Shown here: piece by piece, positions 1-64,000 of the stretch
Layout of the letters: the number at the start of each line of letters is the position of its first letter
How positions within the stretch are numbered: the first letter of the stretch is position 1
From: Aeoliella mucimassa
GTDB lineage: Bacteria > Planctomycetota > Planctomycetia > Pirellulales > Lacipirellulaceae
Reading direction: 5' to 3'
Length of the DNA: 64,000 nucleotides
Assembly: GCF_007748035.1 (NCBI RefSeq)
Contig: NZ_CP036278.1
Coordinates: 5,208,001 to 5,272,000 of the forward strand
Notes under the pieces: model-generated
Databases searched by the model: none
What the model was told of the DNA's origin: nothing
Seen by the model: only the letters and a program-made list of their open reading frames with translations
Program-made: the position numbers and the translations under genes

Positions 1-3000
1 AGACAGTCGAGGTAACCTTGCAGATAACGACCTTGGGAATTCGTCGAGCCGATCGGCCAGGTGAGTTGGAACTCCACCTCGTGATATACCTGCTGGGCGG
101 TCGCCAGACTGGCCGCGCGAGGGCTCTCGGCGAACCGCTCGACCAGTTCGCGAGCCAGCTCCTCCGCCCGCTCGGCGTGCAGCAGATCGTAGTGCGGAGC
201 CAACGCTCTGGCCCACGTGGCGATCGACTGTTCGTCGGCCAGGTCGGCTCGTTCCAGCACCGCATGCACCAAGGTACCAAGGCCCAGGGGATCGTAATCG
301 AGCGGCACCGCCAGACGCTCGTGATCGGGATCGTGTTGCCACCAGTCGCCACCGCTGGGGATGATCTGCCCAGACAGTCGCGTGACCGAGAAACGCTGTC
401 GCGCTCCAGCGGCCACAAGGCATGGTCGGGCCGCTTGCTCGATCTTCGCCGAACGAGCTCCTTGCTTGGCCTTCTCGATCACCTTGAGCCAGTTGGTCGA
501 TTTGCCAGTCGACTGCTTCGGCGCCGGCGGTGTCACCAACGAGGCAGCCACCTGAGGGCGCGCGCCGGACTCGACTCGCCCTGGCTGAAGCATGTCGCCG
601 GTTTTGAGATCGAACTGCTGCGAAAGCTGCTTGAGGAACGGGCCGCTCGGCTTATCGATGTCGGCAACGCTGCTCGAGAGCAGCAAGTAGTCGGCAGCCC
701 GCGTGCAGGCGACGTAGAACAACCGATCGGTCTCCGCCCGCTCGGCCTGGTTGTCGACGTAGCGAAACAGGCTCATCCCCGACGGCGGGGAGTTCTTCGA
801 ACTAGCGTCGTCGTAGTCGTTCTTCGACAGGGTTACCATCGGGCCCAACTCGGGAGTGAACGCGACCGCGCTGCGATGGAAGCTGGCCTTGTGATCGAGG
901 TCGGCGACGACCACCACCGGAAACTCGAGACCTTTCGACTTATGAATCGTCATCAGCCGGACCACGTTCGCCGTGTCGGGGCTGGTGGTCGCGAGCGACT
1001 CTTTCGGCGTGGCGGTGATAAACTCAGCCAGTTGGGTGACGAAGTCGTCGAGCGAGCCGACACCGCTGGCCACCGCCGAACGGGCCTGCTCCATCAGCTT
1101 GTAGACGTTCGCCAGTTTGCGTTGCCCCATGAAGTCGGCCAGCAACGCGGCGTCGTAGCCGGTACGCTCCATGGCCTCGGCCAAGAGCTGCGGCACCGTC
1201 CAATCGTCGCGGTGCTTGCGAAGCACCCGCAGGGTGTCGGCCGCTCGGATCACCTTGTCGCGTTCTTCCGGCATCAACTCCGGCGGGAGCGACTCGGCAA
1301 AAAGCCCACGTTCGAGACTTCGCCCGCGCACCGAAAGCCAGAAGATCGTTTCGTCGGCGAGCGAGAACAACGGGCTCCGCAGCACGCCGGCCAGGCTCAG
1401 CTCGTCGCATTCGCTTACCACGACCCGCAGCAGATGCAGCACGTCGTAGATCTCTTGCTGCGTGTAGAACGCGTGCCCACCGACTAAGTAATAGGGAATG
1501 CCTTCGGCTCGCAAGGCTTCTTCGTAAGCGGCCACGTCGCTGAGCGCACGGAACAAGATGGCGATGTCACCATACTCCACGGGCCGCGGCTCGGTTGCTC
1601 CTTTGCTGGTTGCCAGCGGCTGCTGCTTGTCGACCATCTCGCGCAAGCGGGCGGCGATGGTGCGAGCCTCCGCCCGGCGGGCCAGTGCGGTCTCGCCTGC
1701 TTGCTTGCCACCCGACTTGCTCGCCTTCGGGGTGTCGGCCCACAGGAACTCGATGGCCGGCTCGGGGGTCAATTGCGAGCGGCTCGCTTCGAGCGCCTGA
1801 TAGTTGGAGAACAACGGCTCGAACAGCGCATTCACGAAATTCAGTACCGCCGGCTGGCTGCGGAAGTTCTTCGACAGCGGCAGTCGCCAGTCTTCTTTGA
1901 CCGCCCCCTGCAACTCGCGGAACACCTGCGGCTCGGCCCCGCGGAATCGGTAGATCGACTGCTTCTCGTCGCCGACGAAGAACAGTTTGCCCGCACCAGC
2001 AATGTCCCCCACCAACGCCTGCACCATTTCGACCTGCACGCGATCGGTGTCTTGGAACTCGTCGACAAACAGCACGGCTACTTCCGAGCGGAGGTGCTCC
2101 TGAATATCGCGATGCTTGGGATCGGTGAGCAACTGGTGGGTGGCCGTGATCAGGTCTTCGAAGTCGAGCCCGCCGAGCTCTTGTTTGGCCGCCTGATATC
2201 GCTCGGCCGCCTTGCGAGAGACTCGCGCCATGGCCAGCCCGAGTTCGGCAAACTCGCGGGTGAAATCGTTGCCCAGATGGAACACCGGCAGTTCCCGCAC
2301 CGCCTCGCGGACGGTTTTCGAGAGCATGCCAAACTCGGCGTGAAGCACGTCGTCGCCCCACGCCTTTTTGAGAAAGGGGACCGGACGCTTATACTTGCGG
2401 TTGCGACACAGCTCGTCGATACTCAGGAAGTGATGTTCCTCGGCTTCGTTGTCGCGCAGCGCAACGAGGGCGTCGATCAGCTCGTGGCAATCGGCCATCG
2501 CTTCGGATTCGCTCGACGAAAACTGTCCCAGCAGGTCAATCAGATCGTTCAGCTCCGGCTGCAAGCCGGCCACGGCCGCGGGCCAGATAACTTGCTTGAA
2601 GTACTCGAGCCAGGCAGCCAGCAGGTCGTCGGGGGTCTTGTCGCACCAGTCGCGGAACGCCTGCCGACGGTGGTGCTGCATCATGCTTCGCACGTGGGTC
2701 TTCAGCTGGTCGATGTTCCAGGCTCCCCCCAACCGCATGGCGTCGGCATCTTTCGATTCGAGCAACTCGCGGAGCGTGTCCTCCACCGCCTCGGCTTCGA
2801 GCACCATCGCCGCGGGGCTGTCGAGTGTGGTGAACAGCGGGTCGAGTCGAGCGTCGAACGCGTGCGCCCGCAGAATCGTGGTGCAGAGGGAGTGAATGGT
2901 ACTGATGCGGCAACCGTCGATCGCGCGTTGCAGTTGCAGCCAGTAGTCGCGATTCTCGCCCGAGCTGGTTGCGATGCGATCGTACACCAACCTGCGAATG

Positions 3001-3221
3001 CGTGTGCGTAGCTCGCGAGCAGCAGCATCGGTAAAGGTGATGGCCACCAACTGCGTGAGCCGCTGTTGCGCCCCTGCGTCGGAGGGTTTCTCGAGTTCCT
3101 TGATGAATCGCTCGGTCAGCACGAACGTCTTGCCGCAACCGGCACCTGCGTCGAGCGCCAGCGACTCGCCAGCGGGGTGAACCGCTTTCTTTTGTTGGTC
3201 GGTATATTCAGGCGTTGCCAT
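1..3221 (-). CDS. AddA/RecB-like UvrD-family helicase-nuclease (C-terminus cut by window edge)
   Basis: Superfamily 1 DNA helicase expected to work with the AddB-like protein encoded just upstream in double-strand break resection. About 1073 codons are visible. I read a Walker A at residues 25-32 (AGAGCGKT), the Walker B DEFQDTD near 385, motif III GDEKQSIYRFRG just after it, HKSKGLEF near 760 and the motif VI region YVACTRA near 832. The C-terminal nuclease domain lies at or beyond the left edge, so its catalytic residues cannot be checked. The ATG at 3221 overlaps the last 14 bases of the AddB-like gene, which points to translational coupling. The long plus-strand open frame over the same bases is an antisense shadow. 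Confidence 0.9.
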   Translation of the reverse strand, partial: MATPEYTDQQKKAVHPAGESLALDAGAGCGKTFVLTERFIKELEKPSDAGAQQRLTQLVAITFTDAAARELRTRIRRLVYDRIATSSGENRDYWLQLQRAIDGCRISTIHSLCTTILRAHAFDARLDPLFTTLDSPAAMVLEAEAVEDTLRELLESKDADAMRLGGAWNIDQLKTHVRSMMQHHRRQAFRDWCDKTPDDLLAAWLEYFKQVIWPAAVAGLQPELNDLIDLLGQFSSSESEAMADCHELIDALVALRDNEAEEHHFLSIDELCRNRKYKRPVPFLKKAWGDDVLHAEFGMLSKTVREAVRELPVFHLGNDFTREFAELGLAMARVSRKAAERYQAAKQELGGLDFEDLITATHQLLTDPKHRDIQEHLRSEVAVLFVDEFQDTDRVQVEMVQALVGDIAGAGKLFFVGDEKQSIYRFRGAEPQVFRELQGAVKEDWRLPLSKNFRSQPAVLNFVNALFEPLFSNYQALEASRSQLTPEPAIEFLWADTPKASKSGGKQAGETALARRAEARTIAARLREMVDKQQPLATSKGATEPRPVEYGDIAILFRALSDVAAYEEALRAEGIPYYLVGGHAFYTQQEIYDVLHLLRVVVSECDELSLAGVLRSPLFSLADETIFWLSVRGRSLERGLFAESLPPELMPEERDKVIRAADTLRVLRKHRDDWTVPQLLAEAMERTGYDAALLADFMGQRKLANVYKLMEQARSAVASGVGSLDDFVTQLAEFITATPKESLATTSPDTANVVRLMTIHKSKGLEFPVVVVADLDHKASFHRSAVAFTPELGPMVTLSKNDYDDASSKNSPPSGMSLFRYVDNQAERAETDRLFYVACTRAADYLLLSSSVADIDKPSGPFLKQLSQQFDLKTGDMLQPGRVESGARPQVAASLVTPPAPKQSTGKSTNWLKVIEKAKQGARSAKIEQAARPCLVAAGARQRFSVTRLSGQIIPSGGDWWQHDPDHERLAVPLDYDPLGLGTLVHAVLERADLADEQSIATWARALAPHYDLLHAERAEELARELVERFAESPRAASLATAQQVYHEVEFQLTWPIGSTNSQGRYLQGYLDC

Positions 3222-6200
3222 CGGTTGCCTCCTGCGTGTCGTCTTGAATCGGAGGCCATGCCTTGCCCAGACTACGTGTTTGGGCCACACGACAAACGTG
3301 GCTCAAGTCACACGCGCTCGTGCATTTGTCGTCGGTGTTTACCATCGGGAACTCTGCGGCTCGCACGCCGAACACCAGTTCGCGAATCCGCTCGCGAATC
3401 GCTTCGTCGAGTCGCTGCCAGTCTTTGGTCGCCGCGACTTGCCCCGCTTGCACGACGTACAGCTCCTGCGTGTTGTGATCGGCGAACCCTTTGTCGCGGA
3501 GCACCCAGTATCCCGCCTTGAGCGGCACGATCGGTTGCTCCCGGGTGCTTAGCAGCTCGGCCGCAGCCAACGCGTAGAGTGGCGGTTGCAACTTGCGGCC
3601 GCTGGTCATTTCCTCTTCTTTCAGCGGGTGCTTGCTGGCCGACTTGTAGTCGATCACCTGCAGCACGTCGGTGCCATGCACCTTGCCGGTGTCGAGCCGA
3701 TCGATGCGACCGCCAAGCAACACTTGCATCCCGTCGCCGAGATCGAGCGTGTACGGTACGTCGGTCGAGTCTTCCGACTCTTCGTCGTCCGACTCACGGC
3801 TGGCCTTGCCAAATCGCCATTCAAACTGCGTGGGCCGCATCGGCTCGTCGAAGTCGCGACTGCGAGCATCGTACTCCACATGCTGCTCACGGTACTTCCG
3901 CGCCCACTTGGTGATTTCGCGAACCAACAGCTCGTTCAGCACCCCTTCCAACCCGAAGTTGGTAAGGTCGAGCTTGGCGAGATGAATCGCCGAGGCGAGG
4001 TGCTTTTCGTACTCGGCTTCCGGGTGCTGCGACAGCAAGAGGTCGCGGGCAATCAGATCGAGCCGCTGATGCAACTCGGAAAACACACTGTGCAGAATGC
4101 TACCTCGGCGACCGTAGTCGACCGCCAGCGTGGCTTCGCCAAGCGGCTGGATGCGAAGCACGTTTTGCATCAAGAACTTGTAAGGGCAGGTCGCGTAAGT
4201 CTCGAGCTGGCTGGTGCTCCATTGATGATCAGGCCCGTAGCGATCGGCAAACCACCGCCGCACTTTCTCGCTCGATAGCACCCCTTCCATCGGCCCAAAC
4301 GAATCGCCGCGGGCGCGGTGGTGCAGCAACTCGAGCGAATCGACCAACGAGCGGTTCATCGGCTCGGCCAGTTCGCTACCGATTAGGCTGGCGAGCAACT
4401 TGGGACTTTGCTGATCGGCTTCGTGCACCGCAGAGAGACGCCAGTCGCGAAACGAGCTTGGCATCGCGCCGTCGGGCGGAAGCGGCGAGATGCGAGGCGT
4501 TGCTTCCAGCAGTCCTAGCAGTTGATCGCCGAACGTGCGGCAAGCTTCGATCAGCATCGGACTGGCCGGCGTCGACTGTCCGCTGCCATCGAGCGCAGCG
4601 TAGCTGAACGTGAGCGACTCGCTGGCCGCGGTCACCACGCTGTGGAATGCTTGCATCGTGCGTTCATGGGCGGGCGTGGCCGACACGGCTCGTCCCGAAC
4701 TATCGGCGGCCACCATCTCGTCGTAACGCTGCTCGCTGTACAGCCCTCCGCCACCGATGGCCGAGGAGAACGCCTGCTCGTCCATGCCGACGACGAATAC
4801 ATGTCGGGCGTGGGCGAAGCGGGCGACGCTGACTGGCACCACCCGCACGCGGCCTTCTTCGTCGAGCGGTTTGGCGAGCGAAACACGTTCGGCCCAGTCG
4901 TTGAGCTGGGCGAGCCAGTCGCTGGCACTCCACCGCGGCAGCGGTACACTCGCGGCCACCGCAACTCGCTCAATCCAGGCGGCCGCTTCGCGAACCGCTT
5001 GCCAAGCGGAAGGTTGCCGAGGTTCGAGTACCAGCCCCACCGCGCGGGCGAGACGCTCGCAGGCGGCAACCCACTCTCGCGGCGATGCGGTGGAGGGGAG
5101 CGCCATACAAGCCTGGTTCAGCTTTTCAAACACCGTCAGCGTCGTCGCCGCGACCGCTTGCCGATCGCTGGGACGCTCGCCGGCCGCCTTGGCTTTGTCG
5201 GACGCCGCGGCCATTGCGCGGACCGCCCTCAGTAGCGACTCGCGGCCTGTAGCAATCTGCAAGTCGCGCACCAGCCATTCGGCCGCCCCGCGCAGGGTCC
5301 GCCAAGGTGGTTCTTCGAGTTCTCCATCGAACAGGCCGAACAAGCCGCTCGACACCAAAGCCAACACGCGTCGAAAGGGCCAGTCGTCGGCCGTGATCGA
5401 TAACAGGCTGCCGAGCGCCCGGATGGCCGGGGCCTCGCCCAACGTAGCCGGCACGGTAAACGATGCAGGCACTCCGTACACTTGCAGCACTTCGTCGAGC
5501 CGGCGCCGCTCGGCCTGTAGGTTCGGCACGACCACCAGGATCTCGCTGGCCGAGACTTTAGCGTTGAGCAGACTCTTGATGCGGCGGGCGATGGTCACCG
5601 CCTCGTCGTAGGAATCGGCCGACGAGATAACCTGTAGCTGCTCGAGCGTCGCTAACGCTTCCTGCTCCGGTGGTGCTGCTTGGTCAGGGGGAACAAACAC
5701 CTGGTCGGCCAGGTGCTCTAATGCAGTGGATGGGGATGCGTCGGGGTCACGATGCTCGGTCACTTCCAGCGAGGGCCATTCGTCGACCAGCCACTGCTTG
5801 GTTCGGCGGGCGGTGCTCACCAACTCGCGCCGCTCCGCCTGGTCGAGCGTCGGCAGGGCGATATAAGTCTCCCCTGCTCGCTGCGCCAGATGGAGCAGCA
5901 GTTGCCGCTCGTAGTAGGCAAAGCTGGCAAAGCCATCGACGACCACCAGGTCCCACCGCTGCTCGACCTTGGTGCTGGCGAGACAGTCCGCTGCCAAGCG
6001 CGTGAGGTCGAACCGGTCGGCAGCATGCGCCTCGTCGAGCCGCTGCTGGTACAAGCTGAGCACTGCGGCTAATTCGCGATCGCGATTTGAGCGTCGTTTG
6101 TGCTTGGCCCAGGTAGCGAACCGCCCGGCGGTGATGCCGCGGGTCTTGAGCTGCCCGATCATCTGCTCTACCGCGTCGGCTAGTCCCGAACGCTGGGCCA

Positions 6201-6582
6201 CTCCGGCCAGCACCCGCAGCTTCCCCGACTGATGCAACTCGGCGATCGCTTGCTCGACCAACCAGCGACTCGCGGCGTTCGGCACCACCGCAGGTGCAGT
6301 TGGATCCATCGATACAATCGACTCAGCCAGCCGACTCAAGGTTTTGATGCCGGGCTCCAGGCTGGCGTCGATATTGGACTCGACCAGCTGCCGGCGAACC
6401 GCATCTGCGGACAACCGGTGAGGGGTAATCCAAAGCAGCCGAGCGACCTGCCGAGCCCCCCGTGCGTGGGACAGCGATGCGGCATACCGCCCGACGAGCA
6501 GGCGTGTCGCTGGGACCCGACTGGGGTGCTCAATCAGGTGAAGTTGAGCCGTTGTGGCTTCGGAATGAGATAAAGCGGACAT
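3208..6582 (-). CDS. AddB-like PD-(D/E)XK nuclease / inactivated helicase subunit
   Basis: 1124 aa, partner of the AddA-like helicase downstream, probably in recombinational repair. The C-terminal third carries a RecB-type nuclease: ATCPYKF near residue 797, the catalytic strand VIDYKSASK near 976, and a terminal cysteine cluster (CTSACDLSHVC) near 1085. The first cysteine (CPYKF) plus the last three fit the iron-sulphur staple known in AddB, but the spacing is CX3CX5C rather than the usual CX2CX5C. I see no Walker A in the N-terminal region, so it is unlikely to be an active ATPase itself. The gene overlaps addA-like by 14 bases. Family membership is confident; the exact AddB versus PD-(D/E)XK-family naming is less so. 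Confidence 0.82.
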   Translation of the reverse strand: MSALSHSEATTAQLHLIEHPSRVPATRLLVGRYAASLSHARGARQVARLLWITPHRLSADAVRRQLVESNIDASLEPGIKTLSRLAESIVSMDPTAPAVVPNAASRWLVEQAIAELHQSGKLRVLAGVAQRSGLADAVEQMIGQLKTRGITAGRFATWAKHKRRSNRDRELAAVLSLYQQRLDEAHAADRFDLTRLAADCLASTKVEQRWDLVVVDGFASFAYYERQLLLHLAQRAGETYIALPTLDQAERRELVSTARRTKQWLVDEWPSLEVTEHRDPDASPSTALEHLADQVFVPPDQAAPPEQEALATLEQLQVISSADSYDEAVTIARRIKSLLNAKVSASEILVVVPNLQAERRRLDEVLQVYGVPASFTVPATLGEAPAIRALGSLLSITADDWPFRRVLALVSSGLFGLFDGELEEPPWRTLRGAAEWLVRDLQIATGRESLLRAVRAMAAASDKAKAAGERPSDRQAVAATTLTVFEKLNQACMALPSTASPREWVAACERLARAVGLVLEPRQPSAWQAVREAAAWIERVAVAASVPLPRWSASDWLAQLNDWAERVSLAKPLDEEGRVRVVPVSVARFAHARHVFVVGMDEQAFSSAIGGGGLYSEQRYDEMVAADSSGRAVSATPAHERTMQAFHSVVTAASESLTFSYAALDGSGQSTPASPMLIEACRTFGDQLLGLLEATPRISPLPPDGAMPSSFRDWRLSAVHEADQQSPKLLASLIGSELAEPMNRSLVDSLELLHHRARGDSFGPMEGVLSSEKVRRWFADRYGPDHQWSTSQLETYATCPYKFLMQNVLRIQPLGEATLAVDYGRRGSILHSVFSELHQRLDLIARDLLLSQHPEAEYEKHLASAIHLAKLDLTNFGLEGVLNELLVREITKWARKYREQHVEYDARSRDFDEPMRPTQFEWRFGKASRESDDEESEDSTDVPYTLDLGDGMQVLLGGRIDRLDTGKVHGTDVLQVIDYKSASKHPLKEEEMTSGRKLQPPLYALAAAELLSTREQPIVPLKAGYWVLRDKGFADHNTQELYVVQAGQVAATKDWQRLDEAIRERIRELVFGVRAAEFPMVNTDDKCTSACDLSHVCRVAQTRSLGKAWPPIQDDTQEATDGNA

Positions 6583-6736
6583 GTGCGTACGTTCCAGCCA
6601 TCCTTTGTCTGAAGATTTGCGCAGAGCATCATAGTACCTGGAACCGGCAGAAGGCGTTAGCTTCCCAGGGCATTTCCTGGCGATTCGGCAGTTTGCAAGA
6701 AGGCCTGGAATAATGGAAACCGACGTTGCTAACTGA

Positions 6737-6766
6737 TTGACATCTGCCTGGAAAACGACTTATAGT
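6737..6766 (+). promoter_or_regulatory. sigma-70-type promoter for the DUF1559 gene
   Basis: TTGACA at 6737-6742, an 18-bp spacer, then TATAGT at 6761-6766. This predicts transcription from about 6773 and a 5' leader of nearly 300 nt before the ATG at 7070. A 7-bp inverted repeat (ATGAAAA / TTTTCAT, 6767-6786) sits on the predicted start site. Confidence 0.55.
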
Positions 6767-6992
6767 ATGAAAAATACTGTTTTCATGCCGAAACCTGGCG
6801 TCTCTCATCACTTTACTTGCGGTCTGCCCCCGCGGGAGCGGGCGGCACTTCGGAACGAACTTGTGTTTTGGGTTGTGGATCGGAACACACAACCGTGGCT
6901 TATACTTCACGACCCCCGACCAAGCTGTTTATTCAGGACGAGAACCGTACGGGGAAGAATCGCTAGATACAGGCACGAATGGTAGGAGGGAC

Positions 6993-7013
6993 CCGGCATC
7001 GGGAAGATGCTGG
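6993..7013 (+). promoter_or_regulatory. hairpin in the leader of the DUF1559 gene
   Basis: An 8-bp stem (CCGGCATC 6993-7000 with GATGCTGG 7006-7013, one G-U pair) closes a five-base GGGAA loop. It lies 57 nt upstream of the start codon and is followed by a U-rich stretch and then the ribosome binding site GAGGAGG at 7057-7063. It could stabilise the mRNA or control its translation; no known riboswitch class was recognised. Confidence 0.4.
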
Positions 7014-7069
7014 ATCATATATCTCTCTTTATCCTTTTTTATTTGTTTTTTTGTTTGAGGAGGTTCGTT

Positions 7070-8236
7070 ATGAAGTCGCATTCAAGTGCGCAACGACGAG
7101 GCTTTACGCTCGTCGAGCTGCTGGTGGTGATTGCCATCATCGGCATCTTGGTAGCCCTGCTGCTACCCGCTGTGCAGGCCGCTCGCGAAGCTGCCCGCCG
7201 TAACTCGTGCATCAACAACAACAAGCAGTTGATGCTGTCGATTCTGAACTTCGAAAGTGGCAAGCGGGAACTTCCGCTCGCTTCGACCGCACCGATCCAC
7301 ACCCAGTCGATCACTCCTGGTATGGCCGGTACCCTTTCGCAGGGTCAGTACACCGCCGCCCAAAACGGCGATGGCTTCAGCTGGGTCGTGCAGATCATGC
7401 CTTATATCGAAGGCAACACGGTCTACGACAAACTGTCGGATGTTACGCAAAAGCTGCAATACTCGCCGTTCAATACAACAGTATTGACCGAGTTTGCCTC
7501 GACCAGCGGTCAGCGCCCCTACCAGATTCAACTGGAAGAGACCCTTTGCCCCAGCTATCCTGGTGAAGAAACCAACGAACTGCTCGGCGAAGACACCGCG
7601 ATTAACTGTTACGCTGCCATTGCTTCGACCCACTACACGGTTCATCCCCCAAGTGGTTCGACTCACTTGGCTACCAGCTCGCCTTCGGCCAGCTTGAGCG
7701 CAACCGACTGTAACAACAAGTCGTACTGCGGTAACGGTACCCTGGTATTCCCTGGTTACGTTGGCAACAAGGTGACCAAGGATGGCGTAACGCTGGCTTC
7801 GGTCCGCGATGGTACTTCGAACACGGTGGTGATTGCCGAAACCCGTGATCAGGACAAAACCTCCTGGTACAGTGGTGTTTCGTCGTACGTAGTGGCTGCC
7901 TGGCCACGCGGCACCAAGCCGACCGTATTGCCGACCAACGCTGGTGCGAACGCTGGCAAGTGGGGTTATCCCAATGCTGGTTCGGACGAAGGTTCGGTTT
8001 CCGCGTTGAACAAGGGTGACGACAAGAACACCACCCTTGCTCAGGAAGAATACTACATGACCAACTGGGTGCATGGTGGTGGTGCTCGCAAGTGGGGCCC
8101 CAGCTCGAATCACTCGGGTGTCGTGATCTGCGGTTACCTGGATGGCCATGCCGATAGCGTGGAAGAGGACATCGATCCTTCGTTGTTCCTGCACCTCGTT
8201 ACCCGTGCTGGTCGCGAAATCCAACAGCCCAACTAA
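7070..8236 (+). CDS. DUF1559 domain protein with type IV pilin-like N-terminus
   Basis: 388 aa. The N-terminus has the prepilin cleavage/methylation signature ([21 protein letters not shown]), one hydrophobic helix, and the [11 protein letters not shown] motif typical of planctomycete DUF1559 proteins. The C-terminus carries the H-X9-DG motif ([12 protein letters not shown]). Members are thought to be exported pseudopilin-like surface proteins of unknown role and occur in dozens of copies per planctomycete genome. I chose the ATG at 7070, not the earlier one at 7007, because GAGGAGG stands 6 bases before it and the prepilin leader then has normal length. The gene is monocistronic: strong promoter at 6737 and terminator at 8265. 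Confidence 0.93.
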
Positions 8237-8264
8237 GCTCGCTGAGTCTTAGATAGCAATCCAC

Positions 8265-8302
8265 AACCGCTGCGGTGCCCAAGGGTGCCGCAGCGGTTTT
8301 TT
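8265..8302 (+). terminator. rho-independent terminator of the DUF1559 gene
   Basis: Eleven-base arms AACCGCTGCGG (8265-8275) and CCGCAGCGGTT (8288-8298) followed by a run of T to 8302. It starts 29 bases after the stop codon. Confidence 0.9.
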
Positions 8303-9079
8303 CGTGCGCGGTGGGTAGCGAGCTTTGCCCCTATTTCAACAGCAATTCGCTTCGCGGCGATCCGCCAGCTCTTCTGTCGAGCATCCCTTTCACTCTCTGT
8401 TACCGGCACTTTCGCTACGATCCGACTTGCCGGCACTCCGGTTAGCTCCCGCATTAGCGGTTCTTGTGTTGCGACTGTCCAATCTTCCTCAAGTGGCACC
8501 CCACGAATGGGCGAAATAGTATCTTGGATGGTTTGCTTCGGTGGCCGCCACCCCCGCACCGCGCGGCGAGGTTGGCCGAGTCGAAGCTCCAGCAGGGGGG
8601 GCCCTGCCTAAACAGTCGATTTGCAAAGTCGATTCCTTGGCTCACGGTGCGCCGCGCACCTCCCACCGAGCCGGTGTTACTCAGTGCCCCCATTGCGCCT
8701 GCTAAGGCCATTCCCAACGATTGCGTCGATGCTATCACATCGTCCCGGCGTTGGCAGGATAGAGAGGTTGTAACGATTCTCCGACCCCACCCGAACCGGA
8801 GAATCCGCCTGCAAGCAATTTGACCAATCTTTCCGCCATTGCTTAACCGATGCGAACATTACGCAGGAGCGGATCAGAAGGACCTGACCCAACCCAAACC
8901 ATTAATTCCCAAAGCGCAAAGGCACCGACCCAGAAGCGGCCACTCGACCCAAGCACACGAGCATCAGGGAACACATGTCCCGTGTGAGAGTAGCCGTCAG
9001 GCGCCAATGCCGCTCGCCGCTGGTAAACGCCAGCACGAGCTTCGCAGTAAAAAACAGCATGTTGAAATTGGAGAGCCCG
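8303..9079. other. 777-bp stretch without a convincing gene
   Basis: Short open frames exist on both strands but none has a ribosome binding site, recognisable motif or coding-like base use. The 108-codon minus frame 8233-8559 runs into the terminator and tail of the DUF1559 gene. A regulatory region for the gene at 9080 is expected here, but I see no clear promoter boxes. It may hold decayed sequence. Confidence 0.4.
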
Positions 9080-9652
9080 ATGAAGGTCTTTACTACTGGT
9101 CAGGTCGCAAAGATCTGTAAAGTGGCCCCGCGCACGGTCAGCAAGTGGTTCGACTCGGGACGTCTCAAGGGATACCGCATCCCCGGTTCCCAAGACCGAC
9201 GGATCCCCCGCGAGTACCTGATTAAGTTCCTCAAAGAGCATGGTATGCCTTTGGGCGACCTGGAAGACGAAGCGATGGCCAAAGTGCTAATCGTCGCCCA
9301 GGACCAGGTACTCATTGAGAACCTGAAGCGCGAACTACCACTTGAGAAGTCGTTCAAGACTTCCACTGCCGCGAGCGGCTTCGAAGCTGGAATTCAATCC
9401 GAGAGCTTCCACCCCGATTGCATTATCGTTGACTTCTCGATCGGTCAGGTCGAAGCGTTGCAGATTTGCCAAAACCTGCGTCGCAATCCCGACTTCGCCG
9501 AGACGATCCTGATTGCCTTGCTGCCGGACGATGGTTCGAGCATGAGCTTCGATCGTTCGAGCATCAACGAAACGTTCAAGAAGCCGTTCGATGCCGCTTT
9601 GTTGGCCGAACGCTTGCGGACGCTGATCGGAAGCAAGAAAGAACTCGTCTAA
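9080..9652 (+). CDS. MerR/excisionase-type HTH fused to a receiver-like domain
   Basis: 190 aa. Residues 1-55 form a helix-turn-helix of the excisionase/MerR type (FTTGQVAKICKVAPRTVSKWFDSGRL, then YRIPGSQDRRIPREYL); residues 65-185 look like a CheY-type receiver. In the receiver the presumed phospho-Asp (IIVDF) and the KP motif (FKKPFD) are present, while the N-terminal acidic pair is reduced to one Asp (VAQDQ). The order HTH-receiver is the reverse of ordinary response regulators. No histidine kinase is nearby. GGAG at 9070-9073 supports the ATG at 9080; an ATG at 9059 is in frame. Inferred DNA-binding regulator, possibly phosphorylation-independent. Confidence 0.82.
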   Translation: MKVFTTGQVAKICKVAPRTVSKWFDSGRLKGYRIPGSQDRRIPREYLIKFLKEHGMPLGDLEDEAMAKVLIVAQDQVLIENLKRELPLEKSFKTSTAASGFEAGIQSESFHPDCIIVDFSIGQVEALQICQNLRRNPDFAETILIALLPDDGSSMSFDRSSINETFKKPFDAALLAERLRTLIGSKKELV

Positions 9653-9811
9653 GAGTTCTTGAGAAACGAGAAACCAAGCGTACGATCCACCCGCGCTGCG
9701 AGACCTGTAGGGTGGCTTAACATAGAGGGCAGCAGCGTCGAATGACTCGACCTGCGGCCGAGCCAGCGGGCACTCCCGTTCTCGCTGGCCGCCAATCGCC
9801 CAACACGAAAT

Positions 9812-9846
9812 GGCCTTGCCGATCTTCTAGTCGGCAAGGCCTTTTT
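9812..9846 (+). terminator. rho-independent terminator after the HTH-receiver gene
   Basis: Eleven-base perfect arms GGCCTTGCCGA (9812-9822) and TCGGCAAGGCC (9831-9841), then TTTTT. It lies 160 nt downstream of the stop codon, so the transcript has a long 3' tail. Confidence 0.88.
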
Positions 9847-9943
9847 CGTGCATTCGCTTGAACGTCGAAGACCTCAGTGCCATATTGCCTATACCGTGTT
9901 CGAAATGGGCGGCAATCTTTGACTGTTCTTGTTGGGGGGCTCC

Positions 9944-11314
9944 GTGTTTTTCTCAGGCATTATCTCTTGGACTAAGCGACATCGCTTTGTAGCGAGTTGT
10001 CTATTTCTTGTGCTTGTGGTCGCGGGTTTGCGCCAGATTTCATCATGGCGGCGCTGGCAATTAGCGGCATTCGAATATGATCGAATTCGCCAATTGGGGC
10101 TACCGACGAACTCGATAGAGTTGAACACCTACGCCGCGGTATCCGCTGGCACCAGCGACGCTACTCCCATTTGGAACGTTCCCATTGGTCAATCGTTGGC
10201 ATTGAAGAAAGCCCACACCTGGGATTTTCCCCTTTCACGGGATGAATGGGTTTTTCCGCCACTACCGAATACCGAGTGGCCAGACCTCGATAAGGAAGCC
10301 CAATTCATTGCAAGCCAGAATATCTACTACCAATCCGTCGATACCGCGTTAGCAACCGAAGGAGACTGCTGCTACGTTAGTGACTACACCCCTGCCATGA
10401 TATTGCTCCCCCATATCGATGGCCTTCGATCGATTCAACACTTTCTTGTTTTGCGAGCCTATGTCTGGGCTCATCAGGGAGACACAAGAGGGGTAGCTGC
10501 CGACCTCCTGGGGTTGTTGCAGATGGGCGAAACTCTTCATCGAGAGCCAATGCTTGTCTCACAAATTGTTCGTGTCAGCATGCACGACTACAGCCTCGCA
10601 TGCCTCGAACAGTTACTCCCCAGCATTGCCAGCGAAGCCGAAACCTTGGAGTTGATTCAAGCGGAGTTGCTTTCCATCGATTTACGCAAGGGTATGCACC
10701 GAGGTTTAATAGGCCAGCGAGCCTTGGTGGTTGGGGAACTAAACCAGTCCCTCTCAGGACGTTTGCGGGGCGCATGGCATGGCGATGATTCTCTTGCCGT
10801 TTTGCAGGGGCTCGGCGACGTAGAAGAAGAGATTGCACAAGATTGGCCTGTCCCGCTCCAGTTATTAGATCGGTACGACCAAAACATCGACTTTCGCACG
10901 TTTGGCTCTCGCTCTCCTTGGGGGCAACAAGATGTACCACCGTCGGCTCAGCCAGGGATGATTGCTTCGCGGATAGAACTCACCGCGGAAGTCACCGCTC
11001 GGCTCCGAGCCGCAGCCGCGGCGGTCGCTGCGGTTCGATACCATACAGCTACCGGCAACTGGCCGGAGACACTCGAAGCATTGGTGCCGGAGCATCTGGC
11101 CGAAGTGCCCCTCGACCCTTGCACGGGAGAGCCTCTCCGGCTGGCTCGCACCAATACCGAACTTCGCTTCTACAGCGTCGGTGTCGACCGCGTCGACGAT
11201 GGCGGGCAGGAACTGCCAACCGAGTCGCCCGATGGACCACAAGTGCGTCAGGGCGAGCCTGACGTCGTGTTTCGGGTGCCGCTCGACCTCTCCGAACATT
11301 CTAGCGGGCAGTAG
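9944..11314 (+). CDS. membrane-anchored protein of unknown function
   Basis: 456 aa from a GTG at 9944, which has a run of six G at 9934-9939 as ribosome binding site; a TTG at 9929 is an in-frame alternative without one. One N-terminal transmembrane helix (about residues 13-30, FVASCLFLVLVVAGL) is followed by a large soluble, mainly alpha-helical domain. The end has a short motif about conversion of a value set (YHTATGNWPETLEALVP, then DPCTGEPLRL and FYSVGVDRVDDGG) often seen at the C-terminus of planctomycete proteins of this kind. I recognise no catalytic site. The last codons and stop overlap a 34-base repeat (11299-11332). It ends 30 bases before the IS element. Confidence 0.75.
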   Translation: MFFSGIISWTKRHRFVASCLFLVLVVAGLRQISSWRRWQLAAFEYDRIRQLGLPTNSIELNTYAAVSAGTSDATPIWNVPIGQSLALKKAHTWDFPLSRDEWVFPPLPNTEWPDLDKEAQFIASQNIYYQSVDTALATEGDCCYVSDYTPAMILLPHIDGLRSIQHFLVLRAYVWAHQGDTRGVAADLLGLLQMGETLHREPMLVSQIVRVSMHDYSLACLEQLLPSIASEAETLELIQAELLSIDLRKGMHRGLIGQRALVVGELNQSLSGRLRGAWHGDDSLAVLQGLGDVEEEIAQDWPVPLQLLDRYDQNIDFRTFGSRSPWGQQDVPPSAQPGMIASRIELTAEVTARLRAAAAAVAAVRYHTATGNWPETLEALVPEHLAEVPLDPCTGEPLRLARTNTELRFYSVGVDRVDDGGQELPTESPDGPQVRQGEPDVVFRVPLDLSEHSSGQ

Positions 11315-11332
11315 AAGCTGACAACCAGCAAA
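11299..11332. repeat. 34-base dispersed repeat, copy 1
   Basis: Matches 15744-15777 at 27 of 34 positions, including an exact CAACCAGCAAA end. It covers the stop codon of the preceding gene and ends 12 bases before the IS insertion site. Its core GCTG(A)CAACCAGC resembles a small palindrome. Confidence 0.5.
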
Positions 11333-11344
11333 CGCGTACTGTTC

Positions 11345-12508
11345 TAGTACGTCGTCCCGGAAGTCATTTCCTATAGAGTTCAGGGAAGACGCGTTTGGCG
11401 TCTTTTCGATGGAAGGTCCAATTGATTTTGATTTTCTTCCGATTGCGGTCGCGTGAACAGTGGGAGAGTTCGCTTTGAACCTTGTCGAGCGAAGCCAACC
11501 GACGTCCCAGGCATTGTCGCTGTATGGCCGAGATTTCGATCTCGGCCATGTTGAGCCAACTGGCATGCTTGGGGGTAAAATGCCACACAATCCGCTCCAG
11601 CATTGGCCGAGCCGCCTCCTCGCCAAAGGTTTCGATCAACGACTTCTCGTTGTGCGTGTTGAGGTTGTCCATCACCAGATGAACCCGCTCTGCGTCGGGA
11701 TAGCGCTTCAAGAGGTCGCGGACGAACCGGGCGAAGTCGGCTCGCTTGCGGTGACGCTTGGCCTGAACGAATCGCTTGCCCGCCTTCGGCTCGACCGCCA
11801 CGAACACGCTGCAGGTTCCGCAGCGGCGGTACTCGTAGTCCTGCTTCGCGATCTTGCCGGGTGCCGCGGGCTCGGGCGGCCGCGCGTCGTCGACCCTCTG
11901 ATAGGGCTGCTCGTCGAGGCAGACGACCGGCTCGTTCGGGTCGAGCGGCTTCTCGTACTGCTCGAGGACGTCCTCCATCCGCTCACAGAACTCGTCGTTC
12001 AGCTTGGGCACGCACCAAGTTTTTTTCGCCACGGCTTCAGGTCGTGTTCCTTGAGCCACAGCGAGACCTCCGTCACGCTGAGCGAATCGACGAAGCCTTC
12101 CTTCACCGCGTGCTCGCACAACAATTCCAGCGTCCAGCGAGCCCGTCCCTCGGGCGGCTCGCTGCACGCCAGGGCGATTACCTGTTGCTGCTGCCGCTTG
12201 GTGAACTCTGGGGGGCGGCCCGAGCGAGGCGCATCGTACACCGCCCGCTGGACGCCCTCTTCGCAGAACCGCTTTCGGACGGCTCGGACGTTGCGCGTCG
12301 TGCAGCCCACATGCTCGGCGATCTCTTCGTCGGTGCATCCCGAGTCCGATTTCAATAATATCTGGCAGCGACGCACCACTTGCGCCGCGCGGGTGCCTGA
12401 GCGTGCTAGCTGCTCCAAACCTCCACGGGCCTGGTGGTCCAGGCAAACAATGTGCTTTTTCATTCCGCAGCATATAGCAGCGGAATGGATTTCAGGAAAG
12501 ACGTACTA
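11345..12508 (-). mobile_element. IS630-family insertion sequence with TA target duplication
   Basis: A complete element of about 1160 bp. Both ends read CTAGTACGTC inward (11344-11353 and, reversed, 12500-12509), and the 28-base ends match at 22 positions, giving terminal inverted repeats. The TA at 11345-11346 and at 12507-12508 is the target duplication, within CTAG on each side, the site preference known for IS630. It carries one transposase in two frames. The element looks intact and therefore possibly still mobile. It fills the gap between the convergent genes at 9944 and 15055 and hits the stop codon of the latter. Confidence 0.92.
11364..12463 (-). CDS. IS630-family transposase, two frames joined by a -1 frameshift
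   Basis: The upstream frame (12463 to 11999, 154 aa) holds the helix-turn-helix region (TDEEIAEHVGCTTRNVRAVRKRF) and a linker; the downstream frame (to 11364) holds the DDE domain with VCLDEQPYQ, LVMDNLNTH and NMAEIEIS supplying the D, D and E. The frames overlap at seven consecutive A on the coding strand (12026-12020). A -1 slip there turns CGA AAA AAA CTT into a fusion of 366 aa, the normal IS630 transposase length. All catalytic residues are present. Whether the slip is programmed or a real disabling mutation cannot be decided from sequence, but the slippery run argues for programming. Confidence 0.88.
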
Positions 12509-15055
12509 GTCGTTGCTGGCCAGGCGGTCGCCTTTCGGCTCGCTTGTTTGCTTGAGTTGGAAGCTCTCCTCTGGATTATTCTCGCGAGCGCCGGCAGCGG
12601 CCAAGGCTTGCAGCACTTGGGTTTTGGTCACCGTATCGCGGAGCACAATCACCTCGTTCGACCGGCCGGCTGGATAGATCGCCAGCAGCGGAATACTACG
12701 GCTATTGAGTTGCTCGAGGCTGGCTTCGATCTCGGCGTTTTCGTCGGTCCAGTCCGCTTTGATCGCCTGGACGCCATTGGCTTCGACCACTTGCTTAACG
12801 GCCGCCACGTCGATGGCGGTCGCTAAGTTAAACTTACACGTAGGGCACCAGTTCGCGGTGAACTCAAGCAGTACTGGCTTGCCTGTAGCTTGGGCTTCGG
12901 CCAATTGGCTCGGGGTGAATTCTTGCCAGGGAAGTTCGTGCTCTTTCTCCATCCCAAAGCCCACGAATCCAACCGCGGCGGCAACCGAAATACCAACGAA
13001 CCACGAAAAACCGCGAGAGAATCCCGAAGCAGTAATCGGCAATCGGCCACCCAACCAGCAGGCGAACCAGCACGCGACAAGCAGCGCCATGGTAGGGATG
13101 AAGTAATCTTCATTGAGCGTCGACAACAGGTAAACCACGGTGCCAAGTAGCATGAAGGCCATGGCCTGCTTGAAGGTATCCATCCAGGCACCCGGCTTGG
13201 GAATCCACTGCACCAGCGAGGGGAAAGCCCCAATCACCAGGTACGGCAACGCCATCCCCAGGCCGACGAAGAAGAAGATCATGAACGTCGTAAACACGTC
13301 CTGGCCGATCGTGTACCCAAACACCGGACCGAGGAACGGACCACTGCAAGGCGTGGCCAAAATCGTGGTAAGTATGCCTTTGAAAAAGGCACCGCTGTAG
13401 CCTTCGCGCGAGGCCATTTCGGCGGCGGTCGACGATCCGGCAAACCCTGGAATCGGAATCTCCCAGACCCCAAGAAAACTCAAAGCCATCGTGAACACGA
13501 GCACGGTCATGAACACCTTGAACCAGGTTTCGGTGTTCAGCTCGCCCCAGTCGTAATCAGTGGTGGTCGAAAGCCCTAACTGCGGCAACGAAGCCAAGGT
13601 GGCCAGGAACAGGAACACACCGAGCAAACCAGCGACGTAGGCAAGATTGAGCAGGAAGACCCGCGAGCGGCTTTCGCCCCCCTGCTTGGCAAACGACATC
13701 AATTTCAGACCAATCACCGGCAAGACGCATGGCATCAGGTTGAGAATCAAACCACCTACCAGCGCGAGCCCCAGCATGCCGACAAAGCCAATCTTGGCGG
13801 TGTCTTCGCCACCAAATTCGATGATGCGCAGGTTGTTGGGAGCCGGTTTCAGTGTCGGGGCGACCACTGCGGCCAACTCGGCGGCTTGGTCGTACGTGCC
13901 ACGACTGAAGGTGAGGCCAATCGGCTCGAAGCTGGTTGCCTGGGGATCGACGGTGAGCTTCGTCGTAAATTCAACGGCCGACTCAAGTTCGCAACTGCCG
14001 ACACCGGCTTCGGTGAGTTCGCAGGCCTGGTATCCAACGATGCCATTCAATTCGAATTCGCCCGCCCCCACGTCTTCCGACACATCGAACGGCACGACCC
14101 ACACAGCAGTCTTCTCGTGGTAACGCAGGTTGCCAAACCCTTCGACCGCACTGGGGGTCTCAACCACCATCGCGCGGGCTTCGGGCTGGTAGTATTGAAC
14201 GCCGGTGGTCTCCTTCGGCACGATCAGCGTGGGCTGGTTACCGAGTTCGGCTTTCTGTTCTTCGTACGCATTCACGTGCCAGTGGTCGGGCAGTTCGGCT
14301 CGCAGGTACAGGAACACCCGGTCGCCGGGGCGAACCCGCCCGCGGTCGAGCCATCCGTACCAGGTCACCACCGAGCCCTCGGCGCTAAACACGCCGGCTT
14401 CGGCAGGTTGCTCGGGCAGCTTGGGCCCCTTGCTCTTGGTGGAACTCTCTCCCAAGGCAACCGCGCTGGCGGGGTCGGTGACTTCAATCGGCCCGATTGG
14501 TACCCCGGAGCCGAGCTTGGCGACGAACTTGCCATCGAGTTGCAAGCACGATTGCTTGCACGCCTGGGTAGAGTAGGTACCTTTGATCTCAAGCGTTGCA
14601 GGGTCGACACCCTCGGCTATTTCGATCGGCAGATACCAAGTGACAGTTTCTTCGTGTTCTTCGATCCGTACGCCTTTGTAGAGATCGTTGTCGACGTAGG
14701 AATGTGGCTTGGGAATCGCGGCCCATTTGCCGATGGGACGAAACTGCTTCGACTCGGCAAGTTCCAGCTTGGTGGGTTTGGTGCCACCCTTAGGTTGGGT
14801 GATGGAGTAGATGTGCCACTCCGGTTCGATCGTGGCAGTCACCATGAGCACCGCGGGACGATCGTCCGTGGCAGCGGTAAACTGGGCTGCGAAGCTCACC
14901 GGATCTTCTGGCTCACTAACACCACCAATTCCGTCGAGACCGCCATACCCGAAGGAGGGGTCGAAATCCTGCGACACCGCAGGCCGGGTGCCGAGCGAAA
15001 GGGCACACAGGAGCAATAGGGCGAGTCGGATCGAGCAAGCAATGCGTGGCATCAT
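12506..15055 (-). CDS. dsbD: DsbD-like thiol:disulfide interchange protein
   Basis: 849 aa. Signal peptide (about 1-28), two N-terminal DsbD-alpha-like domains (cysteines in QACKQSC and near QACELTEAGVGSC), a membrane domain from about residue 430 with the conserved cysteines in NLMPCVLPVIGLK and TPCSGPFLGPVFGY, and a C-terminal thioredoxin domain with CPTC at 737-740. The protein should carry electrons from cytoplasmic thioredoxin to the periplasm. The duplicated alpha domain makes it longer than the E. coli protein. Its TAG stop codon lies exactly at the right end of the IS element: TA is the target duplication and G is the last base of the element, so the protein sequence was not changed by the insertion. 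Confidence 0.9.
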   Translation of the reverse strand: MMPRIACSIRLALLLLCALSLGTRPAVSQDFDPSFGYGGLDGIGGVSEPEDPVSFAAQFTAATDDRPAVLMVTATIEPEWHIYSITQPKGGTKPTKLELAESKQFRPIGKWAAIPKPHSYVDNDLYKGVRIEEHEETVTWYLPIEIAEGVDPATLEIKGTYSTQACKQSCLQLDGKFVAKLGSGVPIGPIEVTDPASAVALGESSTKSKGPKLPEQPAEAGVFSAEGSVVTWYGWLDRGRVRPGDRVFLYLRAELPDHWHVNAYEEQKAELGNQPTLIVPKETTGVQYYQPEARAMVVETPSAVEGFGNLRYHEKTAVWVVPFDVSEDVGAGEFELNGIVGYQACELTEAGVGSCELESAVEFTTKLTVDPQATSFEPIGLTFSRGTYDQAAELAAVVAPTLKPAPNNLRIIEFGGEDTAKIGFVGMLGLALVGGLILNLMPCVLPVIGLKLMSFAKQGGESRSRVFLLNLAYVAGLLGVFLFLATLASLPQLGLSTTTDYDWGELNTETWFKVFMTVLVFTMALSFLGVWEIPIPGFAGSSTAAEMASREGYSGAFFKGILTTILATPCSGPFLGPVFGYTIGQDVFTTFMIFFFVGLGMALPYLVIGAFPSLVQWIPKPGAWMDTFKQAMAFMLLGTVVYLLSTLNEDYFIPTMALLVACWFACWLGGRLPITASGFSRGFSWFVGISVAAAVGFVGFGMEKEHELPWQEFTPSQLAEAQATGKPVLLEFTANWCPTCKFNLATAIDVAAVKQVVEANGVQAIKADWTDENAEIEASLEQLNSRSIPLLAIYPAGRSNEVIVLRDTVTKTQVLQALAAAGARENNPEESFQLKQTSEPKGDRLASND

Positions 15056-15252
15056 ATTTGGCGGGAGGTGTTGGAGGGAATTGATTGTCGATCGTTGGGC
15101 TAAGCATTCTAGCGATCGCCCGCGGCGGTTAAAACAGCGAATTGCTCGGTGAAAACCGCAATGACTAGCGTAACCTGTACGCTGGGGGGTGCGAAAGATG
15201 TGTCGACACCGAATCTATATACACGCACTACCCACTCAGGCTGTGAGATGTC

Positions 15253-16278
15253 TCACGAAAAACGGCCCTTCTCCGATAAACCCAGCAATTTTGCCAACCG
15301 CTGGGCGAATTGGTCCACTCGCTCGAGGACTGCTTGCGGATCGGCGAAGCGACGCTGCTCGACACTTAGCCACCGCAACCAGTTGCCGAGCGACAGCACC
15401 GTGCCCGCCGCATGCAGTGCGATCACGGTTTGCCGATCACCTTGGCTCAGGGGTTTTACCTGAGCATAGGCGTCGAGGGCCGAGCTCCATTCCGCCGAAT
15501 CGGGCGAGGCCGCCATACCCAGCAGCCGGGCGAGATCGGCCAGCGGGGTGTCGACCCGCACCGCGGCAAAATCGACCAGGCCGGTTACCCGCGATCCGTC
15601 GAATAGCAGGTTGCCGTGCCAGGCATCGCCCCAAATCCATTGTACGCAGGGTTGGGTCGCAGGGATCGCTTGCAATTGCCCGAGCGCCAGGGTGGCCCCC
15701 CGATCGAGGGCATGCGAAGCATCTGGCCAGGCCGGTTGCCAGCTTCTGGCGAGCACCGGGAGCTGGCAACCAGCAAAAACACTAGCCGAGATCTGTTGTT
15801 TTAATTGTTGCAGCTGATCGGCGTATCGCGACCACGGCGGCGACGAGCCCCGGGCCCCGCTGCCAGCCGGCAGGTCGCGGGTCGCCAGGTGCAGTTGCGC
15901 GAGGGCCTCGGCTGCGGCGATCAGCTGACGCTCGTCGGGGGGATGGTCCAAAGCGGCACCAGTCAGCCAGGAGGTCAGCTCCCACTCTTGGTTCGCGGTG
16001 CGATACAGCGGGGTGTTCTGCTGCGAGCAGGTGTGCGGAACTGGCACCGGAATCGCAAAATGGACTGCCAGGTGATTCACGTACCGGTGCGCCCGCAACG
16101 CCTGCTCGTTCCGCTCGGTGGGCCAGCCTTTCAAGGCGTAGGTTCCCCCCGACGACTCGATCCTCCAGAGCGGGTCGGTGGAGAACCTGCCGGTAGTAAC
16201 TGGAGTAGCGGCCGCTCCCGCGACAGCGAGCTGGGGCCAGCCTTGTTGCACAATGGCGATGACTTGCTCCGGAATCAC
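15253..16278 (-). CDS. aminoglycoside phosphotransferase-family kinase
   Basis: 341 aa, kinase-like fold of the APH/choline kinase type. The N-lobe lysine is probably in TYALKGWP; the catalytic loop reads WGDAWHGNLLF, where the usual HGD has become WGD but Asp and Asn remain; the metal-binding Asp is in LVDFAAV. The natural substrate (antibiotic, sugar or amino alcohol) cannot be inferred. A 34-base dispersed repeat lies in frame in the middle of the gene (15744-15777, protein segment near SVFAGCQLPVLARSWQPA), an apparent insertion between the lobes. It is divergent from the protease gene at 16439 and may run with dsbD 197 bases downstream. Confidence 0.8.
   Translation of the reverse strand: MIPEQVIAIVQQGWPQLAVAGAAATPVTTGRFSTDPLWRIESSGGTYALKGWPTERNEQALRAHRYVNHLAVHFAIPVPVPHTCSQQNTPLYRTANQEWELTSWLTGAALDHPPDERQLIAAAEALAQLHLATRDLPAGSGARGSSPPWSRYADQLQQLKQQISASVFAGCQLPVLARSWQPAWPDASHALDRGATLALGQLQAIPATQPCVQWIWGDAWHGNLLFDGSRVTGLVDFAAVRVDTPLADLARLLGMAASPDSAEWSSALDAYAQVKPLSQGDRQTVIALHAAGTVLSLGNWLRWLSVEQRRFADPQAVLERVDQFAQRLAKLLGLSEKGRFS
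15735..15777. repeat. 34-base dispersed repeat, copy 2, with inverted flank
   Basis: 15744-15777 matches 11299-11332 at 27 of 34 positions. With its left flank it forms an inverted repeat, GTTGCCAGCT (about 15735-15744) against AGCTGGCAAC (15761-15770). It lies inside the phosphotransferase gene in frame. A 16-base piece of the same core (1602-1617) occurs in the AddA-like gene. Confidence 0.5.
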
Positions 16279-16316
16279 AAGATGTCCCCAATCGATTGTT
16301 CGTAGGCCAAAATCCT

Positions 16317-16345
16317 TCGACAGGCGGCTAGAAATGTTGTATATT
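16317..16345 (+). promoter_or_regulatory. sigma-70-type promoter for the metalloprotease gene
   Basis: TCGACA at 16317-16322, a 17-bp spacer, TATATT at 16340-16345; five of six bases match in each box. The predicted start near 16352 leaves a leader of about 87 nt. Confidence 0.5.
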
Positions 16346-16438
16346 CTGGGGGCTCCCTACGGCCACCCAGCTTACCCAACCGGTACATTCCCACCTTTAA
16401 CGGTCGTTTCATTACTCACCTTTCGAAGGTCCCTTTCC

Positions 16439-19180
16439 GTGCATCACTTGTATTCCTTCGCGACATTACTCGCCCTGAGCTTGTCCCTCAGCTATTGTGC
16501 CCAGGCAGCGGCCGACGACCAGTCGGACGAGCCGACCCAAGAACAACAAACCGAGATTACCCCCGATCAAATCTCGTCCGACTCCGGACAAGGTGGTAGC
16601 TCCTCGAGCTCTAGCAGATCGAGTGGGTCCTCGTCGGCCAAGTTCCCTGAATACAGCAAGGTGCTCAAAGACACCAGCGTGGAAGAGGGACTCATCAAGC
16701 TGCACAAAGGCGAAGAGAAGCTGTTCTTCGAACTCAAGCCGAGCGATCTCGACAAAGATTTCTTCGTACTCATTACCATCGCCAAGGGTATTGGCCAGCG
16801 GCCGCTCTTGGGTGGTTATAGCTGGGGCTTCGGCGACGACTGGGTCTGGCAGTTCCGCCGGGTAGGCGATCGCATCCACATCGTGCGTCGCAACGTGCGT
16901 TTTGTTGCCGACAAAGGCAGCCCCTCGGCCGAAGCGGTCAAACTGTCTTACAGCGATAGCGTGCTGTACAGCTTGCCAATCGCCACGACCGGCCCTGGTG
17001 GTTCGATCGTGCTCGACATGACTCCCGTACTGATGAGCGATTTGCCTCAAATTGGTCAGGTGCTCTCGGGCTTTTCGTTCTCGCCGTCTAAGAGTAACTG
17101 GGCCGACGTGCAAGCTCACCCGAAGAACGTCGAAGTTCAGGTGGCTGCCACTTACGCCTCGAATGGTAGCTCGAACATGGAATCGGTCCCCGACACGCGC
17201 GGCGTGACCGTTAACGTGCACTACTCCATCAGCAATCTTCCCAAGACCAACTACACTCCGCGTCTAGCCGACGATCGAATTGGTTACTTCTTGACCGTGG
17301 TCAAAGACTACTCGAAGAAGGAATCGGAAGATCGCTTCGTTCGCTACATCAACCGTTGGAATCTTGAGAAATCGGACCCCTCGGCCGAAAAATCGCCTCC
17401 GAAGGAGCCGATCGTGTTCTGGCTCGAGAAGACCATTCCGTTCAAGTATCGCAAGCCGATCCGCGATGGTATTGAAGAGTGGAACAAGGCCTACGAAGAA
17501 GCTGGTTTCTACAACGCGATTGAGGTTCGCCAGCAGCCAGACGACGCCACCTGGGAACCGGGCGACGTTCGCTACAACACGTTCCGCTGGATCACCGCCG
17601 GTGCTGGCTTTGCGATGGGCCCCTCGCGAGTCGACCCGACCACCGGTCAGATTCTCGATGCCGACATCATCTTCGACTCCGACTTCCTGCAATCGTGGAA
17701 GCGGGAGTACGAAACCTTCACCCCCGAGAGCATCGCTGCGATGACCGGTGGTCCGCTCGAGATCGAAGACTACCTGGCCATGCGTGCTCGCCAACCGAGC
17801 TACCTGAACAACGGCCATCAGTCGGGTTGCATGTGTAACCTGCTCGGCGGCATGTCGATGCAGTTTGCCAAGGGCGCTGCGGTGGTTTCGACCCGCAAAC
17901 GCAGCAGCGCAGAGCTCGACAAGATGATCCTGCAGGGCCTGAAGGAAGTTGCCATGCACGAAGTGGGCCATACGCTTGGCCTGCGTCATAACTTTAAGTC
18001 GAGCACTCTGTACTCGATGGATGAGCTGCACGATGTTTCGAAAACCAGCAAAACAGGCCTGACCGGTTCGGTGATGGACTACAATCCCACCAATCTGGCT
18101 CCGATGGGTCAGCCGCAAGGCGATTACTACTCGACCACCATCGGTCCTTACGACCATTGGGCAATTGAATACGGCTACAAGCCGATCAAGGGCTCGAAGC
18201 CGGAAGATGAGCTGGAAGAGCTGGGCAAGATTGCCGCCCGGAGCGGTGAGCCAAACCTGGTGTACTCCACCGACGAAGACACTCGCGGTATCGACCCCGA
18301 CCCGCACAGCAACCGTTTCGATTTCTCGGACAACCTGATTGAGTACGCTCAGCAGGAAGTGCAAGTGGTTGCAGAGACCATGCCGAGCATTGTGGACGAG
18401 CTGGTAGAAGATGGCGAAGGATACGAGCGTGCTCGCCGGGCGTTTGGGCTGTTGCTGTCGTCGCACGGTAAGGCCGTGTTCTTTACCTCGCGTTACGTGG
18501 GCGGCGTGTACGTAAGCCGCAGCCACAAGGGCGATGCAAATGCCCCAGCTCCGCTGGAATTGGTGCCCGCCGAACGCCAACGGGAGGCCTTGAAGTTCGT
18601 CTGCGAGAACATGTTCTCCGCCGAGCCGTTTAACTTCTCGCCTGAGATCTACGACAAACTGGCCGCTTCGCACTGGAGCCACTGGGGCGTGAGCGAGACA
18701 ACTCGCTACGACTACCCGGCCCACGATGCCATCCTCATGTGGCAGGAACGCGTGCTGGAGCAGCTCACCTCGGGTCTGACCCTCGAGCGGATTCACGACT
18801 CGGAACTGAAAACCTCGCCCGACACCGACATGGTGACCGTTGCCGAACTGCTGACCTCGCTTACCGATGCGATGTACCAGGAGCTCAACGGCAACATGGA
18901 AGGCACCGAGTTCACCGCTCGCAAGCCTGCCATATCGAGCCTTCGCCGGAACATCCAACGCAGCTACCTGGACCGCCTGGTTCAGCTCGCGCTTGGCACC
19001 TCGGCCCCGGCCGACTGCCAGACGATGGCCTACAGCGAACTCGGTCGCCTGAAAGGCATGATCGACAAGTTCCTCGAAGCCAACGGCGAGAAACTCGACC
19101 GCTACAGCCAGGCTCACCTCGAGGAGACCTCGGCTCGCATCGAAAGAGTAATGGACTCCCGCTTCGAAGCTCGTCCGTAA
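16439..19180 (+). CDS. secreted zinc-dependent metalloprotease (DUF5117/DUF4953-type, metzincin motif)
   Basis: 913 aa from a GTG at 16439, chosen because it is preceded by AAGG and gives a standard signal peptide (HHLYSFATLLALSLSLSYCAQAAA). A Ser/Gly-rich linker follows (about residues 50-65). The zinc site is HEVGHTLGLRH at 507-517, the extended HEXXHXXGXXH of metzincins, and SVMDYNP about 40 residues on is the Met-turn. Family members are large exported proteases of bacteroidetes and planctomycetes with unknown substrates. In-frame ATGs further upstream would overlap the divergent kinase gene and spoil the signal peptide. Monocistronic between its own promoter and terminator. Confidence 0.87.
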   Translation: MHHLYSFATLLALSLSLSYCAQAAADDQSDEPTQEQQTEITPDQISSDSGQGGSSSSSSRSSGSSSAKFPEYSKVLKDTSVEEGLIKLHKGEEKLFFELKPSDLDKDFFVLITIAKGIGQRPLLGGYSWGFGDDWVWQFRRVGDRIHIVRRNVRFVADKGSPSAEAVKLSYSDSVLYSLPIATTGPGGSIVLDMTPVLMSDLPQIGQVLSGFSFSPSKSNWADVQAHPKNVEVQVAATYASNGSSNMESVPDTRGVTVNVHYSISNLPKTNYTPRLADDRIGYFLTVVKDYSKKESEDRFVRYINRWNLEKSDPSAEKSPPKEPIVFWLEKTIPFKYRKPIRDGIEEWNKAYEEAGFYNAIEVRQQPDDATWEPGDVRYNTFRWITAGAGFAMGPSRVDPTTGQILDADIIFDSDFLQSWKREYETFTPESIAAMTGGPLEIEDYLAMRARQPSYLNNGHQSGCMCNLLGGMSMQFAKGAAVVSTRKRSSAELDKMILQGLKEVAMHEVGHTLGLRHNFKSSTLYSMDELHDVSKTSKTGLTGSVMDYNPTNLAPMGQPQGDYYSTTIGPYDHWAIEYGYKPIKGSKPEDELEELGKIAARSGEPNLVYSTDEDTRGIDPDPHSNRFDFSDNLIEYAQQEVQVVAETMPSIVDELVEDGEGYERARRAFGLLLSSHGKAVFFTSRYVGGVYVSRSHKGDANAPAPLELVPAERQREALKFVCENMFSAEPFNFSPEIYDKLAASHWSHWGVSETTRYDYPAHDAILMWQERVLEQLTSGLTLERIHDSELKTSPDTDMVTVAELLTSLTDAMYQELNGNMEGTEFTARKPAISSLRRNIQRSYLDRLVQLALGTSAPADCQTMAYSELGRLKGMIDKFLEANGEKLDRYSQAHLEETSARIERVMDSRFEARP

Positions 19181-19204
19181 GACTGCTTGTAGTACAGTGA
19201 CTGT

Positions 19205-19253
19205 GGGGCTAACGCTGCTAGCGATGATCGCTGGCAGCTTAGCCCCTTTTTTT
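19205..19253 (+). terminator. rho-independent terminator after the metalloprotease gene
   Basis: GGGGCTAA/TTAGCCCC outer arms with GCTGC/GCAGC inside (one bulged base), followed by seven T. It separates the protease from the PII operon. Confidence 0.88.
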
Positions 19254-19254
19254 G

Positions 19255-19282
19255 TTGGCACCGCACTCTTCGGTACTATGAT
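19255..19282 (+). promoter_or_regulatory. sigma-70-type promoter of the PII operon
   Basis: TTGGCA at 19255-19260, 16-bp spacer, TATGAT at 19277-19282; one mismatch in each box. It begins in the terminator's T-tract region. A sigma-54 -12 element is not present despite the TTGGCAC start. Confidence 0.55.
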
Positions 19283-19317
19283 TGAGCATGGTATCATTCG
19301 TGGCGGAGGACCATAGA

Positions 19318-19665
19318 ATGAAACTAATTTGGGCGGTCATTCAACCCACCAAGCTTGCGAGTGTCGAAAAAGCACTCATTAACATCGGCGTGACCCGCAT
19401 GACCGTGCTCGACGCGATGGGATACGCACGGCAGCGGGGGCACATCGAAACCTACCGCGGCCACGAATACGAAACCAACCTACTGCGTAAAGTGCAGCTC
19501 GAAATTGCCGTGAACGACGACTTCGTCGACCGCACCATCGAGTGCCTGGAAGAACACGCCCGCACCAGCGTGGAAGGCCATATTGGCGACGGCAAGGTGT
19601 TTGTGGTGCCTTTGGAACAGTCCATACAGATTAGCGATGGCCAACGTGGCCCAGGAGCGGTTTAA
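19318..19665 (+). CDS. glnB: PII nitrogen regulatory protein
   Basis: 115 aa. The T-loop region (ARQRGHIETYRGHEYETNLLRKV spans about 37-59) keeps Tyr51, the residue uridylylated in proteobacterial GlnB, and the C-terminal signature IGDGKVFVVPLE is present (about 92-103). PII proteins sense ATP/ADP and 2-oxoglutarate and adjust nitrogen enzymes and transporters. The ATG at 19318 is supported by GGAGGA at 19305-19310; an earlier in-frame ATG at 19282 has no such site. No amtB or glnA is in the window, so the partner is unknown. The next gene starts 5 bases after its stop. Confidence 0.93.
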   Translation: MKLIWAVIQPTKLASVEKALINIGVTRMTVLDAMGYARQRGHIETYRGHEYETNLLRKVQLEIAVNDDFVDRTIECLEEHARTSVEGHIGDGKVFVVPLEQSIQISDGQRGPGAV

Positions 19666-19670
19666 CCCCG

Positions 19671-20024
19671 ATGATTCTTGCTGTTACTAACGACCTGATC
19701 ACTGCTACGCCGATCGAGCGAGCCTCGCAGCAAAATGGCGAGCGGTGTCTGGTTGTCGCCCCCGAAAACCTCTCCGACGTGGAAGACTTGCCGATTCGGC
19801 TGGTAATTCTCGATCTGTTGACCATCGACGACGTGACCAGCTTCGTCGAGAGTGTCCATAATGCGTTTGGCAGCGACACCCCAGTGATCGCTTTTGGCCC
19901 GCACGTGGACGCCGAGCTGCTATCAAAGGCGCAAGCGGCTGGCTGCACGCAGGTGCTCTCCCGCGGGCAGTTCCACCGCGACTTGCGGGTGTTGATCGCC
20001 GACGCGGTAGCGGCCCATCGCTAG
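19671..20024 (+). CDS. small receiver-like protein coupled to PII
   Basis: 117 aa. The pattern of strands and a central acidic residue (LVILDLLTIDD) resemble a stand-alone CheY-like fold, followed by TPVIAFGPHVD and QVLSRGQF; the usual receiver lysine before proline is absent and the N-terminal acidic pair is not clear. It is therefore probably a degenerate, non-phosphorylated receiver. It starts 5 bases after the PII stop codon and surely shares the transcript, so a role in nitrogen signalling or in binding PII is a reasonable inference, but no more. Confidence 0.65.
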   Translation: MILAVTNDLITATPIERASQQNGERCLVVAPENLSDVEDLPIRLVILDLLTIDDVTSFVESVHNAFGSDTPVIAFGPHVDAELLSKAQAAGCTQVLSRGQFHRDLRVLIADAVAAHR

Positions 20025-20096
20025 CCGGAGGAAGGCTCGCCCCCCTGCCCTGCTGTGCTGCAGGTCGCGTTATGCAAGCGGTTGCGTCTCAGTTGC

Positions 20097-21191
20097 CTAA
20101 GCCGCATCGGCCTGATTGCCGACGATCTCGGGAACGCCGGTCTCGCCTGGCTGGAGCGTGGGAATCGTCCCACGGAACTCTGCGGGATCGATATAGACTT
20201 CGTCGGTCGGCATGCAGTCCACATCGCGTCGACGAAGCAAATACAGCCCAGCCGAGGTCGTCCAGAAGAGCGACGTCAGGTAAACGGTCACGACCGAGCC
20301 GACCAGCCCCATCCACCAACTGGTGGTTTCGGCCGCCCAGGTGCTTGGTGTTTCTCCGGCGGTAGCTTCGCCCACTGCGACGACCGTGGTCGCCAGTAGC
20401 TGGCTCACCGCAGCAGCCGAGGTGCCAAGCACCAGCATCGCCGCCAGGTAGCCGACCAGTCGCAAGGGTTTCTGAAATACGTATGCATAAACGCGACTCA
20501 CCGCGTCGAACGAGTCGCTCTGATCAGCCGCCGCGGCCATCACCATGATCGGCCAGCCCAGCAGAGCCCCGAACGCGTAAACCGTAGCGACCATCGCAAC
20601 GACCAGCACCAGCGGCCACAGCACGGCTGCCACCGGGGCGAGCCAAGTGACTTGCATGGCGAGTTTCGCAGCACCGAGCGGCAAAGCAACAATCGCCAGG
20701 CCGACGAGCATCACGACCGGGCCGCCGAGGAAATGCGACTTGTGGCTCCAGACGTAGCGGAGCGAAGCGACCAGATTCGGTTCTTCATGGCGAGTCAAAT
20801 GCAGTACCGACAGGCGGGCGATTGCCCCGCCGACCAGGCCCCACACGAGCACCCGCACTAGGCAACGTACCGCACTAGCGAGCAGGTGCTCGCCGCGTAC
20901 GAGTTGCACAAATGGGTCGACGAATCCCAGCCAGATGCCTTGCAGCTGGCCCCAGCAAGCGGCCCACCAACCAGCAACGCCTGTCGCTTCGAGCGGCACA
21001 ACACCGGCGGATTGGTCCACGAGCAAGCGATCAGCGGCCCAGATGGCCAGCACTCCCACCACAGCCAGCAGCATCACCCGCCCACGCATGGCCAATGCCA
21101 GCGGTTTGGTCAGCAAGTGAAGGGTGTCTTGAAGTTCAAAGCGATTCGTGGGATTCAGCTTGGCCTGCATCGTGCGGCTCCTCCGCGTCAT
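20097..21191 (-). CDS. multi-pass membrane protein of unknown function
   Basis: 364 aa with about six hydrophobic segments (first at about 39-55, LLAVVGVLAIWAADRLL; others around 95-125, 150-175, 185-215, 245-270, 290-320) and a hydrophilic C-terminal tail of about 45 residues (DVDCMPTDEVYIDP). I recognise no transport or catalytic motif. An ATG 7 codons in (MQAKLN) is an alternative start. It lies 87 bases downstream of yacG on the same strand and could be the last gene of the chaperone cluster; the convergent PII operon ends 72 bases away. Confidence 0.75.
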   Translation of the reverse strand: MTRRSRTMQAKLNPTNRFELQDTLHLLTKPLALAMRGRVMLLAVVGVLAIWAADRLLVDQSAGVVPLEATGVAGWWAACWGQLQGIWLGFVDPFVQLVRGEHLLASAVRCLVRVLVWGLVGGAIARLSVLHLTRHEEPNLVASLRYVWSHKSHFLGGPVVMLVGLAIVALPLGAAKLAMQVTWLAPVAAVLWPLVLVVAMVATVYAFGALLGWPIMVMAAAADQSDSFDAVSRVYAYVFQKPLRLVGYLAAMLVLGTSAAAVSQLLATTVVAVGEATAGETPSTWAAETTSWWMGLVGSVVTVYLTSLFWTTSAGLYLLRRRDVDCMPTDEVYIDPAEFRGTIPTLQPGETGVPEIVGNQADAA

Positions 21192-21278
21192 CAGAAGTCG
21201 GCGTCATGCCTAAGACGGAACGAATCGCGATTATAAACCGCGCTGGCCAGTCCGCCTACCTTGAATCGGTGCTAGCAC

Positions 21279-21446
21279 TTACAGCATTTCGGGCGTTTCG
21301 TCAGCATCGGGATCCGGAATCGACGGCAGCCCGTGACCTTCCCCGAACCAGCGGTTCAAGTCGACTAGACGACATCGCTCGCTGCAGAATGGCAACGAGT
21401 CGGAATCGTTCGGGTCGAACTCTTTTTTGCAGGTAGGGCAGACCAA
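21279..21446 (-). CDS. yacG: YacG-like zinc-binding DNA gyrase inhibitor
   Basis: 55 aa, found by reading the frame downstream of fmdB. It has the YacG four-cysteine site CPTC at residues 3-6 and CSERC at about 21-25, then RLVDLNRWFGEGHGLP, the family hallmark, and an acidic tail. In E. coli YacG binds GyrB and inhibits gyrase. I place the start at the TTG at 21446: AAGGA, eight bases upstream, lies inside the last codons of fmdB. There is no ATG in frame before the motif. Four bases separate it from the fmdB stop, so the two are probably translationally coupled. Confidence 0.85.
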   Translation of the reverse strand: MVCPTCKKEFDPNDSDSLPFCSERCRLVDLNRWFGEGHGLPSIPDPDADETPEML

Positions 21447-21450
21447 CAGC

Positions 21451-21747
21451 TTAATCCTTCTTCGAACTCTTCTTTTTGGTCGAGCTATCCGACTTCGCCT
21501 TGGTTTCCGATTTGGTGCTCGACTCCGACTTTTTGTCGTTCGCGGCGGCCTTTTTGTAGGAGTCGCTGCGGTAGTCGGTTTCGTAAAACCCCGAACCCTT
21601 GAACATCACCGCAGCTCCGGTGCCGAACAACCGGCGGAGCTTCAACTTGCCGCACTCCGGGCACTTGCGTTTGACCGGCTCGGAGATCGACTGGAACAGC
21701 TCGAACTCATGATCGCACGCATCACACTGATAGTCGTAGGTAGGCAT
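21451..21747 (-). CDS. FmdB-family zinc ribbon protein
   Basis: 98 aa. The N-terminus MPTYDYQCDACDHEFE with CPECG 20 residues later forms the FmdB-type zinc ribbon (CX2C...CX2C). The C-terminal 35 residues are a Lys/Ser-rich tail (KSESSTKSETKAKS and so on) likely to be disordered. Family function is unclear; it was first noted as a putative regulator of formamidase genes. It sits between grpE and yacG, 93 bases after grpE. Confidence 0.88.
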   Translation of the reverse strand: MPTYDYQCDACDHEFELFQSISEPVKRKCPECGKLKLRRLFGTGAAVMFKGSGFYETDYRSDSYKKAAANDKKSESSTKSETKAKSDSSTKKKSSKKD

Positions 21748-21840
21748 CTTTCACTTCTCACCAACCAGAATAAATATCGCGCAGAGTCGCTGAGACGACT
21801 CACGGAACTCAAACGTCTCTACGAGACACTCCAATTGTCG

Positions 21841-22416
21841 CTAAGCGGTGGCCTCGTCGCCAGCCGAATCGTTCTCGGCAATGTTGCCAATCTCGCCAGG
21901 ACCCGCGGAAACAATCACCTGAGCGGCCCGCACCACGCGGTCGTGCAACTGATAGCCCGCTTGCGTGACCATCATGATCACCCCAGCAGGCACTTCGGGC
22001 GAAGGCTGCTGCAGGATGGCCTGGTGGTAATCGGGATCAAACACTTCGCCTTCGGCGGCAATCTGCTTGCAGTTGTGCTGATCGAGGGCGGTCAGCAGCT
22101 GCTGGCGGACCAGTTTAAAACCTTCGAGCAGGCTGGCCACTTCGGCTCCTTCGCCGGCGGCTTCGATCGCCCGATCCACGTTGTCGAGCACCGGCAGAAT
22201 ATCGCGCATCAATTCGATACCAGCGTACTTGCGAGCATCGGCCAGTTCCCGCGCCTGGCGAGCACGCAGGTTCTGGAGTTCGGCCTGCAAACGTAGCGAA
22301 CGATCCTTCTCGGTAGCCAATTCGGCCTCGAGTTCTTCGGTATCGACTTCGGGCTGGTTTTCCAACTCCTGCGATTCGTCCATCGCTTCGTCAACCAGTT
22401 CTTCTTCGTTGGCCAT
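21841..22416 (-). CDS. grpE: GrpE, nucleotide exchange factor of DnaK
   Basis: 191 aa. Acidic N-terminus, long coiled coil (about 25-75, EELEAELATEKDRSLRLQAE), then the GrpE core with RDILPVLDNVDRAIEAA, FDPDYHQAI and the signature GYQLHDRVVRAAQVIVS. It releases ADP from DnaK and works with DnaJ, whose gene ends 6 bases upstream. No dnaK is in the window, so the DnaK partner must be encoded elsewhere. Confidence 0.95.
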   Translation of the reverse strand: MANEEELVDEAMDESQELENQPEVDTEELEAELATEKDRSLRLQAELQNLRARQARELADARKYAGIELMRDILPVLDNVDRAIEAAGEGAEVASLLEGFKLVRQQLLTALDQHNCKQIAAEGEVFDPDYHQAILQQPSPEVPAGVIMMVTQAGYQLHDRVVRAAQVIVSAGPGEIGNIAENDSAGDEATA

Positions 22417-22422
22417 CTTCGC

Positions 22423-23559
22423 TTATGCCTCCTCGCCATCAGAATCGTTGGCGGTAAAGTAATCAGTCAATTGTTTGAAAAACGACTTCCGCTGCGGAGC
22501 CACGTTCGTGTGTTCCAGTTCAGCCAGCTCGCGTAGCAGTTTGTCTTCGTCTTTGGATAGTTTGGTCGGTACTTCGATGCTCACCTGCACCAGCAGATCG
22601 CCGACGCTGTGCGACCGCGGGTCGGGCATGCCTCGGCCGCTCATGCGAAACACCTCGCCCGACTGGGTGCCGGCCGGTACTTTTACTTCGCCCCGCCCGG
22701 CGAGGGTCGGCACCTCGAGCGTGCAACCGAGCGCTGCTTGGGGATAGGTAATCGGCACGCGGCAAATCAGGTGAGGGCCTTGTCGCTCGAACAGCGGGTG
22801 GCTCAGCACCGAAATAAAACAGTAGCAATCACCGGGAGGTCCGCCGTTGGGGCTTGGCTCTCCTTCGCCGGTGATTCGGACCCGCATGCCATCGTCGACA
22901 CCAGCGGGGATTTTGACCTCGATCGCCACGGTGCGGAGTCGCTGCCCTTTGCCGCGACAGGTGCGGCAAGGGTCCTTCACCTTCGAGCCTTCGCCGCCGC
23001 AGGCGGGGCACGTGGTTTGTACGCGGACGATGCCAGCCGATTGAATCACCCGACCGTGGCCGCCGCAGTAGCTGCAGACCTCGCGGGCGCTGCCAGCGGT
23101 GGCTCCGGTGCCGTTGCAATCGTCGCAGTTTTCGTGTCGTTGAAACTCGACTTCTTTGGTGCAACCCTCGGCTGCTTCGTGCAGGGTGAGCGTTACGTCG
23201 CAGCGAACATCGCGTCCCGCGCGGGCGCGTCGCCCTCCTCCGCCGCCACCGAAGATGTCGCCAAAGATGTCGCCGAACGCGCTGAAGATGTCGCCGACGT
23301 CGTGGAAATGACCTCCACCACCCCCAGCACCATTCACGCCTGCGTGGCCGTACTGGTCGTAGCGCGCACGCTTCTGCGAATCGTGCAGTACCTCGAAGGC
23401 TTCACTGCACTCTTTGAAGCGTTCAATCGCTTCCTCGTCGCCGGGGTTCTTATCGGGATGGTACTTGATTGCCAGCTTGCGATAAGCGGTGGCAATGTCA
23501 CCCTCCGACGCAGAACGCTCGACGCCGAGAACTTCGTAATAACAACGTTGTGTAGGCAT
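22423..23559 (-). CDS. dnaJ: DnaJ co-chaperone
   Basis: 378 aa, full length. J domain at residues 1-70 with the HPD motif (YHPDKNPG), Gly-rich linker ([14 protein letters not shown] ... [10 protein letters not shown]), four CXXCXGXG zinc motifs ([24 protein letters not shown] and the variant CRTCRGKG) and two C-terminal substrate-binding domains. It stimulates the DnaK ATPase and delivers substrates. It lies 134 bases after groEL1 and 6 bases before grpE. Confidence 0.97.
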
Positions 23560-23693
23560 GAATAGCTATTGGCTTTGGGCTGTAAGCTATAGGCTAGCGA
23601 CTCATTCAAACCGCCAGTCTGTCTCAAAACACCGGGCCACTCGCGAACATGCACGAGTGGCCCGATGCAAGCGTTTTTCTCACTCAGCGACCA

Positions 23694-25313
23694 CTAGCGA
23701 ATCGAACCAACGACAGCCTTCTTGTCGTCGTCCTTCGAATCGTAGTTGGTCACGAGAGCCTCGGTGGTGAGGATCAGACCAGCAATGCTGGAAGCGTTCG
23801 TCAGCGCGGTCTTCACAACCTTGGCTGGGTCGATAACACCTGCCTTGAGCATGTCGACGTACTCACCAGCGTTGGCGTCGTAACCTTGGTTGAACGGCTT
23901 CTGCGAGACTTCGTCGGCTACGACGCTACCGGCCAGACCACCGTTGTCGGCAATCTGACGCAGCGGAGCATCCAACACGCCGAGCACGATGGAAACGCCG
24001 ATTTTCTCGTCGCCCTTGGCACCGCTACGAGCAGCTTCTACCGCTTCGCGACACCGCAGCAACGCCACACCACCACCAGGCAGAATGCCTTCTTCCACCG
24101 CTGCACGAGTTGCGTGCAGCGCGTCTTCGACGCGAGCCTTCTTTTGCTTCATGTCGGCTTCGCTGTTGGCACCCACCGACACGATGGCAACGCCACCGGT
24201 GAGCTTGGCCAGACGCTCTTGCAGCTTTTCGCGATCGTAGTCGCTGGTGCTGTTCTCGATGCTCTTGCGGATCTGATCGATTCGCTTTTGCACGTCGGAG
24301 GTCGCCCCACCACCTTGCACGATGGTGGTCGAGTCCTTGTTGATGGTGATCTTCTTGGCCCGGCCGAGCTCTTCGAGCGTGACAGCCTCGAGCTTCTTGC
24401 CAAGGTCTTCGGAGATCAGGGTGCCGCCGGTTAGGGTGGCAATATCGCCGAGCATCGCCTTACGACGATCGCCGAATCCAGGAGCCTTTACCGCGGCAAC
24501 GTTCAGGATGCCACGCAGCTTGTTCACCACCAACGCGGCCAAGGCTTCGCCTTCCACGTCTTCGGCGATGATCACGAGGGCTTTGCCCTTCTGGCTCACC
24601 TGCTCGAGAATCGGCAGCAACTCACGAAGATTGCTGACCTTCTTCTCGTGAATCAGGATGTAAGCGTCTTCCAGAGCACATTCCATGGTGGAAGGCTCGT
24701 TGATGAAGTAAGGCGACAGGTAACCCTTGTCGAACTGCATACCTTCGACGAACTCGAGGGTGGTTTCAGTCGACTTGCCTTCTTCCACGGTGATGACGCC
24801 GTCTTTGCCAACCTTTTCCATCGCGTCGGCCAACAGGTCGCCGATCACGCGGTCGTTGTTCGCACTGATGGCACCCACCTGGGCGATTTCCTCTTTGCTC
24901 GAAACCTTCTTGCTCTTCGAGTCGAGGAACTCGCAAGCAGCAGCGACACCCTTTTCGATGCCACGACGCACGGCGGTTGGATTGCTACCAGCAACGATGT
25001 TGCGGGCACCTTCCTTCAGGATGGCGCGGGCTAGCACCGTAGCGGTGGTGGTACCGTCGCCAGCGAGCGAGGAGGTTTTGTCGGCCACTTCGTGCACGAG
25101 CTTGGCGCCCATGTTTTCGAAGGGGTCTTCGAGTTCCACTTCCTTGCTGACGGTGACGCCGTCTTTGGTCACGGTAGGACCGCCGAACGACTTGTTGATG
25201 ATAACGTTACGACCGGTGGGGCCCATGGTTACAGCCACGGCATCGGCCAGTTTGTCGACACCCTTGAGCATCTTGGCTCGTGCGGCATCGTCGAACATGA
25301 GTTGTTTAGCCAC
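23694..25313 (-). CDS. groEL: GroEL chaperonin, paralogue 1
   Basis: 539 aa. Conserved ATP-site segments are present ([22 protein letters not shown] written here as [13 protein letters not shown], and [13 protein letters not shown]). The C-terminus ends in a charged tail ([14 protein letters not shown]) with no Gly-Gly-Met repeats, unlike paralogue 2. It follows groES by 88 bases. Together with GroES it should form the folding chamber; the absence of the GGM tail, which lines the cavity floor in E. coli, suggests it is functionally distinct from paralogue 2. Confidence 0.96.
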
Positions 25314-25401
25314 GATTGAGTCCTTTGCAGGTTTAAATTCGGTGAGTTGTGCGGAACGTTACAGGTTACAGACGCAAGTGGTGCGTCGGGCGGGTTTGCC
25401 C

Positions 25402-25701
25402 CTAGGCGGTAACCTTGGCGAGGATGTCGCTCTCACGCAGGATCTTGTATTCCTGGCCGTTTACTTCGACTTCCGATCCGCCGTACTTGCCGTAAATCAC
25501 TTCGTCGCCAACGGCCACGGAGAGCTCACCACGGTTGCCGCTGTCCATGAGCTTGCCAACGCCGACAGCTACGACTTTGCCACGCTGCGGCTTTTCGCGA
25601 GCGGCATCCGGCAGCACGATACCGCCAGCGGTCATCTCTTCGGCTTCCATGGGTTGCACCACCACACGATCGTCCAGGGGACGCAGATTGATCTTTGCCA
25701 T
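25402..25701 (-). CDS. groES: GroES co-chaperonin
   Basis: 99 aa. N-terminal [14 protein letters not shown], mobile loop around residues 18-33 ([14 protein letters not shown], with the hydrophobic IVLP tripeptide that docks on GroEL), and the C-terminal strand [13 protein letters not shown]. It stands between two GroEL genes and is the only GroES in the window, so it may serve both. Confidence 0.97.
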
Positions 25702-25782
25702 GATTTGTATTTCCAGATTGGTTTATATGTTGTTTGTATTTGTAAGGTCGAAAGGATCGCAGTTAGGTAGCCAGCGGCTGGC

Positions 25783-27483
25783 TTACATCATGCCGGGCAT
25801 GCCACCCATGCCGCCCATGCCACCCATGCCACCCATGCCGGGCATTCCTCCCATGCCACCCATACCGTGATCATGGTGATCGTGTCCGCCTTCTTCCTCT
25901 TCCGAAGGAATCTCGGTCACGAGCGAATCGGTGGTGAGCAGCAGCGAAGCGACGCTGGCTGCATTTTGCAGAGCGGTGCGAACCACGCGAGCGGGGTCGA
26001 TCACGCCAGCAGCGACCAGATCGGTGTACTCGTCCTTATCGGCGTTATACCCTTCGGTCTTACCCTTCAGGCGACGCACGCGGTTGACGACCACGGCGCC
26101 GTCGACACCGGCGTTCTCGGCAATGTAACGCAGCGGGTATTCGAGCACGGCCTTCACGATGGCAACACCGAGTTGCTCGTCGCCTTCGAGCTTGAGCTTG
26201 TCGAGGGCCTTCTCGCTACGCAGCAAAGCAACACCGCCACCGGGGACAATGCCTTCCTGCAGCGCGGCGTGCGTAGCAGCACGAGCGTCGTCGAACAGCG
26301 CCTTGCGCTCTTTCATTTCGCTTTCGGTCGCAGCACCACACTTGATTTCGGCCACACCGCCGGCCAGCTTGGCCAGACGCTCTTGCAGCTTCTCGCGATC
26401 GTAATCGCTGTCGGTGGTGTTGATTTCGTTGCGGATCTGATCGGCACGGCCAGCAATGGCGTCCTTCTTGCCAGCACCACCGACGATGGTGGTGTTGTCG
26501 CCAGTGATGATCACCTTCTTGGCCTTACCAAGATCGGTGACCTGCACCGCGTCGAGCTTGATACCGAGGTCCTTGAAGATGGCGTTCGCACCAGTCAACG
26601 TGGCAATGTCGCCAAGCATGGCCTTGCGGCGATCGCCGTAGCCAGGAGCTTTGACCGCACAAACGTTGACGATACCCCGCATCTTGTTCACCACCAACGT
26701 GGCCAAGGCTTCGCCATCCACGTCTTCGGCGATGATCAACAACGGCTTGCCCGCCTTCGAAATGGCTTCGAGCAACGGCACCATGTTCTTGGCGTTCGAA
26801 ATCTTCTCTTCGAACACCAGGATGTGGCAGTTATCGAGCTCCGCCGACATCTCGTCTTCGTTCGTCACGAAGTGAGGCGACAGATAACCGCGATCGAACT
26901 GCATGCCTTCGACCACTTCGACGGTGGTCTCGTTGCCGCGACCTTCGTCGACGGTGATCACACCGTTCTTGCCAACCTTGCTGAACGCGTCGGCCAGCAC
27001 CGAACCGATCGTGGGATCGTTGTTACCAGCGATCGTGGCGATTTGCTGCAGACGCTTCTTGTCTTTCACGTCGATGGGGTCGGCCATCTTGGCAATCGAG
27101 TCTTGAACCGCTTCGACCGCCTTGGCAATGCCGCGGCTCAGGGCCATGGCGTCGGCACCAGCGGCAATCATCTTCAGACCTTCGCGGAAGATGCCTTCGG
27201 CCAGCACGGTCGCGGTGGTGGTTCCGTCGCCAGCGACGTCGTTGGTCTTGCTGGCGGCTTCCTTCACCAATTGGGCACCGAGGTTTTCGTAGGGATCATC
27301 GAGTTCGATGTCCTCGGCAACGGTCACGCCGTCTTTGGTCACCTTGGGCGAACCCCAGCCCTTGTCGAGCACCGCGTTGCGGCCGCGTGGACCAAGCGTG
27401 CTACGGACGGCTCGAGCCAGCTTCGCGACACCCTCAGCGAGGGGACGGCGGGCTTCGTCGTCAAATACCATTTGTTTAGCCAC
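25783..27483 (-). CDS. groEL: GroEL chaperonin, paralogue 2, with His- and GGM-rich tail
   Basis: 566 aa from a GTG at 27483 preceded by AAGGAG (27493-27498). ATP-site segments are conserved ([41 protein letters not shown]). The tail contains GGHDHHDHG and then seven or so GGM/GMG units ending in MPGMM. The extended frame beginning at 27684 would add 67 residues without chaperonin character. As first gene of the cluster it is directly behind the sigma-54-type promoter at 27662. Confidence 0.95.
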
Positions 27484-27661
27484 TGTCGAAACTCCTTTGT
27501 TTGCAGTTGTCGGTAGACAGTTGTAAGTCGTGTTTGGGTCGGTGGTTTGCGGCCGCCCCCCACCTGAGGGAGGTCGCTGCCGCGCTCTATCGCACTGAAC
27601 CAGCGGGCAAAAATGCCGCTGGAATGATTTGGCAGACCGTAGGCCTAGTGTCCCCCATGTA

Positions 27662-27678
27662 TGCAAGCAGCGTGCCAG
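27662..27678 (-). promoter_or_regulatory. sigma-54 (-24/-12) promoter of the chaperone cluster
   Basis: On the minus strand the bases read CTGGCACGCTGCTTGCA: TGGCACG, four bases, TTGCA, a full match to the consensus of the RpoN promoter including the GG/GC spacing. Transcription would start near 27652, about 170 nt before the groEL2 GTG. Upstream lie several TGCCA/TGGCA sites, including a 13-bp palindrome at 27751-27763, in the position expected for enhancer-binding protein sites. Confidence 0.7.
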
Positions 27679-27750
27679 AGCCAAGAAACGCGATAGATGC
27701 CGAGAAATAGCCCGATTCCAGCCACCCCGCCCTGAGCTGGCGAGTTACGA

Positions 27751-27827
27751 ATGCCAATTTGGCAGAAGCCAATCCTCACAGTTTGCCACCGACTGCCATG
27801 GTTCTGACAACTCTGGCAGTCTGGCAG
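27751..27827. promoter_or_regulatory. cluster of TGCCA/TGGCA sites, possible activator sites
   Basis: A perfect palindrome TGCCAATTTGGCA (27751-27763, about 105 bases before the predicted sigma-54 start) and further half-sites at 27784, 27793 and, as a tandem TCTGGCAG pair, 27812-27827. Spacing and distance suit binding of a sigma-54 activator. No activator gene is in the window. Confidence 0.4.
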
Positions 27828-27846
27828 GTGGGACCTCGGGCTGCAG

Positions 27847-30666
27847 CTATTGAGCAAGGTCCTCAAGCCATCCCTGGACCAGCTCCACCTTGTGCGGCAT
27901 GCCGATTTCGCTAAACAGGGCTAGAGATTTGCGGTACAGCTCCTCAGCCCGCCCCAAATCGCCGCGAATCTTATAGAGATTCCCGAGGTTGCCGCATTGA
28001 CTCGCTATCCCCTCCTTGCGACCTAGCTTCACTTCAATCCTGAGTGACTTTTTGTACATCTCTTCGGCTCGTCCCAAGTCGCCGCGAGTCAGATACAGAA
28101 TCCCCAGGTTGCCATAGTCACTCGCCATCCCCTCCTTACGGCCTAGCTCCTCATTGATATCGAGCGACTTTTGGTACATCTCTTTAGCCCGCCCCAAGTC
28201 GCCGCGAGTCCGAGAGAGATGCCCCAGGTTGCCGTACTGAATCGCCATCCCCTCCTTGCGGCCTAGCTCCTCATTGATATCGAGCGACTTTTGGTACATC
28301 TCTTCGGCTCGCCCCAAGTCACCGCAAGTCCGACAAAGATTCCCCAGGTTGCCGTACTGAATCGCTATCCCCTCCTTGCGGCCTAGCTCCTCATTGATAT
28401 CGAGCGACTTTTGGTACATTTCTTCGGCTCGCCCCAAGTCACCGCGAGTCAGACAGAGATCCCCCAGGTTGCCGTACTGAATTGCCATCCCCTCCTTATT
28501 ACCTATAGCCTCATTAATATCGAGCGATTTTTGGTGCATTTCTTCGGCCCGCCCCAAGTCGCCGCGTGTCTTATAGAGAATCCCCAGGTTGCCATAGACA
28601 ATCGCCATCCCCTCCTTACGACCTAACTTCACGTTGATACCGAGCGATTTTTGGTACATTTCTTCGGCCCGCCCCAGGTCGCCGCGAGTCTTATAGAGAA
28701 TCCCCAGGTTGCTATACTGATTCGCCATCCCCTCCTTGCGGCCTAGCTCCTCTTCAATCTTGAGCGACCTCAGGTACATCTCTTCGGCCCGCCCCAGGTC
28801 GCCGCGAGTCCGACAGAGATTCCCCAGATTGCCATAGGCACTCGCCATCCCCACCTTGCGGCCTAGCTCCTCATCAATCTCGAGCGATTTCTGGTACATC
28901 TCTTCGGCCCGCCCCAAGTCGCCGCGAGTCCCGTAGAGAATCCCCAGGTTGACGTAGGCACTCGCCACTCCCTCCTTGCAGCCTAGTTCCTCTCCAATCT
29001 CGAGCGACTTCAGGTACATCGCTTCGGCCTGCCCCAAGTCGCCGCGAGTCAGATTGAGGTTCCCCAGACAGCCATAGGCACTCACCATCCCCTCCTTACA
29101 ACCTAGCTCCTCGTTATTATCGAGTGCCTTCTGGTACATCACTTCGGCGTGCCCCAAGTCACCGCGAGTCAGATAGAGATTCCCCAAGTTGCCATAGGCA
29201 GTAGCAAGTATTTGTGCGTCCCCTGCTGCCAGGGCTTCCACCTGTTGGTACAGACATTCTGCTTCGTTTAAGTCTCCTTGCAGACTACGGATGAGGCCTA
29301 AGCGATTGAGGGCATCCAGGTCGCTCGGTAACTGATTGAGAATAAGGCGAATCCGACGCTCGGCTTCTTTAATATCCCCTCGCAAGTAAGCTATGGCGGC
29401 GATTTCGCGGTGGAGCTCCAATACCTCCTGCTGGGTCCTTTCTGCTTGCTCCGTTTTCTCGTCGCACATCGCCATCAGGGCGGCTTGCACCTGGGCCGGG
29501 TCTTTCGAGGCCAAGGCTTCGTCGGCACGTTGGTTACCGTGCTCGGCATCGGCAGCTAGTCTTTCAAGGCCAGCTTTGGCCTCTTCCAGCTCTCTTCGCA
29601 GGTTCTCGTTTTCGGTACGAAGCTGTTCGTCGGAATCGCGCTGTCTGCTGTCTTCTCGGAGTAGCCTCAGAATCTCTTGCTGGTTGGCTAGCGACTCCGC
29701 CCGATGGTCGCGGGCCTCTTCGCGAGCGGCACTTGTCGTTTCTACAACCACCTCCAGACTCATGGCTAGCGAGTCAAGCTTGGTCCCAACGTCCTGCGAA
29801 ACAGTGGCCAGTGTCGACAGCAGCTCGGTATGCTTTTCCGCTCCTTCCGCATCCAGGTGCTGGCGAAACTGCTCGACTTGCCCTTGAATGACCTCTCGCA
29901 AGGCTCGGGCACTTTTCACTTGGTGCTTTTTTAGCTCTTTGGTTTCGCCATCGCGTTCGGCATGGTCTGGCAGTCGCTGCAAAATCTCCGCCAGCAACGT
30001 CATCTGCAAGGCGGCGTACGCTTTGCCACCCCCGGGACCTTTGCCTGTAGCGTCCTCTTTTAGCAATTCCCATACGGCTTGAGCAAATCGCTGGTGAAGC
30101 CACCCGCCGGCTGCCTTGGCTGCTGCTGGCGTGAGTTTCCAGCTATTTAGGCGGGCATGCACGGCCACCATCTCCTGCCACGTTTCGGGCTCCAGTGCCG
30201 TAGCCTGGGCGATGCCGGCCTGGGTGATATTGGCCTCGCCCACAATGACTTTCGTCAGCTGTTCCCCCTGCACAGGGGCAACGTCGTCCTGCCACTCGGG
30301 CATGGTGGTTAGCTCTTCCCACCGCTTTTCAATCGCTTTACCCACTTTGCGAAGCGTCTTGGCATCAGCCGCCGCTACTCCCGACGATTTGTCGCTGGCC
30401 ACAGCCTCCAGGCAAGTCCGCACCGCATTGCCCGAGAGCTTGGTGAGGTCGTGGTTCTTGAACAGTTCACCTGGCTTTGCCGACCGACTGAGCAGCGAAG
30501 TCTGAATATCATTGGCTAGAACGTTTGACGCCAAACCGGCAACTGGTGCCGCCAACGAACCAGCAGCCCCTACGGGGGCAAACGCGGCAATGGCAGCCCC
30601 CCCAGCAACCAAACCGGTGCAGGTGAGGACTCGCGTCGTGGTGTGGGTGAGGTCGAAACCAGCCAT
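27847..30666 (-). CDS. large TPR protein with hydrophobic N-terminus and coiled coil
   Basis: 939 aa. Residues 14-52 form a Gly/Ala-rich hydrophobic stretch able to make one or two membrane helices; next comes a helical domain containing the phrase ELFKNHDLTKLSGNAVRTCL (about 67-86); about 255-400 is charged coiled coil; about 420-489 holds two divergent TPRs; 490-929 is eleven 40-residue TPR units (consensus GNLGNLYRTRGDLGRAEEMY). No nucleotide-binding or nuclease motif was seen. TPR arrays bind peptides or proteins. It is encoded just upstream of and on the same strand as the chaperone cluster. Function unknown; a stress or conflict sensor is a guess from architecture only. Confidence 0.82.
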   Translation of the reverse strand: MAGFDLTHTTTRVLTCTGLVAGGAAIAAFAPVGAAGSLAAPVAGLASNVLANDIQTSLLSRSAKPGELFKNHDLTKLSGNAVRTCLEAVASDKSSGVAAADAKTLRKVGKAIEKRWEELTTMPEWQDDVAPVQGEQLTKVIVGEANITQAGIAQATALEPETWQEMVAVHARLNSWKLTPAAAKAAGGWLHQRFAQAVWELLKEDATGKGPGGGKAYAALQMTLLAEILQRLPDHAERDGETKELKKHQVKSARALREVIQGQVEQFRQHLDAEGAEKHTELLSTLATVSQDVGTKLDSLAMSLEVVVETTSAAREEARDHRAESLANQQEILRLLREDSRQRDSDEQLRTENENLRRELEEAKAGLERLAADAEHGNQRADEALASKDPAQVQAALMAMCDEKTEQAERTQQEVLELHREIAAIAYLRGDIKEAERRIRLILNQLPSDLDALNRLGLIRSLQGDLNEAECLYQQVEALAAGDAQILATAYGNLGNLYLTRGDLGHAEVMYQKALDNNEELGCKEGMVSAYGCLGNLNLTRGDLGQAEAMYLKSLEIGEELGCKEGVASAYVNLGILYGTRGDLGRAEEMYQKSLEIDEELGRKVGMASAYGNLGNLCRTRGDLGRAEEMYLRSLKIEEELGRKEGMANQYSNLGILYKTRGDLGRAEEMYQKSLGINVKLGRKEGMAIVYGNLGILYKTRGDLGRAEEMHQKSLDINEAIGNKEGMAIQYGNLGDLCLTRGDLGRAEEMYQKSLDINEELGRKEGIAIQYGNLGNLCRTCGDLGRAEEMYQKSLDINEELGRKEGMAIQYGNLGHLSRTRGDLGRAKEMYQKSLDINEELGRKEGMASDYGNLGILYLTRGDLGRAEEMYKKSLRIEVKLGRKEGIASQCGNLGNLYKIRGDLGRAEELYRKSLALFSEIGMPHKVELVQGWLEDLAQ
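27880..29199. repeat. eleven tandem 120-bp repeats encoding TPR units
   Basis: The unit of 120 bp recurs in exact register; the middle units differ by only a few bases (for example CTCCTCATTGATATCGAGCG appears unchanged in several). The end units are more diverged. Such identity marks recent expansion or ongoing homogenisation by recombination. Confidence 0.95.
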
Positions 30667-31376
30667 GAACTTCCAACCAGAGTTTGCGACAAGGCCGAGG
30701 AGGTCCGCATTGTAGTCGATCCGGCCACACGAATACTAGCAGTTTATACGTCGGGAATTTTTGCTAGATTCCCTTTGCAATTGGCCACCAGATGTGCACT
30801 AATGATCAGCACACCACGACACGATTGGTGCGACGCTGTTTGGCAATTTGGCTGTAGGCTTTTGGGCGATAAGCGGTAGGCTCCCTGCTGCGCGAAGGTT
30901 CATGTTTGTGGTAGCCGGAATTACCGTGTGAAAAACCGGTGGGGCAGCTCGGAGCTCGACCGCACCCTACGTCCACTTACAACGGACTGCTGCACTTACA
31001 ACGAACTACGGACAACTGACAACTACGGACGACTGGCCACCAATCGTTTTGCCCCCACTCCATCGCAGGGTGGGGCAAAACTCCCAGCGGGAGATTTTCG
31101 GCCGTGCGAGAAAACACCGAAAAACAAAGGCAAAATGCAAATCCCCCGGCCTCCGTGCGGAAAGAATAAAGCCCCCACGAATCGATTTCCCGGTTTTGGG
31201 GGCACAACGACATCGCCTAGTGTCCCCACTCTAGCCCACCCCCTCAAGAGGGATGGGATTCGTAGTGAATCGTGGTAGTACCGACTCGCTTGACAACCAG
31301 AGAAAAGCCATTTAGTTTCAAGTGGCGTGTGGGACTCCTTTGGGGCGAGCTTCCATACAAACGACTAGGAACAACG
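30667..31376. other. 710-bp intergenic region with a hairpin repeat element
   Basis: No gene is convincing here. The region separates the TPR gene (minus) from the PEP-CTERM gene (plus). It contains copy 1 of the double-hairpin element (31049-31208) and a TTGACA at 31290-31295 that could be the -35 box of the downstream gene, although the -10 match is poor. Confidence 0.6.
31049..31208. repeat. double-hairpin intergenic element, copy 1
   Basis: First hairpin: TTTTGCCCC at about 31047-31055 against GGGGCAAAA at 31072-31080. Second: GCCCCC at 31171-31176 against GGGGGC at 31198-31203. The 20-base block AATAAAGCCCCCACGAATCG (about 31166-31185) is identical in copy 2 at 37675-37694. Confidence 0.6.
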
Positions 31377-32330
31377 ATGAAGGCTATTTTCTCTTGGCTC
31401 ACTACACTCTTGTGGGTGGGCGGCATCTGGGCGATTGGCACCCAAGCTAGTTTTGCTCTGATTATCGACTCGTTTGACGCCGGCGCTTACGAAGACACCG
31501 ACGGCTTTGTCGACGTGAACATGACGCAGCACACCCTGGCAACCACCGAAGTACTGGGCGGCGCTCGCGAGGTGATTGCCATGTGGGATGGCAACTTCGA
31601 ACTGGCACAGAGCGAAGGCTCGTTCACCATGGGCTTCGATGGCGGCATGTTCGAGGTCTCGCTCGTGCGGTACGGAAAGCTGATCTCCACTTCGCAAGGC
31701 GACTACCTGAACGCCGAATTCACCGCTGCGGGACACGACCGCTTGCGGATCGATATGGGAGCCACCACGCCAGGCAGTGCAGGCAACGAGGGCGCTATCG
31801 TGCGTGTCTCACTATTCAGCGGCCTGGAATCGGGTAGTACCCGGGGCAGCTCAGCCGTGTACTTGCCAATCGCCACGATGGATTCGTATTACTTGGATAT
31901 CGAATACGATTGGTTCCAGTATAACGCGACTGGATCGCTGGACATGGCTGACATCGATGGCGTGACGGTCGAACTCTTTGCACCAGCAAGCCAGACCCGA
32001 GTTGGAGAGATTTCGATCGGCCAGATTGCCACGGCTGCGGCCCCGATCGCTGGTGACTTCAATGCCGATGGCAACGTAGATATCGCGGACTACGAGGTCT
32101 GGAAAACTCAGTACGGATTGAGCGGACCGCTCGATGCCGATGGCAACGGCGACCGCCAGGTCGACCTCGGCGACTACACCCTCTGGCGCGACAACCTGGG
32201 CGCCAGCACCCCGGTTGCTCCGACGCTGACCGCGGTGCCAGAGCCGGCAACTGCTTTGCTGGGGCTCGTCGCCATGGTGGTTATCTGCGGAGCTCGTAAG
32301 CACCTACATCGCAGTGCGACCTGCTTGTAA
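31377..32330 (+). CDS. exported protein with dockerin-like segment and PEP-CTERM anchor
   Basis: 317 aa. Signal peptide (about 1-28), a beta-rich domain of unknown type (about 30-215), a dockerin-like pair of calcium loops (DFNADGNVDIADYEVW and DADGNGDRQVDLGDYTLW, about 222-270), then VPEPATALLGL plus a transmembrane helix and basic end, the PEP-CTERM sorting signal recognised by exosortase. AGGA before the ATG at 31377 supports this start over the one at 31272. Its last 27 bases overlap the end of the convergent permease gene. Expected at the cell surface; ligand unknown. Confidence 0.88.
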   Translation: MKAIFSWLTTLLWVGGIWAIGTQASFALIIDSFDAGAYEDTDGFVDVNMTQHTLATTEVLGGAREVIAMWDGNFELAQSEGSFTMGFDGGMFEVSLVRYGKLISTSQGDYLNAEFTAAGHDRLRIDMGATTPGSAGNEGAIVRVSLFSGLESGSTRGSSAVYLPIATMDSYYLDIEYDWFQYNATGSLDMADIDGVTVELFAPASQTRVGEISIGQIATAAAPIAGDFNADGNVDIADYEVWKTQYGLSGPLDADGNGDRQVDLGDYTLWRDNLGASTPVAPTLTAVPEPATALLGLVAMVVICGARKHLHRSATCL

Positions 32331-35309
32331 CAACGCGAGCGGCTTGGCTCGCCCAATCGTTACGGCGGGCCACACGGCTGCCAGCAGGCAGGCACCCAGC
32401 GCGAGCGCGAAGCCCAGGCTCAGGTGACTCCAGGGAATCAGGAAGGTCGGCGGCCCGCCGAAGAACGCGCCCGAGTAGCGGCTCATGCCGACTCCGCACC
32501 AACCTGCGATCAGCCCAAAGCTCAGGCTCACCAGGCAAACCACGAGCCCGATCAACAGCGACTCGGCAATCACCAGCCGCACGAGTTCGCCGCGGGTGGT
32601 TCCGATTGATCGGAGTACTGCAAGCTCCCAGGTCCGCGCCCGCACCGATGCGATGATGGTGTTGACGACCGCCAGCGAGGTGATGAGCAACGTCACGAGC
32701 GGCAGTTGGCTCATGCTCCAGATCACCCCATCGGCCCGCCGAGAGATGCTGGTGCGAATGCTCGCGGTGTCGGTCAGCCGGGCGAAGGGTCGGTAGGCGG
32801 TGACCTGCCCTACCCCGTCGGCGACGAACGACTCGCCGGAGTCTTGCTCGGCCAGCGATTGCATGGCTTGCTCGATTTCGGCGACGGGCTTCGAACCGTC
32901 GAAGTGGAGCCAGAAGAACTCGGTTCGCTCGCCGAGCGCGAAGTCGCTCCGCACCCGATCGTGGTCGGCGAGGACGATGCCGCCGGTCCGGACGAAGTGC
33001 CGCCGGACTCCGGAGAACTTGGTAAACCACTGCCAGCCTGGCAGCGAGACGACTCCGACCACTTGGTACTCGACCTTCGACTGCGGAGCATTGGGGGGAG
33101 TAAACGTCAGCAGGTCGCCGACGCCGATGCCGGTCGCCATTTCGTAGTCTTCCGACACCAGGCAACTGTTGCTGCTGGCGATTGCCTCGGCCGCCTCGGC
33201 GGGTGAACCCGCGACGAACTTCAAATCCAAAAACGGATCGCTGCTAGCCAAGGCGCGGGGGGCGTCGAGGCCGATGACAATCGCGTTGTCCTTGCCCATG
33301 CCGCGGGGCAACTGGTCGTCGGGCCAGGCGATTTTGGACTGCTCGAGCGCCAGTGGAAGCAGGTCGCCCTGCACTCCGTCGATCTTGGCCACCTCGGCGG
33401 CCTGCGACTCGTCGAGCCCAATCGGCTGGAATCCGACAATCGCGTCGGGCATCCACTCGCCAGGCAGGAAGGGCTGCAGCATCGAGTAGCCCCACGTCTG
33501 GGCCGACACGTACAACGCCAGGCCGGAAGCGAGCGCGAGCGTGGTGCCGAGTGTTCTCCAGAGGTTGGTCGACAGATGCCCCCGCAGCAGTAGCGGGTCG
33601 ATGCACAGCAAACGGGCGACGAGCGGGCCGAGGTACTTCTCGCTGGCGATGATCGCCGCTGGGGTGACCAGGGCCATACCGACCAGCAGGCAAGGGTAAC
33701 TTACCACCGCCCACAACCAGGTACGCGAGGCGTCGTCCATCGCGACGAAGAATACCGAGATCGGTGCCATGGAGATCATCACCAGGCCGATCGCCAGACA
33801 AACCCACGGCCATTTTGGCGATTGCTCGGTGGTCGATGGCGACAGAGCGTCGAGCGGGCGGATGCGCATCGCTTGCCAGGCGGGCACGATCGCAGCGCCG
33901 AGCGCCCCGACCACCACGCTCGCCCCGGTGAGCCCTACGCAGGTCCAGCCGAGCTTGGCCCCGTCGGGAAACAGGTCGGGCTTGCTCTGGGCAGCAATGC
34001 TGAGAATCACCCAACCAGCGAGCAGTCCGCCGAGCCAACCGATGATGGCCAAGGCAAGGCTCTCTACCGCGATGATCATGCCGACCTGCCCGCGCGAGAG
34101 GGCGATCGCCCGCAGCATGGCGAACTCGCGACTTCGCTCGGTGACGCCCATGCTCAGGGTGCTGAAGATAATGAACACCGCCGCCAGGGCAGCCAGTCCG
34201 GTCGCCGAGTAGGCCTGCGTGAGTTTTTGCGAGACCGACCCACTGGTTGCCAGGCCTTCGCGAACGTCTTCGAAATCAATCGCCTTGAGCGACGGTCGCA
34301 GGGTGGATAGCCGCTCATCCCAGGCGCGGTGAAAGGCTTCGACATCGAACCCATCGCGGAGCGCGATTTGCAGGATGGCGGGTTTCGACGCGAATCCGTT
34401 GATCAACTCGGCGGTCGCAAACCGCACGTACACCGCGTTGGTTGCCAAGGTCGAACCACCGCTACCGCCGGGGATCGATGGCCCGCGAGAGGCAGCGTCG
34501 GCCGCTGGGCCTGGCTCACTAGATTGGGGAGGTCCAGCCCCACGTGGCCCTCGGCCGGAGGGTCGACCTTCGCCGCGTGGCGTGTCGGCTGGCTGCCCTT
34601 CGCGCGAGGCTCTTTGAGCGTCTGCTCCGCCGCGGGCATTCCCTCCGCTACCTCTTCCGCTGCCGCCACCGCCGCCGCGTCGGCCGCCGAGCGACTGGGG
34701 AGCTTGTTCGATGATGCCGACCACTTCGAGCCGTACCTGATTGGCAAACGTCGTGACCACGATGCGGTCGCCGACCTCGACTTCCAGGCTTTTGGCCGCT
34801 CCCTGACTCAGCACGGCTTGATGCTCGCCAGCGTCGGTCAACCACTCGCCGGCGACCATTTCGTAAGGGCCTTCCAACGCAGGGGTCGCGACAAGCGTCG
34901 GCCCTAGCGGTGGGGCTCCGTTGACCGGCGGTTTCGATCCGATCAGCAACCCGAGCGGGCCGCTATGCTCCTCGCCCTCTTTCAGTGCCGCACTCACGCT
35001 GGCTCGCGACTGGGCGATGGCATTCACTTCCAACACAGCGGGATCCTGCTGGAGTTGCTCAATCACAGCGGGTTCAATGCTGGTGGTCGCACCCGGTGGA
35101 CCTCCCTGGGGAGTGACCAGCAGATCGTAACGGCCCAGGTACTTGTTCGCGTTTTCGTCGAACTGCGACACCAGCGCATCGTACCCGCTCACCACCCACG
35201 CGACCGCGGCCGCCGAGGCGATAACCGCCAAGCTGGTGAGGATCACCCGCGCGGGGTGCAGCACCATCTGGGCGACGACCAATTTGCACACGAGCTTAAA
35301 CGACGCCAT
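32304..35309 (-). CDS. ABC transporter permease, FtsX/MacB type
   Basis: 1001 aa. One N-terminal transmembrane helix, a large periplasmic domain, two FtsX-type membrane blocks (first near residues 360-500, LAALAAVFIIFSTLSMGVTERSREFAMLRAI; second near 870-990, LLITSLAVVNTIIASVRARTWELAVLRSIG) and a further periplasmic part between. Residues about 210-285 are a Gly/Arg/Pro-rich low-complexity insert. The protein pairs with the ATPase encoded upstream (14-base overlap). MacB-like systems are mechanotransmission devices or export lipoproteins and peptides; substrate unknown here. Confidence 0.88.
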   Translation of the reverse strand: MASFKLVCKLVVAQMVLHPARVILTSLAVIASAAAVAWVVSGYDALVSQFDENANKYLGRYDLLVTPQGGPPGATTSIEPAVIEQLQQDPAVLEVNAIAQSRASVSAALKEGEEHSGPLGLLIGSKPPVNGAPPLGPTLVATPALEGPYEMVAGEWLTDAGEHQAVLSQGAAKSLEVEVGDRIVVTTFANQVRLEVVGIIEQAPQSLGGRRGGGGGSGRGSGGNARGGADAQRASREGQPADTPRGEGRPSGRGPRGAGPPQSSEPGPAADAASRGPSIPGGSGGSTLATNAVYVRFATAELINGFASKPAILQIALRDGFDVEAFHRAWDERLSTLRPSLKAIDFEDVREGLATSGSVSQKLTQAYSATGLAALAAVFIIFSTLSMGVTERSREFAMLRAIALSRGQVGMIIAVESLALAIIGWLGGLLAGWVILSIAAQSKPDLFPDGAKLGWTCVGLTGASVVVGALGAAIVPAWQAMRIRPLDALSPSTTEQSPKWPWVCLAIGLVMISMAPISVFFVAMDDASRTWLWAVVSYPCLLVGMALVTPAAIIASEKYLGPLVARLLCIDPLLLRGHLSTNLWRTLGTTLALASGLALYVSAQTWGYSMLQPFLPGEWMPDAIVGFQPIGLDESQAAEVAKIDGVQGDLLPLALEQSKIAWPDDQLPRGMGKDNAIVIGLDAPRALASSDPFLDLKFVAGSPAEAAEAIASSNSCLVSEDYEMATGIGVGDLLTFTPPNAPQSKVEYQVVGVVSLPGWQWFTKFSGVRRHFVRTGGIVLADHDRVRSDFALGERTEFFWLHFDGSKPVAEIEQAMQSLAEQDSGESFVADGVGQVTAYRPFARLTDTASIRTSISRRADGVIWSMSQLPLVTLLITSLAVVNTIIASVRARTWELAVLRSIGTTRGELVRLVIAESLLIGLVVCLVSLSFGLIAGWCGVGMSRYSGAFFGGPPTFLIPWSHLSLGFALALGACLLAAVWPAVTIGRAKPLALLQAGRTAM

Positions 35310-36093
35310 GCACTAGCTCCGTCTGCTCGGTCGGGGAGGTGATTTGTTGATAGTGGGAGGCAAGCTCCTGTGGCCCTGTGAAACTCGAAGCGGCAAAATC
35401 GCTCTCGAGCTTTCCGTCTTTGAGCACCACAATGCGGTCGGCCCAAATGGCCACGCTGGGCTCATGCGTGACGATTACCACGGTCCGCTGCTGCTCGTCG
35501 TTCAGCTTACGAATCACTTGGCAGATAAGCTGCCCGTTGGTCGAATCGAGGCTCCCCGTCGGTTCGTCGGCCAGCACGATGGCCGGCTCGGTCACCAGCG
35601 AGCGGGCGATGGCGACGCGTTGCTGCTCGCCGCCGCTCAAGGCACTCGGACGATGCGTGCGGCGATCGCCCAAGCCGAGCTGATCGAGCAACTCGCCCGC
35701 GAGTTTCACGCGATGGCTGCGGTCCGCAGCTGCGTACAGCGGCAGCAGCACGTTTTCTTCCGCTGTGAGTGCGGGCACCAGGTTTAGCGACTGGAACACC
35801 AGGCCAATCTCCCGGCGGCGAAAGTGCGTGAGCTGCTTATCGGACAAGGCGGAGAGGTCCTGCCCGTCGACTCGCACGGTGCCGCTCGATGCGTCGGTCA
35901 GACCTGCTGCCAGATGCAGCAGGGTGCTCTTGCCCGAGCCGCTGGCTCCCATCACCGCGACAAACTCTCCCGCGGCGACGGTAAGCGATACGTCGTCGAG
36001 CGCGGTGATTTCTTTGCTTCCTTGCCGGAAACGTTTGGTTAACCCCGTGAGTTCCAACGGGGGAGCCGAACCATGTTCGTTGTGGGTTTGCAT
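35296..36093 (-). CDS. ABC transporter ATP-binding protein, MacB/LolD type
   Basis: 265 aa. Walker A GASGSGKST (about 46-54), Q-loop FQSLNLVPALT, signature LSGGEQQRVAIARS, Walker B IVLADEPTGSLDS and the switch His in VIVTHEPS. This is the pattern of the LolD/MacB family. I chose the ATG at 36093 (MQTHNEHG) because an upstream start would overlap the preceding gene. The stop overlaps the start of the permease gene by 14 bases, so the two are coupled; 16 bases separate it from the DUF1559 gene upstream. Confidence 0.93.
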   Translation of the reverse strand: MQTHNEHGSAPPLELTGLTKRFRQGSKEITALDDVSLTVAAGEFVAVMGASGSGKSTLLHLAAGLTDASSGTVRVDGQDLSALSDKQLTHFRRREIGLVFQSLNLVPALTAEENVLLPLYAAADRSHRVKLAGELLDQLGLGDRRTHRPSALSGGEQQRVAIARSLVTEPAIVLADEPTGSLDSTNGQLICQVIRKLNDEQQRTVVIVTHEPSVAIWADRIVVLKDGKLESDFAASSFTGPQELASHYQQITSPTEQTELVHGVV

Positions 36094-36109
36094 TTCGATG
36101 ATTCCTCTC

Positions 36110-37117
36110 CTATTCCGCTGGCAATACTTCGCCGCCGGCGCGTGTCCAATACGATTGCCATACCAGGTAATTGGTGTCGTCACTGGCAAACCGCACACTC
36201 CCATCGGCGAAGCAGGCGTTTACACCGCCGGGATGGTTGCTGCGGGCGGCCTGGATGCGAATGCGGCGGGCTCCGAGATCGGGGATCGCGCTATTCGGCG
36301 GAAACCGCCCGACCATGATGGTGCCGGGAATGCGGTCCATCTTGAACCAGTTGCAAAACCGCATGGAGTTCCAAGCACTGGCGGCCGAAATGGCCGAGTC
36401 CGGCCCGTTCAACTCAGCCGAGTCTGCAGTAGGGATAAGCGAGTCAACCGCCAGCCCCAAGGTCGCGACGTAACGCTGCACGTCGGGAGTCGTATCGGAA
36501 GGAGCCTCGTCGCATGGGCCGCGTAACGATTCGGTAAACGCTAGCGTGTTACTCAATCCATCGCTCACGCGTGCCATGCGTAGTTTCGAGTCGACGTAGC
36601 AGAGTCCATCCGTCTTACTCCCAAAAGGATCGCAATTCTGCGACGTGCCGACTCCACTCGAACCATTGATGCCATAGTTGGCCCCCGCCCACTCGTAAGT
36701 GGCTCCCGACTCCTCCACCTGATGCGTGGCTGGTTCGCTGTCGCTGGGGCAAAGGAACATCGGTATCACGGTTGCCGCGGCTTGAATCACCCGCGGGTCG
36801 CTCGAGGTCGGGTTCTCGGTAAAGTCGAACAGGTCGGCCAACTGCGATTGTTCGCAATACGGCAACAGGGTGGCCGTGGGGGTGAAGTAGTTGTGCAGCG
36901 ACGGCAGCACCTTGTTGGTCGACTCGTAATTGTGCAGCGCTAAGCCAAGCTGCTTTAGATTGTTCACGCACTGACTGCGGCGAGCCGATTCGCGGGCGGC
37001 CTGCACCGCGGGAAGCAGCAACGCGACCAGGATACCGATGATGGCGATCACCACAAGAAGCTCCACCAGCGTGAACGCCTGCCGCGGGGGGTGCCTGAAA
37101 GTGACTGGGGTACTCAT
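36110..37117 (-). CDS. DUF1559 pseudopilin-like protein upstream of ABC transporter
   Basis: 335 aa from the ATG at 37117. Prepilin-type N-terminus [18 protein letters not shown], the DUF1559 motif [30 protein letters not shown], and the C-terminal H-X9-DG ([12 protein letters not shown]). Its stop lies 16 bases before the ABC ATPase start, so it appears to be the first gene of a three-gene operon with the transporter. That is unusual for DUF1559 genes, which mostly stand alone; whether the transporter acts on it is speculation. Confidence 0.9.
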
Positions 37118-37531
37118 AGAGCCTGCGGGAGTGAGAAATGCGAATGTAGTAATTCGGTGAACCACCAAACGCCCATTCACTTTTGCAAGTTGCGTACCGG
37201 TGTCTCTCTAACTCTTCATAAGCGGGCGATTCTTCGACGACCAAGCAAGATTCTCTCGCACCGTGTCGGGCGGCCGAATTGCCAAGGACAGATTTGGGGT
37301 CGAACAAACCACCACTGGAGTCGACAAAACTGACAGCGGCTAGCCGACTTTCGCCTCCCCGCACCGCTCCGAGAGCGAGCCCACTTTCTGAGAAGTTTAA
37401 TGTGGCAAATGGACACCAATCTGTTCTAATGAACAGTATGCCAATTAACTCGTTTACGATCCCTGCTCTCCCCTCCCTATTCCAGTCGCAATCCTCCAAC
37501 CCACCGACGGCTTCATGATGCTTCTGCACCG

Positions 37532-37724
37532 ATTTGCCCCCCGATTTTGCCGAACTCCGCAGCGATGGATGCGCAGCGGGTGGGGGCAAAACGCAGGGCA
37601 GCCGATCGCCACGCTGGATGGCAGCCACTGGAAAACGAGTGGTTTGCGGGTGAGAGGCGATCGCCCCACTGAAAATAAAGCCCCCACGAATCGTTGTTGG
37701 GGCGATATTCCGGAAGTGGGGGCA
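37532..37724. repeat. double-hairpin intergenic element, copy 2
   Basis: First part: TTTGCCCCCC (37533-37542) pairs with GGGTGGGGGCAAA (about 37578-37590). Second: GCCCCCAC (about 37680-37687) pairs with GTGGGGGC (about 37716-37723), with CCGG in the loop as in copy 1. It shares AATAAAGCCCCCACGAATCG with the copy at 31049-31208. Confidence 0.6.
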
Positions 37725-37761
37725 GAATCACAAATGCTTACCAACGAAAGAGTTAGGCCAA

Positions 37762-37795
37762 ACCATGTGCCCCCAGCGTGGGGGCATGGTCTTTT
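37762..37795 (+). terminator. terminator-like hairpin
   Basis: ACCATG plus GCCCCCA paired with TGGGGGC plus ATGGT around a GCG loop, with a two-base bulge, then CTTTT. No gene upstream on this strand is evident, so it may belong to a small RNA or to the repeat element. Confidence 0.45.
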
Positions 37796-37878
37796 CGAAC
37801 CCCGATCGGGGGGCGAGACTGGCAGGCAACCTACCCGTAACGAAAAGCATCCCTCATTCCATTTCCCCGAGTCCCCCC

Positions 37879-38268
37879 ATGACGCTTACGACGCCGGCCT
37901 TGCTGTTTCCGGCCATCTCGCTGTTGCTCTTGGCCTACTCGAATCGCTTTCTGGCCATCGCGCAGCTCATTCGCCAACTTCATGGCAACGGTACCGACAA
38001 GCTCGGCGATCGCATCCTTCCGCAGATCGAGAATTTGCGAAAGCGAATCGTGCTAATCAAGCGGATGCAACTTTACGGGGTGGTGAGCTTCATCACCTGC
38101 ACCGCTTCGATGTTCTGCTTGTTCCTGCACCAGGATCTGATCGGCGAGTGGATTTTCGGCGGCAGCCTGATTTTGCTGATCGTTTCGCTCTTCTACTCCG
38201 TGGTCGAGATTCAGATCTCCAGCGGCGCGATCGACGTGGAACTCAGCGAACTGGAACTGCGACGATAA
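37879..38268 (+). CDS. DUF2721 membrane protein
   Basis: 129 aa. It begins MTLTTPALLFPAISLLLLAYSNRF, the DUF2721 hallmark, with three predicted transmembrane segments (about 5-22, 66-84, 90-110) and a basic amphipathic loop (ENLRKRIVLIKRM). Function unknown. The ATG at 37879 gives the family length; upstream in-frame ATGs run through the hairpin at 37762. Confidence 0.85.
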   Translation: MTLTTPALLFPAISLLLLAYSNRFLAIAQLIRQLHGNGTDKLGDRILPQIENLRKRIVLIKRMQLYGVVSFITCTASMFCLFLHQDLIGEWIFGGSLILLIVSLFYSVVEIQISSGAIDVELSELELRR

Positions 38269-38325
38269 TGAGCGTCCCCCCGCACGAGCGGGCCTGCCCC
38301 CCGACAGTGGCCGTGAGAAAAAGAA

Positions 38326-38402
38326 GTCGCCCCTTTCGCGTAATGGCCATCGATAGGGAGGGGGGGAACTCGCGATAGGCCACGCTGAGTGAAAGGGGCG
38401 AC
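38326..38402. other. long structured hairpin between DUF2721 and purH
   Basis: Perfect 12-base arms GTCGCCCCTTTC (38326-38337) and GAAAGGGGCGAC (38391-38402), with an inner helix TGGCCATCG against CGATAGGCCA containing one bulge. No T-run follows, so it is not a simple terminator. It lies 255 bases upstream of purH. No known purine or ZTP riboswitch core was recognised. Confidence 0.55.
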
Positions 38403-38656
38403 TCTAAGGATCTGTGGGGAAACTCAATTGGGTCGATCGGCTTTTGATCAACCAGAAAAATACGACGAGATCGTACAAAGTGTAGGGATCGCCTGCGTTT
38501 CTGACCCGCGGGGCGACCACTTCTCAAGACCTGTTATTTATACGAAGCTAGGAACCAACCGGTTGATAGAAAAATAAGGCCTGCGGGCTAAACCGTCTGT
38601 GATCTGCGATACATTCCGCTCAACACTAGAGATTCAAATAGCGAGGAACTGCCAGG

Positions 38657-40231
38657 ATGACTTCTTCAAAAATCGAACGAGCACTGCTTAGTGTCAGCGA
38701 CAAAACGGGGCTCGTTGAGTTTGCCAAAGGCTTGGTAGCCGCGGGAGTCAGTCTCTATAGCACAGGTGGTACTCGTAAGGCGCTCGAAACAGCCGGTATC
38801 GAGGTGCAAGACGTTGCAGCGTATACGGGTTCGCCGGAAATGATGGACGGACGAGTCAAGACATTGCACCCTAAGGTGCACGGAGGCATTCTATGCCGAC
38901 ATGACCATACCGGCGACCAAAAATCTCTGGAAGATCACGAAATTGCCCGCTTCGAATTGGTAGTGGTTAATCTTTATCCATTTAGCCAAACCGTCGCCAA
39001 ATCCGAAACCACTTTCGCCGAAGCGATCGAACAAATCGACATCGGTGGCCCTTCGATGGTCCGCTCGGCAGCCAAGAACCACGCGTTCGTTACCATTGCT
39101 AGCAATCCTCAGCAATATTCAGAAATATTGTCGGCCATCCAGCAACAAGGCGGCACCACCCCGGAGCAGCGTCGCCAACTCGCCGCCGAAGCGTTTGCTC
39201 ATACTGCCGACTACGACGCTGGGATTGCCAAGTACTTTGCGAAGCAAACCGAAACCGAGTCGGGCGACTTCACCAGCACGATTCGCTTGAACCTCTCGCG
39301 CACGTTGCCGCTTCGCTATGGTGAGAATCCTCATCAGTGTGCCGCGCTTTACAAGCTGGCCGATGCGGGTCCACACAGCGTGGTGAATGCCGAACAACTC
39401 AACGGCAAAGAACTGAGCTACAACAACCTGCTCGATCTCGATGCCGCGCTGGGAGTGGCCCGCTCGCTCCCCACGCCTGGCGTGGCCGTGCTGAAGCACA
39501 ACAACCCGTGCGGCGCGGCCAGCGCCTCGACGCTGGGCGAAGCGATGCAAAAAGCGTGGGCCGGCGATCCGATCAGCGCGTTTGGTTCGATCCTCGGATT
39601 CAACGTGCCGGTCGATGCGGCCGCGGCCGAGTGCCTGGCCGAACCAGGCAAGTTTGTCGAAGCCATCGTGGCTCCCGACTACACGCCGGAAGCGCTAGAG
39701 ATTCTGACCACCAAGCCCAAGTGGAAAGCCAACGTGCGACTGATGAAAATCGGCCAACTCGAACCAGGCACCGGTGCGATTCAGCTTCGTTCGATCGACG
39801 GAGGCTACCTGGCCCAGACTGCCGACGACAAACCGGACGACGAGACCGAGTGGAAGATCGTGACCGAGACCACGCCGACCGATACGCAGATGGCCGACCT
39901 ACGATTCGCCTGGGCGGTGTGCCGGCACGTCAAAAGCAACGCGATCGTGCTCGCCAAGGACGAGATGCTGCTCGGCGCCGGCGCGGGTCAGATGAGCCGG
40001 GTCGACTCGGTGGAGATCTCCATCAGCAAGGCGGGCGACCGGGTGACTGGCAGCGTGCTGGCGAGCGACGCGTTCTTCCCGTTCGACGACTCGATTCACC
40101 GCGCCGCCGAGGCCGGCATCACGGCCATCATCCAGCCCGGCGGGTCACGCAACGACGAGCAAGTGATCGCCGCCTGCAATAAACATGGCTTGCCGATGGT
40201 ATTTACGAATTGCCGCCATTTCCGTCACTAG
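38657..40231 (+). CDS. purH: bifunctional AICAR formyltransferase / IMP cyclohydrolase
   Basis: 524 aa, catalyses the last two steps of IMP synthesis. The N-terminal cyclohydrolase (MGS-like) domain has SVSDKTGLVEFAKGL, STGGTRKALE and DGRVKTLHPKVHGGIL; the C-terminal transformylase domain has RYGENPHQ and the catalytic KHNNPCGAA near residue 279, and ends PGGSRNDEQVIAACNKHGLPMVFT. Complete. It is not in an operon with other pur genes; purK is 9 kb away. Confidence 0.97.
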   Translation: MTSSKIERALLSVSDKTGLVEFAKGLVAAGVSLYSTGGTRKALETAGIEVQDVAAYTGSPEMMDGRVKTLHPKVHGGILCRHDHTGDQKSLEDHEIARFELVVVNLYPFSQTVAKSETTFAEAIEQIDIGGPSMVRSAAKNHAFVTIASNPQQYSEILSAIQQQGGTTPEQRRQLAAEAFAHTADYDAGIAKYFAKQTETESGDFTSTIRLNLSRTLPLRYGENPHQCAALYKLADAGPHSVVNAEQLNGKELSYNNLLDLDAALGVARSLPTPGVAVLKHNNPCGAASASTLGEAMQKAWAGDPISAFGSILGFNVPVDAAAAECLAEPGKFVEAIVAPDYTPEALEILTTKPKWKANVRLMKIGQLEPGTGAIQLRSIDGGYLAQTADDKPDDETEWKIVTETTPTDTQMADLRFAWAVCRHVKSNAIVLAKDEMLLGAGAGQMSRVDSVEISISKAGDRVTGSVLASDAFFPFDDSIHRAAEAGITAIIQPGGSRNDEQVIAACNKHGLPMVFTNCRHFRH

Positions 40232-40239
40232 GGTATACT
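40210..40239 (+). promoter_or_regulatory. possible promoter of the RDD gene
   Basis: TTGCCG at 40210-40215, an 18-bp spacer and TATACT at 40234-40239, overlapping the end of purH. The -35 match is weak. Confidence 0.35.
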
Positions 40240-40300
40240 GCAAACCGCCGCTTCGGTCGGTGTAACCTAGGCAGGCTAATATTCAGCGGGGGGACTTCCT

Positions 40301-40882
40301 GTGCAAGATCCAAATAACCCATTTGCCGCTCCGACGTCGTACGAAGATATGTCGGACCCGATGGCACCGTACTCCCATGCTCCCCTTGCTGGTCGCGGCG
40401 TGCGACTGGGAGCGGCAATCATCGACGTGATGATTCTCTTGGCAGTATTGTTCCCGCTTTACTTCGCGATTACGTTTATGTTCTATCCCAAGATGTGGGA
40501 TTTCGTGAGCATGGACCGACAGGGCAAAACTCAGGCTCAGATCCAACGAGAAATTGAAGCAAACCAACCCAGCGTGCTATTTGGGTACGGAATGGTCCCC
40601 CTTGGTTATGGAATTTACCTTGCCATCAATGGCTACCTGCTTGCAACCAACGGGCAGACCGTTGCCAAAAATCTGCTCGGTATCAAAATCGTACGAACCG
40701 ATGGATCGCCAGCCGACCTGGGACGCTTGTTTGGCATTCGCTACCTACCATTCAAGCTAATCATGCTTATACCTTGGTTAGGTTTCCTCGTTACATGGAT
40801 AATCAATCCGCTCATGATTTTCCGCGAATCGCGCAAGTGTTTGCACGACGATCTCGCCGATACGATTGTAGTGCAAGCATAG
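40301..40882 (+). CDS. RDD-family membrane protein 1
   Basis: 193 aa from a GTG at 40301 behind a GGGGGGA ribosome binding site (about 40289-40295). The RDD pattern is in GRGVRLGAAIIDVMILL (about 29-45) and later GQTVAKNLLGIKIVRTDGS; three transmembrane segments follow the family plan. RDD proteins include transporters and secretion-linked proteins; the role here is unknown. The next gene is a paralogue with the same layout (MWDF ... NGYLLATxGQT ... LGIKIVRT). Confidence 0.85.
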   Translation: MQDPNNPFAAPTSYEDMSDPMAPYSHAPLAGRGVRLGAAIIDVMILLAVLFPLYFAITFMFYPKMWDFVSMDRQGKTQAQIQREIEANQPSVLFGYGMVPLGYGIYLAINGYLLATNGQTVAKNLLGIKIVRTDGSPADLGRLFGIRYLPFKLIMLIPWLGFLVTWIINPLMIFRESRKCLHDDLADTIVVQA

Positions 40883-40920
40883 AAATCGCTGGCTAAGATA
40901 AACCGTAGTGATGCATGCCT

Positions 40921-40967
40921 TCCCCCCGGCGGTCTGCTTCGGCGTCAACCGATCAGGCGGGGGGAAT
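40921..40967 (+). other. GC-rich inverted repeat between the RDD genes
   Basis: Nine-base perfect arms TTCCCCCCG (40921-40929) and CGGGGGGAA (40959-40967). No T-run follows, so factor-independent termination is doubtful; it may reduce transcription into the second RDD gene. Confidence 0.45.
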
Positions 40968-41028
40968 AAGACTGGAGTGCGAAACGTAAGGAATTTTGAT
41001 ATCAGATTTCTCTAGGCGGTGAGTTCTG

Positions 41029-41613
41029 ATGGAAACAATTGCGAACCCGTTTGCTTCGCCACAGGCCAAGCAGGTAGATGGTGTCCTCGAAGTAGCGCCA
41101 GAGTTTGGCCATTTCGCGGAGCGTGAGTCACGATTCTGGGCAGCCTTGATCGACGGTGCCCTGTTGTGGGTCTTGAACGTAGTTTTAGGCTTGGTGCTAG
41201 CCAACTCGCTGTATCCCAATATGTGGGACTTTTACCGCAACCAGGACTTCCAGTCGAAGTCGACCGCGGAACTGCGCCGCGAGTACCAGGCTACCCAGCC
41301 TGGCTGGGAGTTCAAAATCGGCATGGTGTTCGTCGGCTTTGCTGTGTTCCTGGCCATCAACGGTTACCTGCTGGCGACCAAAGGCCAAACGATCGGCAAG
41401 AAGATGCTCGGCATCAAGATCGTGCGGACCAATGGCACCCAGGCAGGCATCTGGCGACTCGTTGGGTTGCGGTATCTGCCATTCACGCTGATGTATCTCA
41501 TCCCCGTCGTGGGACCGATCGTCACGCGTTTGATCGATCCGTTGATGATCTTCGACAAGTCGCACAAGTGCATGCACGATGAGTTTGCCGACACCATCGT
41601 GATCCGCACCTAG
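41029..41613 (+). CDS. RDD-family membrane protein 2
   Basis: 194 aa, clear paralogue of the gene at 40301 by tandem duplication: both share the segments LYPNMWDF/FYPKMWDF, NGYLLAT.GQT, LGIKIVRT and the ending DEFADTIV/DDLADTIV. The RDD motif here is ESRFWAALIDGALL (about 32-45). Three predicted membrane segments. Substrate unknown. Confidence 0.85.
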   Translation: METIANPFASPQAKQVDGVLEVAPEFGHFAERESRFWAALIDGALLWVLNVVLGLVLANSLYPNMWDFYRNQDFQSKSTAELRREYQATQPGWEFKIGMVFVGFAVFLAINGYLLATKGQTIGKKMLGIKIVRTNGTQAGIWRLVGLRYLPFTLMYLIPVVGPIVTRLIDPLMIFDKSHKCMHDEFADTIVIRT

Positions 41614-41999
41614 ATAGCGAACCACAACAGTGCCGATTCGCGATCGTCCGCTGCGGTGGCTCTCGGCCAGAACCGACAATCCGTACCACGGCGTCTCGAT
41701 TGAACCCGAGCAACGCCGGGGGCGGGTGTGACGAGTCGGCGACTAGCGATCTTAAGGGCAGCACTGCACAAAATGGCGGGCGCCTGGTCGATCGAGCCAA
41801 AGTCTCGCCCTCGCTGGCACCGAGGAATGACCGATAGAGAGATCCGTTACCAGCGGCGATGCGAGGATTTTAGCGATATTAAGGCATTTTTTGGTGAATC
41901 CAAGCTGCTGACGCGAATCACACGGCTGGTTACAATAGAAGGTTAACCGCTGCCGGTGCCTTGTTTCATTTCCTGATTTTTAGCTGTTTGCCTTCAACG
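41614..41999. other. 386-bp gap with promoter for the FHA gene
   Basis: No supported gene; a 72-codon frame at 41728-41946 has no ribosome binding site or motif. CTGACG at 41908-41913, a 17-bp spacer and TACAAT at 41931-41936 form a plausible sigma-70 promoter with a start about 57 bases before the FHA gene. Confidence 0.45.
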
Positions 42000-42674
42000 A
42001 TGGCCCAAATTTCGCTTTACGTCTTGGATGGTGCCGATCGTGGGAGGAAGTACGAAAGCCTCTCGACGCCGATCACCATCGGCCGCGAGGAAGGCAACGC
42101 CGTACAGCTGAACGACGAACGGATCAGCCGTTTTCATATCAAAATCCAGGAAGACCAGGACATGCTCGTGCTGACCGACCTGGACAGCACCAACGGCACC
42201 CGCGTGAACGGCGAGCAAGTGCAGCTGCGGATTTTGCGATACGGCGACATCATCTCGCTCGGCCGGAGTGTCCTCCGCTACGGCACCCGCGATCAGATTG
42301 CCCAGCGTCTGCAACAACTGCACGAGGAAGGGGATGTTCCCACCGAGCACCTCGACAGCAGCGCACTGGCCAAGCAGCTGGTCAGCACGTCGGACCTCGA
42401 TTTCGGCTGGGACGGCCCAGGCGAGACGCATAGCACGCTGCACATTCCCAAAGCCCCGGAACTACCCGAGGGCCTCGGCCCCGCGCAGGCGGCCCAGCTT
42501 TCGGAGCTACTGGAGTACCTTCACCTGCGGACCCGTGCACTGCTGGAGGGAGTCGAGATCCCCGACGGTAGCCCGAAGGTCGAAATTGCCATCACCCGCT
42601 GGCAGGGCCTGCTCGATATGCAGGGCCTGTTGGCCGAGTATCTTCGTGGTATCGGTGATCCCGAGCTCGAATAA
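42000..42674 (+). CDS. FHA domain protein
   Basis: 224 aa. An N-terminal forkhead-associated domain (about 1-95) has the core residues GREEGNAVQLNDERISRFH and STNGTRVNG, which bind phosphothreonine. The second half (about 100-224) is helical, without recognisable motif. FHA proteins read Ser/Thr kinase signalling, which planctomycetes use widely. The ATG at 42000 starts right at the domain; the earlier one adds hydrophobic residues that do not fit. Confidence 0.9.
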   Translation: MAQISLYVLDGADRGRKYESLSTPITIGREEGNAVQLNDERISRFHIKIQEDQDMLVLTDLDSTNGTRVNGEQVQLRILRYGDIISLGRSVLRYGTRDQIAQRLQQLHEEGDVPTEHLDSSALAKQLVSTSDLDFGWDGPGETHSTLHIPKAPELPEGLGPAQAAQLSELLEYLHLRTRALLEGVEIPDGSPKVEIAITRWQGLLDMQGLLAEYLRGIGDPELE

Positions 42675-42837
42675 CCGGCAAAACTAGCTGCCGGCCCGCC
42701 CTACAGCCACTGCTCGTCAAGCACCAAAATATGGGGTGAGCGGGCCGCCTATTCTGCGACATGAAAATCCGTGTGTGTCGCGATAGAATGGTTCGACTCG
42801 CCATCTAGATTCTCACTCATGTCACTCGGATATCGTC

Positions 42838-45800
42838 ATGGACGCCCCTCCGTTTGTGCACCTGCACTGCCATAGTCACTACAGCCTGCTAGACGGGGCG
42901 AGCCCGATTAAAAAGCTCGTTGCGCGGGCCAAAGAGCTCGGCATGAACGGCCTAGCACTTACCGACCACGGCAACCTGTACGGGGCGCTCGAATTTTACC
43001 GGGCGTGCAAAGACGAAGGCATCAACCCGATTGTCGGCTACGAGGCGTACATCGCCCCGGCCAGCCGATTCGACAAAGGGGGAGCCTCCAGCAGCAAAGA
43101 GGCCAGCTACCACCTGACGTTGCTCGCCCAGAACCAGACCGGCTTCAAGAACTTGGTGAAAATGTCGAGCCGGGCGTTTCTCGAAGGCTTTTACCACAAG
43201 CCCCGTATCGACAAGGAATTGCTCGAAGCCCACAGCGACGGCATCATTTGCCTGAGCGGGTGCGTATCGGGCGAGTTGAGTCGCACCTTGCTCTCGGGCC
43301 ATACCGCCGACGAGGCCCTCGCCCACGGCAGCAAAATCGTCGAGTGGTTCGAGCGGGTATTCGGCCCGCGGTACTTCCTGGAGATCCAAGACAACGGAGT
43401 CGACATCCAGCGAGCGGCGATGGAGCTGACCGTCGAACTGGCCAACAAGGTGGGTGTTCCGCTCGTCGCGACCAGCGACGCTCACTACGTCAACCGCGAG
43501 GATGCCGAAGCCCAGGACGTGCTGCTCTGCATCAACACCGGTAAGTACCGCACCGACACCGGCCGGATGAAGATGGAAGGCGACGAGTTCTTCCTCCGCA
43601 GCCCCGAGGAGATGTTCGCTGCGCTACCGGATCACGCCGACGCGCTCAAGCGAAGCCAAAGCATCGCCGACTCGGTCGATATCGATCTGGAACTCGGCAA
43701 ACGGTACTTCCCCACGTTCACCACGCCGGGCAACACCGAGCCCGACATCAGCGCGAGCGAAGAGTACCTACGCGAGCTGGTGATTAAGGGACTTAAAGAA
43801 CGCTACTCCGACGTGCTACACCGCTGGCAGAACAACGATCCAGCGACCGGCGAACTGTCGGACGAGGTCATGGCCCGCGTCGACCGCGAGCTGGGAGTCA
43901 TCAACAAGCTCGGCTTCCCCGACTACTTCTTGATCGTGTGGGACTTCGTGCGTTTTGCGGTCGACAACAACATCCCATGCACGGCTCGTGGTTCCGGCGT
44001 GGGCTCGCTGGTTTGTTTCTCGCTGAAACTCAGCCACGTCTGCCCGCTGGAATACGACCTGCTGTTCGAGCGGTTCCTCGACGAGAGCCGGCTGGAAGCC
44101 CCTGATATCGATATCGACTTCTGCAAGCAGCGCCGGGTGGAAGTCATCCAGTACGTGAAAGACAAGTACGGCGAGGCCAACGTTGCCCAGATCGGCACGT
44201 TCGGAACTCTGGCCGCGCGGGCGGCGATCAAGGACGTCGGCCGGACGATGTCGATGCCGATCTTCCGGGTCGATCAGATCACGGCCATGATCCCCGACCA
44301 ACTCGGCATCAGCCTCGACAAGGCCCTCGAGCAGTCCGAAGACCTGAAAGCGGCTTACGAAAGCGACCCGGAGATTCGCGAGCTGCTCGATCTGGCTCGC
44401 AAGATCGAAGGCCTCGCCCGCAACGTTGGTACCCATGCGGCCGCGGTGGTGATCGCCAAGAAGCCGGTCGACGAATACGTGCCGCTGCAGCACGTGAAAG
44501 GCAAGACCGAAGTCATCACCCAGTGGTCGATGAACGACGTGGAAGCCGCTGGGTTGCTAAAGATGGACTTCCTCGGTCTTCGCAACCTGACGATCCTCGC
44601 CCGCAGTATCGACCTGATCGAGGAGTCAACCGGCGAACGCATCGATCCCTATAAGTTCCCGCTCGACGACAGGGAGTCGTACGCCTTGCTCTGCCGCGGC
44701 GAGACCAAGGGTATCTTCCAGCTCGAATCGGGCGGTATTCGTGACCTTCTGCAGCGGATGAAGCCCGACAATTTCCGCGACATCATCGCTACCGCGGCCC
44801 TCTACCGACCTGGCCCGCTCGAAGGCGGCATGGTCGACCAGTACATCGAAGTGAAGCACGGCCGCCGCCCCGCCGAGTACCCGCACCCTGTGATGGAAGA
44901 GGTGCTGGATGAAACGCATGGCGTAATGGTGTATCAAGAACAGGTGATGCGGATTCTCAATCGCCTGGGTGGAATCGGCCTGTCCGAATCGTACAAATGT
45001 ATTAAAGCGATCAGCAAGAAGAAGCTGCCGATCATTGCGAAGTTCCGCGAGGAGTTCCTGAACGGGGCCCAAGAGAAAGGGCTCGACAAGAAAAAGGCCG
45101 AAGAACTGTTCGGCATGATCGAGAAGTTCGCCGGCTACGGCTTCAATAAGTCGCACTCCACCGCCTACGCGCTCATCGCGTACATGACCGCCTACCTTAA
45201 GGCGCACTACTCGGTGGAGTTTATGGCCGCCTTGCTATCGGGCGACATCCCCGGCCGTAACTTCAAGAGCAAAGACTCGTTGGTCGAGCATCTCGAAGAC
45301 TGCAAACGGATGGAAATCGAGGTGGTTCCGCCCGACGTGAACAGCTCGTTTGTCGACTTTGCGGTCCGCGAAGGCCGAATTCTGTTCGGCTTGTCCGCGA
45401 TCAAAGGTTGCGGCGGCGGAGCGGCCGACGCCATCGTCGAGGCCCGAGAAAAGGATGGCCCGTTCCGCAGTTTGTTCGACTTCTGCGAGCGGATCGACCC
45501 CAGTTCGTGCAACCGTTCGACGATCGAAACGTTGGTGAAAGCAGGTGCTTTCGATTCGCTCGGCGCGCATCGCTCGCAATTGATGGCCATTGTCGATCGG
45601 GCGCTGCAAGCGGGTGCTTCGGCGATGAAGGATCGCCGCAGTGGCCAGAAGGGCCTGTTCGATTCGCTTGAGGAGGATGTGCAAAAAGCCGACGCGGCCG
45701 ACCTGCCCGACATCCCCGAGATGGAGGAGAAGGATCGGCTGTTGATGGAGAAGGAAGTACTCGGCTTCTATCTCTCGAGTCATCCGCTGGCCGAATTCGA

Positions 45801-46443
45801 ATCGCTGCTACGAACCTACTGCACGCACAACAGTAAGCAAGTCACCGAACTCGAGCATCGCAGCGAAGTCGTGATGGGCGGTATGCTCGCGGCCATCAAG
45901 TTCTCGCATACCAAGAATCCTAAGCCCGGCAAACCGTCGAAATACGCCATGTGGGACTTGGAAGATCTCGATGGCATCGTTCGCTGCATTCTGTGGCCCG
46001 AGCAGTTTGCCGATTTTGGCCACCTAGTGGAGCCAGATGCCAAGGTCGCCGTGCGGGCAGCGATCGACCGCCGACCGGGGGCGGAAGAAGTGAACCTGAT
46101 CGTGAACGAAGTGATGACCATCGAGTCGCTTGCCGAGCGATATACCAGCGGCTTGTCGGTTCGGGTGGATGAAGCACGCCATGGCATGGACATGCTTGGC
46201 CCACTGCACGAGATTGTTCGCGGCTACCCGGGGCACAAGACCTTGAAGCTTCACCTGTGCCTGGAAGATGGGGCGGTCGCGCACATCGAAAGCGGCAAGA
46301 AGGTGGACCTCGACCCCGAGCTTCGCCGCCGACTCGACGAACTGCTCGGCGGCGGCTGCGTCATCCCGATCGGCAGCCCGCCGAAGCCAACCTCTGGCGG
46401 CCAAAACGGCAACGGCCGGGGGCGCGGTAATTACGGCCGTTAG
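42838..46443 (+). CDS. dnaE: DNA polymerase III alpha subunit
   Basis: 1201 aa, the replicative polymerase catalytic subunit. Order: PHP domain (about 1-210, beginning FVHLHCHSHYSLLDGAS), palm with the catalytic pair in APDIDIDFCKQRR (about 421-431) and the third Asp in KMDFLGLRNLT (about 574-584), beta-binding and tandem HhH region (about 810-960), OB fold near 1020-1100. All catalytic Asp residues are present. It is a DnaE1-type protein with an intact-looking PHP domain (HCHSH, DHGN, DAHY). Confidence 0.97.
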   Translation: MDAPPFVHLHCHSHYSLLDGASPIKKLVARAKELGMNGLALTDHGNLYGALEFYRACKDEGINPIVGYEAYIAPASRFDKGGASSSKEASYHLTLLAQNQTGFKNLVKMSSRAFLEGFYHKPRIDKELLEAHSDGIICLSGCVSGELSRTLLSGHTADEALAHGSKIVEWFERVFGPRYFLEIQDNGVDIQRAAMELTVELANKVGVPLVATSDAHYVNREDAEAQDVLLCINTGKYRTDTGRMKMEGDEFFLRSPEEMFAALPDHADALKRSQSIADSVDIDLELGKRYFPTFTTPGNTEPDISASEEYLRELVIKGLKERYSDVLHRWQNNDPATGELSDEVMARVDRELGVINKLGFPDYFLIVWDFVRFAVDNNIPCTARGSGVGSLVCFSLKLSHVCPLEYDLLFERFLDESRLEAPDIDIDFCKQRRVEVIQYVKDKYGEANVAQIGTFGTLAARAAIKDVGRTMSMPIFRVDQITAMIPDQLGISLDKALEQSEDLKAAYESDPEIRELLDLARKIEGLARNVGTHAAAVVIAKKPVDEYVPLQHVKGKTEVITQWSMNDVEAAGLLKMDFLGLRNLTILARSIDLIEESTGERIDPYKFPLDDRESYALLCRGETKGIFQLESGGIRDLLQRMKPDNFRDIIATAALYRPGPLEGGMVDQYIEVKHGRRPAEYPHPVMEEVLDETHGVMVYQEQVMRILNRLGGIGLSESYKCIKAISKKKLPIIAKFREEFLNGAQEKGLDKKKAEELFGMIEKFAGYGFNKSHSTAYALIAYMTAYLKAHYSVEFMAALLSGDIPGRNFKSKDSLVEHLEDCKRMEIEVVPPDVNSSFVDFAVREGRILFGLSAIKGCGGGAADAIVEAREKDGPFRSLFDFCERIDPSSCNRSTIETLVKAGAFDSLGAHRSQLMAIVDRALQAGASAMKDRRSGQKGLFDSLEEDVQKADAADLPDIPEMEEKDRLLMEKEVLGFYLSSHPLAEFESLLRTYCTHNSKQVTELEHRSEVVMGGMLAAIKFSHTKNPKPGKPSKYAMWDLEDLDGIVRCILWPEQFADFGHLVEPDAKVAVRAAIDRRPGAEEVNLIVNEVMTIESLAERYTSGLSVRVDEARHGMDMLGPLHEIVRGYPGHKTLKLHLCLEDGAVAHIESGKKVDLDPELRRRLDELLGGGCVIPIGSPPKPTSGGQNGNGRGRGNYGR

Positions 46444-46536
46444 GTTTTGCCTAGGGTTGTCGATAGCCAATTGCCGAATCGCTAACTAAGATCGTAAATT
46501 CTCCAACGAAGGCGATTACCTAGGGACTTTGGTGTC

Positions 46537-47514
46537 ATGTCATTAATTAAGCGAATTCTGGTAACTGGCGGGGCTGGCTTCTTGGGCTCGCACCTGTGCG
46601 AGCGGCTCGTCGCTGACGGGCACGACGTCATCTGCCTCGACAATTTTTTTACCAGCCAGAAGAGCAACGTCGCCCACCTGCTCGACAAACATAACTTCGA
46701 GCTGATTCGCCACGACGTGACTCACCCGCTGTTTCTTGAAGTCGACGAGATCTACAACTTCGCCTGCCCAGCGGCTCCCGGGCATTATCAGTACAATCCC
46801 ATCAAAACGATGAAAACTTCGGTCATGGGGGCCATCAACGTGCTCGGCATGGCCAAACGCTGCCGGGCGAAGGTGCTGCAAGCTTCCACCAGCGAAGTGT
46901 ATGGCGACCCCGAAGTCCATCCTCAGCCGGAAAGCTATCGCGGATCGGTGAACACCGTCGGCCTGCGGTCGTGTTACGACGAAGGTAAGCGGGCGGCCGA
47001 GACCTTGTTCATGGACTATCACCGCATGAACCGGGTAAACATCCGCCTGGTACGCATATTCAACACCTATGGTCCGAGGATGCACCCCTACGATGGCCGC
47101 GTGGTATCGAACTTCATTCGCCAGGCGATCAACGGCGAGGACATCACCATATTTGGCGACGGTTCGCAGTCTCGCTCGTTCTGCTACCGCGACGACCTGG
47201 TCGAGGGCATCATCCGCATGATGAACGGACCGGACGATTTTGTTGGACCTGTAAACATTGGCAATCCCGGCGAGTTTACCATTCGCGAACTGGCGGAGCA
47301 GGTAATCGAGCTGACCGGCTCGAAGTCGAAGATGATTCAAATGCCGCTGCCGGCCGACGATCCCACGCAGCGCCAGCCCGACATCACGCTGGCCAAGAAA
47401 CACCTCGACTGGGAGCCAAAAATCGCCCTTCGCGAAGGCCTGCAGAAAACCATCGAGTGGTTCCAGTCGATCCATCTCGACGATTACCGCGCGCCGACGC
47501 CGAACTTTGTGTAA
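46537..47514 (+). CDS. UDP-glucuronate decarboxylase-like NAD-dependent epimerase/dehydratase
   Basis: 325 aa, extended SDR. Rossmann motif [10 protein letters not shown] (11-20), catalytic Thr118 in ASTSEVYGD, Tyr147 and Lys151 (SCYDEGK), and the UXS-type segment [17 protein letters not shown] (75-91) plus [18 protein letters not shown]. These match UDP-xylose synthases, which decarboxylate UDP-glucuronate for polysaccharide or glycoprotein synthesis. No other sugar-nucleotide gene is adjacent. It starts 94 bases after dnaE. Confidence 0.9.
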
Positions 47515-47626
47515 AACGACCGGGGCTGTTGGCCAACTCCGTTCGCCGATAGGCTACTAGCTTTCGCGGCCGAATCGACGAACGACCGGCCAATTGCCAC
47601 CCACCAGCCCCCCCACGCGTCGCGAC

Positions 47627-48760
47627 ATGCCAGCTCTCCCTGAAAACTCGATCTTAGGTGTATTCGGCGGGGGACAACTGGGGCGGATGTTTGCCGAGGC
47701 CGCGCACGAGCTGAACTATCGCGTGCATGTTTACTGCCCCGAGGCCGACTGCCCCGCAGCCCAGGTTGCCGAGCTGCACACGGGAGCCGATTACCACGAC
47801 TTCCAGGCCATCGCCGAGTACGCCCAGTCGATTTCGGCGGCCACGCTGGAGTTCGAGAATGTACCAGTGGCTTCGGCCGAAGCGGCCGCGCATTACATCC
47901 CCGTCCGCCCCGGCGGCGAGGCGTTGTACACGGTGCAGGATCGCAGCCGCGAGAAGGGCTTTTTGCTGGCCGCCGGTATCGCCACGACTCCCTACCACAA
48001 CGTGCGTAGTGAGGAAGAGCTGCACCGCGCAGTCGCAGAACTCGGCACGCCTGCGGTGCTGAAAACCACGAAGTTCGGCTATGACGGCAAAGGGCAGACC
48101 ATCGTCCAGTCTCCCGAGCAGGCCGTCGAGGCATGGGGTTACCTGGGGCGTCACAAATGCGTGCTGGAGAAGTTCATCGACTTCGAGCGGGAAATCTCGG
48201 TACTGGTCGCCCGCGACACCGAGGGACGGATCGAAACATTTGGGCCGATCGAGAACGCTCACGCCAACCACATTCTCGACGTCAGCGTCTACCCAGCGAG
48301 CAGCCCTGCGGTTGCCGCCGAGGCAGCGATCGCGGCCGCCAAGAGTGTTGCGTTGGAACTCGACCTGGTGGGTCTAGCATGTGTCGAGTTCTTCGAAACC
48401 GCAGCGGGCGAGGTGATGGTAAACGAAATCGCCCCCCGCCCCCACAACTCGGGGCACCTGACTATCGAGGCGTGCGACGTCAGCCAATTCCGCCAGCAGA
48501 CACTGGCCGTGGCCGGGCACCCGGTTGCCAAGATGAACGCCCCGCGCCCGGCAGCCACGGCCAACCTGCTGGGCGATCTGTGGACCAATGGCGAACCTCG
48601 CTGGGAAGCGATTGCCGAGTTCCCGGGAGTCGAACTGCATCTGTACGGCAAAAAGTCGGCCCGCCCGGGTCGCAAAATGGGTCATCTCACCGCGGTGGCC
48701 GACTCGCCTGCCGAAGCGGAGCGACTGGTCCGCGAGGCTCGTATTGCGGTAACTCGCTAA
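47627..48760 (+). CDS. purK: N5-carboxyaminoimidazole ribonucleotide synthase
   Basis: 377 aa from the ATG at 47627; a TTG at 47594 is in frame, and neither start has a good ribosome binding site. ATP-grasp enzyme of purine synthesis. The N-terminal ILGVFGGGQLGRMFAEAA, the ATP-grasp core (TTKFGYDGKGQ, VLEKFIDFEREISVLVAR) and the metal-binding VNEIAPRPHNSGHLTIEA are all present. It makes N5-CAIR from AIR; its partner purE is not in the window. Confidence 0.95.
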   Translation: MPALPENSILGVFGGGQLGRMFAEAAHELNYRVHVYCPEADCPAAQVAELHTGADYHDFQAIAEYAQSISAATLEFENVPVASAEAAAHYIPVRPGGEALYTVQDRSREKGFLLAAGIATTPYHNVRSEEELHRAVAELGTPAVLKTTKFGYDGKGQTIVQSPEQAVEAWGYLGRHKCVLEKFIDFEREISVLVARDTEGRIETFGPIENAHANHILDVSVYPASSPAVAAEAAIAAAKSVALELDLVGLACVEFFETAAGEVMVNEIAPRPHNSGHLTIEACDVSQFRQQTLAVAGHPVAKMNAPRPAATANLLGDLWTNGEPRWEAIAEFPGVELHLYGKKSARPGRKMGHLTAVADSPAEAERLVREARIAVTR

Positions 48761-48780
48761 ACTCCCTGGTGGCTGGCTTT

Positions 48781-48798
48781 CGCGATTCGCCAATCGCG
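48781..48798. other. short perfect hairpin after purK
   Basis: CGCGATT (48781-48787) and AATCGCG (48792-48798) around CGCC, 21 bases after the purK stop. No T-run follows; weak terminator or processing site. Confidence 0.3.
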
Positions 48799-48879
48799 AC
48801 AACCGGGGCTACAATTCTGCTGCATGCGGTTTGATGCCGCTTTGTCGCCCCCTGCCCTCGCACCATCCGGAGCTATGTC

Positions 48880-49512
48880 ATGCGTATGCCAGTTGTGATG
48901 ATCCTAGGAGTCGTTTTGATGATTGGTTCGTCGATGGTAAGCCAGGCTGCTGAGTCTGCCCCCGACAAAGCGTCGGAAACGGCCAAGGCTGAGAAAGAAT
49001 GGCCCACCGCGCTCGACTTCAAGATGAAGACGCTCGAAGGCGAAGAGGTGCATTTGGCCGAGAAGTACGAAGGCAAGGTGGTGCTGTTCGTGAATGTCGC
49101 CAGCCGCTGCGGCTACACTCCTCAGTACGAAGGCCTGCAAGCGTTGCACGAAAAGTATGGCGAGCAAGGCCTGGCGATCGTCGGGGTGCCTTGCAATCAG
49201 TTTGGTGGGCAAGAGCCAGGAACCTCCGAACAAATCGCCCAATTCTGCGAAGCAAACTACGGGGTCGAGTTCGACATGCTGGGCAAGGTCAACGTGAAGC
49301 GGAGCGAAGACGACCAATGCCCCCTCTATAAGTACCTGACCGACGAAGAGAAATTGCCAGGCATCGGCAGCGATATCAAATGGAACTTCGAGAAGTTCGT
49401 GATCGGTCGCGATGGAAAGCCGATCGCCCATTATCGCTCGAAGACCGCGCCCGAATCGGAAGAGTTGACCAAGACCATTGAAGAGGCCTTAGCGGCGAAA
49501 ACTGAGGAGTAA
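48880..49512 (+). CDS. secreted glutathione peroxidase-family protein
   Basis: 210 aa. Signal peptide (about 1-23), then the GPx thioredoxin fold. The peroxidatic Cys77 lies in NVASRCGYTPQYE, Gln111 in NQFGGQEP and Trp168 in IKWNFEKF complete the catalytic site; it is a cysteine rather than selenocysteine enzyme. Export to the periplasm suggests it uses thioredoxin-like rather than glutathione reductant. Protects against peroxides. Confidence 0.92.
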   Translation: MRMPVVMILGVVLMIGSSMVSQAAESAPDKASETAKAEKEWPTALDFKMKTLEGEEVHLAEKYEGKVVLFVNVASRCGYTPQYEGLQALHEKYGEQGLAIVGVPCNQFGGQEPGTSEQIAQFCEANYGVEFDMLGKVNVKRSEDDQCPLYKYLTDEEKLPGIGSDIKWNFEKFVIGRDGKPIAHYRSKTAPESEELTKTIEEALAAKTEE

Positions 49513-49655
49513 ACTCCGGGAATTCGGCCCTATCGACTGCTATAACCGGCAGAATAGGAAAGCGAGCGTGACCCTGCAGCCCGATTGACTCAGGACGGTT
49601 GCGAGGTAGACAATACCGATAGTCCCGCTCGCCGATCCGCATGGAGCACCGTGCC

Positions 49656-50261
49656 GTGAAGAAATACGCCTTACTTGTTGTTGCTGTTTGTTTTGCCACT
49701 ACGCCCGCCTGGGCTCAGCAAGATACCGCTGCTGGCGGTGTGCCGAAGGTTCTGCTCTCGGACCAACACCAGGAAATGGTGAAGATCGGCGTCGGCGATA
49801 AGTTCCCAGAGGTCACGCTGCCGCCGGCTGCCGCTGGTGGTGAGTCGGCACCCATGGTCAAGCAGTTCGGTCAGCAGGTGACCGTGGTCGGGGTGTTCAG
49901 CCGCGACGGCGCGATGGCCAAAACCATGCTCCGCGACCTGCAGTTCGATATCAACAAGCAATATAACGCCCTGAATCCGGGCGCTGGCATGGCCAACGTG
50001 CTCCCTGTAGCGATTGCCACTGGGCTGACGCAGGATCAGGCAACCCAAACCGCTTCGGCCGCTAGCTTCGAAGGCACTTTGCTGCTCGATGGCGATGGCA
50101 CCGCCACCGCGGCGCTCGGCACTGGGCGGATGCCGCGGATCTACGTGCTCGACTCCAAGGGCAGCGTAGTTTGGTTCGATATCGAATACTCCAGCTCAAC
50201 TCGTCGCGAGATGCAGCAAGCCGTAGCCGCGTTGATTAAGCAGTCCGAAGCTAGCAACTAG
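49656..50261 (+). CDS. secreted protein with thioredoxin-like features
   Basis: 201 aa from the GTG at 49656, which has GGAG eight bases before it and gives a standard signal peptide (MKKYALLVVAVCFATTPAWAQ); the ATG at 49641 is in frame but lacks a site. The mature part has the look of an AhpC/TlpA fold (VGDKFPEVTLPPA, TVVGVFSRDG, PRIYVLDSKGSVVWFD), but no CXXC or conserved cysteine is present in it, so a redox role is doubtful. It follows the GPx gene by 143 bases. Function unknown. Confidence 0.72.
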   Translation: MKKYALLVVAVCFATTPAWAQQDTAAGGVPKVLLSDQHQEMVKIGVGDKFPEVTLPPAAAGGESAPMVKQFGQQVTVVGVFSRDGAMAKTMLRDLQFDINKQYNALNPGAGMANVLPVAIATGLTQDQATQTASAASFEGTLLLDGDGTATAALGTGRMPRIYVLDSKGSVVWFDIEYSSSTRREMQQAVAALIKQSEASN

Positions 50262-50399
50262 GCTCTCATCGGCGTGGTGCAATCGGTCGCTCGGCCGATC
50301 GAGTAGAAAAATCGGCGCGGGCCGGCCGGCTTAGCTGGAGTGCCGGAATTCCCGCTGTTTTCGGCAGCGTCCGCCCAAACTATTGCCGAAACGTGCGTC

Positions 50400-50462
50400 T
50401 GGAGAGAAAACTCCCCCAGTTTCTCGGGGTGAGGCCCTTGCAAACTGGGGTAGCTCTCTCCA
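50400..50462 (+). promoter_or_regulatory. structured leader upstream of rpsP
   Basis: Outer arms TGGAGAG (50400-50406) and CTCTCCA (50456-50462); inner perfect nine-base arms CCCCAGTTT (50414-50422) and AAACTGGGG (50442-50450). The element ends 49 bases before the rpsP start codon. Candidate autoregulatory leader of the ribosomal protein operon; it could also be a terminator without T-run. Confidence 0.5.
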
Positions 50463-50511
50463 ATAATGGGCGATTCCCAACTAAGCGATTATTCAATTCG
50501 GAGAGCCGGCA

Positions 50512-50979
50512 GTGGCAGTTCGTATTCGCATGAAACAGATGGGCCGAACCCATCGCCCGTTTTATCGCATTTGCGCCATGGACAAGCGTGCCCCTCGAGA
50601 CGGTAAAGTCTTGGAGGAACTGGGCATCTATGACCCCATGGTTCGCGACACCGACGCCCGCGTGCAACTCGACTGTGAACGGGTTGATTACTGGCTGAGC
50701 GTCGGCGCACAGCCGTCGGAAAAAGTAGCCGTGCTGCTCAAAAAGTACGGTACCAACGGTTCGCACGTCGATGCCAACAAGGCAGCCATCGAGAAGCTGG
50801 CTCAGCCTTTGGTAGTTCCAGAGCGCGGTGCCCCCGTGGTGAAGCAAAAGACACAAGAAGAGATTGAGGCCGAGGAGGCAGCAGCCGCCGCCGAAGCCGC
50901 CAAGGCAGAAGAAGGCCCCGGCGAAGAATCGGCCGAAGCCCCTGCTGAGGAAAAGCCCGAGGAGCAGGCAGCCGAGTAG
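50512..50979 (+). CDS. rpsP: ribosomal protein S16 with acidic C-terminal extension
   Basis: 155 aa from a GTG at 50512 with GGAG upstream. The first 80 residues are ordinary S16 (VRIRMKQMGRTHRPFYRICAMDKRAPRDGKVLEELGIYDP, split here by no gap). The remaining 70 are unusual: about 100-155 is Glu/Ala-rich (AEEAAAAAEAAKAEE), probably disordered. Component of the 30S subunit. First gene of rpsP-trmD-rplS; trmD begins 9 bases after its stop. Confidence 0.95.
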   Translation: MAVRIRMKQMGRTHRPFYRICAMDKRAPRDGKVLEELGIYDPMVRDTDARVQLDCERVDYWLSVGAQPSEKVAVLLKKYGTNGSHVDANKAAIEKLAQPLVVPERGAPVVKQKTQEEIEAEEAAAAAEAAKAEEGPGEESAEAPAEEKPEEQAAE

Positions 50980-50988
50980 GCGATTGCC

Positions 50989-51708
50989 ATGCGGTTTGAC
51001 TTGCTGACGCTGTTTCCCGAGATGTTTCCGGGTTACCTTGGCCAAAGCCTGTTGAACCTGGCGATCGAACGGCAGCTAGTCGAAGTCGCGGTGCACAACA
51101 TTCGCGACTGGGCACGAGGAAAACACAAGAACGTCGACGATCGACCCTACGGCGGTGGCCCCGGCATGGTGCTCTCGCCGGAACCAGTAGTCGAATGCGT
51201 CGAGGCGGTCCAGCAGATGGATTCCCGGCCAAGCCGAGTGGTGGTACTCACCCCCGGCGGGCGAAGATTCGATCAGCGGATTGCTGAAGAGTACAGCGAA
51301 GAGCAGCGTTTGCTGCTTTTATGCGGGCGGTACGAAGGGTTCGACCAACGCGTGTTTGACATCCTTCAGCCGGACGAACTTTCGATCGGCGATTTCATCC
51401 TCAACGGAGGCGAAGTCGCTGCGATGGTGGTGATCGATGCCTTGGTGCGACTCGTACCAGGCGTGCTAGGCGACGAGCAAAGCAACAAGCAAGACTCGTT
51501 TAGCAGCGAAAACCGCCTACTGGAGTTCGCCCAGTACACCCGCCCGCGAGAGTATCGCGGCCATCAGGTGCCCGAGGTGTTGCTTTCCGGCAATCACCCG
51601 GAGATCGCCGAGTGGCGCACACAAAACAGCCTGGAGCGAACTCGCCAAAGACGGCGCGATCTGCTCGACGGTAACGAACAATCCCCACAACCTGCCGACA
51701 ACTCCTAA
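50989..51708 (+). CDS. trmD: tRNA (guanine-37-N1) methyltransferase
   Basis: 239 aa, SPOUT-family enzyme that methylates G37 of tRNAs to prevent frameshifting. MRFDLLTLFPEMFPGYLGQSL at the start, DDRPYGGGPGMVL, LLCGRYEGFDQRV and the trefoil-knot segment SIGDFILNGGEVAAMVVIDA are all conserved. It uses S-adenosylmethionine. Lies between rpsP and rplS without the rimM usually found before it in proteobacteria. Confidence 0.97.
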   Translation: MRFDLLTLFPEMFPGYLGQSLLNLAIERQLVEVAVHNIRDWARGKHKNVDDRPYGGGPGMVLSPEPVVECVEAVQQMDSRPSRVVVLTPGGRRFDQRIAEEYSEEQRLLLLCGRYEGFDQRVFDILQPDELSIGDFILNGGEVAAMVVIDALVRLVPGVLGDEQSNKQDSFSSENRLLEFAQYTRPREYRGHQVPEVLLSGNHPEIAEWRTQNSLERTRQRRRDLLDGNEQSPQPADNS

Positions 51709-51749
51709 GCTTGTCGGCTTAACGTCCACGCGAGTGAAGGTGGCCAGCC

Positions 51750-52112
51750 ATGAGCCAGCAAATTCTTGATCTTGTAGAACAATCGAGCCTCAAGACCGAA
51801 GTCCCCGAGTTCGAAATCGGCGACACCGTGGACGTGCACACCAAGATTCTCGAAGGCGACAAGGAACGCATCCAGGTTTTCACCGGTGTGGTCATCGCCC
51901 GTAGCGGTTCTGGCACCCGCGAGATGTTCACTGTCCGCCGGATCGTGAACAACGAAGGCGTGGAGCGTAAGTTCCCCGTGCACTCGCCTCGCATCGACAA
52001 GGTGGAAGTCAAGCGTTCCGGCGTGGTTCGCCGTGCGAAGCTGTACTTCCTCCGCGATCGCGTTGGTAAGGCGGTCCGCCTCAAGGAACGTCGCCGCGAC
52101 ATCAAGAAATAA
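51750..52112 (+). CDS. rplS: ribosomal protein L19
   Basis: 120 aa, 50S subunit protein at the subunit interface. [34 protein letters not shown] is split across the KOW-like fold and [12 protein letters not shown] plus [18 protein letters not shown] are typical. Full length. It follows trmD by 41 bases in the same operon. Confidence 0.97.
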
Positions 52113-52276
52113 CGACTCGGCAGCTACCCAGTAGCCGACTCCGATATTTCAGGTGCTCTGTTCAGCCTTTTCGCACTCTGGCGACGATTATCGACTCGTG
52201 CGCTTTGCTTTCGCACGAAATTAGTATTCTATAGAAGGATTGCGGTGACATCGGGCAACTTCTGCGCTCAACCTAT

Positions 52277-52306
52277 TTGAGTCGCGGTCAGCCCCCGGTT
52301 TATACT
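52277..52306 (+). promoter_or_regulatory. promoter of the Gfo/Idh/MocA gene
   Basis: TTGAGT at 52277-52282, 18-bp spacer, TATACT at 52301-52306; predicted start near 52313, 53 bases before the ATG. Confidence 0.5.
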
Positions 52307-52365
52307 GTTAGGTATAGGCTTCGTCTCGCACAGCAACCCACCATCCTCTCTATAGGACTTCGATT

Positions 52366-53832
52366 ATGTCCACAGGCAGTACTACTCGTCGCCATTTTCT
52401 TCAAGCATCTTCCGCGGTAGGTGCTTCGCTGCTGCTCACTGGCACACGTGCCTCGGGTAGGGTGATCGGCGCGAACGATCGCGTTCGCATGGCAATCATC
52501 GGCGTGAACAGCCGTGGCAAGGCCCACATCGATGGCTTCGGCCGGATGAAAGATGTCGATCTCGCGTACATTGTCGATGCCGACGAGAACGTGCTCGCCA
52601 AGACCATGAGCAGCGTCGACAAAGCAACCGGCGGCAACCACAACTGCAAGACCGAAACCGATATTCGCAAAGTGCTTGAAGATCCGTCGATCGACGCAAT
52701 CAGCATCGCGACTCCGAATCACTGGCACTCGCTCATGACCATCTGGGGTGCCCAGCATGGCAAGCATGTGTATGTCGAAAAGCCGATGAGCCACGACATC
52801 GCCGAAGGCCGCGTCGCCGTGGCTGCTCAAGAGAAGTACGGCGTCGTCATCCAACATGGCACGCAGCGCCGCAGCGATGCAGGCATTGCCGGTCTGCACG
52901 AAGCCCTTCAAGACGGGCGTCTGCCGAAGGTGAAGATCGCCTACGGCTACGCCTGCAAGCCGCGCCGTGGGATTGGCTTCAAGCAACCATCGACTCCTCC
53001 CAGCAACCTGCATTGGGATCTCTGGAAAGGTCCCGCAGTGATCGACGAGTACCACGCGAACCTGGTGCCTTACAACTGGCACTGGTTCTGGCCTACCGGC
53101 AACGGCGAACTGAACAACCAAGGGACTCACCAGCTCGACGTCGCCCGCTGGGCGCTCGATCCCGAGCTGACTCATCCCGTGCGGGCGATGGCCATCGGTG
53201 GCCGCTTTGCCTGGGACGATCAAGGCGAAACGCCAAACACGATGTACGGTATCGCCGAATACCCGAATGGTCAGTACTTGATGTTCAATGTTCGCAACTG
53301 GGAACACAAGAACTACAAGATGGAAGTCACCAACGAGTACTACCTGGAAGATGGTAGCTTGATCGTTGGCGAAGGCCGCTACAAGATCCGTCGTCCTGGC
53401 AGCAGCGAATTCGAACCGCTCGACCTGCCACGCGGCAAGGTGACCCCTGGTGGCAACTGGCGGGCGTTCATCTCCGCGGTCAAGGCGGGCGATCCTTCTA
53501 TGGCCAATGGCAACGTGCACGATGCTCACAACGCTTGCGTGGTGGGTCACGTGATCAACAACAGCTACCGCCTTGGCGAAGAAGTTCCGTTCGACGAGAA
53601 AGCGGTGAAGTTTGGCGACAACGCCGACGCGGCCGAGCACTTCCTCCGCCTGCACGAGATGCTCAAGAAGGATGGCGGACTGACCCACGACGCCAACTAC
53701 ACGGTTGGCCCTTGGCTGCAGTTCGATCCCGAAACCGAGCGTTTCGTCGGCGATCATGCCGACGAGGCCAACGTGCTGGTGAAAGATCGCAACAACACCG
53801 GCTTCGAAGTCCCCAGCGTCGAAAACGTGTAA
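52366..53832 (+). CDS. Tat-exported Gfo/Idh/MocA-family oxidoreductase
   Basis: 488 aa. The N-terminus TTRRHFLQASSAVGASLLL is a twin-arginine signal. A Rossmann NAD(P) domain follows (VRMAIIGVNSRGKAHIDG, then VDADENV), the Gfo motif EKPMSHD (about residues 139-145, with the conserved Lys) and the C-terminal sheet domain (LDVARWALDPE). Export of a folded NAD(P)-bound oxidoreductase by Tat is typical of planctomycetes, which hold many such proteins for sugar or sugar-acid conversion; the substrate is unknown. The next gene starts at its stop codon (TAATG). Confidence 0.92.
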   Translation: MSTGSTTRRHFLQASSAVGASLLLTGTRASGRVIGANDRVRMAIIGVNSRGKAHIDGFGRMKDVDLAYIVDADENVLAKTMSSVDKATGGNHNCKTETDIRKVLEDPSIDAISIATPNHWHSLMTIWGAQHGKHVYVEKPMSHDIAEGRVAVAAQEKYGVVIQHGTQRRSDAGIAGLHEALQDGRLPKVKIAYGYACKPRRGIGFKQPSTPPSNLHWDLWKGPAVIDEYHANLVPYNWHWFWPTGNGELNNQGTHQLDVARWALDPELTHPVRAMAIGGRFAWDDQGETPNTMYGIAEYPNGQYLMFNVRNWEHKNYKMEVTNEYYLEDGSLIVGEGRYKIRRPGSSEFEPLDLPRGKVTPGGNWRAFISAVKAGDPSMANGNVHDAHNACVVGHVINNSYRLGEEVPFDEKAVKFGDNADAAEHFLRLHEMLKKDGGLTHDANYTVGPWLQFDPETERFVGDHADEANVLVKDRNNTGFEVPSVENV

Positions 53833-54263
53833 TGACGCTCCCCCGCTCCCTTTCACGTTGGACCGAGTGGCTGCGTCCCACCCCGCAGCCGCTCGGCATA
53901 CGTGGAGAGCGTTATGCGGCCCGCTGGTTGCGTCGGCAAGGCTACAAGATTGTCGCCGGCGGCCGTCGCTCGCGGTTTGGCGAAATCGACCTGATTGCGG
54001 TGCAGGGCGAAACTCTCGTATTTGTCGAGGTAAAAACCCGTCGCCAGGGCACGCTGGCCGACGCCCTCTCGGCGGTCGATCAGCAAAAGCAGCAACGCAT
54101 CGCCCGCACGGCGACTGCGTTTCTTAAGCAGCATCATCTGCTGGAGTATCCCGCCCGCTTCGATGTGATCGCTTTGGTCTGGCCCGAAGCAACTCGGTAT
54201 CCCCAGCTCCAGCATGTGCAATCGGCCTTCTCTCCAGCCGATCGTGGACAGTTCTTCAGCTAG
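53832..54263 (+). CDS. YraN-family (UPF0102) endonuclease-fold protein
   Basis: 143 aa. LGIRGERYAARWLRRQGYKIVA followed by RSRFGEIDLIA and VFVEVKTRR gives the PD-(D/E)XK core of UPF0102: Glu in GEID, then EVK. Catalytic activity of the family is not well established. The ATG at 53832 overlaps the TAA of the oxidoreductase by one base, so it is probably translated by coupling although the functions seem unrelated. Confidence 0.9.
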   Translation: MTLPRSLSRWTEWLRPTPQPLGIRGERYAARWLRRQGYKIVAGGRRSRFGEIDLIAVQGETLVFVEVKTRRQGTLADALSAVDQQKQQRIARTATAFLKQHHLLEYPARFDVIALVWPEATRYPQLQHVQSAFSPADRGQFFS

Positions 54264-54333
54264 CGCGGCCAAACTCCAGACGTTCGGTTACACTGAACCT
54301 GTCGCCGACTACCGCAGCCACGAAGGAGCCCGC

Positions 54334-55557
54334 ATGTCCACGCCGGACGAACCGATCGATCAACACGCGCAGGACGCCTTCGCCCAGCTGCTACTCGATC
54401 GGCTTGCGCAGGGTGGAGAACCCAAAGAGGTGCTTTACGACGCCGAAGCGTTTACGCTCAGCCGCGACGACGACGAGCAAACCTTCTACCTCGGCAACGC
54501 GTTTGCCGAGTACCAGCGGGCGACCGAAGATGAAAAAGAACAGGTCATCCGCGTCTTTCTCAGCACTTGGTTTACGTCGCAATTTGAGCTGCCCACGAGC
54601 TTCGACGATGCCAAGGCCGACGTGTTGGTAACCGTGCGTGATCGCAGCTATTTCGAGATCGACATCCCGCTCTGCTCCGACAACCTGGAACTCTCCGAAG
54701 GGCTGATCTACAGCGAGTATGCCGAGTGCCTGGCGATCGCTCCGGTGTACGATATGCCGACCTCCATCCGTTCGCTCAGTGCAGGCGACCTGGAAGACTG
54801 GGGAGTCACCCTGTACGAGGTGATCGAAGTCGCCAAGCAGAACCTACGCGAGATGACCCGCGAGTACGCCCAGGCGGGGGAGCTTTACCTGTTTTCGTGC
54901 GGCGATAGCCACGACGCGGCCCGCATTCTGCTGACGGAGATCATTCAAACGCTCGAAGTCTCCGGCTCACCGATCGCTCTGGTGCCAAACCGCGAAATGC
55001 TGCTCATCACCGGCGAACAGAGCGACGAAGGCCTGCAGCAAATGCTCGCGCTCGCCAAACCGGCGCTGGAGCACGAGCGTCGCATCACCGGCACCGCGTT
55101 CCGACTCACCGGCGACCAGTGGCACCCCTGGCTTCCGCCAACCGATCACCCGCTCTACTCCGAGTTTCTCCTGCTGCAGCTGCAGGGGCTGATGGGCGAT
55201 TACGAACGTCAGGAAGAGCTGTTTCGCAAGCGGGCTGCGCAAGGCAAGGCCGATGTGCCATTTCTCTCACGCTACACCGTGATGCAAAACGAAGAAGGCG
55301 CGCTCCGCAGCTACACCATCTGGCCGGGCGTTTGCCCTGCACTGCTGCCGAAAACCGACTACGTGATGTTTATGTCGAGCGACGAACAAGGCCTGCCGAC
55401 GCACTTGGCCGCAGCTGCCAGCTGGGAACAAGTAGAGCAAGTGGTCGGCTCAGCCATGAGCCCCACCGACTTCTACCCCGAACGGTATCGCGTCGAGCGT
55501 TTTCCGACCGAACAGGAACTCGAACTGCTGGGTATCGCTCCCTGGTTGCAGAAGTAA
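54334..55557 (+). CDS. DUF1444-like protein of unknown function
   Basis: 407 aa from the ATG at 54334, with AAGGAG at 54323-54328. It is acidic, without signal peptide or membrane segment. Blocks such as VLVTVRDRSYFEIDI, LYLFSCGDSHDAARILL and a central region on response to stored values resemble the DUF1444/YtpQ family, but I cannot confirm this by eye. No catalytic motif was recognised. It follows yraN-like by 70 bases. Confidence 0.7.
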   Translation: MSTPDEPIDQHAQDAFAQLLLDRLAQGGEPKEVLYDAEAFTLSRDDDEQTFYLGNAFAEYQRATEDEKEQVIRVFLSTWFTSQFELPTSFDDAKADVLVTVRDRSYFEIDIPLCSDNLELSEGLIYSEYAECLAIAPVYDMPTSIRSLSAGDLEDWGVTLYEVIEVAKQNLREMTREYAQAGELYLFSCGDSHDAARILLTEIIQTLEVSGSPIALVPNREMLLITGEQSDEGLQQMLALAKPALEHERRITGTAFRLTGDQWHPWLPPTDHPLYSEFLLLQLQGLMGDYERQEELFRKRAAQGKADVPFLSRYTVMQNEEGALRSYTIWPGVCPALLPKTDYVMFMSSDEQGLPTHLAAAASWEQVEQVVGSAMSPTDFYPERYRVERFPTEQELELLGIAPWLQK

Positions 55558-55573
55558 CCGGGGGAACTAGATC

Positions 55574-56521
55574 CTACTCCGCCGGCGTGGCCGGTTCGGT
55601 CTCGGCTGGCGTTTCGGTCTTCGGCGGTTCTGGCTGCTTCTCTTCGGCTGCCTTTTCTTCAGACGCTGGCTCTGGCAAGTCTTTGAAGTCCGGCAGGTCT
55701 TCTGGCTGCTTGAAGTGCTTGGCCTCGAGCTCCATGTGATCCCACAGCGGGGTTCCCTCGTTGCCGATGTCGCCTCCGGTGGCGAGGAAGAAGTCGCCCT
55801 CGACCTTTCCGGCGTCGATATTCACCGCTTTGTTGCCATCCGCGGTGAAACGCGCCTTGGCCAACGAGTGCCAAGTTCCGTCGGCGGTCTGCACCCAACC
55901 ATTGCCGAAGTTGGCTTTCCGTGTCAGCTTGGTCGACTCGCGGTTGCGGCGAAAGTCTTCCACGAACGAGTAGCAGCCACGGATCAGCTGCCCTTTGCCG
56001 AGGGTCGAGAAGGTGGCCATTTGCTGCCACCGCTCTTCGTCGGGCAGATACACATATCCGGTGAAGACGGTTCGCTCGCCGTCGCGGCGGCTCGACACCA
56101 CGAAGCGGTAGGTCTCGCCGACCTTCCAGTCGTAATCGTAGAACGATTGGCCGCCGGTGCCTTCGCCCCCAAACCGGCGAACGCGGACCCCCTCGCCCTG
56201 CCCCAGCACCTTCACGCGTCGCTCTTCCGGAACCGAGTTCGGATTATTCTGGCTGCCTGGATCCCACACGCTGAAGAGCACCACTTTGCGGTCGTCGGCC
56301 AGTTGCTGAATACCGAAGTACCCTCGCCCAAAACCGCACACCATGAAGTAGGTGCCAGGGGCCGACTCCTCGACCGTCATTTCGTTGTAAAACAACACCG
56401 ATTCCGGAGCGGAGTAGCCGAGGTGCACCGAGCGGCAGGCGATGCCGGTCAGCCGTTCGCTTGCCTGGCCCACGGTTGAAAAGAGTGCTGCCAGAGCGAT
56501 AAAAAGCAGAATTCGGGGCAT
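55574..56521 (-). CDS. secreted DUF3472-like protein
   Basis: 315 aa from the ATG at 56521. Signal peptide (RILLFIALAALFSTVGQA), a beta-rich domain with FMVCGFGRGYFGIQQL and VVLFSVWDPG that resembles DUF3472, and a low-complexity acidic/proline C-terminus (about 270-315, EKAAEEKQPEPPKTETPAETEP). The likely location is periplasm or cell surface; function unknown. Convergent with the DUF1444-like gene, 16 bases apart. Confidence 0.75.
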   Translation of the reverse strand: MPRILLFIALAALFSTVGQASERLTGIACRSVHLGYSAPESVLFYNEMTVEESAPGTYFMVCGFGRGYFGIQQLADDRKVVLFSVWDPGSQNNPNSVPEERRVKVLGQGEGVRVRRFGGEGTGGQSFYDYDWKVGETYRFVVSSRRDGERTVFTGYVYLPDEERWQQMATFSTLGKGQLIRGCYSFVEDFRRNRESTKLTRKANFGNGWVQTADGTWHSLAKARFTADGNKAVNIDAGKVEGDFFLATGGDIGNEGTPLWDHMELEAKHFKQPEDLPDFKDLPEPASEEKAAEEKQPEPPKTETPAETEPATPAE

Positions 56522-56678
56522 CTTTGCAACCTCGCACCAAGTGGGGAAAAGGCCCAATTATAGCCACCGGTCGTCGCTCGATGAAAACCCCTCTGCAAGC
56601 ACCCCCTAAACGTTTAGAATCGGTAGCATTCAGGCAATCCGCTCCCTCCTACCTGCATGCCAGGAAGGCACTCTGACG

Positions 56679-58370
56679 ATGGCGAAACATATTTTTGTAA
56701 CTGGTGGTGTTGTTAGCTCGCTCGGCAAAGGACTGACGAGCGCCTCGATCGGCATGCTGCTCGAAAAACGCGGCCTGCGGGTGCGGATGCAGAAACTCGA
56801 CCCGTACATCAATGTCGACCCCGGCACGATGAGCCCCTACCAGCACGGCGAAGTCTACGTGCTCGACGACGGCAGCGAGACCGACCTCGACCTCGGCCAC
56901 TACGAGCGGTTCACCAACAGCCCGCTCAACCACTACTCCAACTACACCACCGGCCAGATCTACCTGAAGGTCATCAACAAGGAACGCCGGGGCGAGTTCC
57001 TGGGAAAGACCGTGCAGGTGATTCCGCACGTGACCAACGAGATCAAGAACGTGATCAAGCGGATCGCCGAGCCGATTGAGAACGAGCCTGAAGCCGATGT
57101 CGTGATTACCGAAATCGGTGGCACCGTCGGCGACATCGAGAGCCTGCCATTCCTCGAAGCGATTCGCCAGTTCCCCATCGACGTCGGCAAAGAGAACTGC
57201 TTGTTCATCCACCTGACGCTGGTCCCTTACCTGAAAGCGGCCAAGGAACTGAAGACCAAGCCAACGCAGCACTCGGTGAATCAGCTTCGCGAAATCGGCA
57301 TCCAGCCCGACGTACTGGTCTGCCGCACCGAACAACCGATGAGCCGGGATGACTGCGAGAAGATCGCGTTGTTCTGCAACGTGCCAGCCAATGCCGTGAT
57401 TGAAGAACGCGACAAGGACTTCTCCATCTACGAAGTCCCGTTGAGCCTGGTCGACAACAAGCTCGATAGCCTGATCTGCGATCGCTTGGGACTCACGACC
57501 CGCGAACCGAATCTCGACGACTGGCGCGAGCTGCTCCATCGGCTGCGTCATCCCGATCACGAAATTCACGTCGCCGTGGTCGGCAAGTACGCCGAGCATG
57601 CAGACGCTTACAAGTCGATTTACGAGTCGCTCGATCACGCCGGCATTGCCAACAAAGCTCGTGTTCGCATCTCACGAATTCGCAGTGAAGAGATCGAAGC
57701 CGAGGGCCCCGAACGACTGCTGAGCAGCTGCGACGCGGTGCTCGTGCCTGGCGGTTTCGGCGAGCGTGGCATAGAGGGCAAAGTCGATGCGATTCGCTAC
57801 GCACGCGAGCGCGGCATCCCGTTTTTCGGCATCTGCCTCGGTATGCAGTGTGCGGTCGTGGAGTACGCTCGCAACGTCTGCAACCTCGATGGAGCCCACA
57901 GCACCGAGTTCGACAAAGACACCGAGCATCCTGTTATTTGTCTGCTCGACGAGCAACGAACCGTCACCGAGAAGGGTGGCACCATGCGACTCGGCGCTCA
58001 GCCAACCACGCTGGCCGAAGGCAGCAAAGCGGCCACTTGTTATGGCACTAGCGATATCTCCGAGCGGCATCGGCATCGCTACGAGTTCAACAACGCGTAT
58101 CGCACGCAATTCACCAGCCATGGGTTCCTGTTCGCCGGTACCAGCCCCGATGGCGAGCTGGTCGAGGTGATTGAAATTCCCGATCACCCCTGGTTCGTCG
58201 CAGTGCAATACCATCCGGAGTTCAAGAGCAAGCCAACGGCCGCCCAACCGTTGTTCGCTGGCTTCATCGCCGCAGCAGTCGACCACCGTGTTGCCCGCCG
58301 TGAGAAGAAGCGAGCCGAGCAAGCGGATCAATCGCCGGGCGAAAGTTCGCCCGCATCGAGCGGGTCGTAA
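56679..58370 (+). CDS. pyrG: CTP synthase
   Basis: 563 aa. Amidoligase domain ([20 protein letters not shown], then [22 protein letters not shown]) and C-terminal class I glutaminase with the nucleophile Cys386 in FGICLGMQ and the His-Glu pair in QYHPEF (about 511-516). It converts UTP to CTP using glutamine. The last 30 residues are a Lys/Ser-rich tail. Complete and confident. Confidence 0.98.
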
Positions 58371-58435
58371 GCCGCTCGACGCGCTGTTTTATTCACTCCT
58401 GTCGCAACCCCGTTATCCCTTTTACTATCAGAACG

Positions 58436-58846
58436 ATGTCTGAAGAAAAGAAAATCATCATCGACGAAGATTGGAAGTCGCAAGTCGAAGCCGAAAAGGC
58501 GGCTGCCAAGTCGACCAAGCCAGAAGAGTCCCCCCCAGCCGACGAGCAGGCGTTTCCCACGGATCCGCCGATGCCGCCCGCTTCGTTCACCATCCTGATT
58601 TCGACGCTGGCCACCGAAGCGATGATGGCCCTTGGTCAGATGCCCCACCCGGTGACCGGCGAAGTGATGTCGCGGCCGAATCAAGCAAAGTACTTGATCG
58701 ACACCATCGGCATGCTCAAAGAAAAGACCGCTGGCAACGTCACGGCCGAAGAGACCTCCGGCGTGGAAGAACTGCTGCACTCGCTTCGCATGGCTTATGT
58801 CTCGATGCCGAAGCCGGCCAACGAATCGAACGCGGCCAACTCTTAA
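58436..58846 (+). CDS. DUF1844 protein
   Basis: 136 aa. The middle part, PPASFTILISTLATEAMMALGQMPHP, and AKYLIDTIGMLKEKT are the DUF1844 core; the N-terminal 45 residues are charged and Pro-rich, probably disordered. Small soluble protein of unknown function, often found near pyrG or prs-type genes. It follows pyrG by 65 bases and may share its transcript. Confidence 0.9.
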   Translation: MSEEKKIIIDEDWKSQVEAEKAAAKSTKPEESPPADEQAFPTDPPMPPASFTILISTLATEAMMALGQMPHPVTGEVMSRPNQAKYLIDTIGMLKEKTAGNVTAEETSGVEELLHSLRMAYVSMPKPANESNAANS

Positions 58847-58906
58847 TCGCGTAAGCAGAGTCGCCTTAGCGCTGGCTCGCGATCACCAACTCGAATTCAA
58901 ATTCTC

Positions 58907-58941
58907 AAACGCACTGCTGTTTCAGCAGTGCGTTTGTTTTT
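58907..58941 (+). terminator. rho-independent terminator after DUF1844
   Basis: Thirteen-base perfect arms AAACGCACTGCTG (58907-58919) and CAGCAGTGCGTTT (58923-58935), then GTTTTT. It may also serve the opposite strand for mraZ. Confidence 0.92.
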
Positions 58942-58958
58942 GGTACCGCGCATAAACA

Positions 58959-59068
58959 AACCACGTCCAGTTTCTGACGTACTTCACGCTCACGGTGACT
59001 TGCATCCCGCGCCGGGTGACAACGGACGGGGTTCCAACGTGTCGTACGCTTGAAGACTGGACGTGGTT
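58959..59068. other. 13-base inverted repeat downstream of mraZ
   Basis: AACCACGTCCAGT (58959-58971) and ACTGGACGTGGTT (59056-59068), perfect arms 84 bases apart, between the end of mraZ and the pyrG-side terminator. Nothing else was recognised here. Confidence 0.5.
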
Positions 59069-59102
59069 ATAGCCGATCGGAATCGGCGAGGGTGGTGTTC
59101 GG

Positions 59103-59597
59103 TTAACTCGATAGTTGGTCAAACAGTTCGCGGAAGGTAGGCATCTCGTCGCCGATCGTGCCAGCCCAGTGGTCGGGATGCCAGATCTCGACACACACGG
59201 CCGCTCCTACCAGCACCACGGTTCCTCCAGGTTCGACTCCCAGGAACTCGCGAAAGCCTTCAGGAATCACCAGTCGACCGCGTCCCGCCAACGGCACCTC
59301 GCGATGTCGGGTGGAGAGCAATCGGCCAAGCTGCTGCACTTCGGCAACACGCCCGTCTAGCTTGCCGGCTTCAATCTTGCTTCGGACCAAGGCAATGCCA
59401 TTGTCGAGGTGTTTCTGCCACTTCGCTAAGTTCCACAGACTTAAACAGCCCCGGCGTTCTTTGGCGAGCAGACAACGGTCGACCGATTCGTCGTCGGAGG
59501 TTAGGCCACTTACCATCTCGCCGGGCAGCGACAATCGAAAACGATCGTCCAGCGAACGAGTGACTTCCCCGAGTAATAGACCTTCGACCGACGGCAT
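59103..59597 (-). CDS. mraZ: MraZ-like transcription factor
   Basis: 164 aa with two SpoVT/AbrB-type halves: LLGEVTRSLDDRFRLSLPGEM (about 8-28) and GRGRLVIPEGFREFLGVEPG (about 106-125), the MraZ signature positions. In most bacteria mraZ opens the division/cell-wall cluster and represses it; here the neighbours are unrelated and no rsmH follows. Planctomycetes lack ftsZ, so the target must differ, if it is functional. The family position R-L-S-L-P versus R-L-V-I-P is kept in both halves. Confidence 0.88.
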   Translation of the reverse strand: MPSVEGLLLGEVTRSLDDRFRLSLPGEMVSGLTSDDESVDRCLLAKERRGCLSLWNLAKWQKHLDNGIALVRSKIEAGKLDGRVAEVQQLGRLLSTRHREVPLAGRGRLVIPEGFREFLGVEPGGTVVLVGAAVCVEIWHPDHWAGTIGDEMPTFRELFDQLSS

Positions 59598-59944
59598 AGC
59601 ACCCCGTGAAGCGTGCGAGCCAGGCGGCTATCACGCAGCGATTCCTACGACTCCCTTCTCGTTAGCATGGGACAAAAACCCACAGCAAAACCGTTTAACA
59701 ACTATCTTATGGGCAGGATTCCCACCTGCCACAAACAAATGATAGCGAGTCGCCAACAGACTTCAACCACTTGGGGCAAGAATCCCACGAATTGGCAAAT
59801 TTGCCGCAGCACATCCCACCCATCCCCACCGACGCAACTAGTTTTGTCGCCTGCAATGCATCCAGTCTGGCAAATTGCTACATTGTGCGTGCCCGCCAAA
59901 CTCCCCCCTCCCCCTCGCTACATGCATTGCAAAGGACCTGCGCC
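59598..59944. promoter_or_regulatory. divergent intergenic region with palindromes
   Basis: No gene. It contains GGCAGG/CCTGCC (59712-59730), followed 60 bases later by a partial copy of the same phrase (about 59775-59795), and a perfect 12-bp palindrome GGCAAATTTGCC at 59794-59805. These may be operator sites for the divergent genes; no clear -35/-10 pair was found. Confidence 0.4.
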
Positions 59945-61897
59945 ATGCACCTGCGCCTCCCCTGCCCCGCTCGCGCGTTGCTGCTACTACTTTCTGCACT
60001 GCTGGCCCCGGTTGGTTCAGCTTGCACGACGGCTGTTGTCAGCGGTCGGGCGACCGAAGATGGCCGCCCGATCCTCTGGAAGAATCGCGACTACATCGCC
60101 AGCCCGCGAAACGAGGTCGCCATCCTCAGCGGCGGGCGTTATCGTGCGGTCGCGGTGGTGAACGCCGGCAAGCGCACCTCGGCCTGGATGGGCACCAACG
60201 AAGCGGGGCTCTGCATCGAAAATTCGCTGAGCAACGACCTGAAGGTCGACCAAAAATCCCAAGGACTTCGCAATGGTGGTTTCAATCGCGAGGTGCTACT
60301 TACCTGCGCAACCGTCGACGACGTGCAGGCGTTGCTGGAACGCACCAATCAGACGGGCCGACAAACCACCGGCAACTTCGGAGTGATCGACGCGCAGGGA
60401 GGTGCCGCCTTGTTCGAGGTCGGCCCCAACAGTTACACGATGTTCGACGCCAACGATCCGCAAGTCGCTCCGCAGGGCTTTTTGATTCGCACCAACTTTG
60501 CGACCACCGCCCACCAGTTGCCAGCGAACCCATCTGCCGAAGCCGCGGCCGACCTTTACTCTGGTAAACGCTATCAACGCGCAAGCACACTGCTAGCCAC
60601 GTGCGCTAACGGGCGATTGTCGGTACCCTATTTCATTCAGCACCTCACTCGCGATCTGGCCAACGAAGCAGGCGATCCGCTGGTTGGCTCGGTGAATGGT
60701 CGCCAAGGCCAGCTCCCAGCGATCATCGATACCAAGAGCACGATCAGTCGCACCGGCACGGTATCGGCCGCGGTGTTTCACGGAGTACGCCCTGGCGAGA
60801 ACGCCCGCCTGACAACGATGTGGGTCATGCTTGGCGATCCTAAGTTTTCGGTAGCTGTCCCTTGCTTCGCCGGCATGACCGCGGTGGCCGATCCCCTGCA
60901 AGGCGATCGCGGGGCCGAGCTTGGCGAAGTCGCCCGCACGCTCCGCGACATCAGCCACACCCGCCGGACCGATCGCTTTCGCACGGAACTCCTACCAGGC
61001 ATCTGGAACGACATCCTGCCGCTCGAGAGCAAGCACTTAGAGCAAACCATCACGACTCGCGAAGGTTGGCTCGTCGAACCGACCAGCACCGACGCGCTCA
61101 ACGAGCTTCACTCGCAAGTTGCGAACGAATGCTATCAGGCACTGACTCGCGAACGAGACCAGGCAAAGACAACGCTTGTTGCCGGCAAGGCCACTACGCT
61201 CGATTCGACCCTCGCTCCTCAGACGACCAAAGTAGCGATCTACGACCACAGCGATGGCTCGGCCAACGGACCGAACCACTTGCTGCAGTTCCTTACGACC
61301 GACGCCGGCTTTGTCGCCGAGCGAGTTGGTCCCGAGCAGATTCGCCAAGGCCAATTGCAGAACTACGACGTGCTGATCGTGCCTGGCGGCAGCGCCAGTT
61401 CGCAGTCGAAACACCTGCAGCAAGAAGGGCGCGACGAGATTCGGCACTTCGTCGAATCTGGCGGCGGCTACGTTGGCATCTGCGCCGGGTCGTATCTCGC
61501 TTCGACGCACTACTCTTGGTCGCTCGGCATCCTGAACGCCCGGGTGTGGGATCGCGTGCATTGGGCCCGCGGCACCGGCAGCGTCGAGCTAAGCCTGTCG
61601 GAGTCGGGCCAGTCGACACTGGGGAGCGACGACCCCGTCGTGCAAGTACACTACGCCCAGGGGCCGCTGCTAGTCCGCGGGCGCGAGGCCGACCTGCCGA
61701 CCTACGAGGTGCTGGCCACCTACCAAACCGAAGTCGCCAAGAAGGGAGCCCTGCCCGGCGCGATGGAAGGCACCCACGCGATTGTCCGCTCCACCTTTGG
61801 CGAGGGCCGCGTGATCTGCTACAGCCCCCACCCCGAAGTCGAATCGGGCCCCAACTACCTGATGGCCAGCGGAGTCAAATGGGCAGCTGGGGAGTAG
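59945..61897 (+). CDS. secreted NTN-hydrolase (C45/C59-like) fused to a glutamine amidotransferase-like (BPL_N) domain
   Basis: 650 aa. A signal peptide ends at residue 26 so that the next residue, Cys27 (CTTAVVSGR), could be the free N-terminal nucleophile of an NTN amide hydrolase; GRPILWKNRDYIA follows as in the acyl-CoA:6-APA acyltransferase/carcinine hydrolase-like group. From about 430 a second domain with VLIVPGGSAS, GICAGSYLAS (Cys513) and SPHPEVESG has the class I amidotransferase pattern seen in biotin-protein ligase N-terminal domains. Substrate unknown; both active-site cysteines are present. Its 3' end is duplicated at 62718-62817. Confidence 0.82.
   Translation: MHLRLPCPARALLLLLSALLAPVGSACTTAVVSGRATEDGRPILWKNRDYIASPRNEVAILSGGRYRAVAVVNAGKRTSAWMGTNEAGLCIENSLSNDLKVDQKSQGLRNGGFNREVLLTCATVDDVQALLERTNQTGRQTTGNFGVIDAQGGAALFEVGPNSYTMFDANDPQVAPQGFLIRTNFATTAHQLPANPSAEAAADLYSGKRYQRASTLLATCANGRLSVPYFIQHLTRDLANEAGDPLVGSVNGRQGQLPAIIDTKSTISRTGTVSAAVFHGVRPGENARLTTMWVMLGDPKFSVAVPCFAGMTAVADPLQGDRGAELGEVARTLRDISHTRRTDRFRTELLPGIWNDILPLESKHLEQTITTREGWLVEPTSTDALNELHSQVANECYQALTRERDQAKTTLVAGKATTLDSTLAPQTTKVAIYDHSDGSANGPNHLLQFLTTDAGFVAERVGPEQIRQGQLQNYDVLIVPGGSASSQSKHLQQEGRDEIRHFVESGGGYVGICAGSYLASTHYSWSLGILNARVWDRVHWARGTGSVELSLSESGQSTLGSDDPVVQVHYAQGPLLVRGREADLPTYEVLATYQTEVAKKGALPGAMEGTHAIVRSTFGEGRVICYSPHPEVESGPNYLMASGVKWAAGE
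61797..61896 (+). repeat. direct repeat at gene 3' end, copy 1
   Basis: This end of the amidotransferase gene recurs at 62718-62817; the last 47 bases (61850-61896) are identical to 62771-62817 and the 53 before them are about 75% alike. Confidence 0.9.
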
Positions 61898-61945
61898 TCG
61901 GGGCAATTCCTAGCAACGATGGATGGCCTGCACTTGGTCGTGAGA

Positions 61946-61951
61946 TATAAT
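61946..61951 (+). promoter_or_regulatory. -10 box of the vapBC operon
   Basis: A perfect TATAAT; the -35 region is not clear. It puts transcription near 61958, so a start codon at 61950 is impossible and the ATG at 61992 is favoured. Confidence 0.4.
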
Positions 61952-61991
61952 GGATGAGAACGTGCTTCGCCTAGCATTGCCAGGAGTTGAA

Positions 61992-62228
61992 ATGGACGAG
62001 AGCATCACTGCCACTTATCAAGCGGGACGAATCGAGCTATCTGCTGCGGTCGACTGGCCGGACGGAACCCAGGTAGAGGTGCGCCCAGTTGCCCAAAGCT
62101 CGCCCACAACTCCTTCGAATACCAATGTTTGGCCGAAGGGATTCTTCGACCAACTCCGTAGCGAATGGGGAGAGGAGCCCTTTGATCGGCCAGCCCAAGG
62201 TGAGCTCGAGCAGCGCGAGGATTGGTAA
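61992..62228 (+). CDS. vapB: VapB-like antitoxin
   Basis: 78 aa. The short N-terminal segment TATYQAGRIELSAAVDWPDGTQVEV resembles the AbrB/DUF104-type antitoxin fold; the remaining 45 residues end acidic and aromatic (GFFDQLRSEWGEEPFDRP), the part that usually inserts into the toxin. AGGAG at 61982-61986 stands right before the ATG at 61992. The stop TAA overlaps the toxin ATG. Antitoxin identity rests mainly on this coupling to vapC. Confidence 0.82.
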   Translation: MDESITATYQAGRIELSAAVDWPDGTQVEVRPVAQSSPTTPSNTNVWPKGFFDQLRSEWGEEPFDRPAQGELEQREDW

Positions 62229-62629
62229 TGGCGTGGCTCCCTGATACCAATGTATGGATCAATCTGCTGAAGCAACCGGGCAGTCTTCTCGAACGAAAAG
62301 TACTGAGCCACTCGCCGGATCAAATATTACTCTGCTCGATTGTTAAAGCCGAACTGTGGCATGGCGCTCAGAAATACGGGCGGACGGATCGCCGGCTGTC
62401 GTTGTTAGACAAGCTGTTTGCCCAATTTGCTTCACTCCCATTCGACGACGAAGCTGCCCGGCACTACGCAGACATTCGGCACCAACTCGAATCCATCGGT
62501 GCTGTGATTGGCCCCAACGATCTCAAGATAGCCGCTATCTGCCGGTCGACGAACTTGGTGTTAGTTACGGCCAATTTATCCGAGTTTTCGCGAGTAGAGG
62601 GACTGCAACTCGAAGACTGGACATCTTAG
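62228..62629 (+). CDS. vapC: VapC-like PIN-domain toxin
   Basis: 133 aa. PIN ribonuclease with the acidic set Asp6 (LPDTNVW), Glu42 (KAELWHG), Asp98 (GPNDLKIA) and the end TANLSEF with Asn116 and Glu119. VapC toxins cleave RNA, often initiator tRNA or rRNA, when not held by VapB. The start ATG overlaps the antitoxin stop (TAATG). All catalytic acids are present, so the toxin is probably active. Confidence 0.9.
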   Translation: MAWLPDTNVWINLLKQPGSLLERKVLSHSPDQILLCSIVKAELWHGAQKYGRTDRRLSLLDKLFAQFASLPFDDEAARHYADIRHQLESIGAVIGPNDLKIAAICRSTNLVLVTANLSEFSRVEGLQLEDWTS

Positions 62630-62717
62630 CCAATCCGACTGGGCTGTCCCCATCAAGGAGCTAAGCCAAACGCTGGGAACGTCGAGAATCCGGCCCCGCC
62701 AAGCCAGCCGATTTACG

Positions 62718-62817
62718 TTCGGCGAGGGCCGCGTGATCTGATCCTGCCCTACCTCGAACTCGGATAAGGTCCCAACTACCTGATGGCCAGCGGAGTCAAA
62801 TGGGCAGCTGGGGAGTA
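62718..62817 (+). pseudogene. duplicated, broken 3' fragment of the amidotransferase gene
   Basis: Copy 2 of the gene end. TGC of the original has become TGA (FGEGRVI then stop), so the fragment cannot be translated as before. With copy 1 it brackets vapBC (61897-62717). It is either a remnant of a lost tandem paralogue or the product of an insertion event. Confidence 0.75.
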
Positions 62818-62983
62818 ACGAGTCCCCTAAACAGGCAGGTGGATTCCCGCATGCTTTCTAGGTACAATGCAGGAGGTATTCACACCAGATGTTGTCGATC
62901 CGAGGTTCTTCTCCGATTCTTCGCTGAACACCGGAAGAATCGACGAGGAGCTCGTAACACCGGTTGCCTTGGGGGCAAACACA

Positions 62984-64000
62984 ATGTACAGCAAACACTT
63001 ACTACTTTCGCCACTTCTGTTCGTCATAGGCACCGTTACCTCTCATGCAGCGCAAGTTAGATTTGACATTATCCCAGCATCATTGAATTCCATCGAGTTA
63101 TACGCCATGGTGGAATCTGGAGCCGATGAGACCATGGGAATCGCTGAGTTTAATATCCGATTGTCTGGGCTTGATGCAGCTGGCATCGATGGAGGTTCGA
63201 TTACCTACACCCCACCCGTACTTGGAGGCATTAACGAGGAGTACAAGTACGTTGGATTTGTGAACATCAATAGCTCGAGCGTGAATTCGGATCGCTTCGG
63301 CGCCGGTGGCATCCAGCAAGCATTAGTTTCGAACGAGGCACTACCAATCTTCAACATCGGGGAGTCTCAGGTATACGTTCCGTTACTCGACACCCCATTG
63401 CAGCCTGACGATGTGGTAGTTCAGTCAGGCGCCTACCTCGGGGCTTTTATATTTCCTGACATAGCCGAAGTTACAATCCAGAATTTTTCGTTAAGCATCC
63501 GCCTATTCCCCAACGATTATCCGAATGCACCGCTGCAAGAAGCAGATTCCATTTACTACTGCTTTGATTGCGGTTGGTTCCCTACCCCCAAACTAAGTGC
63601 AATGGCGGTTGATACGGAGCTGAACAGCCTCTTGCTGGACGCGATTACGGAGGACACAGATGGGAGCATTCTTCTAACAGATGCTCTCCGAGTTACCAAT
63701 AATGGCACTCAAAGCTATTCTTTTGAGGAGTTGGGAGATATTTCGAGTAGTGTGCTACTGAGCGACGACTTGTTGGCCCTAGGCTTCACTGGTACCGTGC
63801 TACCTGGCTCAAGTAACGACACCTTTTCGCTCGCACTCGAAGGACCTTTTGACTCGCTTGGTCCCGATCGTCCATTCGCAGGCTCCGTGGACTTTGATTC
63901 TATATTTGGTGGGTCAGACACCATTGGATTCAGCGTGAGTGTCCCAGAGCCATCAGCATTGGGAACAGCGACTCTGGCCTTGGTATTCCTCACACTAAGC
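62984..64000 (+). CDS. exported PEP-CTERM protein (3' end beyond window)
   Basis: At least 339 aa. Signal peptide from the ATG at 62984 (MYSKHLLLSPLLFVIGTVTSHAA), a beta-rich domain of unknown type without recognised motif, then VPEPSALGTATLALVFLTLS, the start of the PEP-CTERM sorting signal and membrane helix, just before the window ends; only the basic tail and stop are missing. GGGGGC lies nine bases before the ATG. Expected to be sorted by exosortase to the surface. The sequence is more AT-rich than neighbouring genes. Confidence 0.82.
   Translation, partial: MYSKHLLLSPLLFVIGTVTSHAAQVRFDIIPASLNSIELYAMVESGADETMGIAEFNIRLSGLDAAGIDGGSITYTPPVLGGINEEYKYVGFVNINSSSVNSDRFGAGGIQQALVSNEALPIFNIGESQVYVPLLDTPLQPDDVVVQSGAYLGAFIFPDIAEVTIQNFSLSIRLFPNDYPNAPLQEADSIYYCFDCGWFPTPKLSAMAVDTELNSLLLDAITEDTDGSILLTDALRVTNNGTQSYSFEELGDISSSVLLSDDLLALGFTGTVLPGSSNDTFSLALEGPFDSLGPDRPFAGSVDFDSIFGGSDTIGFSVSVPEPSALGTATLALVFLTLS

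Follow-up and report, generated by a model that had tools for sequence, protein, structure and literature searches.

A predicted sigma-54 promoter and a candidate two-component activator for the chaperone genes of Aeoliella mucimassa

Described systems of chaperone gene control

The control of bacterial chaperone genes is usually attributed to heat-shock sigma factors or to repressors, HrcA among them. The HrcA/CIRCE and sigma-32 systems have the same target genes as those discussed here, but they follow a repressor or an alternative sigma-70-family logic, and neither CIRCE in the window (the whole stretch of 64,000 nt that was analysed) nor HrcA in the genome was found in A. mucimassa. The groESL3 operon of Bradyrhizobium japonicum is co-regulated with nitrogen fixation through NifA. 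Like the locus described here, it is a chaperonin operon under an RpoN promoter (PMC4842269). It is, however, one among several groESL operons of that organism and not a general chaperone regulon.

Chlamydia belongs to the same superphylum as the planctomycetes. Its AtoS/AtoC system resembles our proposal in combining a kinase and an NtrC-type activator with a sigma-54 promoter at a chaperone operon, hrcA-grpE-dnaK, but differs in having a tandem sigma-66 promoter and repression by HrcA (PMC8762339). In Myxococcus xanthus, the kinase HsfB phosphorylates the NtrC-like regulator HsfA, which activates the heat-shock gene lonD (PMC9109919, citing Ueki and Inouye 2002). There the kinase is a hybrid kinase, and the targets cited there are lonD and secondary-metabolite genes, not groE, dnaK or hsp20.

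Sigma-54 control of planctomycete chaperone genes is already predicted computationally. A position-specific matrix survey from 2025, which also covers Bacteroidota, found predicted sigma-54 promoters enriched at the GroEL, GroES, GrpE, DnaJ, DnaK and IbpA families in Planctomycetia, and less so in Phycisphaerae (PMC12316311). As far as the accessible part of that survey goes, the enrichment is given at class level, with no activator site, regulator or locus anatomy for the chaperone genes. Three things appear to be new within the open-licence literature searched, although earlier reports may be found outside it: the conserved activator site, the regulon shared by the chaperone genes, and the candidate kinase/regulator pair together with its position beside dnaK. 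Heat-induced genes of Rhodopirellula baltica include those for GroEL (RB8970), Cpn10 (RB8969), Cpn60 (RB8966), DnaJ (RB8972), GrpE (RB8974), DnaK and Hsp20 (PMC2754498). From the neighbouring locus tags, RB8966-RB8974 would be the same cluster as the groE cluster of A. mucimassa.

The groE locus and its predicted promoter

The genome of A. mucimassa is a single contig of 6.6 Mb, within which the window lies. By GroEL2, the closest named relative is Aeoliella straminimaris (94%), a planctomycete of the order Pirellulales. The features of the locus, in the direction of transcription, are as follows.

27847..30666, minus strand: gene for a 939-aa protein rich in near-identical TPR repeats, next to the groE promoter on its upstream side
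27792..27820, no strand assigned: extra TGCCA/TGTCA/TGGCA half-sites, ACTGCCA-N15-TGGCAGT (by position only)
27752..27764, no strand assigned: putative upstream activator site (UAS), palindrome TGCCAAATTGGCA = TGYCA-N3-TGRCA (by conservation)
27662..27677, minus strand: predicted sigma-54 -24/-12 promoter box TGGCACGCTGCTTGCA (by consensus match and conservation)
27484..27651, minus strand: predicted 5' untranslated leader, 168 nt (from the position of the box)
25783..27483, minus strand: groEL2, chaperonin with a GGM-rich tail, first gene of the cluster (PF00118, NCBIfam GroEL)
25402..25701, minus strand: groES (PF00166)
23694..25313, minus strand: groEL1, second GroEL of the cluster (PF00118)
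about 23625..23663, minus strand: GC-rich hairpin with a T-rich tail in the groEL1/dnaJ gap (read from the sequence)
22423..23559, minus strand: dnaJ (PF00226, PF01556)
21841..22416, minus strand: grpE (PF01025)

An earlier note on this DNA had placed a near-perfect sigma-54 promoter about 170 bases upstream of groEL2, at the head of a groE-dnaJ-grpE cluster, with TGCCA/TGGCA repeats including a palindrome farther upstream. All of this was borne out. The minus-strand gene order is groEL2, groES, groEL1, dnaJ, grpE, all five genes were confirmed by Pfam, and the promoter sits inside the 363-nt gap between the TPR-protein gene and groEL2. The box TGGCACGCTGCTTGCA, at 27677..27662, is a perfect match on the coding strand (16/16 against TGGCACG-N4-TTGCW), with exact GG-N10-GC spacing, and lies 178 nt upstream of the GTG start codon of groEL2 (27483..27481). 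If the GG of the -24 element is placed at -25/-24, so that transcription starts 24 nt after it, the start would be at about 27651; as this is 168 nt before the start codon, the distance given in the note fits. Farther upstream, 87 nt from the start of the box, is the palindrome TGCCAAATTGGCA (27764..27752); this distance is within the range of about 80-200 nt expected of an upstream activator site. The further half-sites at 27792..27820 are possibly a weak secondary activator site.

The hairpin between groEL1 and dnaJ is possibly a terminator or attenuator of the groE transcript ahead of dnaJ-grpE, so that these two genes may be only partly under the groEL2 promoter. The evidence for it is weak, since the terminator scan did not return it.

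Other control elements were looked for as well. In agreement with the earlier note, no CIRCE inverted repeat was present in the window with up to three mismatches allowed, and since no hrcA gene was found in the genome either, an HrcA/CIRCE regulon was dropped as an explanation. The groEL2 leader had no Rfam match, and a structured or thermosensor leader was dropped on this ground.

The genome encodes one rpoN (a single Sigma54_DBD gene) and 18 strong Sigma54_activat matches, i.e. candidate enhancer-binding proteins. The window has no second perfect box; four matches have at most one mismatch, where 2.4 are expected. The whole genome has 11 perfect boxes; boxes with at most one mismatch number 90, compared to 77 for a reversed control pattern. 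These counts are scarcely above control, and the box alone was therefore dropped as evidence; its significance comes from its conservation.

In the family, a box precedes the start codon by 140-318 nt on the coding strand at 27 of 27 orthologous groEL2 loci, and nearly all of the remaining Pirellulales-type groEL2 loci have one too. Across 70 Pirellulales-type loci, a relaxed box was found 66 times in sense and three times in antisense orientation (mean of shuffles 0.12), and a strict box 61 times in sense and twice in antisense (0.02). The -24/-12 columns of these 70 loci carry about 2 bits, whereas the flanking columns mostly carry less than 0.35. Lack of the -24/-12 element in close relatives had been named in the note as a result that would count against the promoter; conservation on the correct strand was found instead, in the whole family sample and most of the order.

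Exceptions are the Thermoguttaceae/rumen-type groEL2 loci and L111 (together L108-L111), in which the box is degenerate and a near-match to the UAS is kept. Two assemblies of the same genus (G003 and G004) lack groEL2, through loss or an assembly gap, and have only a groEL3-type chaperonin with a UAS and box of its own (L059, L060).

A conserved activator site and a candidate chaperone regulon

The sequence TGYCA-N3-TGRCA, most commonly in the form TGCCAAAATGGCA, is conserved as a putative upstream activator site. Exact copies are present in 42 of the 70 orthologous loci (shuffles: mean 0.17, maximum 2), and copies within one mismatch in 58 of 66 anchored loci. The exact copies begin for the most part 87-124 nt ahead of the box; others form a second group, at 166-213 nt. 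The TGCCA palindrome, which the note had proposed to look for in related planctomycetes, was on this evidence kept as a candidate activator site.

The same layout of UAS and box was found in some planctomycetes outside the Pirellulales. A sample of 129 groEL upstream regions from 78 genomes of the phylum contained dozens of UAS and box pairs in many families, compared to none in the same regions when the UAS was reversed as a control. Two UAS about 40 nt apart are common.

In the genome of A. mucimassa there are 30 exact UAS copies, compared to 13 for the control. A UAS followed 80-140 nt on by a good box, on the strand of the gene, was found at groEL2 and at three further chaperone loci:

G000:C1:162063: groES-groEL3, UAS and box TGGCGCGCAGGTTGCA (GroES by Pfam)
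4981422: dnaK, UAS and box CGGCATGCACTTTGCT (DnaK by Pfam)
5317813: hsp20, UAS and box TGGCATCGGAGTTGCT (Hsp20 by Pfam)

One more match, on the strand opposite the groES site, is probably spurious. The limits on score and distance were set after looking at the data, and the regulon is for that reason a strong lead and not a blind test. The scan was confined to exact UAS sites, so members such as clpB may be missed. For the remaining exact UAS copies (e.g. L165, L167, L170, L172, L174), no box was scored within the expected range of distances. At L173 (G000:C1:2512500-2519500), two exact UAS copies lie between a divergent pair of perfect sigma-54 boxes, which are about 1.2 kb apart and precede genes that do not look like chaperones. 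The note had suggested that under RpoN control the stress response would follow a different logic; the recurrence of box and UAS at dnaK, hsp20 and a second groES-groEL operon strengthens this idea.

We give a probability of about 0.77 to the reading that the groE promoter is a sigma-54 promoter within a regulon of groE, groES-groEL3, dnaK and hsp20, driven by a kinase and the response regulator L186 and without sigma-32 or HrcA/CIRCE. It draws on what can be read from the DNA: the box, the putative activator site and their conservation, the shared candidate regulon, and the conservation of the regulator with its frequent dnaK adjacency. According to this reading, the groE cluster would be transcribed by RNA polymerase with sigma-54 (RpoN). 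The kinase would phosphorylate the regulator, whose ATPase ring would then form and reach the polymerase by DNA looping, opening the promoter. The same regulator would control groES-groEL3, dnaK and hsp20 as one protein-folding-stress regulon, and this heat-shock regulon would use neither sigma-32 nor HrcA/CIRCE.

The candidate activator and the alternatives

L186 (P0001) is an NtrC-type response regulator, with a receiver domain (PF00072), a Sigma54_activat domain (PF00158) and a Fis-type HTH (PF02954). It is not NtrC proper, scoring 410.5 bits against the NCBIfam ntrC model (cut-off 558.6), and it is below the NCBIfam cut-offs of the AtoC, ZraR and NtrX models too. The candidates were narrowed by comparing genomes that have few activators and keep the groE signals. 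Four such genomes within the order (G030, G070, G075, G077; 6-7 activators each) have L186, L183 and L181 in common. Outside the order, G082, G083, G084 and G085 have a clear full-length best orthologue of L186 only (50-53% identity, 431-463 bits), other activators scoring lower. L186 is thereby the only one of the 18 activators with full-length best orthologues in all eight genomes. G075 was counted as activator-poor although no box was recognised at its expected place, and the exclusion of rivals therefore comes mainly from G082, G083 and G085.

L186 keeps the Walker A motif and a GAFTGA-type loop, and its recognition helix, GERTLYRK, hardly varies across the phylum. In the Pirellulales, the loop that contacts sigma-54 is GAFTDA; in the other orthologues where it was read, it is GAFTGA. 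This counts against L186, although a NorR with the equivalent change, G266D, activates transcription (PMC2941729).

Directly upstream of L186 in A. mucimassa is the gene for a HisKA/HATPase kinase that lacks any transmembrane-like stretch. The order there is pnp-kinase-regulator-mutL, and L186 is not beside a chaperone gene, a point against the reading. In 24 of 53 sampled genomes of the phylum, dnaK is the next gene after the regulator and has the same orientation; this holds for none of the out-of-clade best matches. Of these regulator-adjacent dnaK leaders, 14 of 24 carry a UAS (at most one mismatch) and a box (mean of shuffles 0.005). Within the phylum sample, the association of the regulator clade with a strict groE UAS and box pair is in the expected direction and not significant (27/53 vs 4/14, p = 0.23), which weakens the case for L186. 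We infer that L186 binds the UAS, that the adjoining kinase phosphorylates it, and that heat or unfolded protein is the signal.

The idea that the activator regulates its own gene by way of the UAS was considered and dropped, as none of the 18 activator genes is preceded by a convincing site. The single match with one mismatch, at L186, is probably due to chance, since it overlaps the L186 start codon.

A wider reading has, in our view, slightly better than even odds. The main heat-shock response of Planctomycetota would run through a single two-component system of ancestral origin. Its soluble kinase and its NtrC-type activator, in many cases encoded immediately ahead of dnaK, would act on sigma-54 promoters of groE, dnaK and hsp20 via TGYCA-N3-TGRCA sites, which commonly come in pairs with a distance of about 40 nt. 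Feedback is conceivable: DnaK, made beside the kinase, could restrain it when free chaperone is plentiful.

Promoter and UAS could also be real and another activator bind, be it L183 (receiver-type), L181 (FHA-GAF), L184 (receiver-less) or a diverged cousin. L183 and L181, too, occur in each of the four activator-poor genomes of the order, L184 occurs in three of these, and G112, G115, G096 and G132 have UAS and box pairs with no recognised L186 orthologue, perhaps due to divergence or incomplete assemblies. Yet outside the order, G082, G083 and G085 have a clear full-length orthologue of L186 and none of L183, L181 or L184, and none of these three activators was seen adjoining dnaK in flanks that were scanned less widely than those of L186; we consider this alternative unlikely.

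It is similarly improbable that the sigma-54 promoter serves growth-phase, nitrogen or development signals and that heat induction uses another promoter, of sigma-70 type or sigma-32-like. Planctomycetes encode many sigma factors, and the chlamydial hrcA-grpE-dnaK operon has its sigma-66 and sigma-54 promoters in tandem (PMC8762339). R. baltica is reported to have rpoH, and its rpoN mRNA is not induced by heat (PMC2754498), which fits control at the level of the activator as well and neither proves nor excludes it. Against a second promoter, a scan with the sigma-70 consensus (one promoter type) found no match in 21700..27900, and the UAS and box regulon that was found consists of chaperone genes. 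That box and palindrome are chance or inherited sequence with no function is very improbable: one-mismatch boxes are scarcely above control in the own genome, but the box columns are nearly invariant between almost unconstrained flanks, antisense and shuffled sequences give almost none, and the reversed control gave no pairs.

If the preferred reading of a kinase/L186-driven sigma-54 regulon is true, the phylum would have a sigma-54 chaperone regulon with a two-component activator, i.e. ATP-dependent activation with little leak expected when the activator is absent. L186, a widely conserved and so far unnamed response regulator, would have a proposed function, and with a named regulator, a DNA site and a gene set, the sensing of protein damage in planctomycetes would become directly testable.
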